In this document: one piece after another, positions 1 to 43,502 of the stretch
How positions within the stretch are numbered: the stretch's first letter is position 1
Layout of the letters: each line of letters opens with the position of its first letter
Source of the DNA: a virus
IMG/VR virus record: IMGVR_UViG_3300030451_004039
Location: 1 to 43,502 of that record
DNA: 43,502 nucleotides
Strand: one strand, 5' to 3'
The notes under the pieces: model-generated
The model's database searches: none
Told to the model about the DNA's origin: nothing
The model's input: the letters and a program-made list of their open reading frames with translations, nothing else
Translations under genes and position numbers: made by a program

Positions 1-159
1 ATTATAAGTAAAGTGTTCAGGTTTTTTAGCTATGTCTGATGATAGTAGATCGCGCTTAACCCAGCCATACGGAGATGGATAGTTATTGTACACTTGCAAT
101 TTGATGTCACCATCTTCATAGATTATTGCTGTTAAGTTATTAGTGGTTATATATTTCAT
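1..159 (-). CDS. Hypothetical protein, partial at left edge
   Basis: This open frame starts at ATG 157-159 (MKYITTNNLTAI) and runs off the window edge without a stop, giving 53 codons. An in-frame ATG lies 15 bases upstream at 174, but it falls inside the -10-like part of the promoter-like element at 161-196, so 159 is the better start. No family is recognised. The visible part is a small mixed-charge protein with a YEDGDIKLQVYNNY stretch. It is the last leftward gene seen and appears to have its own promoter. Confidence 0.55.
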   Translation of the reverse strand, partial: MKYITTNNLTAIIYEDGDIKLQVYNNYPSPYGWVKRDLLSSDIAKKPEHFTYN

Positions 160-160
160 A

Positions 161-196
161 ATATTATTATCCATTAGCGATCGTATTTATTTTGTA
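161..196 (-). promoter_or_regulatory. Promoter-like element, copy 5 of 5
   Basis: On the minus strand it reads TACAAA (196-191), a TACGA block, nine variable bases, then GATAATAATAT (171-161). The distance from TACAAA to GATAA is 19 bases, identical in all five copies. This copy overlaps the stop of the 187-435 gene. The next ATG is at 159, so any transcript from it would have almost no leader. Confidence 0.6.
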
Positions 197-435
197 ACTC
201 TTAACATTGAGTCCACTTTTATTAGTCTTTTCTCAGTTTGTTTTAGCCAATAATAATAATATTGAGCTACATCTTCATTTAATATTCCATGATTTACATC
301 TTCTTGTAACCAAGTAGTCATGTCTTGTATATTTATTATAGCTTCGCTAATATGTACTAAAGTACCATCTTGCTTTATTTCGTTGGGCGTAAGCATACTA
401 CCTACTAAACCAACTGTTAATATTAGTTTATTCAT
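187..435 (-). CDS. Small hypothetical protein with hydrophobic N-terminus
   Basis: An 82-residue protein with no family recognised. Residues 4-15 are hydrophobic (LILTVGLVGSML), which could be a weak signal or membrane anchor. The rest is polar with a Tyr-rich patch (QYYYYWLKQ) and looks helical. The ATG lies one base beyond the stop of the 31-residue membrane peptide gene upstream, so it is probably the last gene of the operon starting at 1099. Its stop overlaps the promoter-like element at 161-196. Confidence 0.6.
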   Translation of the reverse strand: MNKLILTVGLVGSMLTPNEIKQDGTLVHISEAIINIQDMTTWLQEDVNHGILNEDVAQYYYYWLKQTEKRLIKVDSMLRVTK

Positions 436-436
436 T

Positions 437-532
437 TTATTTTTTATTTTCTATTAAATCAAGTATTGTATCGAGTAATATAGTTACAACGACTATCGCT
501 GCAGCTACACATGGAAATGCTATTAATATCAT
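437..532 (-). CDS. 31-residue membrane peptide
   Basis: A tiny frame, MILIAFPCVAAAIVVVTILL and then a charged tail ending in ENKK. It is almost entirely one transmembrane helix (residues 2-20). Its ATG (530-532) overlaps the TGA of the 529-723 gene as ATGA, which supports coupled translation, and its stop is followed at once by the next ATG. Such peptides in phage early operons can modulate membrane proteins, but here the function is unknown. The case rests on operon packing rather than homology. Confidence 0.5.
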   Translation of the reverse strand: MILIAFPCVAAAIVVVTILLDTILDLIENKK

Positions 533-723
533 AATTGTATTACTTTTATTGGTATGTTGTAACAACCTTCTTCATAAAATATAACTTTGTCAAAGTCACT
601 TATATCATCTTCAAACTCATTTTCTATAAATTCTAATAGTTCTTGAGTTAATTCTGTTGACTCATGTGTTAGCCAAGTTGATTCTTCGTTTGTATTTTTA
701 GGTATTATTTCTAGTTCGTACAT
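529..723 (-). CDS. Small acidic hypothetical protein
   Basis: A 64-residue, strongly acidic protein (MYELEIIPKNTNEEST, then an LLEFIENEFEDDISDFDK stretch). No family is recognised. It overlaps the upstream gene (711-908) by 13 bases and the downstream membrane peptide by 4, so it is an interior gene of the leftward operon. Small acidic phage early proteins are sometimes DNA mimics or inhibitors of host enzymes; nothing in the sequence decides this. Confidence 0.65.
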   Translation of the reverse strand: MYELEIIPKNTNEESTWLTHESTELTQELLEFIENEFEDDISDFDKVIFYEEGCYNIPIKVIQL

Positions 724-908
724 ATCTCGTTAGTTAAATTGTAAATAGTTTTATCACTGTGGAACATATATTCTACTTCATTTAAGTTATATCCAAGTTG
801 TACAGAGATAAACTCGTCTAGTTCCATTTCATATTTTTCATAGTTTATATCATGGTATTGATGTACTTCACCACTGCCAAAGTCTAATATAGTTAATGTT
901 TGTTTCAT
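711..908 (-). CDS. Small acidic hypothetical protein
   Basis: A 65-residue protein (MKQTLTILDFGSGEVHQYHD at its start), acidic and Tyr-rich, with no recognised family. The first residues resemble a beta strand followed by a tight turn. Its ATG overlaps the stop of the 905-1099 gene by 4 bases (ATGA), and its 3' end overlaps the next gene by 13 bases. It is probably co-transcribed from the promoter-like element at 1121-1156. Confidence 0.65.
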   Translation of the reverse strand: MKQTLTILDFGSGEVHQYHDINYEKYEMELDEFISVQLGYNLNEVEYMFHSDKTIYNLTNEICTN

Positions 909-1099
909 AGTATTTGACTTAGTATTTCATAGTGATTGTCTTGTTGAGACTTAGTTAGATTGACCCACTTTGGATCGCCAGAATAGTTATCTAAGTGATT
1001 CATGATTTGCTGTTCGAGTTCAGCTTTTCTGATAGTTCTGTTTACTTCGTCAAATGCTCTTGACCAAGTCCAGTTTGAAGGATTATTTGGATTATACAT
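905..1099 (-). CDS. Small hypothetical protein, first gene of leftward operon
   Basis: A 64-residue protein (MYNPNNPSNWTWSRAFDEVN at its start), with a Trp-containing N-terminus and a helical middle (RTIRKAELEQQIMNHL). It is unrecognised. It is the first gene after the promoter-like element at 1121-1156, with a leader of about 20 bases containing AAACTAA repeats and no Shine-Dalgarno. Four following genes (711-908, 529-723, 437-532, 187-435) overlap or abut head to tail, so this is probably a five-gene transcript. Confidence 0.65.
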   Translation of the reverse strand: MYNPNNPSNWTWSRAFDEVNRTIRKAELEQQIMNHLDNYSGDPKWVNLTKSQQDNHYEILSQIL

Positions 1100-1120
1100 A
1101 AGCGTTAGTTTAATTAGTTT

Positions 1121-1156
1121 ATATTATTATCCTACGACTTTCGTAGTTAGTTTGTA
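1121..1156 (-). promoter_or_regulatory. Promoter-like element, copy 1 of 5
   Basis: The minus strand carries TACAAACTAACTACGA, nine bases, then GATAATAATAT. It lies just upstream of the 1099 start codon. The spacer contains a perfect inverted repeat, CTACGA-CTT-TCGTAG (1132-1146), which could be an operator. The TACAAA box overlaps the 3' end of the tRNA-like hairpin at 1155-1198. Confidence 0.65.
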
Positions 1157-1198
1157 GCACGGCGAGGAATCGAACCTCGCGTCTAACCATTCATGCTA
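1155..1198 (-). ncRNA. tRNA-like minihelix (acceptor plus T-arm, no anticodon arm)
   Basis: On the minus strand, TAGCATG (1198-1192) pairs over seven positions, one of them G-U, with CGTGCTA (1161-1155). Between them lie an 11-base linker containing the D-loop-like TGGTTAGA and a T-arm of GCGAGG (1180-1175), loop TTCGATT, CCTCGC (1167-1162). The T-loop TTCGATT is canonical. No anticodon arm fits, and no better 5' acceptor strand exists in the roughly 100 bases upstream. It may be a deleted tRNA, a tRNA-derived attachment site or a functional tRNA mimic. Bases 1207-1213 and 1233-1239 form a second 7-bp stem just 5' of it. Confidence 0.55.
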
Positions 1199-1272
1199 TG
1201 TGGTGCACTCGTTCATATTTGATTTACCAGTAAACGAGTAGAACTAACTGGACTTTAGTATGTATTCAAAGA

Positions 1273-1512
1273 TTACTCTTTGATTGTAGCTAATTCTCTA
1301 CAGAATTTAGGCACTGTGTTTGAATTAGTGTATGATTTGTACTCTTGAAAACATGGCATACTTTCAAACTTTTCTTGAAATAGTGAGTATATTTCGTCGT
1401 GGTCATAAGTAAATGTAATGTTTTTCTTGTTAGTAAAAGTGATTACAGTGTTTGTACCTAAAAGTGATTTTCTGATTACAAATCTTTTTGTTGTTAATTT
1501 ATTATTTTTCAT
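1273..1512 (-). CDS. Small basic hypothetical protein
   Basis: A 79-residue protein (MKNNKLTTKRFVIRKSLLGT at its start). The N-terminal third is basic and beta-rich (TKRFVIRKSLLGTNTVITFTNKKN), followed by a Phe/Tyr-rich acidic stretch (YDHDEIYSLFQEKFESM). No family is recognised. It has its own promoter-like element (1539-1574) and a short AAACTAA-rich leader. The tRNA-like element lies downstream in the same orientation, so a transcript reading through this gene would include it. Confidence 0.65.
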   Translation of the reverse strand: MKNNKLTTKRFVIRKSLLGTNTVITFTNKKNITFTYDHDEIYSLFQEKFESMPCFQEYKSYTNSNTVPKFCRELATIKE

Positions 1513-1538
1513 AGTTATATTTTTTAGTTTGTTAGTTT

Positions 1539-1574
1539 ATATTATTATCTAATTAAGTTCGTATTTAGTTTGTA
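1539..1574 (-). promoter_or_regulatory. Promoter-like element, copy 2 of 5
   Basis: The minus strand has TACAAACTAAATACGA, nine bases, then GATAATAATAT. It lies between the stop of the 55-residue gene (1577-1744) and the 1512 start codon, about 27 bases from that ATG. Confidence 0.65.
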
Positions 1575-1576
1575 AA

Positions 1577-1744
1577 TTATTTTATGTTGTCAAGCATAGT
1601 TAATAATTCAGTTAAGTTTTTTTCGCAATTAATATTTTGCAAATGATTTTTTAAATAGTTATTTTTTAAGTGCTCAGTTGTTATTGTAGTTGAGCTATGA
1701 AGTAAGTTTTTATGATTTAATATTTGAGTAATTAAGTTTTGCAT
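1577..1744 (-). CDS. 55-residue hypothetical protein
   Basis: A short frame beginning MQNLITQILNHKNLLHSSTT and ending LTELLTMLDNIK. It is Asn/Leu-rich and predicted helical, with no recognised family. Support is positional: its ATG follows the promoter-like element at 1767-1802 by about 22 bases, and its stop abuts the next promoter-like element. That is the same promoter-gene-promoter spacing as its neighbours. Confidence 0.55.
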   Translation of the reverse strand: MQNLITQILNHKNLLHSSTTITTEHLKNNYLKNHLQNINCEKNLTELLTMLDNIK

Positions 1745-1766
1745 ATTTGTAAGTTTTAATTAGTTT

Positions 1767-1802
1767 ATATTATTATCTATTTTACTTCGTAATTAGTTTG
1801 TA
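1767..1802 (-). promoter_or_regulatory. Promoter-like element, copy 3 of 5
   Basis: The minus strand has TACAAACTAATTACGA, nine bases, then GATAATAATAT. It lies between the stop of the 37-residue membrane peptide gene (1803) and the ATG of the 55-residue gene (1744). Confidence 0.65.
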
Positions 1803-1916
1803 TTAAATTCCATTAAATGAAATATAATTTATAATTCCATAAGTGACAATATTGTAAGTGATTAATGTTAATATTGTAGTTAAAAATAGTATTGAAATAT
1901 AGTTTAAAGTTTTCAT
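1803..1916 (-). CDS. 37-residue membrane peptide
   Basis: A tiny frame, MKTLNYISILFLTTILTLIT followed by another hydrophobic, Ile-rich segment. Nearly the whole peptide is hydrophobic and would span a membrane. No family is recognised. The region 1917-2009 upstream has AAACTAA repeats on the minus strand like the other leaders, but no copy of the conserved promoter-like element, so it is probably read from 2181-2215 through the gene at 2010-2144. The stop abuts promoter copy 3. Confidence 0.45.
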   Translation of the reverse strand: MKTLNYISILFLTTILTLITYNIVTYGIINYISFNGI

Positions 1917-2009
1917 TTTAGTTAGTTTAAAAGGTGTATATTAGTTTATTAGTTAAAATTAGTTTAGGAGTGTAATGTAAATTGTCTAAGTATATAACAG
2001 AATAATTTA

Positions 2010-2144
2010 CTATTTTTTAAAGTTATTCATCATATGTTGTTTAACAATTGCCTCAATTTCTTCAGCAGTTTTAAAGTTTTTGTTTACAAATTTTCCATTT
2101 ATCACTTCATTGTGAGCTTCGATGTTAGTTAAATATTTTTTCAT
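2010..2144 (-). CDS. 44-residue hypothetical protein
   Basis: A short frame starting MKKYLTNIEAHNEVINGKFV and ending MMNNFKK, with a helical acidic middle (KTAEEIEAIVKQHMM). It is unrecognised. It is the first leftward gene after the divergent region and follows promoter copy 4. Its leader contains a hairpin, GTAGC-AACGAA-GCTAC on the minus strand (2177-2162), that could stabilise or regulate the mRNA. Confidence 0.5.
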   Translation of the reverse strand: MKKYLTNIEAHNEVINGKFVNKNFKTAEEIEAIVKQHMMNNFKK

Positions 2145-2161
2145 AATTTCTAAGTTTAAGT

Positions 2162-2177
2162 TGTAGCTTCGTTGCTA
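2162..2177 (-). promoter_or_regulatory. 5' leader hairpin
   Basis: A perfect 5-bp stem, GTAGC with GCTAC, and a 6-base loop. It sits between promoter copy 4 and the 2144 start codon. There is no T-run after it, so it is not a terminator. It may protect the 5' end of the mRNA or regulate translation. Confidence 0.35.
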
Positions 2178-2180
2178 CGT

Positions 2181-2215
2181 ATATATTATCTATGCATCGT
2201 CGTAACTAGTTTGTA
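2181..2215 (-). promoter_or_regulatory. Promoter-like element, copy 4 of 5
   Basis: The minus strand has TACAAACTAGTTACGA, nine bases, then GATAATATAT. It has the same 19-base spacing as the other copies and a slightly different downstream half. It drives the leftward genes nearest the divergent region. Confidence 0.6.
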
Positions 2216-2546
2216 AATAGTTAGTAAACTGAAATGATCAAACTATTGCACAATATAATTGCAAAACGATCAATATATACAAAATCATAAACTAAAATGA
2301 TCGGGACCCGCAAAACAAAAACGCGTTTTACATTGCAAATACAAAATATAATTGTGGGGTAGCAACACTTTACTTCTAAATATCTAATAATAGGTGTGAC
2401 AATAGCCTTATAAGTAGTATAATAACAGGCAAATGTCACTATACCAAGTAAAAAACAAAAAATTAATGGTATAAATACAGGTAAAAACGAGTAAAATCCT
2501 GTAAATTACTATAATATCCGGTAATCCGCATAATTAAAAGACAAGC
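2216..2546. other. Divergent non-coding region (control region or possible origin)
   Basis: No convincing gene lies here. AAATGATCA (2232-2240), AAACGATCA (2264-2272) and AAATGATCG (2295-2303) start 32 and 31 bases apart, about three helical turns. TTGCA occurs at 2246, 2259 and 2333. AAAACGCGTTTT (2318-2329) is a perfect palindrome. TACAGG (2476-2481) is inverted as CCTGTA (2498-2503). TATAAT at 2510-2515 could be a -10 box for the rightward genes, but no matching -35 is visible. The position between leftward and rightward genes fits a bidirectional control region or origin. Confidence 0.45.
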
Positions 2547-4097
2547 ATGGCTATAATTTACACGTATAAGTTAAAAACAGCGCCCACTTTAGAAGATTTA
2601 GTACTTATATCTGACATTGAAGATGGTAGAAAAACCAAAAACGTTACATTATCAGGTATAAAAGAAACAATAGACGTGGTAGACAGCATAATAGCTACAC
2701 TACCCGTAGAAGCAAGCAGCGCTACTGGCAATGTTACTTTAAGTTTAAAAGGATTATCCGGTTTTGGTACTGCTGGGCAAGTAATAAAAGTTAATTCTGC
2801 CGGTAATGCGCTAGAATATGCAGATGATTCAGGTGGTGACACGTATGATTTAAACGCAACACAAGACGGTGATAACGTAGATTTAAACTTAACGTCCGGT
2901 TCTGGCTCAGATAACTCAGTAGTTCAGCTAACAGCAGGTTCTAATATTACATTAACTAGAAATAGCGCTAATGAAATAACTATAGCATCGTCAGGAGGAT
3001 CTGGTTCTGCACTTACCGTGTCGCAAGGTGGCACAGCAGTAGATACAGACGTAACTAATATTAATTTTGTAAGTGGATTTGCAGCAGTTGATGACTCAGG
3101 AACAGCTGGAAAAGTAGATTTAAATGCAGTTTACAATACTTCACTTGATAATTCTATAGAAACTGAAAACGCTTTAGGTGGTATACCAGCTGGAACAACA
3201 GTAGCTGACTTAAAAGGTGACACAATAGTTTCTTTATTTGATGCATTGTTATTCCCAACAGTAAATCCTACGTACGTAATACCAACTAGAACATTTAGCT
3301 CTTCTGTAACAGGAACAAGAGAAGTAGGTACTACAGTTAGTCCAGCACTTACCGCAGGAGGTACTAAAAACGATGCTGGTGCATATACAGATATAAGTAT
3401 TAAAAAATCTGTTAATGGAGGCTCTCAAACTACATTAGCATCAGGAGCACCAACAGAAAGCAGTGCGACTAACTTACCGGCTCAGTTTGGATATGCAAAT
3501 GAAAATAATCCAAATAAATCTTATAGCAAATCTGTAACAGATAGTAATTTAACAATACCAGCTCCAGCTAGTGGAAGCACATCGACAGTTGTTTATTCTT
3601 CAACAGCTAATTATAGCGCAGGCGATGCACTAAAAGACAATAAAGGAAATTTTGACACGAGAACTCCAGCAGTTAGATCAACTAACGCTCCTCAAGCTGC
3701 AGCAACTAATTTTTCTAGTGCTAATAGAACAATAACAGGTTTATATCCATATTACTATTTAAAAAGCTCAAGCGCTATAACAACTGCAAGTATGGTTACT
3801 GCAATAGAAAACGGAACAGCTACAGCAGTAGTAGCATCTGCGTCAGGTACACTTAGTATTCCATACAATGTTTCTTCTCAATATTTAGCTGTTGCTTATC
3901 CTGCAACAAACACGACTAAAACAAAATATTTTGTAACATCACTAGATAATGGTGATATAACAGTAGTATTTAATGCTGTAGCTACATCTAATGTAACATC
4001 TCCAAATAATTATTGGGAAGATATTTCATATAAGATACATACTTCAAACTCTGCTCTGACGAACTCAAACCCAACTATACAACTAAGAAACTCATAA
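2547..4097 (+). CDS. Tail fibre / receptor-binding structural protein
   Basis: A 516-residue protein rich in Gly, Ser, Thr, Asn and Ala with repetitive beta-strand patterns typical of trimeric phage fibres. It has VNSAGNALEYADDSGG around residue 83, a common fibre motif, and a segment starting LTVSQGGTAVDTDVTNINF that recurs in the next gene. The C-terminal half (from about residue 235) is different and probably forms the receptor-binding tip. It is the first rightward gene; ATG 2547 follows an A-rich leader without Shine-Dalgarno. The role is inferred from composition and context; the exact family is not certain. Confidence 0.7.
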   Translation: MAIIYTYKLKTAPTLEDLVLISDIEDGRKTKNVTLSGIKETIDVVDSIIATLPVEASSATGNVTLSLKGLSGFGTAGQVIKVNSAGNALEYADDSGGDTYDLNATQDGDNVDLNLTSGSGSDNSVVQLTAGSNITLTRNSANEITIASSGGSGSALTVSQGGTAVDTDVTNINFVSGFAAVDDSGTAGKVDLNAVYNTSLDNSIETENALGGIPAGTTVADLKGDTIVSLFDALLFPTVNPTYVIPTRTFSSSVTGTREVGTTVSPALTAGGTKNDAGAYTDISIKKSVNGGSQTTLASGAPTESSATNLPAQFGYANENNPNKSYSKSVTDSNLTIPAPASGSTSTVVYSSTANYSAGDALKDNKGNFDTRTPAVRSTNAPQAAATNFSSANRTITGLYPYYYLKSSSAITTASMVTAIENGTATAVVASASGTLSIPYNVSSQYLAVAYPATNTTKTKYFVTSLDNGDITVVFNAVATSNVTSPNNYWEDISYKIHTSNSALTNSNPTIQLRNS

Positions 4098-4098
4098 C

Positions 4099-4662
4099 AT
4101 GGCATTATCAGGAATACAGTTATCTGCAGGTATAATCACCGGTGCACCTAAACCAGTAGACGCAAAGTATGGCCCGTATACAGGTAATACTTTAGCTGCA
4201 GCTACTACAGCTGCTAAAACAGATATAACTGTAGCGCTAAGATATGAAGGATTAACTGTAGGTATAAAAGTTGGCACAGATAATATTTTAGAGTATTGGT
4301 TTTACGGCGGCACCGCTGATAGTAATTTTGTACAAAAAACAGGTACATCTGCCGCTTTAACAATAAAAGACTCAGGAACTGATGTTGACACAAATGTCAG
4401 TACTATAAACTTCTTAGGTACTTTAAACGCCGCGCAAAACGGATCTGGTACTGTAGACGTGTCTTCCCAAACGTTTGTTTCAAATGTGGGGAGCGCATTA
4501 TCATCTTGGATAATAGATCATAATTTAGGAACCTATCCAGCTGTAACCACTGTTAATAGCAGTGATGAAGTTGTTTTTGGTGAAGTAACTTATAATTCTA
4601 ATAACCAAGTGAGAATAAACTTTTCCACAGCAATTGCGGGGAAGGCATATTTAAATGTATAA
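4099..4662 (+). CDS. Short tail fibre protein
   Basis: A 187-residue protein starting one base after the preceding stop. Residues about 89-125 repeat the segment seen in the upstream fibre (LTIKDSGTDVDTNVSTINF). The C-terminal 60 residues match a common phage fibre ending: SWIIDHNLGTYPAVTTVNSS, a V-YNSNNQVRINFS stretch, then GKAYLNV at the end. This looks like a short fibre or a fibre-tip subunit that assembles with its neighbours. No enzymatic motif is visible. Confidence 0.65.
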   Translation: MALSGIQLSAGIITGAPKPVDAKYGPYTGNTLAAATTAAKTDITVALRYEGLTVGIKVGTDNILEYWFYGGTADSNFVQKTGTSAALTIKDSGTDVDTNVSTINFLGTLNAAQNGSGTVDVSSQTFVSNVGSALSSWIIDHNLGTYPAVTTVNSSDEVVFGEVTYNSNNQVRINFSTAIAGKAYLNV

Positions 4663-4700
4663 AACAACAAAAAACAAATAACAATTAAAAATTAAAAAAA

Positions 4701-6557
4701 ATGGCAATTAAGTTTTTAAGTGATATTTCGTTAGAAGGTGGCCAGATTAAGGACTTTGCAATAGAAAGATTAGCTTCTAACCCATCCGGCACGCAACCTG
4801 AAGGACGAATATATTACAATACTGGTGATGATACCTTGAGGTATAACACTGGTAGTGGCTTCTTGACGCTTTCAACTAGTGCTGGATCTATGTCTAGCTG
4901 GGACTTAAGTGTTGATGATGGTACAGCAGTTTCAGTTTCAGATAGCCAAACGGTTAACTTTAATTCCGGAACTGGTATAACCGTTTCGCAGTCTACTAGA
5001 GATATTACTATAGCTTTAAGAGCTGCAACGTCATCAGTAATAGGTGGTATTGAATTATTTTCCGATACTGTTCAGTCAGTAGCAGCTAATTCAGTAACAA
5101 CTACAGCTGGTAGAACATATGGTATTCAAGTAAACTCTGCTGGACAAGCAGTTGTTAACGTTCCATGGACAGATAGTGAAAATTATTCTTTTGATTTAGC
5201 AGGTGATTCTGGATCTAGTTCAATAGCAAGTGGTGGTACAGCTACAATTGCAGGTGGTACAGGTATTACTACAGCAGAGTCAGATGGTACAGTAACTGTT
5301 ACAAACAGTAAACCTTTTGATAGTTTAACATTAGCCGCTACATCAGGTAGTAACTCTACTATAGCAAACTCAGGTACTATAACTTTAGCAGCTGGCACTG
5401 GTATTACAACTACTAACAATGGTTCTGGTCAAGTAACTATTGCAGCTAGCAATAATGGTACAATGAGTTCTTTCAACGTTGCTGATGACTCTGAAGATTC
5501 ATTTACTATAAGTAATGGAGAAACTGTAGGTTTAGTAGGTGCTGCTAACGGTGGTATTAGCACATCAGTTGACGGAGTTAACGAAGAAGTAGACTTCTCA
5601 ATGGATGTTAATGATTTATTAGCTACAACTACTTGGGATTCTGCAGCTGATTACTTTGCAGTAGCTGATGGAACAGCAACTAGAAAAATATTATCTAGTA
5701 ATATTCCAATAAATGATTTTGGAACTGCTGATGGCAATATTGCTATGGGTACTAACAAAATTACAGGATTAGGTACTCCAACTGCTAATGCAGATGCAGC
5801 TACTAAACAATATGTTGATAATGCTGTAGTTGGTGGATTACAATTTAAAGGATCATTCAACGCTTCAACTGGTGCTATATCAGGTGGTGGTAACTTAACA
5901 AGCGGTGGTTCAAGAGTTGCTATTGAAATAGGTGATTTATATATCGTAAGTACTGCTGGTAACTTCTTTGGTAATGCAGCTACACCTTTAACAATTGGTG
6001 ATCAGGTTTATGCTCAAGCTGACGCAAACGCAGGGGCTTCTGTTGAAGCTGACTTTGCTGTTGTTCAGTCTGATACAGATTTAGCGACTGCAACTGCTGT
6101 TGGTTTAGCTAGTTTCCCAACTGCTGGTGGATTAGTTGTATCTTCAGGTGCTGTATCTCTTAAAGATCAATCAGGTATTTCTGCTGGTGAGTTTGGTTCT
6201 GCAAGTCAAACAGTAACTGCTACTGTAGATGCACATGGTATCTTAACAGCTTTAACAGAGCAAACTATTAGTATTACATCTTCAAATGTATCTAATTTTG
6301 CTTCAGCTGTTGATACTAGAATAGCTCTTCAAAATAATGCTAACACTGGTGAAGGAACTGGAACAAGCATTACTTTTGCTCACGGTTTAGGTACTGCTGA
6401 TTTAATAGTACAGTTGTACGATATATCAGGTTCTAATGAAGAATTAGTATATGCTGATATTAGTGTTAACTCTACTAACATAATCGTTACCTTTGGTAAA
6501 TCACAAACTTTAAGCAACTATAGAATAGTTTGTCAAGAAGTTTCTGAGAACTCATAA
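4701..6557 (+). CDS. Long tail fibre protein with repeated beta modules
   Basis: A 618-residue protein. The N-terminus (MAIKFLSDISLEGGQIKDFA) is probably the virion-anchoring end, followed by GRIYYNTGDDTLRYNTGSGF, a typical fibre segment. Residues about 64-301 hold four degenerate repeats of around 40-48 residues, each with a GTGIT-like turn. Around residues 349-373 is MGTNKITGLGTPTANADAAT and KQYVD, a motif widespread in phage fibres. The C-terminus has HGLGTADLIVQLYD and ends like the 4099 protein. An A-rich leader precedes it and a terminator follows. Confidence 0.75.
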   Translation: MAIKFLSDISLEGGQIKDFAIERLASNPSGTQPEGRIYYNTGDDTLRYNTGSGFLTLSTSAGSMSSWDLSVDDGTAVSVSDSQTVNFNSGTGITVSQSTRDITIALRAATSSVIGGIELFSDTVQSVAANSVTTTAGRTYGIQVNSAGQAVVNVPWTDSENYSFDLAGDSGSSSIASGGTATIAGGTGITTAESDGTVTVTNSKPFDSLTLAATSGSNSTIANSGTITLAAGTGITTTNNGSGQVTIAASNNGTMSSFNVADDSEDSFTISNGETVGLVGAANGGISTSVDGVNEEVDFSMDVNDLLATTTWDSAADYFAVADGTATRKILSSNIPINDFGTADGNIAMGTNKITGLGTPTANADAATKQYVDNAVVGGLQFKGSFNASTGAISGGGNLTSGGSRVAIEIGDLYIVSTAGNFFGNAATPLTIGDQVYAQADANAGASVEADFAVVQSDTDLATATAVGLASFPTAGGLVVSSGAVSLKDQSGISAGEFGSASQTVTATVDAHGILTALTEQTISITSSNVSNFASAVDTRIALQNNANTGEGTGTSITFAHGLGTADLIVQLYDISGSNEELVYADISVNSTNIIVTFGKSQTLSNYRIVCQEVSENS

Positions 6558-6569
6558 TAATAAACAATG

Positions 6570-6611
6570 CTAGTTAAAAGGGCTGTTAACGCAGCCCTTA
6601 TACTAGTTTTT
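6570..6611 (+). terminator. Intrinsic terminator after the fibre genes
   Basis: AAGGGCTG (6578-6585), loop TTAACG, CAGCCCTT (6592-6599). The stem is extended by CTAGT (6570-6574) pairing with ACTAG (6602-6606), followed by a TTTTT run. It separates the 4701 fibre gene from the 6628 gene. Confidence 0.8.
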
Positions 6612-6627
6612 AAATTAAATTTAAATA

Positions 6628-7071
6628 ATGGCAGTAAAGTTTTTAAATAACATAGAAGTAGAAGGTGATACAGACATTACTTCTGGAGCTTTAAGCGTCG
6701 GTAGTATAACTGAAACTACGACCAATGGAGCTATATATGCTGCTAATGATGTTGTAGCTTTCGCAACTTCTGATGCGAGGTTGAAAAAATATCCTAAAAA
6801 TATTAAAAACGCTTTAGACAAAGTAGATGCAATAAACGGCGTAAACTTCATATGGAGAAAAGCAAATGAAGACGTTCAAAAAAATGTACACTCGTTTGAA
6901 GGGAGAGACGTAGGCGTCATTGCACAAGAAGTAGAAAAAGTATTACCTGAAGTTGTTGTAACTAGAGAAACAGGTTACAAAGCAGTTAAATACGAAAAGA
7001 TTGTGCCTTTACTAATTGAGGCAATTAAAGAATTAAGATTAGAAGTAGAAGAATTAAAAAAAGATAAATAA
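6628..7071 (+). CDS. Free-standing S74 intramolecular chaperone (fibre C-terminal domain)
   Basis: A 147-residue protein. Residues 1-13 (MAVKFLNNIEVEG) resemble the N-terminus of the 4701 fibre. From about residue 45 it is a classical peptidase S74 / endosialidase-type chaperone: TSDARLKKYPKNIKNALDKV, NGVNFIW, GVIAQEVEKVLPEVV and YEKIVPLLIEAIKEL, then a coiled-coil tail. In this family the domain trimerises fibres and then cleaves itself at the Ser of the S-D-x-R-x-K motif, here Ser48. Usually it is fused to a long fibre; here almost nothing precedes it. The start is at ATG 6628 after an ATTTAAATA leader. Its stop overlaps the next ATG by one base. Confidence 0.85.
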   Translation: MAVKFLNNIEVEGDTDITSGALSVGSITETTTNGAIYAANDVVAFATSDARLKKYPKNIKNALDKVDAINGVNFIWRKANEDVQKNVHSFEGRDVGVIAQEVEKVLPEVVVTRETGYKAVKYEKIVPLLIEAIKELRLEVEELKKDK

Positions 7072-8198
7072 TGCCATTACCAGAATCAGGCAGAATAACT
7101 ATAGACGAGATATGCGATGAGTTTAGCGTTGAGAAAAGCAGCGTTGATTTATCAAATGACTTAGGGCCTTTAATAGGTATAGAAGCAGGTAGTAAAGTTA
7201 GATTAACTGATTTTTATGGGGCTTCAGGTTCAGCAACTCCAGGTTCTGTATTTAGAAGAGGATCAACAAATCAATTTAGTATTGGTAATAGAATTATAAT
7301 GAAAAGTACCCAAGAGCCTACTACAGCTATGAGGCTAGGAAATGGTAATACATTTACAGTTAATTTTTGGGTAAAAGCAGGGTGGACACCGGCATTAAGT
7401 AGTTATGGTAAAAACCAATTTTTAATTGGCTGGGGAGGTAATGCAGTTCATCCTAATTACCAATCTAATGTTTATAATCAAATTTGGAGATGTTGGTATG
7501 ATGAGTCTCTTAATAGACTTTGGACTGGATTTTTAGGAGACGATGCTAATGGAAATCCAAGATATACGCAAAACTTTTGGTTCTTCCACAAAAACAGTGG
7601 AACACCTAATATATCAACTGTTTCAGGATTAGGCACTTCTTACTGGACTAATCAAAATAGAGGTAACACCAATGATAATGATTTTACCATGATTACTATA
7701 ACTGTTAACAATAATTTTAACTCTGGTAATGTTAAGCTTTGGTGGAATGGTAATTATGTTGGAACACCTTTTTATAGCACAGCTAGTAATAATGGAACAC
7801 CGCTAAATGACACTGACGTTGCTAGAGGTATGCTACTGCTGGGAGCTCCTTATTCTCAAAATAACTCGACGTATGGTGGAACTCTTGATGAAAAGTCTGG
7901 TTATTTAGGTGGAAATGGAGATACGTATGTTGATGAAGTAAGCATATGGGATAGTGTATTATCATCATCAGATTTAGCTAGCTTATACAATAGTGGTGAT
8001 GGAGGTTCAATATCTACAAGCACACAACCTGAAGGTTTAATAGCATATTGGAATTTTGATTCAACTTCTCAAGATACAACTAATAAAACTGTATTACCTA
8101 TATGGCCAAATCCTAGTACAAATAGTAATAAAGGAAAAATAGAAATAGACGGTAACTCTGGGTTTGGTAGTGGTACTAATACTATAAATGGAACGTAA
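7071..8198 (+). CDS. LamG/concanavalin-like tail fibre protein
   Basis: A 375-residue protein. Residues 1-50 (MPLPESGRITIDEICDEFSV, then VRLTDFYGAS) are a common phage tail anchoring segment. Residues about 60-330 form a LamG-like jelly-roll: FTVNFWVKAGW, a long beta-rich middle, YVDEVSIWDSVLSSSDLASL, then GLIAYWNFD. Such domains bind carbohydrates, so this is a candidate adhesin for host surface glycans. It overlaps both neighbours by one base (TAATG), within the fibre cluster. Confidence 0.75.
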   Translation: MPLPESGRITIDEICDEFSVEKSSVDLSNDLGPLIGIEAGSKVRLTDFYGASGSATPGSVFRRGSTNQFSIGNRIIMKSTQEPTTAMRLGNGNTFTVNFWVKAGWTPALSSYGKNQFLIGWGGNAVHPNYQSNVYNQIWRCWYDESLNRLWTGFLGDDANGNPRYTQNFWFFHKNSGTPNISTVSGLGTSYWTNQNRGNTNDNDFTMITITVNNNFNSGNVKLWWNGNYVGTPFYSTASNNGTPLNDTDVARGMLLLGAPYSQNNSTYGGTLDEKSGYLGGNGDTYVDEVSIWDSVLSSSDLASLYNSGDGGSISTSTQPEGLIAYWNFDSTSQDTTNKTVLPIWPNPSTNSNKGKIEIDGNSGFGSGTNTINGT

Positions 8199-8473
8199 TG
8201 GAATATTATTATGAATTATCAATGGACCAATTTTGGGCATTGTCAAGAGAAATTATAATATCTGCAGACCAACAAATAGGAAGACAAAAGATTATTATTA
8301 TTGCTAATGAGCAATTAGAAAATTATTTAAGAGTTTTTGATAACGCTGTAGAAGTAGATGCTTATGCAGAAAATAATAATTACCCAAGTATAGACTGGTC
8401 AGGCGATTTACCAATACCATTTTATGAGCCAGAAGCTGATGATCCTGTATTCAGAGGCGAAGTAACTTATTGA
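8198..8473 (+). CDS. Small acidic hypothetical protein of the fibre operon
   Basis: A 91-residue protein (MEYYYELSMDQFWALSREII at its start), helical first half, acidic Pro/Tyr-rich second half (PIPFYEPEADDPVF). No family is recognised. Its ATG overlaps the TAA of the LamG gene by one base, so translation is probably coupled and the product may assist or decorate the fibre. After its TGA are two small inverted repeats (8474-8485 and 8494-8509). Confidence 0.6.
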   Translation: MEYYYELSMDQFWALSREIIISADQQIGRQKIIIIANEQLENYLRVFDNAVEVDAYAENNNYPSIDWSGDLPIPFYEPEADDPVFRGEVTY

Positions 8474-8509
8474 CTACAAATGTAGAAAACCAAACTATCA
8501 AGTGATAGT
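8474..8509 (+). repeat. Two small inverted repeats in the intergenic gap
   Basis: CTACA-AA-TGTAG (8474-8485) and ACTATCA-AG-TGATAGT (8494-8509) lie after the 8473 stop. The stems are A/T-rich with 2-base centres and no T-run, so they look more like protein-binding dyads than terminators. Confidence 0.35.
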
Positions 8510-8545
8510 ATATAATAACCAACGTTTAACTTAAAACCAAATACA

Positions 8546-8836
8546 ATGACGTTTTTATATACCCGCACTAATACGTGGACTAGTGCACCACAACCAAGCG
8601 AAAAAACCATTAAACTATGGGAACATGTTACACAGAAGAAAAACTGGAGAATAGTTCAACTACCTAATGGATTTTTACAAACCGAATACAAAGACATAGC
8701 TAGTGAAAACTGGATCGATGTCACCAGAAGAGAAACAATAACTGGAGCTGAACAAGCAATAGATAGTTCAATAGAACATTATAAAAAGAAGTTAGAGTTT
8801 ACCAAAGGACCGAAAGTAGTAAAAACCTTCGAGTAA
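8546..8836 (+). CDS. Hypothetical protein
   Basis: A 96-residue protein (MTFLYTRTNTWTSAPQPSEK at its start), with several Trp residues, a beta-rich middle (WRIVQLPNGFLQTEYKD) and a helical end (EQAIDSSIEHYKKKLEF). It is unrecognised. It sits between the fibre cluster and groEL, with a 72-base gap upstream that holds two small dyads and a 33-base A/T-rich gap before groEL. It could be regulatory or structural. Confidence 0.6.
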   Translation: MTFLYTRTNTWTSAPQPSEKTIKLWEHVTQKKNWRIVQLPNGFLQTEYKDIASENWIDVTRRETITGAEQAIDSSIEHYKKKLEFTKGPKVVKTFE

Positions 8837-8869
8837 AGTATTCAAACAAATAATATTAAATTAAATTAA

Positions 8870-10417
8870 ATGCAAGAATTAAAGTTAGTTAAAAACCTGG
8901 CTTTTGGCGAATATGCTAGAAGTCAGGTATTAACTGGCGTTGAGAAACTAACTAATGCAGTAGGTTCAACGCTAGGAGCAAGTGGTAAATGTGTTATATT
9001 AGAAGATAGCAATGGCCAACCACAAATAACTAAGGATGGAGTAAGCGTAGCTAATGCTATTACATTACAAGATCCTATTGAAAATATTGGAGCAACACTA
9101 ATTAAACAAGCTGCTCAAAGAACAGTATCAGATGCTGGCGATGGTACAACTACAGCAACTGTTCTTGCTAAAGCTATATTAGATGAAGCTCAAACTCACT
9201 CTTTGTTAGATGATGGAAGAAGCATGAAAGAAGGTATTAACAAAGGTGTTGTTAAAGTTTTAGAGTATATAACTAAAAACTCTAAAAAAGTAACAGGTAA
9301 AAAAATTGATCAAGTAGCTACTATATCAGCTAACAATGATAAAGAGCTTGGTGAGATTATAGGTAAGGCTTTTAAAATGGTTGATGAAACAGGTATAGTC
9401 ATGATGGAAACTAATGAACAACCTGAAACAGTAGTTGAGCTAATAGAAGGTGTTCAGTATGATCAAGCCTTGAAAAATAACCATTTTATTACCAACAAAG
9501 AAAAAGGAACGGCTGAGTTAGATAATCCACTCGTACTCATCGTTGAGTCACAAATAACCAACATAAGGAAAATTCAGTCGATCCTTGAATATGTAATTAA
9601 AAATGGTAAAAGTCTTTTAATCATTGCAGACGTAGATCAACAAGTAACTTCTGCTTTAGCTATGAACAAAATGAAGGGCAATATAAAAGTAAACATTATA
9701 GATGCTCCTGTTTATGGAATAAATAAAAAAGATATATTAGAAGATTTATGTGCTGTAACAGGCGCTAAACTTATTAATGAAGATTTAGGAGACGACATGG
9801 ATCTTATTCAGCCTGAGTTTTTAGGTTCTTGTATTAAGTCAATTACTAATCACGAAGAAACTATATTACGGGTAGATTTATCAGATAAACCTAAAGTTAA
9901 AGAAACTATAGATTTATTAGAAGATCAAATAAAAAATACTAAAAATCCTAATATAATAATAAGACTAGAAAAAAGATTAGCCAAACTTAATGCTAAAGTA
10001 GCTACAGTAAAGGTAGGTGCTAATTCTGAAGTAGAACTAAAAGAAAAGAAAGATAGAGTAGAAGATGCTATTTGTGCTACAAAAGCCGCGATAAAAGAAG
10101 GTATAGTGCCTGGTGGTGGGATTGCGTTGTTAAACGCTAGCATGCATTTAAAAGCAGAATGTATTGGAGAAGAAGTATTGTATCAAGCAATACGTAAACC
10201 ATACGAGCTTATATTAAAAAATGCAGGCGTAATAGAATATGTTGATCCAAACGAAAAAGGTAAAGGACTAAACGTGGTTACAGGAGAAACGGTAGATATG
10301 GTAAACGCCGGAATTATTGATCCTTTACTAGTTACTAAAAGTGCTTTAATTAACGCGGCTTCAGTAGCAACAACTATATTATCAACTGATTGTGTAATTA
10401 ATAATATTAGAGCATGA
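8870..10417 (+). CDS. groEL: Chaperonin GroEL (phage-encoded, Hsp60)
   Basis: A 515-residue ATP-driven folding chamber subunit. Nucleotide-site residues are intact: ITKDGV (Asp56), GDGTTTA (from about residue 90), RVEDA (Asp399, matching the catalytic Asp398 of E. coli) and PGGGIAL (414-420). The apical domain (about 190-370) is divergent. The usual FDRGYLSPYF is YDQALKNNHF here (residues 197-206), altering residues that line the substrate and GroES groove. The Gly-Gly-Met tail is missing; the protein ends at NNIRA. The leader is ATTAAATTAAATTAA with no Shine-Dalgarno. It overlaps groES by 4 bases, in the reverse of the usual bacterial order. It probably helps fold capsid or fibre proteins. 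Confidence 0.95.
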   Translation: MQELKLVKNLAFGEYARSQVLTGVEKLTNAVGSTLGASGKCVILEDSNGQPQITKDGVSVANAITLQDPIENIGATLIKQAAQRTVSDAGDGTTTATVLAKAILDEAQTHSLLDDGRSMKEGINKGVVKVLEYITKNSKKVTGKKIDQVATISANNDKELGEIIGKAFKMVDETGIVMMETNEQPETVVELIEGVQYDQALKNNHFITNKEKGTAELDNPLVLIVESQITNIRKIQSILEYVIKNGKSLLIIADVDQQVTSALAMNKMKGNIKVNIIDAPVYGINKKDILEDLCAVTGAKLINEDLGDDMDLIQPEFLGSCIKSITNHEETILRVDLSDKPKVKETIDLLEDQIKNTKNPNIIIRLEKRLAKLNAKVATVKVGANSEVELKEKKDRVEDAICATKAAIKEGIVPGGGIALLNASMHLKAECIGEEVLYQAIRKPYELILKNAGVIEYVDPNEKGKGLNVVTGETVDMVNAGIIDPLLVTKSALINAASVATTILSTDCVINNIRA

Positions 10418-10674
10418 GAGCAGTAGGTAAATATATAGTTATAGAGCAAATAAAAGAAGTTGACGTTAAAACCAAAGGTGGTTTAATCTTAGCTGAAAAG
10501 CAAAGAGAAGACGTTAGATACAGAAGAGCTAAGGTTATTAAACCTGGCTCTGATGTAGAAGTGTTAAAAACAGGTGATGAAATATATTATGATAAAGCAG
10601 CTGGTTTTAATATTGAAATAAACAAAGAACAATATAAGGTTATTAAAGAACACGATGTAGTTATAGTATTATGA
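10414..10674 (+). CDS. groES: Co-chaperonin GroES (phage-encoded, Hsp10)
   Basis: An 86-residue lid protein for the GroEL chamber. The beta-barrel pattern is clear: MRAVGKYIVIEQIKEV, mobile loop with TKGGLIL (the GroEL-binding hydrophobic tripeptide as in GGIVL), AKVIKPG, LKTGDEIYYDKAAG, ending VIKEHDVVIVL. It is slightly shorter than the usual 95-97 residues. Its ATG overlaps the groEL stop (ATGA), and its own stop overlaps the next ATG. Co-expression with the unusual GroEL suggests a matched pair rather than use of the host co-chaperonin. Confidence 0.92.
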   Translation: MRAVGKYIVIEQIKEVDVKTKGGLILAEKQREDVRYRRAKVIKPGSDVEVLKTGDEIYYDKAAGFNIEINKEQYKVIKEHDVVIVL

Positions 10675-11405
10675 GTTTTAGCAAAAAGTTTATAAACAAA
10701 AGCCCTATTAAAAAGACTGAAGATGGAAATCCAATTATAGATTTTTTGCCAACTTTAGTTAAAGAAGGAGGAAAATTTGTTAAAAGCCAAATAGCTAAAA
10801 ATATAAGCCCAAGAGGTTATTATGATCCTTTAGGAAGAGTAAGTAGAGCTGTAGTAGGAATACCTGAAGAAGGTTCTGTTAATAAAGATGAATATTATAA
10901 AACTCTTAAACAAACACCTGACATTGTAAAGTTTCAAGATGCTACTAAAGAAAGACAGGATCTATTTAGTTTAATGATGACAGGAAAAACTCCAAACAAC
11001 TCTGTACAAGTTTCAAAATACAAACCAACTAAAAGTAAAGATCCTAATGCTATTTACTATAATTCACCAACTACTGAAAATTTTTTAAAAGAGCAAATAA
11101 AAAAAGGTGAATACGATATTTCAAAGTGGCCTAAAAAAGGTAGTCAATACTTTGGTGATTCTGGAAATGTATTAGGTAATTACACCGTTAATAAAGGTAT
11201 AGATAAAGATGGAAGAGAATATTTTTCATATTATGATGTTTGGGATTTAAACCCTTTCCAAGGTAAAGGTATTAAAGATAAATTAGCTACAACAGCTCAA
11301 GAAGCTATAGGTGTTAAGCCTGCTGAGGTTTATGGAAGAGTATATGTAGATGAAGTGGTAGAAGAGCCTTGGCAAAAGAAAATGGAAAATAAAAACAAGC
11401 TGTGA
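10671..11405 (+). CDS. Hypothetical protein, possibly virion-associated
   Basis: A 244-residue protein. It has a basic N-terminus (MSFSKKFINKSPIKKTEDGN), an ISPRGYYDPLGRVSRAVVGI segment (about 45-65) and a C-terminal beta-rich part (GNYTVNKGIDKDGREYFSYY, then DVWDLNPF at about residues 190-200). That last pattern seems familiar from other phage proteins of unknown role. It has no membrane segment and no catalytic motif I can identify. It overlaps groES and the next gene by 4 bases each. Confidence 0.65.
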   Translation: MSFSKKFINKSPIKKTEDGNPIIDFLPTLVKEGGKFVKSQIAKNISPRGYYDPLGRVSRAVVGIPEEGSVNKDEYYKTLKQTPDIVKFQDATKERQDLFSLMMTGKTPNNSVQVSKYKPTKSKDPNAIYYNSPTTENFLKEQIKKGEYDISKWPKKGSQYFGDSGNVLGNYTVNKGIDKDGREYFSYYDVWDLNPFQGKGIKDKLATTAQEAIGVKPAEVYGRVYVDEVVEEPWQKKMENKNKL

Positions 11406-11833
11406 GACTTAGTTCTTCTGACTTAAAAGATCTTAAACTTTTAAAACATTATAGGGTAATACGTAAATGGGCATGTAAAACGTGTAATCTTAAAGATGCA
11501 GACCTTGAGTTATTAATATATCTTGATGCTATTGAGTTCTTTACAAAAAATGATTTTAAAAAAGGTACATACTCTTACAGCTGGGACAATAGACGCTGGA
11601 ACAGATTATTGAAACAAGGGTGGATAGTAGTGTGGAGAGAAAGAAATCGCACAACCCAAAAATATCATATATATAAAGTTTCCTATAAGTGTAAGCAGCT
11701 AATAAGTAGAATGTATCGTATTATGTTAGGTGAAGAAGATATGCCTACAAAAGTGTTAGATAAAAATAATAAATATAGTTATAAGGTTACGGCCGCAGCT
11801 ATAAGATATGCAAACAAAGATAAATTAAAATAA
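11402..11833 (+). CDS. Putative winged-helix DNA-binding protein
   Basis: A 143-residue protein with a GTG start that overlaps the preceding TGA (GTGA). The order of helices, KGTYSYSWDNRRWNRLLKQG (a helix-turn-helix-like segment, about 57-76) and the beta hairpin WIVVWRERNRTTQKYHIYKV resembles a MarR-type winged helix. The N-terminal CKTC is also notable. If right, it could be a phage transcription regulator among late genes. This is fold inference from pattern only. Confidence 0.55.
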   Translation: MRLSSSDLKDLKLLKHYRVIRKWACKTCNLKDADLELLIYLDAIEFFTKNDFKKGTYSYSWDNRRWNRLLKQGWIVVWRERNRTTQKYHIYKVSYKCKQLISRMYRIMLGEEDMPTKVLDKNNKYSYKVTAAAIRYANKDKLK

Positions 11834-12372
11834 TGGGAGTACCAGGAAAAACAAGCGGCCACTCTATACAAATAGTTTTAGGCGGCAGTAAGAAAAACAG
11901 AGGATTAAATCCTAATAGTCCAATTAACAACTTAAACCCAGGTCAAAAAGCTTTAGCTAAAGATGGACCTGATGGTTTAAAAGCTGTTGCGGCTATGGAA
12001 AACAAAAGCGTAGAAGAAGTAAAGAGTATGGTTAATAGAGCTGGATCACCGGTGCGTATGATGAATAACAACATGCTTAATCAAACTGATATGGGCCAAA
12101 TGCCTTTTCAGAATAATGCTATTGTGAACGCTCAAGGTATGAAGCAAATGGATATGAGTGTAAATCCAAATATACCAGGAACTTTACCGGGAAGTGGTAA
12201 TGTGCCAGGAAACCAACAAATACCAAACCCAGTAGCGAAACTAGAAGATGAACCAAAATCTTCAATAAAAGCTATGGAAGTAAAGCAAGTTAGCAAAGGT
12301 AGAACTGAAGTTCAAGAGGAAGGAAATAAAGATGTTAAAAAAAGAACAGCTAGACTAACCGGTTCTTTTTAA
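11833..12372 (+). CDS. Hypothetical Asn/Met-rich protein
   Basis: A 179-residue protein, low in hydrophobic core and rich in Asn, Met, Gly and Pro (NNNMLNQTDMGQMPFQNN, then GTLPGSGNVPGNQQIPNP). It is probably largely disordered, with a short helical part at residues 38-65 (QKALAKDGPDGLKAVAAMEN) and a charged C-terminus. It may be a minor virion or scaffolding protein. Its ATG overlaps the upstream TAA by one base. Confidence 0.6.
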   Translation: MGVPGKTSGHSIQIVLGGSKKNRGLNPNSPINNLNPGQKALAKDGPDGLKAVAAMENKSVEEVKSMVNRAGSPVRMMNNNMLNQTDMGQMPFQNNAIVNAQGMKQMDMSVNPNIPGTLPGSGNVPGNQQIPNPVAKLEDEPKSSIKAMEVKQVSKGRTEVQEEGNKDVKKRTARLTGSF

Positions 12373-12389
12373 ACTTAAAAAATATTAAA

Positions 12390-12530
12390 ATGTCAGGAAA
12401 AGATATAAGCCCAAAACAAAAACCATTAGGCGAAAGAAAAATGGTTTCTAGAAACGAAACAATTAAAACAACTTTAAAAATTGATAATTGTGAGTATAAA
12501 GGTAACGCTGTTTTAAACGCTAACAAATGA
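12390..12530 (+). CDS. 46-residue hypothetical protein
   Basis: MSGKDISPKQKPLGERKMVS at the start, then a short beta-like stretch (TIKTTLKIDNCEYKG), ending NANK. It is basic and unrecognised. It sits in the 17-base-spaced gap after the 11833 gene, and its TGA overlaps the ATG of the following membrane protein (ATGA), which is the main support. Confidence 0.5.
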   Translation: MSGKDISPKQKPLGERKMVSRNETIKTTLKIDNCEYKGNAVLNANK

Positions 12531-12691
12531 TCGGCATAGAAGACTTGAAGTTGTATTGTTTAAATATAACTTCATTTACTATCGCAAGTTTAGACTGGAT
12601 GGAACCTGTGTTAGAGATAATATTGTTATTAATGACCATTGGCTATACAGCGCATAAATGGTGGAAATTAAGAAAAGGTGAAAAAGTTTAA
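12527..12691 (+). CDS. Small single-span membrane protein (holin-like candidate)
   Basis: A 54-residue protein, MIGIEDLKLYCLNITSFTIA at the start, then one transmembrane helix at about residues 27-44 (PVLEILLLLMTIGYTAHK) and a short positive tail (WWKLRKGEKV). The position a few hundred bases upstream of the amidase fits a holin or pinholin-type lysis protein, but a clear holin is also present at 17691, so this may be an accessory or antiholin. It overlaps the genes on both sides. Confidence 0.5.
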   Translation: MIGIEDLKLYCLNITSFTIASLDWMEPVLEIILLLMTIGYTAHKWWKLRKGEKV

Positions 12692-13097
12692 TAAAAGAAG
12701 AGATATTAATTCCATGGTAAATATGATGGGCAAATTAAAACGCCCATCAGAAAGTACCATAGCTAATTTAAAATCTATAGAAGATATGTTAGCTAGCGAT
12801 GAAAGCGGCTACGTAATTCCACCTATTAGTTCTAATATTAGTGCAATTGAAGATGATCAATTAAAAGACAGTAAAAAGAAAGATAATTCACTATCGTTAA
12901 AAGAAGATCAAAAGAAAACATTGGAAGAAGCTATAGAGTCAGGTGATAAAAAAGCTATTAGAAAATCTGATGCTAAAGGTAGATACAAAAGAGCTGCCAT
13001 GCAAGATTTGAAAGGAAAACAAAATAAAGAAATAGAAAAAGCTTCTGAAACCGTAAAATTAATAGGTGAAGTAAATAGATTAAATCCAGAAGGATGA
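12678..13097 (+). CDS. Hypothetical charged helical protein sharing a module with the 15962 gene
   Basis: A 139-residue protein with a GTG start inside the previous gene (14-base overlap); a later in-frame ATG at 12714 is an alternative start. It is highly charged and helical. Residues 82-120 (LEEAIESGDKKAIRKSDAKG followed by RYKRAAMQDLKGK) resemble residues 115-155 of the 15962 protein. Function is unknown; it may bind nucleic acid given its Lys/Arg density. Confidence 0.55.
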   Translation: MKKFNKRRDINSMVNMMGKLKRPSESTIANLKSIEDMLASDESGYVIPPISSNISAIEDDQLKDSKKKDNSLSLKEDQKKTLEEAIESGDKKAIRKSDAKGRYKRAAMQDLKGKQNKEIEKASETVKLIGEVNRLNPEG

Positions 13098-13507
13098 GAA
13101 GTATTAAAGAAATAATTATTCACTGTTCAGCCACAAGAGAAGGTCAGGAAATAAGCGTTGACACAATAAGAAAGTGGCACGTTGAAGGCCGTGGTTGGTC
13201 AGACATAGGCTATCATTTCTACATTGACATACATGGTGAAATACACAAAGGTAGAGACATAGCTAATATCGGAGCTCATTGCAAGGGTCACAATCGACAT
13301 TCTATAGGGATATGCTATTGCGGAGGCGTTGAAGCAGATGGTAAGACTCCGAAAGATACTAGAACACCTGAACAAAAGCAAGGTTTGTTACATGTGCTTA
13401 AAACATTAAAAGCAATGTATCCAGCCGCTACTATATATTCACACAACGAGTTTGCTAATAAAGCATGCCCGTCATTTAACGCAACTGATGAGTACAAAGA
13501 TCTCTGA
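13094..13507 (+). CDS. N-acetylmuramoyl-L-alanine amidase (endolysin, T7 lysozyme type)
   Basis: A 137-residue amidase_2/PGRP-family enzyme that cuts the lactoyl-alanine bond in peptidoglycan. Visible active-site residues follow T7 lysozyme: His10 (IIIHCSATR), Tyr40 (GWSDIGYHFYI), His117 (YSHNEF), Lys123 and Cys125 (KACPSF). His10, His117 and Cys125 would bind zinc. No signal peptide or cell-wall binding domain is present, so release probably depends on a holin. Its stop is followed by the spanin-like gene, which it overlaps by 20 bases. Confidence 0.92.
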   Translation: MRSIKEIIIHCSATREGQEISVDTIRKWHVEGRGWSDIGYHFYIDIHGEIHKGRDIANIGAHCKGHNRHSIGICYCGGVEADGKTPKDTRTPEQKQGLLHVLKTLKAMYPAATIYSHNEFANKACPSFNATDEYKDL

Positions 13508-13901
13508 AAATACTTCCGTACAACTTGACTTAAAAACTGTAATTGCTATAATAACCATAACCGCTTCTTTCGTAGGTATGTATTATACGCTGCAAGCAGA
13601 TATTGAAGAAGCTAAAAAATTACCGCCTACTGAAGTTAAACGTCTTGAGTATGATTTAAAAGAAGAGTGGAATAAAGAAAATATTGAAGAGCTTAAACAA
13701 CGCGTTGATATGCTAGAACAAGTAGATGATGTAGTATTTGAAGAAATAAATATATTATCTACGCTTATAAAAGACGGCACTGAAAACGATGGCAAACTAG
13801 AAGAGCTACATAAGCAACTAGAAGAATTACAAAATAGAAAACCTAAAACAACTGTAATAGTTAAAGAAGTTGCAGTAGATAAAAAAGGTAGAAAACTTTA
13901 A
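13488..13901 (+). CDS. Membrane-anchored coiled-coil protein, spanin-like
   Basis: A 137-residue protein from ATG 13488 (MSTKISENTSVQLDLKTVIA); an in-frame ATG at 13452 lies deeper in the amidase and is less likely. There is one transmembrane helix at about residues 16-34 (LKTVIAIITITASFVGMYY), then a long helical coiled-coil-like region (EELKQRVDMLEQ, LEELHKQLEELQNRK) and a basic tail. An N-terminal anchor with periplasmic coiled coil next to an endolysin is the layout of an inner-membrane spanin. No o-spanin lipoprotein was found. Confidence 0.6.
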   Translation: MSTKISENTSVQLDLKTVIAIITITASFVGMYYTLQADIEEAKKLPPTEVKRLEYDLKEEWNKENIEELKQRVDMLEQVDDVVFEEINILSTLIKDGTENDGKLEELHKQLEELQNRKPKTTVIVKEVAVDKKGRKL

Positions 13902-13904
13902 GCA

Positions 13905-14195
13905 ATGAGTAAAAAAAAGAAAATAAAGAAAACAGTAGAAAAACTAAGAGAAGTTGAAGAGCAATTAGGTGGCGCTGTTGTTGCTCATGGCAATCAACAA
14001 AAAGTTGTGGGAGCTACAGCAGACGCGTTAGAAAGTGGCAGTATGGCTGCTAAAATAAAAAGAACTAAAATATCTCCTGCTTGTAAAGCTGCTGCTAAAA
14101 GAAAATTTAAAGTATGGCCTAGTGCTTATGCTAGTGGATGGGGTGTTAGATGTACTAGAAACCCAGGTAAATACTTAGGTAGAAAAAAGAAATGA
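13905..14195 (+). CDS. Two-cysteine basic protein 1 (phage conserved, unknown)
   Basis: A 96-residue, Lys-rich protein with a helical N-terminus and a conserved-looking C-terminus: ISPACKAAAKRKFKVWPSAY then ASGWGVRCTRNPG. The AAKRKF-VWPSAYASG-GVRCTR pattern recurs in small proteins of phages and giant viruses and may be DUF5872-like (from memory). It has exactly two cysteines, 23 residues apart. It begins three bases after the spanin-like gene and overlaps the next by 4. It is the first of seven similar small genes. Confidence 0.7.
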   Translation: MSKKKKIKKTVEKLREVEEQLGGAVVAHGNQQKVVGATADALESGSMAAKIKRTKISPACKAAAKRKFKVWPSAYASGWGVRCTRNPGKYLGRKKK

Positions 14196-14365
14196 AAAAG
14201 CGTGGCGGTGAATATCGCGGCACGTTAAAAGCTAGAATAAATAAACTGTATGGTGGTGATGTAACTTGTGCTAAAGTTAAAAAACTTAAGTCAAGAAAAG
14301 GAGCAACTAAAAGAGACGTACAACTAGCTAATTGGTTTATTAACATGCATAACTGTAAGATATAA
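14192..14365 (+). CDS. Two-cysteine basic protein 2
   Basis: A 57-residue protein (MKKRGGEYRGTLKARINKLY at its start, then GGDVTCAKVKKLKSRKG and NWFINMHNCKI). It has two cysteines, in VTCAKV and at the C-terminus. The sequence looks like a short helical hairpin closed by Cys. Its ATG overlaps the previous TGA (ATGA) and its TAA overlaps the next ATG. Similar short proteins occur in marine phages with no known role. Confidence 0.7.
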   Translation: MKKRGGEYRGTLKARINKLYGGDVTCAKVKKLKSRKGATKRDVQLANWFINMHNCKI

Positions 14366-14613
14366 TGGCAAAGAAAAGACCTGAATGGAAAGATAGCGAA
14401 TACGCAGATGCTAAAGGTAAGTTTAAAGAGTTATCATGTGGTGACTTAGCTAGCTGGTTAATTAAGTCTAGAAAAGGAAATAAGAAAGCTATTGTTGGTT
14501 CATTAAATCAACAAATAGTTTTTAATAGAAAAAAGAATCCTAGTTACGCTAAAAAAATGAAGTGTGCTAGAAATGCAGCTATGAAAAAGTTAGGCAGTGG
14601 CAAAGAAAAATAA
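14365..14613 (+). CDS. Two-cysteine basic protein 3
   Basis: An 82-residue, very basic protein (MAKKRPEWKDSEYADAKGKF at its start) with cysteines in LSCGDL and KMKCARN. It is helical, with the segment FNRKKNPSYAKKMKCARNAA ending in KKLGSGKEK. It is unrecognised by name. It overlaps the next gene by 17 bases. Confidence 0.68.
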   Translation: MAKKRPEWKDSEYADAKGKFKELSCGDLASWLIKSRKGNKKAIVGSLNQQIVFNRKKNPSYAKKMKCARNAAMKKLGSGKEK

Positions 14614-14893
14614 AGACCCAAAAGAAGGCACTGGTAAAAAACCTAAAGGTTCTGGTAGAAGATTATATACAGATGAAAATCCAAAAGATACTGTAGGTAT
14701 TAAATTTGCTACGCCAGCTGACGCTAGAGCTACTTGTAGTAAAGTTAAAAAAGTAAATAAACCTTTTGCTAGAAAAATACAGATATTAACTGTAATGGAA
14801 CAAAGATCTAGGTTTGGTGGTAAACCAGAACAAGCTAGAATAGCTAAACGATGTAAAGCATCTATAAGAAGATTATATGGTAAGAAAGATTAA
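14597..14893 (+). CDS. Two-cysteine basic protein 4 (possibly DUF5824-like)
   Basis: A 98-residue protein with a GTG start inside the previous gene. KPKGSGRRLYTDENPKDTVG (about 14-33) followed by IKFATPADARATCSKVKKV and PFARKIQILTVMEQRSRFGG is a pattern I associate with small viral proteins called DUF5824, from memory and unverified. Two cysteines lie in ATCSKV and KRCKAS. It overlaps the next gene by 17 bases. Confidence 0.65.
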   Translation: MAKKNKDPKEGTGKKPKGSGRRLYTDENPKDTVGIKFATPADARATCSKVKKVNKPFARKIQILTVMEQRSRFGGKPEQARIAKRCKASIRRLYGKKD

Positions 14894-15146
14894 AGGTGGT
14901 GGCACCAAGAAAGTTTGTCTACCCGCATCAAAGGTAAGGTCAATGAGTAAGGAAGAAAGAGACGCTGTAGTCAGAGCTAAGCAAGATGCTGGATCTAAAG
15001 GTAAATATAAAAGAAAACGTAGTAGTTTTGTTAAAGGCGCTCGTAAAAAAGGTGCTACACTTAGAGACTGGTTTGAAAAAGAAAACTGGATTAATGTTGC
15101 TACAGGTGAACCTTGTGGAGCTTCATCTAAAAAGAAAAAGAAATGA
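14877..15146 (+). CDS. Two-cysteine basic protein 5 (possibly DUF5872)
   Basis: An 89-residue protein. GGGTKKVCLPASKVRSMSKE near the N-terminus, a basic linker (KGKYKRKRSSFVKGARKKGA) and TLRDWFEKENWINVATGEPC near the end match my memory of the DUF5872 family seen in phages and large viruses. The two cysteines bracket the protein. The Trp-Phe-x-x-(E/D)-x-W motif may be a binding site. It overlaps the genes on both sides. Confidence 0.68.
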   Translation: MVRKIKGGGTKKVCLPASKVRSMSKEERDAVVRAKQDAGSKGKYKRKRSSFVKGARKKGATLRDWFEKENWINVATGEPCGASSKKKKK

Positions 15147-15427
15147 TAGATAAAAAGAAGTTAAAGTGTAATAAGCCTAAAAGAACACCTAATCACAAGA
15201 CTAAATCACATATAGTTAAAGCTTGCGAAAACGGTAAAGAGAAGATTATTAGATTTGGCCAACAAGGCAAAAAAGTTAATTCATTGTCCGGTACAGCTGG
15301 TAAACCTAAAAAAGGTGAGTCTGAACGCATGAAAGCTAAGAGAAGAAGTTTCAAAGCAAGACATGCGAAAAACATAGCTAAAGGTAAAATGTCAGCTGCG
15401 TATTGGGCAGATAAAGTTAAATGGTAA
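15143..15427 (+). CDS. Two-cysteine basic protein 6
   Basis: A 94-residue, strongly basic protein: KTKSHIVKACENGKEKIIRF, then GESERMKAKRRSFKARHAKN and a C-terminal MSAAYWADKVKW. It has two cysteines (LKCNKP and KACENG). The end of this protein is a pattern common in phage proteins of unknown function. It could bind DNA or RNA. Its ATG overlaps the previous stop (ATGA) and its stop overlaps the next ATG. Confidence 0.68.
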   Translation: MIDKKKLKCNKPKRTPNHKTKSHIVKACENGKEKIIRFGQQGKKVNSLSGTAGKPKKGESERMKAKRRSFKARHAKNIAKGKMSAAYWADKVKW

Positions 15428-15594
15428 TGAAAGATAAAGGACTTGGCGATACAATAGAAAGATTTACAACAGCTACAGGTATTAAGCGTTTAGCTGATAT
15501 GATACCTGGAGGTTGTGGTTGTGACGATAGGAAAGATTGGTTTAATAAAAACTTTCCTTACAATACTAAAAATAATAGAGTAAAATACGATTAA
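15427..15594 (+). CDS. Two-cysteine small protein 7
   Basis: A 55-residue protein (MKDKGLGDTIERFTTATGIK at its start, then MIPGGCGCDDRKDWFNKNF). Here the two cysteines are close together as GCGCDD, a Gly-rich turn that could bind metal. It is less basic than the previous six. It was found as an overlapping frame between two longer genes, and its stop overlaps the ATG of the HEXXH protein. Confidence 0.6.
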   Translation: MKDKGLGDTIERFTTATGIKRLADMIPGGCGCDDRKDWFNKNFPYNTKNNRVKYD

Positions 15595-15956
15595 TGGCTT
15601 TTAAAATGAGACCGCCATATGCGGTAGATAATACACCAGTATATCACAAAGATGAACCGCCTAACGTTATGGGTAGGGCTCATAAAAATGGAGCTATAAC
15701 AATAGATACAAGTGTTGAAGTTGGAAGTAAAGAATATGATAAAGTAAAAAAACACGAGCAGATACACGTTGATCAATTTGAAGAATTTGAAAAAACTAAT
15801 GGTAAACGAGGTTTAAATTATACCGCAGATACCGTTACTTGGAACGGGGAAGTTTACCCTAGAAAAAATGGAAAAATAAAATACAATGGAAAATGGATGA
15901 TTGAAGGTCACCCAGATTTTCCTTGGGAACAAGAAGCATATAATAACGAAAAATAA
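15594..15956 (+). CDS. Putative HEXXH metallopeptidase-like protein
   Basis: A 120-residue protein with KKHEQIHVDQF at residues 52-62. HEQIH (54-58) is the zinc-peptidase signature, and EQEAY near the C-terminus (112-116) could supply the third ligand glutamate. It has no signal peptide or membrane segment. The N-terminal segment (MAFKMRPPYAVDNTPVYHKD) is Pro-rich. It is too small for most known families. It could be a processing protease for virion proteins, or the motif could be coincidental. It overlaps the upstream gene by one base. Confidence 0.6.
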   Translation: MAFKMRPPYAVDNTPVYHKDEPPNVMGRAHKNGAITIDTSVEVGSKEYDKVKKHEQIHVDQFEEFEKTNGKRGLNYTADTVTWNGEVYPRKNGKIKYNGKWMIEGHPDFPWEQEAYNNEK

Positions 15957-15961
15957 AAATC

Positions 15962-16906
15962 ATGCCTGGTAAAGCAATAACATACAAGAAAGCAGAAAAA
16001 GCTATGGAGACTGTAGCTGCTTATATGAAGCAAGGTTCGATGGCCGATATGAAAACTATGGCTAAATCTACCTATGCTGAAGCGAAAAAGAAAAATCCTA
16101 ACTTAGATAAATTAATAGAAAAAAGAAAAGGTTTAGACAAAGGAACACCTGAATATAATGCTGTGCAAAACAAAATAAACAAAGCATATGGTAAAGGTCC
16201 TCAAAGAGATGAGAGTATACCTAGAATGGAGTCTAAAAAAGCAGTTACTGATGTAAAAGAAGTAAAAGCTGCTGCTCCTAAACCTAAGTCTGCTATGAGT
16301 AAAGCTGAAGACGCTATTAAAGCTGGAGATGCTAAAGGAGCTAAGAAAGCTATTAAAGAGTCTGACATGAAAGGCAAAGTTAAAAGAAAAGTTAAAAGAG
16401 TAGCTGCTCAAGAAGCTAGAAAAACTAAAAGAGCTGCAAAGAAAAACGAAAGAGTAGATAAAAAGATTGAAAAGTTAGAAGCTAAAAAATCTCCAATGGC
16501 TCGTTATGATGATGGCGGATCACCAGCTGCTTATTTTAAACAAAAAATTAAATATAATAACTCTGCTAAAGGTATTGCTATTAGAGTTGCTGCTGATGAA
16601 AAAGATAAAAAACATGCAAGTGCTAAAGGTAAAAAAGCTTTAGATCACGATATTAGCTCTATGATTAGCCACGCTAAACGTTATGATGGTGGTATGGCTA
16701 AGCGTTATGATGGCGGTATGGCTAAGCGTTATGATAGCATGGCTAAGATGGATCATGGTGGTATGGCAAAGAGATATGACAGTATGGCTAAAATGAAGAC
16801 AAATCAGTCAGGTGGCGGATATGCAGCAAAAAATATGGCTGCACCAGGTAAGCAACTTAAAAAATTAGGAAGTATCTTATCTAAGCATTTTAAAAGTAAT
16901 AGATAA
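15962..16906 (+). CDS. Basic repeat-containing protein, unknown
   Basis: A 314-residue protein dominated by Lys and Ala. It is helical through residues 1-175, with a module at about 115-155 similar to the 12678 protein, followed by repeats in the last quarter (AKRYDGGM and AKRYDSM, nt 16673-16795). An earlier MARYDDGG occurs at about 179-186. The C-terminal part is Gly/Ala/Lys-rich. It may be a DNA-associated or internal virion protein; function is unknown. It starts five bases after the HEXXH gene. Confidence 0.65.
   Translation: MPGKAITYKKAEKAMETVAAYMKQGSMADMKTMAKSTYAEAKKKNPNLDKLIEKRKGLDKGTPEYNAVQNKINKAYGKGPQRDESIPRMESKKAVTDVKEVKAAAPKPKSAMSKAEDAIKAGDAKGAKKAIKESDMKGKVKRKVKRVAAQEARKTKRAAKKNERVDKKIEKLEAKKSPMARYDDGGSPAAYFKQKIKYNNSAKGIAIRVAADEKDKKHASAKGKKALDHDISSMISHAKRYDGGMAKRYDGGMAKRYDSMAKMDHGGMAKRYDSMAKMKTNQSGGGYAAKNMAAPGKQLKKLGSILSKHFKSNR
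16673..16795 (+). repeat. Tandem repeat encoding AKRYDGGM-type units
   Basis: The units start at 16673, 16697, 16721, 16742, 16766 and 16787. Full units are 24 bases (GCTAAGCGTTATGATGGCGG then TATG) and shorter units are 21, with a final 9-base piece. All are in frame with the 15962 gene. Length may vary by slippage. Confidence 0.8.
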
Positions 16907-16911
16907 TTATT

Positions 16912-17691
16912 ATGGCTTTTAAATTAAAATTCCAAGGAAAATCAAAAGAACTTTACGGATCAGACAACACTATGGTCCGTAAAGGTCTTGTTACTCCAGC
17001 TTATTTAATGGAAGGCCCAGGCGATGAAGTAAAAGTAAGTTCAAGTTCAGGAAGCTCTAAATCAGGTCGTAAATTAACTGACGCAGAATTAGCAGCAAAG
17101 CAAAGAGAATTACAGAAATTAGCAAATGAAACTGGTAAATCTCAATCTTTTGAAAACAAATACGGTCAAGGCGGACAAGCTGAAGAAGTGTGGAAAACTT
17201 TATCTGATGAGCAAAAAGCTAGATTTGGAACTGTTGAAAATTTTAGAAAAGAAACTGACGCATATAACAAAATGATGAGTCAAAGACTTTCTGCGGATCC
17301 AGAACCTAAAGAGAATAAACCAAAGCCAAAACCTCAACAAGACGCTAAACCTTCAGCAGATCAAATAGGAACTGAATTGTACAATAGGATATATTCTCAA
17401 GTTAGAGACAAAAGAGTTTATGACCCAGAGTTAGGTTATAAAAGACCTAAGACAAAGGAAGAAATATTAAGAGAAGGGCCTGCTGAATTAGTTGCGCAAT
17501 ATAGAAACGCTACTAAAGCTAAAACAGATGACACTGTTGTAATAGGTAGCACAGGAGACGCTGATAGAATTAAAAATGTAGTAACAGATCAATTAGAACA
17601 AAAGACTATGTCTAACGCGTTAGATCCTGCTACTATTATTAAAGGAGCTATGATGGTTAAAAACTTAATAGGTAAAAAGAAAGAAAAGTAA
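16912..17691 (+). CDS. Hypothetical protein with Pro/Lys linker
   Basis: A 259-residue protein. It opens MAFKLKFQGKSKELYGSDNT, followed by a Ser-rich and Lys-rich stretch, a helical middle (EVWKTLSDEQKARFGTVENF), a Pro/Lys linker (KENKPKPKPQQDAKPSADQ) and a C-terminal hydrophobic stretch (ATIIKGAMMVKNLIGKKKEK). No family is recognised. The layout suggests a virion or scaffolding-like linker protein. Its TAA overlaps the holin ATG by one base. Confidence 0.62.
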   Translation: MAFKLKFQGKSKELYGSDNTMVRKGLVTPAYLMEGPGDEVKVSSSSGSSKSGRKLTDAELAAKQRELQKLANETGKSQSFENKYGQGGQAEEVWKTLSDEQKARFGTVENFRKETDAYNKMMSQRLSADPEPKENKPKPKPQQDAKPSADQIGTELYNRIYSQVRDKRVYDPELGYKRPKTKEEILREGPAELVAQYRNATKAKTDDTVVIGSTGDADRIKNVVTDQLEQKTMSNALDPATIIKGAMMVKNLIGKKKEK

Positions 17692-18140
17692 TGGAAAGCA
17701 AGAAAACGTTTAAAGAAACTAAAATTGGAGCCTTTTTAGCTACTAAAGCACCTAAGGTATTAGCAGCTATAGGAGATGTATTACCTGATCAAGGTGGATT
17801 AGGAGTTGTAAAAAATCTTATAACAAGTGATACTAAGATTAAGGCCGCTGATAAAGAGATGGCTATGCAGCTTATAGAGCAAGATTTACAAGAGCTAAAA
17901 GAAGTGTCAAACAGATGGAGAGCTGATATGAAATCAGATTCTTGGTTAAGCAAAAACACTAGACCTTTAGCTTTAATATTCTTAACTGTCTCTTCTGTGT
18001 TTATGATGGCTATAGACTTTTTTCATTTTCATGAAATAGATGAAGCTTGGATAAGTTTATTAAAGACATTACTAGTAACAGTATATGTAGCGTATTTTGG
18101 TTCAAGAGGCGCTGAAAAAATAACAAATATAAATAAATAA
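17691..18140 (+). CDS. Holin of the GTA 3TM family
   Basis: A 149-residue protein with an N-terminal cytoplasmic part containing EVSNRWRADMKSDSWLSKNT just before the membrane segments. These lie at about residues 92-111 (PLALIFLTVSSVFMMAIDFF) and 120-137, ending YFGSRGAEK. NRW-ADM-SDSWLSKN-RPL and YFGSRG-EK are the signature of the GTA_holin_3TM family, which permeabilises the inner membrane to release endolysin. The amidase lies about 4 kb upstream rather than next to it. Confidence 0.85.
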   Translation: MESKKTFKETKIGAFLATKAPKVLAAIGDVLPDQGGLGVVKNLITSDTKIKAADKEMAMQLIEQDLQELKEVSNRWRADMKSDSWLSKNTRPLALIFLTVSSVFMMAIDFFHFHEIDEAWISLLKTLLVTVYVAYFGSRGAEKITNINK

Positions 18141-18143
18141 AAA

Positions 18144-18500
18144 ATGGCTGGATCAATAGAAATAGATATTGCTGGAGTGGAAGGTAACATGGCTGCTGAG
18201 CCCAGAAGATTTGCTCATTCTGCTAATGCTATAACAATAGCTAGTGGGAATGGTAAAGATGATGAAGCTCAAGATGTATTACCAACGCCAGTGGCTGATG
18301 AAGTTGCTGTATTGAAAAGAGGAGCTTGTTTATATATAGGAGGAACTGGTAATGTAAAAGTATTGCTAGAAGGCGATAGCTCTCCTGTAGAATTTAAAGC
18401 TGTACCTGCTGGAACATTTATGCCCATACTTGTTAAAAAGATATATGGCAAAGATGGAACTGCTGGTACTACCGCTACAGATATATTAGCATATTACTAA
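18144..18500 (+). CDS. Small structural protein, possibly head decoration or spike
   Basis: A 118-residue, beta-rich protein. IEIDIAGVEGNMAAEPRRFA at the start, VLKRGACLYIGGTGNVKVLL around residues 56-75, PVEFKAVPAGTFMPILVKKI at about 81-100, ending TDILAYY. The GTGNVKVLLEGD and PAGTFMPI patterns look like a phage surface jelly-roll. No fold is proven. The start is four bases after the holin stop. Confidence 0.62.
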   Translation: MAGSIEIDIAGVEGNMAAEPRRFAHSANAITIASGNGKDDEAQDVLPTPVADEVAVLKRGACLYIGGTGNVKVLLEGDSSPVEFKAVPAGTFMPILVKKIYGKDGTAGTTATDILAYY

Positions 18501-18535
18501 AAAATAAAAACAATAATTAAATTAAATTAAATAAA

Positions 18536-18793
18536 ATGGCAAAAGTAGCAAGTAATAAAGTAAGTAAAACTGAGTTAAAAAACATTAAAGAAGCTCAAGA
18601 GGCACTTGACAGTGCAATTAGAAGTGTAGGTGCATTAGAATATAAAAAATCTGTAATAATGAAATCTATGCACGAAGCAGCAGATAAAGTTGAAAACTTA
18701 AAAAATAAGTTAGAGAAAAAATATGGTTCTGTTAATATTAATTTAGAAACAGGAGACATGACTAAAATAGAACAACCTGTAGCTGCATCATAA
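18536..18793 (+). CDS. Small coiled-coil protein
   Basis: An 85-residue protein, mainly helical with heptad-like spacing (KTELKNIKEAQEALDSAIRS, then AADKVENLKNKLEKK), ending with an acidic/polar tail. No family is recognised. The leader (18501-18535) has the repeated ATTAAATTAAATTAAAT seen before groEL. Its TAA overlaps the next ATG by one base. Confidence 0.62.
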   Translation: MAKVASNKVSKTELKNIKEAQEALDSAIRSVGALEYKKSVIMKSMHEAADKVENLKNKLEKKYGSVNINLETGDMTKIEQPVAAS

Positions 18794-19020
18794 TGACTAA
18801 AATAATCAGAAAAATAAGTATTGGTTCTGATTACAAGAATGATGCAATGCATTATTCAACTGGTCAAGAAGTCTATGGTGGACATACTATTAGCGATATT
18901 CTTTTTGAAGACAAGGATCAGTCATATAATATTTATATAACTAAAAACAATGAAGTTTTACCTTGGAAAAAGTTTAATGCTAATATGTCTATATCAGTAG
19001 AATATGATTTAAAATATTAG
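18793..19020 (+). CDS. Small hypothetical protein
   Basis: A 75-residue protein (MTKIIRKISIGSDYKNDAMH at its start; GHTISDILFEDKDQSYNIYI in the middle), beta-rich. It is unrecognised. The MTKIIRKISIGSDYKNDAMHY-type opening appears to precede a barrel-like fold. It overlaps both neighbours by one base, the next one starting with GTG. Confidence 0.62.
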   Translation: MTKIIRKISIGSDYKNDAMHYSTGQEVYGGHTISDILFEDKDQSYNIYITKNNEVLPWKKFNANMSISVEYDLKY

Positions 19021-19613
19021 TGAAAAGTTTATATCAGTTTATAATAAAGCCTTTTAATGAGCGTTATGATAATATAAAAAAAATAGACGACAAAGAGCTT
19101 ATTATAAATACTAGTATAGAACAACACTTATTTGTTAGTAAAAAAGCTGTAGTTGTTTCTACACCTGCAGCTTTTAAAACTAAAATAAACATAGGAGATA
19201 TAGTATATGTACATCACAATATCTTTAGAAGATATTATGATATAAAAGGTAATGAAAGAAATAGCGGAACATATTTTAAAGATGACTTATATTTTTGTTC
19301 ACCTTTCCAAATATATATGTATAATGGTAAAAGCAATTTAAATTATTGTTTTGTCAAGCCAATTTTAAATAAAGACAAATTTAGCATTAATAAAGAACAA
19401 CCTAATGTTGGTATAGTTAAATATGCTAATAATGCCTTAGAAGCTGTAGGAATAACACCTGGGACGCTTGTAACGTTTACGCCTAACTCTGAGTTTGAGT
19501 TTATAATAGAAGGCGAACGACTTTATTGTATGAAATCAAATGATATAGCTTTAACTCATGAATACGAAGGAAACGAAAAAGAAAATAATCCAAGCTGGGC
19601 AAAAAGCAGTTGA
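19020..19613 (+). CDS. Conserved phage protein, beta-barrel, co-chaperonin-like candidate
   Basis: A 197-residue protein with a GTG start overlapping the upstream TAG. The middle reads KAVVVSTPAAFKTKINIGDI then VYVHHNIFRRYYDIKGNERN. The end has GTLVTFTPNSEFEFIIEGER then LYCMKSNDIALTHEYEG. Two repeats of a G-D/T-x-V strand followed by a bulge resemble GroES-type barrels, and I recall similar proteins near the terminase in marine phages. This is a weak fold call. It overlaps the next gene by 56 bases. Confidence 0.6.
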   Translation: MKSLYQFIIKPFNERYDNIKKIDDKELIINTSIEQHLFVSKKAVVVSTPAAFKTKINIGDIVYVHHNIFRRYYDIKGNERNSGTYFKDDLYFCSPFQIYMYNGKSNLNYCFVKPILNKDKFSINKEQPNVGIVKYANNALEAVGITPGTLVTFTPNSEFEFIIEGERLYCMKSNDIALTHEYEGNEKENNPSWAKSS

Positions 19614-19830
19614 AGAGCTTATTAAGGTGGCAAAAGAAAAGATCGTAGACTCAGACGACGATGTTAGCGCTGACAGACTTAAAAATGCCGCCGCCACTAA
19701 AAAGCTAGCTATTATGGATGCCTTTGAAATATTACAACGCATTGAAGAAGAAGAAAACATTTTAAAAGGTTTAGAAAATAAAAAAGAAGCTAAAGTATTT
19801 AAAGGTTTTGCAGAAGGGAGAAGTAGATGA
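19558..19830 (+). CDS. Small helical protein upstream of terminase (small-terminase candidate)
   Basis: A 90-residue, highly helical protein (AGQKAVEELIKVAKEKIVDS, then DRLKNAAATKKLAIMDAFEI and LQRIEEEENILKGLENKK). The position directly upstream of the large terminase, with a 4-base overlap, fits the small terminase subunit. Size and charge fit too, but no helix-turn-helix is clear, so this rests on position. Its start lies inside the previous gene by 56 bases. Confidence 0.55.
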   Translation: MNTKETKKKIIQAGQKAVEELIKVAKEKIVDSDDDVSADRLKNAAATKKLAIMDAFEILQRIEEEENILKGLENKKEAKVFKGFAEGRSR

Positions 19831-22052
19831 TTTACGAACAAACTTTATGGAAAGAAATTAAAGACGTTGTAAATCCTAAAATACTAGCCAAAAACAATAG
19901 ATTTAAAAAATGGGAGTATGGATATAACTCTGATTATGATTTTGTAGTAATAAGTAAAACAGGACAAATTGGAAGAATCATTGAAATACAAAATCTCAAA
20001 ATTGCTTTACCAGCAATCAATAAACCGTATAAACGAAGCGAAAATAAAGCGGAACAATACTGGGAAAGATTTGAATATCCAAAAGAATTACAAAGAATAA
20101 AAACTAGATTTGACTGGGAAGAACACTCAGTAGAATTTAAAGAAAAATGGTACGATTATATAGATGAAGAATTTAAGCGTAGAGAAGAAGGTTTTAGCTT
20201 CTACAATAATGGCAGCCCTGTATATATTACTGGTACTCATTACATGTACCTGCAGTGGTCAAAGATTGACGTCGGAGCACCAGACTATAGAGAAGCAAAT
20301 CAATTATTCTTTATATTCTGGGAAGCGTGTAAAGCAGATGCAAGATCTTACGGAATGTGCTATCTTAAAAACAGACGGAGTGGATTTAGCTTCATGTCAA
20401 GCGCTGAGCTTGTTAATCAAGCAACAATATCTTCCGATTCAAGATTCGGTATACTTTCAAAGTCTGGAGCCGACGCCAAAAAGATGTTCACCGATAAGGT
20501 TGTTCCAATATCTGTTAACTATCCGTTTTTCTTCAAGCCAATACAAGATGGTATGGATAGACCCAAAACAGAATTGGCTTATAGAGTGCCAGCCTCAAAA
20601 CTTACTCGTAGAAAATTAGAAAATAACGAGCAGCTTACAGAACTAGAAGGTCTTGATACAACTATTGACTGGAAAAACACAGGTGATAACTCTTACGATG
20701 GTGAAAAGCTAAAGCTATTAGCTCATGATGAAAGTGGTAAATGGGAGCGTCCTGATAATATATTAAACAACTGGAGAGTTACAAAAACTACGTTAAGACT
20801 AGGATCTAGGATTGTAGGTAAATGTATGATGGGCTCAACATCAAACGCGTTAGATAAAGGTGGAGACAATTTTAAACAACTATACTATAATTCAGACGTT
20901 ACAAAAAGAAATAAAAACGGACAAACAACTTCTGGACTCTATAGCTTGTTCATACCTATGGAGTGGAACTACGAGGGATTCATCGATACTTATGGATCAC
21001 CTGTCTTTGTTACTAGCGAAGATAGAGTCAAAGGAGCAGACGGTTATGAAATTACAACAGGAGTTATCGAGCATTGGAAAAATGAAGTAGAAGGATTAAA
21101 AAATGACCAAGATAGTTTAAACGAATATTATAGACAATTTCCAAGAAGCGAACAGCATGCCTTTAGAGATGAAAGTAAACAAGCTTTGTTTAATATAACA
21201 AAAATATACGAGCAAATAGATTATAACGAAGAACTAAACAACATAGCTAATATAACTAAAGGTAATTTTTCTTGGAATAATGGAATAAAAGATACTACAG
21301 TTAGTTTTATTCCTAATGACAGTGGTAGATTTATGATTAGTTGGGTACCTCCAAGTCATTTGCAAAATAAAGTAATAATTAAAAATGGAGTTAAATACCC
21401 AGGTAACGAACACATTGGAGCTTTTGGTTGTGACTCTTACGATATTAGTGGCACTGTTGACGGTCGCGGTAGTAAAGGAGCGTTACATGGATTAACTAAG
21501 TTTTCGATAGAAGACGCACCATTTAATCAGTTTTTCTTAGAATATATAGCAAGACCACAAACTGCAGAAATATTTTTTGAAGATGTCCTTATGGCTTTAG
21601 TTTTTTATGGCATGCCAATACTAGCTGAAAATAATAAACCAAGATTATTATACTACTTAAAACGTAGGGGCTATAGAGGTTTTAGTATAAACCGTCCTGA
21701 CAAATTAGCAAACAAGTTGTCTACTACAGAAAGAGAAATAGGTGGCATACCAAACTCAAGTGAAGATATTAAGCAAGCGCACGCTGCTGCAATAGAAACT
21801 TATATTAATGATAATGTAGGTAGAACAAACGAAGGATACGGTTCAATGTATTTTCAGCGAACGCTAGAAGACTGGGCTAAATTTAATATAAATAACAGAA
21901 CTAAATACGATGCTACTATTAGTTCTGGTTTAGCTATAATGGCTTGCAATAAAAACAAATATAGACCAGCACCAAAAAATATTATTAAATCTTTTAATTT
22001 AGGTTTTAAAAGATATAACAATGATGGCAATATTTCTAAAATAATAAAATAA
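19827..22052 (+). CDS. terL: Terminase large subunit
   Basis: A 741-residue DNA-packaging ATPase and nuclease. The N-terminal ATPase has a deviant Walker A-like segment, LKNRRSGFSFM (residues 180-190), preceded by a conserved-looking SYGMCY. A GSTSNALDKGGDNF segment (about 339-352) may be a coupling motif. The nuclease has FGCDSYDISG with Asp536 and Asp539, followed by DGRGSKGALHG, as in RNase H-type terminases. It is longer than classical T4-type terminases (about 610 residues), as in large podoviruses. Its 3' end is followed four bases later by the portal gene. Confidence 0.88.
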   Translation: MIYEQTLWKEIKDVVNPKILAKNNRFKKWEYGYNSDYDFVVISKTGQIGRIIEIQNLKIALPAINKPYKRSENKAEQYWERFEYPKELQRIKTRFDWEEHSVEFKEKWYDYIDEEFKRREEGFSFYNNGSPVYITGTHYMYLQWSKIDVGAPDYREANQLFFIFWEACKADARSYGMCYLKNRRSGFSFMSSAELVNQATISSDSRFGILSKSGADAKKMFTDKVVPISVNYPFFFKPIQDGMDRPKTELAYRVPASKLTRRKLENNEQLTELEGLDTTIDWKNTGDNSYDGEKLKLLAHDESGKWERPDNILNNWRVTKTTLRLGSRIVGKCMMGSTSNALDKGGDNFKQLYYNSDVTKRNKNGQTTSGLYSLFIPMEWNYEGFIDTYGSPVFVTSEDRVKGADGYEITTGVIEHWKNEVEGLKNDQDSLNEYYRQFPRSEQHAFRDESKQALFNITKIYEQIDYNEELNNIANITKGNFSWNNGIKDTTVSFIPNDSGRFMISWVPPSHLQNKVIIKNGVKYPGNEHIGAFGCDSYDISGTVDGRGSKGALHGLTKFSIEDAPFNQFFLEYIARPQTAEIFFEDVLMALVFYGMPILAENNKPRLLYYLKRRGYRGFSINRPDKLANKLSTTEREIGGIPNSSEDIKQAHAAAIETYINDNVGRTNEGYGSMYFQRTLEDWAKFNINNRTKYDATISSGLAIMACNKNKYRPAPKNIIKSFNLGFKRYNNDGNISKIIK

Positions 22053-22056
22053 ATAA

Positions 22057-24468
22057 ATGCAAATTTCTTACACAAGTAACAGTTCTTTTCCAGATCAGGT
22101 TGTACCAGCTGCAGAAAAAGCTACTTTAGAGTATGGGCTTGCCGTAGGTAGAGCTATCGAAAGTGAATGGTTTAGAAATTATAGAGGCGTGGTAAATGCA
22201 CCTGGATATGCTGTTAATTTTAATGAGTTTCACAATTTAAGACTATATGCTAGAGGTGAACAGCCAGTTCAAAAATATAAAGATGAATTAGCTATAAATG
22301 GTGACTTAAGCTATTTAAATCTAGATTGGAAACCAGTTCCTGTTATAGCTAAGTTTGTAGATATAGTCGTAAATGGAATATCTGGTAGAAACTACGAAAT
22401 AAATGCTTTTGCTCAAGATCCAGTTTGTTCTAGACAGAGAACAGATTATGCTACAGGTTTAATGACAGATATTGTAGCTAAAGATTATTTAACAGAAGCT
22501 AAACAAATATTAAATGTAAATGCTTTTAATGCTGAAAATCCTGAAGCAGCTCCACAAGATAAAGAAGAGTTAGCTATACATTTGCAAATGGATTTTAAAC
22601 AATCTGTTGAAGTAGCAGAAGAAGAAGCTATTAGTTATATATTAGATAGCAATAAATATGATTTAACTAGAAGAAGATTAGCGTATGATTTAACCGTTTT
22701 AGGTATTGCTGCTGTAAAAACTAGATTTAATGAAGCCGAAGGTGTTACTGTAGATTATGTAGATCCTGCGGCAATGGTTTATTCTTATACTGATGATCCT
22801 AACTTTGAAGATTTATATTATGTTGGAGAAGTTAAATCTGTATCTCTACCAGATATTAAAAAACAATTTCCATATTTAACAGATGAAGAGTTAGAAACAA
22901 TACAAAAGTACCCAGGTAATCCAGAATATTTAAGAAACTGGAATGGCAGATACGACGATTTAACTGTACAAGTTCTGTATTTTGAATACAAAACTTACCA
23001 TGATCAAGTATTTAAAATAAAGAAAAATGCTTTTGGACTAGAAAAAGCTTTAGAAAAACCTGACACTTTTAATCCTCCTGACACTGAAAACTTTGAGGTA
23101 GTTACTAGATCTATAGAAGTATTATATAGCGGCGCTAAAATATTAGGACATCCTATGATGTTAGAGTGGAAGTTAGCTAAAAATATGACTAGACCTACAG
23201 GTGACACTGTAAGAGTTAATATGAATTATAATATATGTGCTCCAAGATTATATAAAGGTAGAATTAACTCTTTAGTAAAAAGAATAACTGGATTTGCTGA
23301 TATGATTCAGTTAACACATTTAAAAATACAGCAAGTATTATCAAGAACAGTTCCTGATGGTGTTTTCTTAGATATGGATGGTTTAGCCGAGGTTGATTTA
23401 GGTAATGGTACTAAATATAATCCCGCTGAAGCGTTAAACATGTATTTTCAAACTGGTAGTATTGTAGGTAGATCTTTAACTCAAGAAGGTGATCCTAATA
23501 GAGGTAAAGTTCCAATACAAGAATTACAAACTGGATCTGGTGGTGGAAAAATAGGTACTTTAATACAGACTTATCAATATTATTTACAAATGATAAGAGA
23601 TGTAACAGGACTTAACGAAGCTAGAGATGGTAGTACGCCAGATAAAAACTCTTTGGTTGGCTTACAAAAGCTTGCTGCTGCTAATAGTAATACAGCAACT
23701 AGACATATACTACAAGCACAATTATTTTTAACTCTTAGAACTTGTGAAAATATATCACTAAGAGTAGCAGACGCTTTACAATACCCACTAACTAGACAAG
23801 CATTAGAAAATAGTATATCAGAATATAACGTAGGAACATTAGATCAATTGTCTAAAATAAATATACATGACTTTGGTATATTCTTACAATTAGAGCCAGA
23901 TGAAGAAGAAAAAGAACAGTTAGAACAAAATATTCAAATAGCTTTAAAAACTAATTCTATAACATTAGAAGACGCAATAGATATTAGGCAAGTTAAGAAT
24001 TTAGCATTAGCTAATCAAATGTTAAAATATAGAAGAAAGAAAAAAGCACAAGCTGATCAAAAAGCTGCTCAAGCAAATATACAAGCTCAAGCTCAAGCTA
24101 ATGCAGAAACTGCTGAGAAAGCAGCGTTAGCGGAAATGCAAAAACAACAAGCGCTAGCTGAAACACAAGTTCAAATAGAACAAGCTAAATCTCAATTTAA
24201 CATAAACAAAATTGAAAGAGAGTCTCAGATGAGAAAAGAAGAAATGGAATTGAAGTTTAGATACGATATGCAATTAGCTCAGCTTGACGTAGGTTTTAAA
24301 AGAGAAAGAGAAAAAATGATTGAAGATCGTAAAGATCAAAGAACGAGAATATCAGGTACTCAACAAAGTGAAATGATTAGTCAGAGAAAAAATGATACAC
24401 CTCCAACTAATTTTACTGAAACAGAAGATCCTGATGGAATAAACTTAAGTGCATTTAATATGCAATAA
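22057..24468 (+). CDS. Portal protein
   Basis: An 803-residue portal-like protein. Evidence is position between terminase and scaffold/capsid, size, and segments typical of portals: NFNEFHNLRLYARGEQPVQK (about 55-75), a long alpha/beta body and VNALGNGTK-like loops. The C-terminal part, about residues 660-770, is a long Gln/Ala/Lys-rich coiled coil, as in portal barrel extensions. It would form the dodecameric DNA entry ring at one capsid vertex. Confidence 0.85.
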   Translation: MQISYTSNSSFPDQVVPAAEKATLEYGLAVGRAIESEWFRNYRGVVNAPGYAVNFNEFHNLRLYARGEQPVQKYKDELAINGDLSYLNLDWKPVPVIAKFVDIVVNGISGRNYEINAFAQDPVCSRQRTDYATGLMTDIVAKDYLTEAKQILNVNAFNAENPEAAPQDKEELAIHLQMDFKQSVEVAEEEAISYILDSNKYDLTRRRLAYDLTVLGIAAVKTRFNEAEGVTVDYVDPAAMVYSYTDDPNFEDLYYVGEVKSVSLPDIKKQFPYLTDEELETIQKYPGNPEYLRNWNGRYDDLTVQVLYFEYKTYHDQVFKIKKNAFGLEKALEKPDTFNPPDTENFEVVTRSIEVLYSGAKILGHPMMLEWKLAKNMTRPTGDTVRVNMNYNICAPRLYKGRINSLVKRITGFADMIQLTHLKIQQVLSRTVPDGVFLDMDGLAEVDLGNGTKYNPAEALNMYFQTGSIVGRSLTQEGDPNRGKVPIQELQTGSGGGKIGTLIQTYQYYLQMIRDVTGLNEARDGSTPDKNSLVGLQKLAAANSNTATRHILQAQLFLTLRTCENISLRVADALQYPLTRQALENSISEYNVGTLDQLSKINIHDFGIFLQLEPDEEEKEQLEQNIQIALKTNSITLEDAIDIRQVKNLALANQMLKYRRKKKAQADQKAAQANIQAQAQANAETAEKAALAEMQKQQALAETQVQIEQAKSQFNINKIERESQMRKEEMELKFRYDMQLAQLDVGFKREREKMIEDRKDQRTRISGTQQSEMISQRKNDTPPTNFTETEDPDGINLSAFNMQ

Positions 24469-24494
24469 GTATTTTTTAACTATTATATTATATT

Positions 24495-25658
24495 ATGTCT
24501 AAAACAAAACAAGAACAAGAGGCGTTGTCTCTTAAAATTAAAAAACCTTCATTAAAAAGGGATAATGATCAAGTATATAAACTTGATTTAAATAAAAAAC
24601 CAGAAGAAAAAGAAGAAGAAAATGCCGTTCCAGAGCAAAGCGCAGGAAGTATGGATGAGGATAAACAAGCCGCAGATGTGGAAAAAGTGGAGGAAAGAGC
24701 ACCCGAACCAAGTGTTGAGCCGGTTGCCGAAACGAAAGAAGAAGAAATAAGTCCTTTAGAAGAAATTACTCCTGAAGAAGTAAAAAAAGAAGTTGTACAA
24801 GAAGTTGTACAAGAACGTAGTGAAGAAACACCTACTAAAAAACTTCCAGAAAACATAGAAGCTTTAGTAAATTTTATGGAAGAAACAGGTGGTACAATTG
24901 AAGACTACGCTAGATTAAATAGAGATTATTCAGAGTATAATGAAAATGCTATACTTAACGAATACTATAAAAGAACTAAACCACATTTAAATCAAGAGGA
25001 AATTAACTTTATAATGGAAGATAATTTTCAAATTGATGAGGATGTGGATGATGAGCGAGAAATAAAGAAAAAGAAGCTTGCTTACAAAGAAGAAATTGCT
25101 AAAGCCAGAAACTTTTTGGAAGAAACAAAGAGTAAATACTACAAAGAAATCAAGATGAAATCTAGTGGTTTAACTCCTGATCAACAAAAAGCTATGGACT
25201 TTTTCAATAGATACAACAAAGAACAAGAAAAGGGAGCAAAGAATAGAGAAATATTTATTAATAATTCTAATAAGTTGTTTAACGAAGACTTCAAAGGTTT
25301 TGAATATTCAGTTGGCGAAAAAACATTTAGATATAATATAAATAATCCTAGTGATATTGCTAAAAAACAATCAAGTATAAATAGTTTGTTTCAGAAGTTC
25401 TTGAACAAAGATGGTGCGATTGATGATGCTAAAGGTTATCACAAAGCTTTATATACAGCACAAAATCCAGATAGAATCGCAACTCATTTTTATGAACAAG
25501 GAAAAGCAGATGCTATAAGAAACATGGCGTCTCAGTCAAAAAACATTGGCGAAGATGTTAGACCTCAAGCAAATGGTGATGTTTTCATAAATGGGTTACG
25601 AGTAAAAGCGATTAGTGGTGTAGATAGTTCTAAGTTGAAATTTAAAATAAAAAAATAA
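24495..25658 (+). CDS. Scaffold-like capsid assembly protein
   Basis: A 387-residue protein with an N-terminal 120 residues dominated by Glu, Lys, Val and Pro (acidic, low complexity), a helical charged middle, and a basic C-terminus (KLKFKIKK). Such an acidic disordered start and helical body between portal and major capsid protein is the layout of a phage scaffold. No protease motif is visible. The leader is TATTATATTATATT before ATG 24495. Confidence 0.72.
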   Translation: MSKTKQEQEALSLKIKKPSLKRDNDQVYKLDLNKKPEEKEEENAVPEQSAGSMDEDKQAADVEKVEERAPEPSVEPVAETKEEEISPLEEITPEEVKKEVVQEVVQERSEETPTKKLPENIEALVNFMEETGGTIEDYARLNRDYSEYNENAILNEYYKRTKPHLNQEEINFIMEDNFQIDEDVDDEREIKKKKLAYKEEIAKARNFLEETKSKYYKEIKMKSSGLTPDQQKAMDFFNRYNKEQEKGAKNREIFINNSNKLFNEDFKGFEYSVGEKTFRYNINNPSDIAKKQSSINSLFQKFLNKDGAIDDAKGYHKALYTAQNPDRIATHFYEQGKADAIRNMASQSKNIGEDVRPQANGDVFINGLRVKAISGVDSSKLKFKIKK

Positions 25659-25676
25659 CAACTAAAAACAATAATT

Positions 25677-27191
25677 ATGGCTTTTGCTAATAGCGGGTCT
25701 TTTCCCGCAAGTTTAGTTCCTGCTCAAACAAGGTTAGCTTTACATTCAAATTATTTAACATTTGATGGAGCTTCAGGTAGTTTTGCTCAGCAATATTTAC
25801 CAGAGCTTTATGAAGCTGAGGTGGAACGTTATGGAAACAGAACAATTGGTGGTTTCCTAAGAATGGTAGGCGCTGAGATGCCTATGACATCAGATCAAGT
25901 AATCTGGTCTGAACAAAATAGATTACACATTGCGTATAAGTCTTGTACTGTTGCTGCTCCAGGTGGATTAGCTGACGCTGATATTACTCTTACTATTGAT
26001 TTATCTGTAGCACAACCTAATGTTGCTGCTGGTGATAGAAGAGGTGCTATTAGACAAGGACAAACAGTATTGATTTCTGATAACGCAACTGGATTAATTG
26101 TACAAAAAGGTTTAGTACAAGCAGTTTCTGGTAATACTCTTAATGTATTAAATGTTAAGTTTTATGGTACTGCTACTAACTCTTTACCTACTGCTGCTGG
26201 CGCTTGTAACGTATTTGTTTACGGTTCAGAGTTTGGTAAAGGTTCTATCGGTATGCAAGGTTCTATTCAGCCTGAATTTACTCAGTATGCTAACAGACCA
26301 ATGATTCTTAAAGATAACTTTGAGATTAATGGTTCTGATACTGCTCAAATTGGTTGGGTTGAAGTTGCTACAGAAGATGGACAATCAGGTTATTTATGGT
26401 ATTTAAAGTCTGAGTCTGAAACAAGATTAAGATTTGAAGATATGCTAGAAATGGCAATGGTTGAAGCAGAAAACATGTACAATGATGCCTATGACGAAGC
26501 TAACAATGCTGTACAATTCCAATATGGTGGAGCTGGAAACGCTGCGTTAAGTACTAATATTCAAGGTTCTGAAGGTTTATTTGCTGCTATCGAAGCAAGA
26601 GGTAACGTATACTCTGGTTTTGCTGGTGCTGCTGCTCCAGGTTCTGGCGCTTTAGCTGATTTTGATGAAATACTTAAAAACTTAGATAAGCAAGGTGCTA
26701 TTGAAGAAAACATGTTATTCTTGTCTAGAGCTACTGCTCTTGATTTTGACGATATGATTGCTGCTGTTAATGGAGCTTATGCTTCTTCACAAGCTGCTTC
26801 TTATGGTTTATTTGAGAATGACGGTGATATGGCATTAAACTTTGGATTTTCAGGATTTAGAAGAGGTTCTTATGACTTCTACAAAACTGACTGGAAATAT
26901 TTAAATGACGCTTCATTAAGAGGTCTTGACAAAGAGATTGATGGTGTATTAATTCCTGCTGGAACTACTACAGTATACGATCAAATGTTAGGATCAAATA
27001 TCAGACGTCCTTTCTTACACGTAAGATATAGAGCTTCTGAAACTGAAGATCGAAGAATGAAGTCTTGGATTACTGGTTCTGTTGGTGGTGCATACACTGA
27101 CACTTTAGATGCTATGACTGTAAGTTTCTTATCTGAAAGATGTTTAGTAACTCAAGCTGCTAATAACTTCGTGTTATTCAAAGGAGCTTAA
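25677..27191 (+). CDS. Major capsid protein
   Basis: A 504-residue capsid protein candidate. It begins MAFANSGSFPASLVPAQTRL; LPELYEAEVERYGNRTIGGF (about 46-65) could lie in the E-loop region of an HK97-type fold. The middle has a beta-rich insertion (about 85-185, ADADITLTIDLSVAQPNVAA and following). Codon use is smoother than in neighbours, as expected for the most abundant virion protein. No cleavage site was identified. The position after the scaffold is the main evidence. Confidence 0.85.
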   Translation: MAFANSGSFPASLVPAQTRLALHSNYLTFDGASGSFAQQYLPELYEAEVERYGNRTIGGFLRMVGAEMPMTSDQVIWSEQNRLHIAYKSCTVAAPGGLADADITLTIDLSVAQPNVAAGDRRGAIRQGQTVLISDNATGLIVQKGLVQAVSGNTLNVLNVKFYGTATNSLPTAAGACNVFVYGSEFGKGSIGMQGSIQPEFTQYANRPMILKDNFEINGSDTAQIGWVEVATEDGQSGYLWYLKSESETRLRFEDMLEMAMVEAENMYNDAYDEANNAVQFQYGGAGNAALSTNIQGSEGLFAAIEARGNVYSGFAGAAAPGSGALADFDEILKNLDKQGAIEENMLFLSRATALDFDDMIAAVNGAYASSQAASYGLFENDGDMALNFGFSGFRRGSYDFYKTDWKYLNDASLRGLDKEIDGVLIPAGTTTVYDQMLGSNIRRPFLHVRYRASETEDRRMKSWITGSVGGAYTDTLDAMTVSFLSERCLVTQAANNFVLFKGA

Positions 27192-27220
27192 TATTGTTTA
27201 ACATTTAAAGAATAGAAATT

Positions 27221-27535
27221 ATGGGATACATAAAATTAAAAAAAGCAGCTAGTGATTTTGATATAATGCCAGTCGACAACATTGGTGCTATTAAATTAGA
27301 CACTAGCGGTACTAAACAAGGAAAAATAAGAGCAAACTATATTGGCGATACCGCTAATGAGTATACTATTATTCCTACTGGCTGGGATGTAAGTGATTCA
27401 AATACCCACTTTGTACAAGCTGATGTTACAGCTTTGAATGAAGCCGTAACAAAACAAGCTGAAACTTCAAGCCCTGCGCCTTTAGTTTCATTGTCAAAAG
27501 TTGTAGGAGAAGTTACTTACGCGCCTGACGCTTAA
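27221..27535 (+). CDS. Small structural protein, possibly capsid decoration
   Basis: A 104-residue protein starting MGYIKLKKAASDFDIMPVDN, beta-rich with a Thr/Ala-rich C-terminus (VTALNEAVTKQAETSSPAPL). It follows the capsid gene by 29 bases and is ended by a strong terminator, so it is probably made at high level with the capsid protein. No family is assigned. Confidence 0.65.
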   Translation: MGYIKLKKAASDFDIMPVDNIGAIKLDTSGTKQGKIRANYIGDTANEYTIIPTGWDVSDSNTHFVQADVTALNEAVTKQAETSSPAPLVSLSKVVGEVTYAPDA

Positions 27536-27549
27536 TTAAAACAACTATT

Positions 27550-27576
27550 AAGATCCCGCTTCGGCGGGGTCTTTTT
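27550..27576 (+). terminator. Strong intrinsic terminator after capsid genes
   Basis: AAGATCCCGC, a TTCG tetraloop, GCGGGGTCTT, then a T-run. A 10-bp stem with one T-G pair and a stable loop. It ends the capsid/decoration transcript. Confidence 0.92.
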
Positions 27577-27597
27577 AATATTATATTATATTATATT

Positions 27598-28368
27598 ATG
27601 GAAACAAAAGAAAAAAAGACTCCAGTTAGAAAAGATAGTTGGGAGTATAAAGATAGAAATTACTATCTTTTAAAAAATAAAATGCCTTTAACTCACACAT
27701 TACCTAGCAAACACTCTGCTAGATACCCTTTGGTTTGGTTTGATGAAGATAAAGGTTATGAAAGAGAAATGAGATATGCTAGTAATCACAAAAGCATATT
27801 TGTAGATGAACAAGAAGGAAATGTAACTTTAGCACATATTGTATTTGAAAAAGGACATTTACTTGTTCCAAAAGAAAAAAGAAACTTACAAGAGTTCTTA
27901 TCTAAGCATCCACATAATGGTATTATTTTCAAAGAATTTGATGCGGTTGTTCAAGCAGAAGATCATTTTGACTTTTTAGAATTAGAACTTGCAGCTTCTA
28001 ATATGGCATATGAAATGGATATTGATAAAGCAGAAGCTATATTAAGAGTTGAAAAAGGATCAAGCGTAAACGATTTATCTTCTAAAGAATTAAAAAGAGA
28101 TTTATTAATATTTGCTAAACAGCAACCTAGATTATTTTTAAATCTTTGTGAAGACGAAAACGTTGAATTAAGAAACTTTGCTATCAAAGCAGTTGAAGCT
28201 AATATTATTACTTTAGCTGATGATAACAGAGTATTTAAATGGACTAGTAATGGTAGAAAATTAATGACAGTACCATTTGAAGAAAATCCATATTCAGCAA
28301 TGGCAGCTTGGTTAAAAACAGATGAAGGTATTGAAGTTTATAAATCAATACAGAAAAAATTAAAATAA
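27598..28368 (+). CDS. Conserved phage structural-module protein, unknown
   Basis: A 256-residue protein: KHSARYPLVWFDEDKGYERE (about 39-58), MRYASNHKSIFVDEQEGNVT, and FEKGHLLVPKEKRNLQEFLS around 88-107. The later part is helical, including EGIEVYKSIQKKLK at the end. I recall the same pattern in marine phages beside the neck genes, with no assigned role. It lies between two intrinsic terminators. It could be a head-completion or adaptor protein. Confidence 0.65.
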   Translation: METKEKKTPVRKDSWEYKDRNYYLLKNKMPLTHTLPSKHSARYPLVWFDEDKGYEREMRYASNHKSIFVDEQEGNVTLAHIVFEKGHLLVPKEKRNLQEFLSKHPHNGIIFKEFDAVVQAEDHFDFLELELAASNMAYEMDIDKAEAILRVEKGSSVNDLSSKELKRDLLIFAKQQPRLFLNLCEDENVELRNFAIKAVEANIITLADDNRVFKWTSNGRKLMTVPFEENPYSAMAAWLKTDEGIEVYKSIQKKLK

Positions 28369-28383
28369 CAAGTGATTATAATT

Positions 28384-28408
28384 AAGGCGGCTATGCGGCC
28401 GCCTTTTT
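28384..28408 (+). terminator. Intrinsic terminator
   Basis: AAGGCGGC (28384-28391), loop TATGCG, GCCGCCTT (28398-28405), then a T-run to 28408. A second strong terminator that isolates the 27598 gene from the neck genes. Confidence 0.9.
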
Positions 28409-28421
28409 AATATATATAAAT

Positions 28422-29489
28422 ATGGGAATTAATGTAAATACTGTTTATACTACAGTTTTAAGTATCTTGAATAAAGAGCAAAGAGGCTATTTAACACCAT
28501 ACGAATATAATCTTTTAGCTAGTCAAGTTCAATTAGAAGTTTTTGAAAACTTTTTTGAAGATTATAATCAGTATTTACGTATGCCTAAAACAAGTGAAGA
28601 ATACGCTAGCAGAATAGAGCATATATGGGACGAATATCAAGTATTTGAAAAATATGAATCTGCTTCGTCAAACACTACTCCTTCCAATGTCTACGGTTAT
28701 CCAACCGATTTACACAGATTTGGGACTGCATTTTATAACGGCGTTAAAGGTTCGCCAAGAATACAATTAGTTAGTCAAAGAGAATTTAGACAATTAAAAA
28801 TGTCTCCATTAACTGAACCAAGTGAGACATTTCCAGTAGCAACATTCAAAGACAATAAGTTAACTGTATATCCACAGATAACTAATCCTCCAGCCGCGAC
28901 ATCTGTTGATGATGTGAAATTTAGTTATATGCGTAAACCTGTAGATCCAAGATGGGGATACTATATAGGTAGTTTAGGTCAATATATATACGACTCTAGA
29001 ACTTTTGCTACTGATAAACTTATTATAGACAAAACATTTACTGTGCCTTCTTTTACAGTTGGCACATCAGCTACTGCTGGTACATATACCGGAATAGCTA
29101 CAACAACTAATGGTTCAGGTTCTGGCTGTTTACTAAATATAACAGTAGCAGGTTCTGGAACTGTAGGATTGTCAAATGCTAATACTACTATAACTATTTC
29201 TAATTTAGACAATAGTACTGGATATGCAGTTGGAAATACATTAACTTTAGCTGCTGGTTCTTTTGGATCATTAAATAATGCTATAACTACTAGAGCTATA
29301 ACAGCAGATGACTTAATGACTAAAACTAACACAACTCAAGGTAGTATTGATTACGAAATAGATGACTCACAAAGAAATACTGTTACAATGGAAATATTAA
29401 AATACACAGGTGTTATAATAAAAGATCCACAAATATTTAACGTAGCAGCTAAAGAGTTGGCTGAAGATGAAGCAAACGAAAAAAGATAA
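28422..29489 (+). CDS. Neck / head-tail connector protein with inserted beta domain
   Basis: A 355-residue protein. Residues 1-200 are helical and beta (VYTTVLSILNKEQRGYLTPY, then ENFFEDYNQYLRMPKTSEEY), consistent with a podovirus adaptor. About residues 205-285 form a Gly/Ser/Thr-rich insert (GIATTTNGSGSGCLLNITVA, then YAVGNTLTLAAGSFG) like the modular beta domain seen in many phage fibres. The body resumes after it (MEILKYTGVIIKDPQIFNVA). It begins right after a terminator. Confidence 0.65.
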   Translation: MGINVNTVYTTVLSILNKEQRGYLTPYEYNLLASQVQLEVFENFFEDYNQYLRMPKTSEEYASRIEHIWDEYQVFEKYESASSNTTPSNVYGYPTDLHRFGTAFYNGVKGSPRIQLVSQREFRQLKMSPLTEPSETFPVATFKDNKLTVYPQITNPPAATSVDDVKFSYMRKPVDPRWGYYIGSLGQYIYDSRTFATDKLIIDKTFTVPSFTVGTSATAGTYTGIATTTNGSGSGCLLNITVAGSGTVGLSNANTTITISNLDNSTGYAVGNTLTLAAGSFGSLNNAITTRAITADDLMTKTNTTQGSIDYEIDDSQRNTVTMEILKYTGVIIKDPQIFNVAAKELAEDEANEKR

Positions 29490-29492
29490 AAT

Positions 29493-30695
29493 ATGCATAC
29501 ATTAGGAAATCAAAGGCAACAAACTAACGCACAATACTACGAAGGTTCAGTTGAGCAATTAGGCAGCGGTACAACCACTAATAACGTTACTTGGCCGCAG
29601 ACGCTTCCACCTTTAGTTTTTAACACTGGTGCTACGCAAACTTCAGTTAATAATTACAAAGTGTATATAAACGGTGTTGAGCAAACCGGTCAAACGCCTT
29701 ATAATTTAACAACTTCATTAAGTACTACTATAACAAATGGAGTAGCTTCACAAGTTTTAGTTTTAACTACAGCTGTTGCAATACCTAATACTGTATTAGT
29801 AAAAGTTGGTCTTATTGATCCAAGTAAATGGAGTAATTATGGAGGTTATCAATATACGCCTTTAAGTGAAGTAGTTAATAATTTTATGATAAACTACGTT
29901 GGCACTGATAAAGTATTACCTAGAGTAAAAAGATCTGATTTAATTTATCATGCTAAGAGAGGCATACAAGAGTTTAGCTATGACACATTGAGAAGTATTA
30001 AAGCTCAAGAGTTAACTATACCTAATAATTTATCTCTTGTAGCTCCGCAAGACTATGTAAATTATGTACAGCTTTCTTGGGTAGATCAAGCTGGCGTTAA
30101 ACATATTATATATAACACTAGATTAACTAGTAATCCTACAGCTCCATTAGTGCAAGATGATCAAGGTATTCCTACTCAAGACGAGTTTGAAAATAATATA
30201 GAGTCAGCACAAGCTGTTATTAACGAAAGATGGAGAAGTAACAATCAAAATAATTTAGCAGGATCAGCAGGCAGTGAAAACTTTACAGAAGCTGATGTTT
30301 ATTCTAATGCTTGGTATAAAAACGTATATGGCCAAAGGTACGGTGCTGAACCTGAAGTTAGTCAAAAAAACGGTTGGTTTACTTATGATCCAAGAAGAAA
30401 TGTTTTTGCATTTAGCAGCAATTTAGCAAATAGATTAATTATATTAGAATATATTTCTGATGGGTTATATAGTGATGAAGATACTAAAATACCTAAATTA
30501 GCCGAAGATGCTTTATATGCATACATGCTTTACGCTGTAACTTCCATTAAGCCTAAAGTACCTGAGTATATAGTTCAAAGATACAAAAAAGAAAAAGTTG
30601 CTAAATTAAGAAATGCTAAAATAAGATTAAGTAATATTAAATTAGAAGAGTTTACTCAAGTAATGAGAGGAAAGTCTAAATGGATTAAACACTAA
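29493..30695 (+). CDS. Tail tubular / head-tail adaptor protein
   Basis: A 400-residue protein. The N-terminus is a Thr/Asn-rich beta segment (about 1-110), followed by SDLIYHAKRGIQEFSYDTLR and QELTIPNNLSLVAPQDYVNY then VQLSWVDQAG, a segment typical of podovirus tail-tube/adaptor (P22 gp4-like) proteins; this homology is inferred. The C-terminal half has NVFAFSSNLANRLIILEYIS. It starts three bases after the previous gene. Confidence 0.7.
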   Translation: MHTLGNQRQQTNAQYYEGSVEQLGSGTTTNNVTWPQTLPPLVFNTGATQTSVNNYKVYINGVEQTGQTPYNLTTSLSTTITNGVASQVLVLTTAVAIPNTVLVKVGLIDPSKWSNYGGYQYTPLSEVVNNFMINYVGTDKVLPRVKRSDLIYHAKRGIQEFSYDTLRSIKAQELTIPNNLSLVAPQDYVNYVQLSWVDQAGVKHIIYNTRLTSNPTAPLVQDDQGIPTQDEFENNIESAQAVINERWRSNNQNNLAGSAGSENFTEADVYSNAWYKNVYGQRYGAEPEVSQKNGWFTYDPRRNVFAFSSNLANRLIILEYISDGLYSDEDTKIPKLAEDALYAYMLYAVTSIKPKVPEYIVQRYKKEKVAKLRNAKIRLSNIKLEEFTQVMRGKSKWIKH

Positions 30696-30699
30696 TTAA

Positions 30700-33600
30700 A
30701 TGGCGTTAGCAAAAAATATATTCATCAAGTCTAAGATGAATAAAGACTTAGACGAAAGATTAGTAGGTAAAGGCGAGTATAGAGATGCTCAGAATATAAA
30801 CGTGAGTAGATCTGAAGGTGATGATGTAGGTTCTGTTGAAAATGTTTTAGGCAATGAATTAATTGTTAATTTAACAAGTAGTTCTGCGTCTGATAATAAA
30901 CAAGTAATAGGCCAATATGTAGATCAAACATCAGAAAGAGCTTTTTTCTATATAACTGATCATTTAGATAACTCTAGTGATAACTTAAGTGGTTACGCAG
31001 GTAAAGGATCTACTCACATGATAGTAATGAGAGATCTTGTAAATAACACTACTCACACTTTGGTATCTGGCAGATTTTTAAATTTTTCTATTACTCACCC
31101 TATAATAAATATAGATTTAATTGAGGATTTATTATTTTGGACTGACGATAGAAATCAACCTAGAAAAATAAATATTGAAAAAGCATTAGCTGATGCAACT
31201 CATTACACTACAGAAGACAATATATCAGTAGCAAAATATAATCCTTACAATGCAATAAGTTTAGTAAATAGTTTTACTGTAACCGTAACATCAGGAACAC
31301 TCACAGGCGCGGGACCTTTTGTAGTAAGTAGCACAGACTATGCTAAAATAAGACAAGGTCAATTTGTAGAAATGCCTAATACAAATAATTCAACTACTCC
31401 ATGCATTATACAAAGTACATCTAATTCAAATAGCAGCTTTACACTAAATCAAAACTTAGCTCAAACTAATTCAAGCGCTACTACATTAACTATATATGAA
31501 ACAGGTTCTAAAAACGTTTCAGATAAATTTACTGAACAAACAGTATTTGGCACAGCTGGATCACCTAGTACGGTTAGTGGTAGCATTAGAGAATTTACTG
31601 TAAGTAACTTGTCTGGAAACTTATACCCTAGTATGCGTGTTTTCAACAGTAGAACTGTATCAGAAATAATAATAACAGAACTTCCTAATTATACTTTAGG
31701 AGATAATACAGCTACTGTTAGGTGTTCCGCTTCTTTAACAGAGCTACAAGAAGCTTTTCAAGTAAAACCACCAGCAACAAACTATAATGCTTTAGTTTAT
31801 TTTGCAGATGCTAACTCACAATACTTGTCTAATTTTGCTGGAGATAAAGAATATTTAAGAGATAAGTTTGTTAGGTTTAGTTATAGATTTAAATTTGAAG
31901 ATGGTGAATATTCTTTGATAGCTCCATTTACTAGCCCAGCTTTTGTGCCTAAACAAAATGGACATATAGTAGATGAAAATCAACTTTGGGACACAAGTAA
32001 TGCTAATTCAGATCAAGGAAATGTAGAAAGAGGTTGGGAGAATATTGCTAAAAGTACAGTGGTAGAATTTTTTGAAAATAGCGTAAACGTAGTTGACTTA
32101 AATATACAATTTCCATTTGCTGTAAATCAATTAAATTCTAAACTTAAAATAGAAGAAATAGATATACTTTATAAAGAGTCAGATAATCTAGCTGTAAGAA
32201 TATTAGAAACTATACCGTATACAGATACTAGAATTAGCTCTAATTCAACAACTACTTTATCATATGAATATGACTCAACAGAACCTTTTAGGCCTATTAC
32301 AGAAGCGCAGTTAGTTAGAGTTTTTGATAGAGTACCTATTAGAGCAAAAACACAGTCTGTAACAGGTAATAGAGTTGTTTATGGCAATTTTTTAAATAAA
32401 CACACGCCACCTGAAAATTTAGACTATAGATTAGAAATTAGTAAAAAGTATTTACCTAAAGAAGACACTGGAGGTATTCCAAAGCTAAGATCTAATTTAT
32501 TAGTTAAACATCCTACTGCTAGTGTAAAACAAAATAGAACATATCAAGTTGGTATAATATTAGCAGATAGATATGGAAGACAAACTGATGTAATATTATC
32601 TAGCTCAGACGCTAACAATGTTTCGTTTTCTGGTGGGACATTCGGAAGTGATACAATATTTTATCCATATTTTTCTTCTGCAAGAGCTACAACAACTCCA
32701 GTTGCTAGTTGGTTTGGTGATTCACTTAAAGTTTTATTTAAATCTGTGATACCTAATAGTGTAAGCTATGCAAGTGGTTATCCAGGGCTATATAAACCAG
32801 GTGATTATACAGGTACTTGTACTACTTCTAGTGGTTCTACTACTACACTTAGCATAAAAGATTTTGATCAAGATCCTGAAGTGGGAGATATTATTACAAT
32901 AGGCGCAGATGATTATGCTATAAAAAGCGTTAATATTACGTATCCTCAATATCCAGCTGTACCAAGTGCTGCTATAACGTTAGACAGCGCTGCTAATGTA
33001 ACGTTGAATAGCGTTTATAATATAGTTGGTAAAGCAAATCCTTTAGGATTTTACACATATAAAGTAGTTATAAAGCAACTACAGCAAGAATATTACAATA
33101 CTTATTTAGGTAATGTTATATCAGGAGGTTTTAAAGACCAAAAAGATAGTACAGGAACTTTAAACGAGCAAGGTATATTTAGAACATCTATATCTTACGC
33201 TAGTTTATTTGGAGATAATATAAATAAAATACCAGCTGATTTAGGAGAAGTAGAACCAAATCAACAGCTTTTTGCTACAAATACTACTAAACTTTTTCCA
33301 AGAGTTTCTTCTACGGTTAATATTGGTGATACAGGTACTTTTACTAAACAGTTTTTTGTAGGTAATAATACTATTTCAAAAAGTAATCCTTTTGTTACCG
33401 GTATATTTTCTGGTAAATTAACAGACTTAAAAGCTTTAGACTTAGCTGCTAGCACACCACTTACTGGTGTTGGTTTTGTTAATGCGCAGCAAGATCCTAT
33501 AGGATTTAAGTTTAATACAAATGGCGAAGTAATAGGTGTTCCAGTTGTAGTTCCTACCTATGTAAATACTAGTTTTATAAACTCTGATCTTAGATTAAAT

Positions 33601-33759
33601 GTTATGGAAGTAGAGCCGCCTAAGTCTAATATAGAAATATATTATGAAACAGCTTGCGCTGGTCTTATAAGAGACTTAAATATCTTAATAGAAACAGGAG
33701 ATGATTCTTCTAGCACTCAACCAGCTCCACCACCTAATGACGATGCTGTAGCCTCATAA
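30700..33759 (+). CDS. Large tail stabilisation / tail-hub protein
   Basis: A 1019-residue protein beginning MALAKNIFIKSKMNKDLDER, then LVGKGEYRDAQNINVSRSEG. This N-terminal motif resembles large phage tail stabilisation proteins (crAss-like, P22 gp10-like), from memory. The body is beta-rich with small Thr/Ser inserts, notably about residues 195-270 and 700-770. It has no transmembrane segments. It starts four bases after the adaptor gene and is followed by another large tail-associated protein. Confidence 0.68.
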   Translation: MALAKNIFIKSKMNKDLDERLVGKGEYRDAQNINVSRSEGDDVGSVENVLGNELIVNLTSSSASDNKQVIGQYVDQTSERAFFYITDHLDNSSDNLSGYAGKGSTHMIVMRDLVNNTTHTLVSGRFLNFSITHPIINIDLIEDLLFWTDDRNQPRKINIEKALADATHYTTEDNISVAKYNPYNAISLVNSFTVTVTSGTLTGAGPFVVSSTDYAKIRQGQFVEMPNTNNSTTPCIIQSTSNSNSSFTLNQNLAQTNSSATTLTIYETGSKNVSDKFTEQTVFGTAGSPSTVSGSIREFTVSNLSGNLYPSMRVFNSRTVSEIIITELPNYTLGDNTATVRCSASLTELQEAFQVKPPATNYNALVYFADANSQYLSNFAGDKEYLRDKFVRFSYRFKFEDGEYSLIAPFTSPAFVPKQNGHIVDENQLWDTSNANSDQGNVERGWENIAKSTVVEFFENSVNVVDLNIQFPFAVNQLNSKLKIEEIDILYKESDNLAVRILETIPYTDTRISSNSTTTLSYEYDSTEPFRPITEAQLVRVFDRVPIRAKTQSVTGNRVVYGNFLNKHTPPENLDYRLEISKKYLPKEDTGGIPKLRSNLLVKHPTASVKQNRTYQVGIILADRYGRQTDVILSSSDANNVSFSGGTFGSDTIFYPYFSSARATTTPVASWFGDSLKVLFKSVIPNSVSYASGYPGLYKPGDYTGTCTTSSGSTTTLSIKDFDQDPEVGDIITIGADDYAIKSVNITYPQYPAVPSAAITLDSAANVTLNSVYNIVGKANPLGFYTYKVVIKQLQQEYYNTYLGNVISGGFKDQKDSTGTLNEQGIFRTSISYASLFGDNINKIPADLGEVEPNQQLFATNTTKLFPRVSSTVNIGDTGTFTKQFFVGNNTISKSNPFVTGIFSGKLTDLKALDLAASTPLTGVGFVNAQQDPIGFKFNTNGEVIGVPVVVPTYVNTSFINSDLRLNVMEVEPPKSNIEIYYETACAGLIRDLNILIETGDDSSSTQPAPPPNDDAVAS

Positions 33760-33768
33760 ATTATAAAT

Positions 33769-35469
33769 ATGTCAGCAATAATAGAAGTAGATTTTAATAA
33801 CACTTATTTAATTAAGCAGACTTATGGTCAGTCACTCAATGGTAGACCTAACGCTAACAATAATAGACAAATGGCGGTTGGGCCTGGTATAGCTTGGCCT
33901 GGAGGTATTGACTTGACTACTAGCAACGATAGACAAGAAAGTTTTTATGCTAATTTTTATATAGAAGAATCAAGAATAAGAGGTGGATTTAACACTGTTA
34001 GTATAGACCCGGGTGTTAGAGCATTTTTAAATGATCCAAATCCTTTACAGCAAAACAGATTTAACACATTAATTTATTCTGGTATATATAACTCTAGAAC
34101 AGGCGTTAACAACACAAATGTGTTTTCTACTGGAACAGACATTACTAAGTCCTTAGATCCTGAGAATGGATCAATACAGCGTACTTTAGCGGAAGATACA
34201 AACATGATTGTCTTTCAAGAGAACAAAATTAGTAGAGCTTTAATAGACAAAGATACTATATATACTACAGAAAGTGGTACTCAAACTCAATCAGGCGCTG
34301 CAGTTATAGGACAATTTGTGCCTTACAAAGGTGTTTATGGCATTAGTAAAAATCCAGAGTCTTTAGCTAATTATGGATTTAGAAAATATTTCTCTGATAA
34401 AAATAGAAATGCTATACTAAGACTATCTAATGATGGCTTAACGGAGATTAGTGCATATGGCATGGAAGATTATTTTAGAGATGAACTTGCTAAAGTAAAA
34501 AATACTAGAACAACTTATAGTATACCAGCTGTTGGTAATATTGATGTTGATTCTGGAGGTGCCGTTGGAGATATTACTTTAACTTGTGATTTTACAGGAA
34601 TAACGCCACTTCCTTCTACAGGTATGACAATAAGAAATGAAGATGGTTACATAACAAAAGTAGATATTTCTTCTGCACCAAGTTCTGTAAAAATATTTTA
34701 TTCAACTCCATTTACTACTGATCTCGCCACGAAAGGTGTAATATTTCAATATTCAGAAACTGGCAAAGTAAAAGGAGCTTGGGATGTTCATAATAGAAAT
34801 TATATTGTGTCTTTACAAGAAAGTCCAGTATTAAAATCTAAAACAGAAGAGTTCCAAACTTTAGCGTTTGATGACAAAGTCAATGGATGGGTTAGCTTTT
34901 ATACTTACAAACCAGAGACAATGTTCTCTGTAAAAAACAAATATTTTAGTACTCAAGAAGTAGGGCTATTTAAACATTACTCAGAAGTTGCTAACACTAG
35001 AAATACTTTTTATGGAGTATCTAATCCTTCTACAATAACATGTGTATTTAATGTTCAGCCAAGTTTAGTAAAAAACTTCAAAACTGTGGGATATGAAGGT
35101 AGTAGCGGTTGGGAAGTAGAGTTTTTTAAATCAGACTTTACTGGCGCAAATAAATTACCAGCTGGCACATATGTAGAAAATCAAGATCAAACGCTTTCTG
35201 TTAAGAGTTACGAAGAAGGAAAATATATAGATCCTACTACTGGTCAAACTTTAAATGCTGGCTTTAATAGAAAAGAAAATATTTATGTAGCTAATATAAT
35301 ATCTAACTCTGTAGCAATGCCTAATGAAGTATCATTTGGTAATCAAATAACAGGTATAAGAGGTTTTGTAGCTACTGTTAAGTTTAAAACAGATGACACT
35401 ACACAATTAGGTGGAACTAAACAACTTTGGTCTACAAGATCAGAATATGTTAATTCTACTGGATTTTAA
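33769..35469 (+). CDS. Tail-associated structural protein
   Basis: A 566-residue protein: NTYLIKQTYGQSLNGRPNAN at about residues 10-29 and YANFYIEESRIRGGFNTVSI at about 64-83, then a beta-rich body with many Tyr, Asn and Gly residues. A central Val/Thr/Gly insert (about 255-320) is modular like those of the neighbours. It is similar in layout to the 30700 protein and probably sits with it in the tail hub. No enzymatic motif is visible. Confidence 0.65.
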   Translation: MSAIIEVDFNNTYLIKQTYGQSLNGRPNANNNRQMAVGPGIAWPGGIDLTTSNDRQESFYANFYIEESRIRGGFNTVSIDPGVRAFLNDPNPLQQNRFNTLIYSGIYNSRTGVNNTNVFSTGTDITKSLDPENGSIQRTLAEDTNMIVFQENKISRALIDKDTIYTTESGTQTQSGAAVIGQFVPYKGVYGISKNPESLANYGFRKYFSDKNRNAILRLSNDGLTEISAYGMEDYFRDELAKVKNTRTTYSIPAVGNIDVDSGGAVGDITLTCDFTGITPLPSTGMTIRNEDGYITKVDISSAPSSVKIFYSTPFTTDLATKGVIFQYSETGKVKGAWDVHNRNYIVSLQESPVLKSKTEEFQTLAFDDKVNGWVSFYTYKPETMFSVKNKYFSTQEVGLFKHYSEVANTRNTFYGVSNPSTITCVFNVQPSLVKNFKTVGYEGSSGWEVEFFKSDFTGANKLPAGTYVENQDQTLSVKSYEEGKYIDPTTGQTLNAGFNRKENIYVANIISNSVAMPNEVSFGNQITGIRGFVATVKFKTDDTTQLGGTKQLWSTRSEYVNSTGF

Positions 35470-35478
35470 TTATATTAT

Positions 35479-35964
35479 ATGAAAGATTTAAACGAACTTA
35501 TGGTTCAGATGAGTAATCTTAATAAGAAAGATTTTAGAGATAAAATGACAGATCTTACTTTTAAAATGGCTCAACTGGAAAACGCCGCCGTTAGAGAAAC
35601 TTATGCTGAAAACGCAAGTATAGATACTTACAACGGCAATGATTTAGAACACTTTTTTGGAGAAGGCACGTATATACGAAAAATAACAATGAATAAAGGT
35701 TCTATAATCATGAGTGTTATACATACTGTTTTACATCCTTTCTTTGTTTTAAAAGGTAAAGCTACTGTATTATCTGAAGATGGTTTAATAAATATAGAAG
35801 CTCCTTACTTTGGTATGACAAAGCCTGGAACTCAAAGACTTTTAGTGATACACGAAGATATGGAATGGTATACAGTGCATCCTACAGAAAAAACAGATAT
35901 TGAAGAAATATGTAACGATGTAACTTCAAAAGATTACAACCATCCAAAACTCAAAATAACATGA
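35479..35964 (+). CDS. Cupin-like tail-module protein
   Basis: A 161-residue protein. The N-terminus is helical (MKDLNELMVQMSNLNKKDFR). Residues about 80-145 look like a cupin barrel: SVIHTVLHPFFVLKGKATVL, then IEAPYFGMTKPGTQRLLVIH and EDMEWYTVHPTEKTD. The histidines HTVLHPFF and VIHED could bind metal, but no full cupin motif is proven. The leader is TATATTATATG-like. It may be a structural or modifying protein of the tail/ejection module. Confidence 0.65.
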   Translation: MKDLNELMVQMSNLNKKDFRDKMTDLTFKMAQLENAAVRETYAENASIDTYNGNDLEHFFGEGTYIRKITMNKGSIIMSVIHTVLHPFFVLKGKATVLSEDGLINIEAPYFGMTKPGTQRLLVIHEDMEWYTVHPTEKTDIEEICNDVTSKDYNHPKLKIT

Positions 35965-35992
35965 CATTAATTAACAAACTAAAATTAGTAAT

Positions 35993-36649
35993 ATGAGTAT
36001 GGTAGCCGTAGCCATTATAGGTGCACCAATTGTTGCTGGACTTATAGATTTTGGCATTAGTAAAAATAAAGAAAATAAAGCTGCAGAAGCAGCCGCTCAA
36101 AAAGAAGCAGAGTTAAAAGCGTTTCAACAGAATAGACAAGAGATCATTGATAATTCAGATGATATTAGAGCTTTAGCTGCTCAAGTAAATAATCCATTTG
36201 CTAATTTAAGTGTAGCTACTGGAGCTGCTGAATTTGAAGCTGAACAGGCAGATTTAGCTTTAGCTCAGTCACTAGACACTATGGCAGCAACAGGCGCGAG
36301 CGCTGGTGGCGCGACAGCATTAGCTAGAGCTGCGTTAGCTAGTAAGAAAGGTATATCTAATAGTATACAACAACAAGAAGTTGCTAACCAAAAACTAGCT
36401 GCGCAAGGAGCTCAACAAGCTCAACAGCAAAGACTTAATTTACAATTACAAGCCGAAGCTGAAGAAGCTGCAGCTTTTGATAGACAAGAAAGAAGAGACA
36501 TGGTTGATATGGGTATTATAAGAGAAGATCAACAGTTTCAACAAAACTTAGAATTACAATATGGCTTAGCCGCTCAAGACGCTTTAGTAGGAACTGTAGA
36601 AAATGTAGGTGGATCCGTGAGTAATGCATATACTGCAGGTTTATTATAA
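35993..36649 (+). CDS. Internal virion protein, coiled-coil with N-terminal hydrophobic segment
   Basis: A 218-residue protein. Residues 3-20 are hydrophobic (MVAVAIIGAPIVAGLIDFGI), followed by an Ala/Gln/Glu-rich helical body (KENKAAEAAAQKEAELKAFQ; ANQKLAAQGAQQAQQQRLNL) with a Gly/Ala-rich turn in the middle. This matches small ejection proteins such as T7 gp14 in layout. It starts 28 bases after the cupin-like gene. Confidence 0.68.
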   Translation: MSMVAVAIIGAPIVAGLIDFGISKNKENKAAEAAAQKEAELKAFQQNRQEIIDNSDDIRALAAQVNNPFANLSVATGAAEFEAEQADLALAQSLDTMAATGASAGGATALARAALASKKGISNSIQQQEVANQKLAAQGAQQAQQQRLNLQLQAEAEEAAAFDRQERRDMVDMGIIREDQQFQQNLELQYGLAAQDALVGTVENVGGSVSNAYTAGLL

Positions 36650-36659
36650 AAATTAAAAC

Positions 36660-38414
36660 ATGGCATATCAAATACCAAACATTGCAGGGCTAGCAGCCGC
36701 TAGGAATAACAGAAGAGCTCAAGCTATACAAGACTTCGGGACTAAGCTTGCCGCTATGCAAAAAGAAAAAAATAAAAGAGAAGCTCAAATAGTAAAAGAC
36801 GCTAATGCTCGTAATGTAGATTTTTTAAATTACTTTAATGAGCAACCTAAATCTAGTAGTCAAGCTTTTAATGCAGCTGCAGAAGAATATGTGAGAAAGG
36901 CATCGATGAAGCAAGAAGAGATGTATAGAGCCGCTTATGGCGCTGAAGGTAGTCCACAAGCTAGAGCAGCGTATAATGCTCAAGTAATGAAAGATAAAAG
37001 AAATTTAAAAGCTATAGGTGCTTGGATGACTTTAGGTAATGCTGCTACTGTGGCTGTAACTGAGAATCAAGCAGCAGCCGATCAAGATACATCGTTAGGC
37101 GCTTTTACTAGAGGTAATGATATAAATAAACTAGGTTTTCAAAGTGATTTAGCTAATTCAAAGTTTACTAATTTTTTACTAGAAGATGATGCTAATGGTA
37201 ATATAAATTTAAAAGGTTTTTATAAAGGTGAAGATTATGATAATTATCTAACAGGTAGTGAAGACAAAACCTATAGTGAAAGAAATTTAACAGCAGACGT
37301 TCAGGCACATGAAGCAGGTCAAGCTTGGTTTACTCAAATACAACAAGAAGATTTATTGCAAAATAAATTAGGTAAAATATGGAACGATAAAAACCCAGCT
37401 ATAGGATTAAGTAATTTATTTCAACCGGAAACTAGAGAAAAGAAATATTTAAAAAATGGAAAATGGTTTTATACTAAAGAAAAAGTATACAACCCAGTGG
37501 AAATAAAAACTGATTTACTTACTAAATATGCTAACAGGCTTGACACTCAAATAAACGGACAAGGTTTTGATAAAACTTGGGATCAACTATATAAAGGAGG
37601 TTACATAAGAAACAGTAAAGGAGAATATCTTCAAGAAGGAGATATTGCTTGGAATACAGTTAAACAGATTAAAAATATATCTGATGAAATGTTTATGAAG
37701 CAATATGGTGATTTAACAGGTGATGATAAAATTACTCAAGAAGATAGAGATTTATTTGTTGAAAACATGAAAGACGCTGCTAGAGAAGGATTAGCTAATT
37801 ACTTTGCGGAGGCTATGGGACCACAAAGCAATCAAGTTATTTCTACTCAAACCACTGATCAATATGAAAAAGAATCTAAAGGTAAAGGTTATACAGCTTC
37901 GCAAATAAATAATTTTATGATCCATAAAGACGCTTACGAAGCTAATAAAAGAGATGCTAAAGAAGATGCTACATTAGACACTGCTTTAACACTACAGCAA
38001 GCTATGATTAAAAACCTTAATAATAATTCTCATTTAGAAAGTTTAGGTAACGTACAATTTGTTGATTATAACACAGCGATAGACATGCTAGAACAAACTG
38101 GACAAAAACCTGATTATGAAAACAGCATGAATAAAGGAAATATATATGCTTTAAAACCTACCGCGACTACTATAGAAGGAATTAAAGTGCTTCAATATAG
38201 TCTTTTACCAGACAATGGAATTAAAGGTATTGAACTTGAAAATATTATTAGTATTCCAATAGAAGATGCTGATGGAAAGGAAATAAAAGGAAATATCTTA
38301 AAAAGAGAAAAAGCTATACAAAGACTATTAAATAATGCTATTAATATAGATAGGGCTTCGGTAAACTATCTTGAAGGTATACCACAAAATAACAATCCAC
38401 TTATAGATGAATGA
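36660..38414 (+). CDS. Internal virion / ejection protein
   Basis: A 584-residue protein, mostly helical, with Ala/Gln/Lys-rich segments near the N-terminus (MAYQIPNIAGLAAARNNRRA, then QAIQDFGTKLAAMQKEKN) and a long charged middle. It is probably a T7 gp15-like ejection protein by position between the small coiled-coil protein and the giant protein. Its stop overlaps the giant gene by eight bases. Confidence 0.68.
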   Translation: MAYQIPNIAGLAAARNNRRAQAIQDFGTKLAAMQKEKNKREAQIVKDANARNVDFLNYFNEQPKSSSQAFNAAAEEYVRKASMKQEEMYRAAYGAEGSPQARAAYNAQVMKDKRNLKAIGAWMTLGNAATVAVTENQAAADQDTSLGAFTRGNDINKLGFQSDLANSKFTNFLLEDDANGNINLKGFYKGEDYDNYLTGSEDKTYSERNLTADVQAHEAGQAWFTQIQQEDLLQNKLGKIWNDKNPAIGLSNLFQPETREKKYLKNGKWFYTKEKVYNPVEIKTDLLTKYANRLDTQINGQGFDKTWDQLYKGGYIRNSKGEYLQEGDIAWNTVKQIKNISDEMFMKQYGDLTGDDKITQEDRDLFVENMKDAAREGLANYFAEAMGPQSNQVISTQTTDQYEKESKGKGYTASQINNFMIHKDAYEANKRDAKEDATLDTALTLQQAMIKNLNNNSHLESLGNVQFVDYNTAIDMLEQTGQKPDYENSMNKGNIYALKPTATTIEGIKVLQYSLLPDNGIKGIELENIISIPIEDADGKEIKGNILKREKAIQRLLNNAINIDRASVNYLEGIPQNNNPLIDE

Positions 38415-41400
38415 TACTTATTACTACACTAATTCTAAAGGTGAAGTAGTAGAAGCTAACTACGAACAAGTAGAACAAGCTGCTAAACATTTTGGCTACC
38501 CTGATGCTCAAACGTATATGGATGACAAGGGTATCACTACAGATCCTCCTGCTAAAAAGCAAGAAGCACCTATATTTTCTGGAGAAGAAACTAAAGACGC
38601 TATTGATAAAGCTCAAGATGAACAAACTGAAATACAAACAAAAAGAGATAATCAAAGAGAAGCTGATTTAGATAATCGTATAGCAAATGAAAAACCTAAG
38701 GTAAATAAAAGTCTGTCTCAGATAGTTCGCGAAGCTAAAATGAAAGAGACAACTGAAAAAGCTATAGAATTAGATGACGCTCATACTTGGATGGATAATG
38801 TAGATGAAGCTCAGTTTTCTAATTCAAGCAAAAATAAAATGGCTGTAATGCTTAACGAAGCTTATCCAGGTTTTACCGCTAAAAATTACACTACCTATAG
38901 ATATGATTATGGTCCTGATGGTCCAGTTCCAATACCAGAGCCTAAATTAAGTTTTGTAGATGATAAGACTGGCGATGAGATACAATTAGATCCTAGAAGT
39001 AAAAGTTTTAAAACAGATGTTAGAGGATTTGTTAATAAGCATGGTGGTACAAAAGAATACAAGCCAGATGAAGAGACTAATAAATTAGTAAAAGAAGCCG
39101 AAGAAGCTATAGATCTTTCTACTTATCAATTATCTGAAATACAAAATGTAACTGAAAAAGCTAATGAAGAACTATTTAAGCCTTACACTGAAATGGAAAC
39201 TGTTTCAGATGGCTTTGTAGATAGTGGAACTGGTACACTTGTAAGTGGCAGTAAAAGAGTAGAAAAAACTATTCAACCATATGAAAACGAATTAAGTCAA
39301 GCAGAAGATATTTTAAATAAAGAAGTAGCTTATTTAAATTCTCAAAGATCTCCTAGTGATCAACTTCCTGCACCTACGCAAGAACAAATACAAGATAAAG
39401 CTAAGCAAATTATAGCAGCTGATATGACATATAAAATGCAAGACAATAACTTGCAAGATTATTTAGAAGGATTATCAGAATCTGAAGTAGCTAAACTAAA
39501 CGTGTATGGTGCAAAAAGCAAAGATAAAAAAGTAAAAAAAGCAGGAGAGTTATTAGCAGTGCAAGATATGGAAATGCAAAACTTTTTAGATGAAAGTAAA
39601 AATCCAGACTTAATGCTAGTTAACTATGTTAATGAAACTTTAGCAGATCCAACACAAGAGTTTATTCCTGAAGAAGGAGAAAATACTATTAAGCTTGATA
39701 ATGGAAAAATAATAGGAGAAACACTATATAATAAATATGTAGAAGCTCAGTCAAATGTAAACAACCAATTAGTTGTTTTACAAAAAAGAGATAAAGAAAT
39801 AAACTCTTTAACAGAGCAAGTAGCAGATTTAAATATTAAAATGGATTTATATGGTAGAGATTATAGTAACTTAAATAAGTTTACTTATAATTTCTTAAAA
39901 GGAGTAGAGTCCATTGGTTCTGGCATTGTCTATTACGGAGGTAGACTAGCTAGTGAAGTTATGCAAGTAACACCTGGTTTAAAAACTGAAGGCGAATTAT
40001 TTCAAAAAGACTTAACTGATTGGCAAATAGAAAGATTTAGGCAAGATCAAGAACGTAGAAAAGTATTAGCTAAAGATGTTTCATTTGGTAGTTTTAGAGA
40101 TAAAAATGGAGACTTTGATTTTAGTAGATTTGGTAGATTTGTAAATCAAGAGGTAGGTACACAATTACCTATACTAGCTTCTATGGTAGCTACTGGTGGT
40201 ACTGGCTCAGCAGTTTTACCCGCTCTTACTATTGGTACGTATAGTGCTGGTGAAAGACTAGCAGAGTTTGATGTAGCAGAAGCTACTGATCCTAACTATA
40301 ATCCATCTGGTGTAGAAAAATGGTTTGTAAGTACAGGATATGGTGTGCTTGATGGTACTTTAGGTACTTTACCTACTGCTAGAATATTGAGAAATAGTGT
40401 AAAATCAATAGGCACTTCTAGTACTAGAGGATTATTAGATTGGAAAGATGGATTTAAAAACTCTTGGCGTAATGGAACTCTTAGAAAAAATGTAATATAT
40501 GAACCAGCTATAGATATGGCTGGTGAAGTAGGTACTACATGGGGTCAAAATGCTTTAGATGGAAGACCTATATTAACCAATACAGGTCATACGGCATTTA
40601 CTTCTGGAATGTTTAGTGTATTTTTAGGAGGTGGACCTATAGTATATGGTCATACTTTAACTGCTTTTTCTGACCATAAAAAATGGAAAGAAACTAGAGA
40701 CTTAACAAATCAAAGAAATATACTTAAAGGTAAGCTAGATAAAGTAGATGGTCGTACTGCAATTGGAAGATCTTATAAGCAGCAAATAATAAGTTTAGAT
40801 AAACAAATTGAAAATAACATAAACAAAGTAGATTATAATGTTAATAATAAGCTTTCACCCAAAGCTTTTAACATGTATACTAATGCTACTAAAAGGCAAG
40901 AAGAAATAAGAGCGCAAGCTTCTGCTATAGTTAATGATCAAAATGTAAAAAATCTTCAAGAAAAACAAAATGAATTAAAAGCTCTTAAACAAGAGTTTGA
41001 TAATATACAATATGCTAGAGATCTTTGGAGAGATGAAGATGCTTTTGGTAATGAGTTTGTTTTATTAAGCTCTGGAAATGAACAGCAAAAAGCTAGATAC
41101 CAAAGAATAAAACAAGAAGCTATTACTAAATTAAGAGTAGAAAAGAATAAAGCTCCTGACTTTCAACCGGACAATAAAGATATAAATGCAGCTGCATACG
41201 ATATATATGTAAGAGAAGAAATACAAGATAGAATAGATCAGTCTAATAAAGCTAGTAATAATTTTAAAACTATTATATTAGAAACTAAGCAGGACGCAAT
41301 AGACGAAGTCAATAGATTAGTCAATGAAGAAACTAGTGTAGCAGCATCAGAAGAAACTACTTCTATACAAGATACTAAAACTATAGTAAAGAAAATAAAC

Positions 41401-43502
41401 GAAGGAAAGTTAAACGGTTTTCAAGTTGGCAATACTAACTACGCTATAATGGAAAACGCCATAGCTAATGAAAAGACTGAAATAACTATACACGAGCCTG
41501 GACATCAAGTATTTCAAGAAATATTACAAACTAGAGACGCTGATTTTACTGATATGGCTAAGTCTGTTTTAGAGTGGACGCGAGTTAATAATCCAAACGT
41601 ATTTAAAAGATTAACTACGCAAGCTGGTGTTAATCTATTAACTAGTGATAAATTAGCTGATAGAAAAAGAGGTGCAGAAGAAGTAGTTGTAGAATTTTTA
41701 GAAGAAGTTTCTGCAGGCAGATTAAACTTTGATAGACTACAGGATAAAGAATTAGCTGCTTATTTTTCTTATATGGCATCTGACATGATGCAAAAAAATA
41801 CTCCTAACAATTTTGCTTTAAATTTAAAAGGTAAAAACGATGCTATTAGTTTCTTAGCTACATTAGCTACTAAAATAAAAAGAGGTGATATAACTGAAAG
41901 AGACATACAAGAAGCTAGACAATCTTCTGTAATACAAGATATTGAAAAAAGAACTAGTGAGACAGCAGCCATAGAATTAGCTACTAGAGTTAAGGAATCG
42001 CAATCGCCTATTAAAGAGTCTGTTTCAGAAACACCTGAAGAAAAAGCTAGTCGAAGAAAAAGAAGAGATGAAAATGTTAAAAGGCTTTATGATGAGGCTC
42101 CTAAAACAAAGCAAGAGTTTAAAGAGTATTTACAAACACCAGAAGGTAAAAGTGACTTAGGTGAGATATTAGTAGATTATTATCCAGACATGTTAGCTAT
42201 AGCTAAAGGTGACGTTGACAAAGCTGTAGCTGGTTATCAACCTTTAATAAAACATATTGAAGCGTTTAATCCTACTACTAATACAGACTTAGCTGGTTAT
42301 ATTGGTACATACTTAAAAGCTAAAGTTGGTACTGGTGCAAAACGAGTAGCTAAGTCAGAAGGTCCAAAAGCTTCGACTAGAATAGGAGAACAAAGAGATG
42401 GTGGTAGAGCTTTTGATGTAGCAGACACTAGAGCAGAAGCAGATCAAACAGTTGATTTAAATTTAAGACAGTTAGCAGATATAAAAGAAGGTAGTGACTT
42501 ATATAACTTTATATTAGATAAAACTAAAAAAGTATTAGCTACTTTTAAACCTAAAGTAAAAGGCTTAAACGCAGAAGTTGTAGAACTAGCTAAACAACCT
42601 ACAAACTCTAAAGCTATTGCTCAAGTAAATAAAGCTTATAAAAGTGTTAGACAACAATTAAATAACGACTTTAATACTGAAATGTTTAAAGAAGTTAAAA
42701 ACACTATTAAAAAACCTAACTATAAGTCTTGGCTAGAAAATAATAAAAAAGCTATACTTAGTTTAGATATAAACACTTTAGTAGGTTTTGAAAGATTATC
42801 TAAAAATAAAATATTTGCTGTTCCCGAGAAAACAAATATGAGCCCTAGCGAAATTGACGCTGCGTTGTCTGCTGGTAGAAAAGCTGATTTAGTTTATATT
42901 AATCCTACATCTGGACCTACACTATATAAAAGATTAGATCCTTCACCTGAACAAATATCAGAGTTCTTCTCTAAACGTGGTAGAGATAACGCTTTGGCAA
43001 AAGCTATAGCTGCAAAGCTAGGTGAAAACGCTACAATGGAAGTGCTAAAAGGAGATGTTGGCGGAAGTAAAGTAATAGAAATATTCTCTGATAATAATCC
43101 AGATCTTAATTGGATACCGTTAGAAAACATGTTACAAATGTTTGGTACAATAACAGATCAAGGTTTAGACGCTAAACTATCAGAAGAAATATCTTCTAAA
43201 CTTTCAGCAGAAAATTATCAAAAGTTTGTAAAAGGTCAAGATACTTTTATTAAGTCTATAGTTGATGTAGCTAAAAATCAAGGTATACCTTTAGATGAAG
43301 CAGAAAGAAAATCTTTAATAGGAGATTTATTTGATGGTAATTATTCTGACTTAAAACAAAAAGCAGCTGTAGTAAACTACTTTAATAAAATACTAAGACC
43401 TTATGCTAAGCAAACTGCTAAATATAAAGCTGTTAAAATAGATTTAGATACTTATATAAATGAAGTATTAACTGATGATACTATAGATAGATATGCAGAT
43501 TT
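38407..43502 (+). CDS. Giant internal virion / ejection protein with zincin motif, partial
   Basis: The frame starts at ATG 38407 (MNDTYYYTNSKGEVVEANYE) and stays open for 1698 codons to the window edge. The N-terminal 450 residues are charged and helical. Residues about 579-750 include Gly/Ala-rich hydrophobic stretches (PILASMVATGGTGSAVLPAL; TSGMFSVFLGGGPIVYG) that could insert into a membrane. HEPGH (1029-1033) in TEITIHEPGHQVFQE is a zinc-peptidase signature, with Glu1091/1092/1096 in GAEEVVVEFLEE as candidate third ligands. Further domains follow. It resembles T7 gp16-type ejection or polyvalent proteins. No lysozyme or polymerase motif was recognised in this part. Confidence 0.75.
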   Translation, partial: MNDTYYYTNSKGEVVEANYEQVEQAAKHFGYPDAQTYMDDKGITTDPPAKKQEAPIFSGEETKDAIDKAQDEQTEIQTKRDNQREADLDNRIANEKPKVNKSLSQIVREAKMKETTEKAIELDDAHTWMDNVDEAQFSNSSKNKMAVMLNEAYPGFTAKNYTTYRYDYGPDGPVPIPEPKLSFVDDKTGDEIQLDPRSKSFKTDVRGFVNKHGGTKEYKPDEETNKLVKEAEEAIDLSTYQLSEIQNVTEKANEELFKPYTEMETVSDGFVDSGTGTLVSGSKRVEKTIQPYENELSQAEDILNKEVAYLNSQRSPSDQLPAPTQEQIQDKAKQIIAADMTYKMQDNNLQDYLEGLSESEVAKLNVYGAKSKDKKVKKAGELLAVQDMEMQNFLDESKNPDLMLVNYVNETLADPTQEFIPEEGENTIKLDNGKIIGETLYNKYVEAQSNVNNQLVVLQKRDKEINSLTEQVADLNIKMDLYGRDYSNLNKFTYNFLKGVESIGSGIVYYGGRLASEVMQVTPGLKTEGELFQKDLTDWQIERFRQDQERRKVLAKDVSFGSFRDKNGDFDFSRFGRFVNQEVGTQLPILASMVATGGTGSAVLPALTIGTYSAGERLAEFDVAEATDPNYNPSGVEKWFVSTGYGVLDGTLGTLPTARILRNSVKSIGTSSTRGLLDWKDGFKNSWRNGTLRKNVIYEPAIDMAGEVGTTWGQNALDGRPILTNTGHTAFTSGMFSVFLGGGPIVYGHTLTAFSDHKKWKETRDLTNQRNILKGKLDKVDGRTAIGRSYKQQIISLDKQIENNINKVDYNVNNKLSPKAFNMYTNATKRQEEIRAQASAIVNDQNVKNLQEKQNELKALKQEFDNIQYARDLWRDEDAFGNEFVLLSSGNEQQKARYQRIKQEAITKLRVEKNKAPDFQPDNKDINAAAYDIYVREEIQDRIDQSNKASNNFKTIILETKQDAIDEVNRLVNEETSVAASEETTSIQDTKTIVKKINEGKLNGFQVGNTNYAIMENAIANEKTEITIHEPGHQVFQEILQTRDADFTDMAKSVLEWTRVNNPNVFKRLTTQAGVNLLTSDKLADRKRGAEEVVVEFLEEVSAGRLNFDRLQDKELAAYFSYMASDMMQKNTPNNFALNLKGKNDAISFLATLATKIKRGDITERDIQEARQSSVIQDIEKRTSETAAIELATRVKESQSPIKESVSETPEEKASRRKRRDENVKRLYDEAPKTKQEFKEYLQTPEGKSDLGEILVDYYPDMLAIAKGDVDKAVAGYQPLIKHIEAFNPTTNTDLAGYIGTYLKAKVGTGAKRVAKSEGPKASTRIGEQRDGGRAFDVADTRAEADQTVDLNLRQLADIKEGSDLYNFILDKTKKVLATFKPKVKGLNAEVVELAKQPTNSKAIAQVNKAYKSVRQQLNNDFNTEMFKEVKNTIKKPNYKSWLENNKKAILSLDINTLVGFERLSKNKIFAVPEKTNMSPSEIDAALSAGRKADLVYINPTSGPTLYKRLDPSPEQISEFFSKRGRDNALAKAIAAKLGENATMEVLKGDVGGSKVIEIFSDNNPDLNWIPLENMLQMFGTITDQGLDAKLSEEISSKLSAENYQKFVKGQDTFIKSIVDVAKNQGIPLDEAERKSLIGDLFDGNYSDLKQKAAVVNYFNKILRPYAKQTAKYKAVKIDLDTYINEVLTDDTIDRYAD

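Follow-up and report, generated by a model that had tools for sequence, protein, structure and literature searches.

The left end of a 43.5-kb virus record (the window, i.e., the whole stretch of DNA analysed here) carries five copies of a long, rigidly spaced element ahead of small leftward genes. The question raised by this locus is whether these copies are promoters and, if so, which RNA polymerase reads them; to our knowledge, little is known about transcription control in Bacteroidota phages beyond the crAss group. The terminase, portal and major virion proteins group the window phage with marine Bacteroidota podoviruses. Its portal protein is 50% identical to that of the uncultured phage MW202828, 41-43% identical to those of Flavobacterium elemoF and Maribacter phage Panino, and 34% identical to that of Cellulophaga phi38:1.

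The element in the window and in related phages

An earlier note on this DNA had listed five minus-strand copies, and all are found at the places given there. A relaxed consensus with 0 mismatches returned precisely these five, a stricter pattern recovered four of them, and the number of matches at up to 3 mismatches in the window was equalled by 0 of 100 dinucleotide shuffles, which rules out chance. The distance from TACAAA to GATAA is indeed 19 bases in every copy. The sequences and edges required correction in two cases: copy 1 reads TACAAAATAAATACGA, with A in place of C, and copy 5 spans 2180-2215, reads TACAAACTAGTTACGA and ends in GATAATATATA instead of GATAATAATAT. The claim that rightward genes lack the element also stands, as a scan of the plus strand of the window gave four matches, all with 3 mismatches (1.2 expected by chance), and no credible rightward copy.

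A leftward gene follows each copy, with open reading frames starting at 159, 1099, 1512, 1744 and 2144. Copy 5 (2180..2215, minus strand) is the first in the leftward module; its predicted transcription start at 2178 would leave a leader of 34 nt before a gene for 44 aa (2010..2144, minus strand; product MKKYLTNIEAHNE...). Copy 4 (1767..1802, minus strand; predicted start 1765, leader 21 nt) precedes a gene for 55 aa (1577..1744, minus strand; product MQNLITQIL...), and copy 3 (1539..1574, minus strand; predicted start 1537, leader 25 nt) a gene for 79 aa (1273..1512, minus strand; product MKNNKLTTKRFVIRKS...) that is kept near the module start in relatives. Copy 2 (1121..1156, minus strand; predicted start 1119, leader 20 nt) is followed by a gene for 64 aa (905..1099, minus strand; product MYNPNNPSNW...). 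Copy 1 (161..196, minus strand), with the structure TACAAAATAAATACGA-N9-GATAATAATAT, has its predicted start at 159, the A of an ATG, so that the mRNA would be leaderless. The gene behind it (1..159, minus strand; product MKYITTNNLTAIIY...) runs past the window edge; it is taken to begin at ATG 159 and not at 174 because 174 falls within the -10 box, and its homologues in relatives use the same ATG, 12 nt past the G of GATAAT. A sixth copy lies past the left window edge, as a nearly identical phage record shows (G017 769-800).

A strict pattern search found the element in 20 viral contig stretches. The full records hold 1-12 copies apiece (at most 2 mismatches), on a single strand per record with rare exceptions, and a matrix built from the copies of these records gave 126 matches of at least 18 bits in 18 records and 0 in reversed sequences. 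About 60 related marine phages contributed 281 distinct copies to the wider collection, whose consensus is TACAAACTAAATACGA-N9-GATAATA-N5-purine. The nine-base spacer is loosely constrained and weakly conserved among 118 copies; the upstream blocks drift between phages and the -10 box is nearly constant. Conservation in relatives, which the earlier note had proposed as a check, is thus observed, and the confinement of the element to the leftward module likewise holds across relatives, with very few copies inside genes. The five copies belong to a genuine, widespread class of promoters. A search of the open-access literature returned no report of the motif.

Predicted transcription start and promoter geometry

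Position 37 of the motif is a purine in 114 of the 118 seed copies (A 86, G 28, T 4, C 0), which were collected without using this position. The first open-frame ATG falls exactly at position 37 in 54 of the 281 copies, representing 44 different N-termini, and at the flanking offsets in just 2 and 4 copies of the 281. The simplest explanation of this peak, together with the conserved purine, is that position 37 (12 bases past the G of GATAAT) is likely the transcription start and that many mRNAs made from the motif, about a fifth of copies, are likely leaderless. With +1 at position 37, GATAAT would therefore occupy -12 to -7, CAAACT -35 to -30 and a third block, ATACGA, -27 to -22. The spacer between CAAACT and GATAAT is 17 bp, and ATACGA is found in most phages of the group.

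As read from the sequence, -10 and -35 boxes with a 17-bp spacer are the geometry of a sigma-directed enzyme, unlike the host consensus. The sigma-A box TAnnTTTG of Flavobacterium psychrophilum extends from -12 to -5, and 5.5% of the mRNAs in this species are leaderless (PMC9723704). The promoter-like nature claimed for the element is backed by the geometry, the purine and the ATG peak, and its mismatch to the Bacteroidota TAnnTTTG promoter by a -10 box that reads GATAAT.

Candidate readers of the element

Among the readers proposed in the earlier note, an RNA polymerase made by the phage or packaged in its virion is very improbable, whether of N4, crAss or T7 type. In 19 related genomes no T7-type or multisubunit RNA polymerase was found with a model set in which the T7-type control PF00940 gave no match and crAss-type models were not included, and Pfam scans of most open reading frames of two related genomes revealed no RNA polymerase either. 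The late module ends with a giant virion protein reminiscent of virion-carried polymerases, but no polymerase domain was found: the part encoded in the window has no Pfam or PHROG match and the giant proteins of two relatives have no relative in the PDB. The resemblance of ATACGA...GG to part of the T7 promoter was discarded, as no T7-type gene was found and the start position is wrong; the purine and the ATG at position 37 fit a -10/-35 promoter, whereas a T7-type enzyme would start at the G of GATAAT. A short hairpin is possible in the spacer region of copy 2 (CTACGA-AAG-TCGTAG), but by eye none is evident in the other four window copies, and a hairpin promoter was rejected as well.

A sigma factor is encoded by relatives that carry the motif. 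Two long records gave a sigma-factor match within the early module, and the gene is present in 9 of the 17 motif records searched, the other 8 ending within or near the motif region, before its expected place. Each motif record that reaches the distal early module has a gene of the sigma-70 family, in most cases with a small helix-turn-helix (HTH) gene next to it. The sigma protein comprises about 251 aa and carries regions 2 and 4; its profile matches the SigA and FliA structures at 4e-9 and 8e-9. The motif cluster precedes the sigma gene within one module, and in many cases a copy of the motif is found about 2 kb ahead of that gene. The sigma gene adjoins the gene for a 206-aa HTH protein, and the two are close together in nearly all records. 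MW202828, elemoF, phi38:1 and Panino lack the sigma gene, the motif and the gene for the 206-aa HTH protein; no repeated early motif was found in these relatives, save a weak ACTATCAAAA in phi38:1.

The association was also followed in reverse, with 51 sigma loci gathered using the sigma protein alone. The motif was detected by pattern in 38 of 50 records of these loci and by matrix in 41 of 51, with 0 control matches. Among the ten loci without a matrix match, seven hold less than 2.2 kb upstream of sigma and L199 holds only 3.2 kb. The remaining two have diverged versions, namely CACGGACT-N17-GATAAT in L202 and, in L194, CACAAA and CGATAAT separated by a spacer shortened by one base. In the sequences at hand, the motif thus appears almost only in phages with their own sigma factor. 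This association could conceivably reflect shared descent, because the four relatives without sigma represent other lineages. The window is cut before the expected place of the sigma gene; since relatives with a similar module order (e.g., G004) have it, we infer that the window phage carries sigma and HTH genes to the left of the cut end.

Phages with and without the sigma gene also differ in host-type promoters. In intergenic regions of relatives without sigma, TTG-N17-23-TAnnTTTG occurs 12 times vs. 2.7 expected (0 of 200 shuffles); in the sigma phages it occurs 6 times vs. 5.7 expected, which is no enrichment. A depletion of host-type promoters in sigma phages, suggested by a reversed-sequence control, was dropped after dinucleotide shuffling gave no depletion, only no enrichment.

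Taken together, the co-occurrence of motif and sigma gene, the spacing, strand, purine and ATG peak, and the lack of host-type promoter enrichment make it probable that the motif promoters are read by host core RNA polymerase carrying the phage-encoded sigma-70-family factor. The phage sigma would direct the host core enzyme to GATAAT as -10 and CAAACT as -35, and the HTH protein encoded beside it, the presumed helper of this presumed reader, may bind the extra ATACGA block. Initiation would occur at the purine 12 bases past the G of GATAAT, giving a leaderless mRNA where this purine is the A of ATG. In this way the phage would most likely redirect the host transcription machine to its own genes. 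The earlier suggestion of a phage activator or a modified host enzyme comes closest, in the form of a phage sigma on host core, perhaps with an HTH activator.

Were the phage sigma the sole reader of the motif, the cycle would need a different trigger: either another promoter, sigma protein delivered in the virion, or host polymerase weakly reading a few copies. Against the phage sigma stands the conservation of ATACGA, where sigma alone usually makes no base contacts. A variant with a modest chance is recognition of a three-block promoter by sigma together with the HTH protein, the upstream blocks diverging between phages and the -10 staying fixed; such a system may be started by virion-delivered sigma, as no host-type promoters are enriched. 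The phage sigma could also serve late genes instead; no late promoter motif was found, and the top k-mers among late-strand candidates traced to the conserved coding end of a groEL gene.

The length of the upstream box (16 bases, centred near -30), the second half of which lies beyond the usual sigma contacts, fits an arrangement in the style of T4 MotA, in which host sigma-A holoenzyme would read the -10, a phage protein, probably the 206-aa HTH protein, would bind the box in place of a -35, and the phage sigma would serve another class of genes. In almost every record the HTH gene is found close to the sigma gene, and the fold of its product is predicted with confidence and includes a C-terminal HTH; a search with this fold, however, gave no solved relative, MotA or other. 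Comparisons of motif variants with sigma or HTH through a Mantel test, changes along trees and associations of residues, all uncorrected for ancestry, gave no clear preference for either protein. In a partial distance test, ancestry uncorrected, the upstream box tracked the HTH protein slightly more closely than sigma, whereas tree counts of motif-variant changes, likewise uncorrected, did not favour the HTH protein. L193, in which no HTH homologue is detectable, nevertheless retains the motif, with its -35 block altered, and the -10 box GATAAT differs from the host TAnnTTTG (PMC9723704). A MotA-style reader is accordingly considered unlikely.

The position of the motif at the start of the leftward module, ahead of small genes and with sigma further downstream, would also suit immediate-early promoters for unmodified host RNA polymerase with host sigma, from which the phage sigma would be made for later use. 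This is quite doubtful, however, as the motif does not fit the known host consensus, the relatives without sigma use host-type promoters and not the motif, and bacterial chromosomes almost never carry the exact motif. Only 7 stretches with it were found in 84,980 bacterial and archaeal species genomes. Two of these (L203 and L209) belong to the same phage group by protein matches and a third (L205) may do so; L204 and L206 look bacterial, with the presence of the motif unexplained, and L207 and L208 are one near-identical chromosomal site common to two flavobacterial chromosomes. A zinc-ribbon early protein, likened by eye to DksA/TraR, received no support from Pfam.

Comparison with known systems

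Phage sigma factors with their own promoters are known from Bacillus phage SPO1 (gp28 and gp33/gp34) and from T4 (gp55). The system described here resembles these in its phage-encoded sigma-family protein, in non-host -10/-35-like promoters repeated in one gene class and in the presumed use of host core. It differs from them in its Bacteroidota host, the third block at -27 to -22, the linked HTH gene, the predicted leaderless output of about one fifth of copies and the placement of the motif ahead of the sigma gene, which it possibly drives; it is also known from sequence alone. Systems of this kind are thus known from SPO1 and T4; what appears to be new is the variant itself, together with its host group, its third block, the linked HTH gene and the leaderless output.

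T4 MotA/AsiA middle promoters share a phage-specific box near -30, a sigma-type -10 at normal distance and a possible DNA-binding helper, but here the -10 departs from the one that the host sigma reads, the phages have a sigma gene and no MotA/AsiA homologue is apparent. Bacteroidota sigma-A promoters (TTG-N17-23-TAnnTTTG; box, PMC9723704) have a -10-type box equally far from the start, whereas the motif has neither TAnnTTTG nor the TTG box. Promoters of N4 or crAss-like virion RNA polymerases are similar in placing a phage-specific sequence ahead of a gene block; here no polymerase and no general hairpin were found.

For an abundant marine phage group, the motif offers a precise, predictive promoter with start sites predicted to the base, names a likely sigma factor and a possible partner, and points to many leaderless genes. 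The diverged promoters would provide a natural series for studying the departure of phages from the host's unusual sigma-A, and promoter and sigma could serve as an orthogonal expression pair in flavobacteria.

Some of the promoters are adjoined by anticodon-less, tmRNA-like mini RNAs. In the window, a tRNA-like mini element (1155..1198, minus strand) has a 7-bp acceptor-like stem and a T arm, with no anticodon arm, and ends in the first bases of copy 2.

Mini tRNA-like RNAs near the promoter copies

A mini tRNA-like RNA is predicted between early genes at positions 1155-1198 of the window (minus strand), and further predicted RNAs of this kind, likewise between early genes, are present in the compared loci L184 (3377-3465), L186 (4348-4427), L188 (2913-3000), L127 (11525-11644) and L133 (449-536, minus strand). 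They lie on the early strand, and many stop no more than a few bases from a promoter copy; a T arm occurs at most 60 nt upstream at 17 of 278 promoter sites. The acceptor comprises 7 bp, in most cases GGGCGTG/CACGTCC, and this form includes a G3-U70 pair, as in alanine tRNA (the pair is absent from the window's own RNA). The RNAs carry a T arm and a D-like AAATGGTTAG, and the anticodon arm is replaced by an insert of variable length (20-90 nt). Three of them matched the Rfam tmRNA model with E-values of 1e-9 to 1e-11, which is below the Rfam cut-off; the mini tRNA-like RNAs were not called by ARAGORN.

Motif copies on flavobacterial contigs and the divergent stretch

Full copies of the promoter motif were found on two flavobacterial contigs of chromosomal size, at position 180 of L207 (minus strand) and at position 4274 of L208 (plus strand), within an 80-bp stretch that is near-identical in both. 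A small exported-looking gene (MKTKITIATLLFGFTVNAQ...) lies downstream of the motif, and in L207 an integrase-like gene is close to the site. One possibility is that the gene behind the motif belongs to the host or to an island and responds to the phage sigma.

At about 2390-2445 of the window, and at the equivalent place in six compared records (G003, G004, G008, G011, G012 and G014), the divergent stretch between the leftward and rightward modules contains a conserved inverted repeat (GTGACATTAGCCT...AGGCAAnTGTCAC), with a G/C-rich block around GGGNCCC ahead of it. It might serve in late control or as an origin.

Early and rightward proteins

A conserved small early protein with the zinc-ribbon pattern CKCG...CVxCST is encoded in G007, G008, G010, G011 and G017. 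By eye it resembles DksA/TraR, a likeness for which a Pfam scan of the G011 protein gave no support.

The giant virion protein starts at 38407 (38407-43502, plus strand) and is cut by the window end, with 1698 aa inside the window (1692-3860 aa in relatives). The window's part contains a HEPGH protease-like motif and had no match in Pfam or PHROG; a PDB search with the giant homologues from two relatives also gave no match. The rightward genes further include a GroEL-like chaperonin (8870-10417, plus strand), followed by a GroES-like gene (10414-10674), a pair common to the window's relatives.
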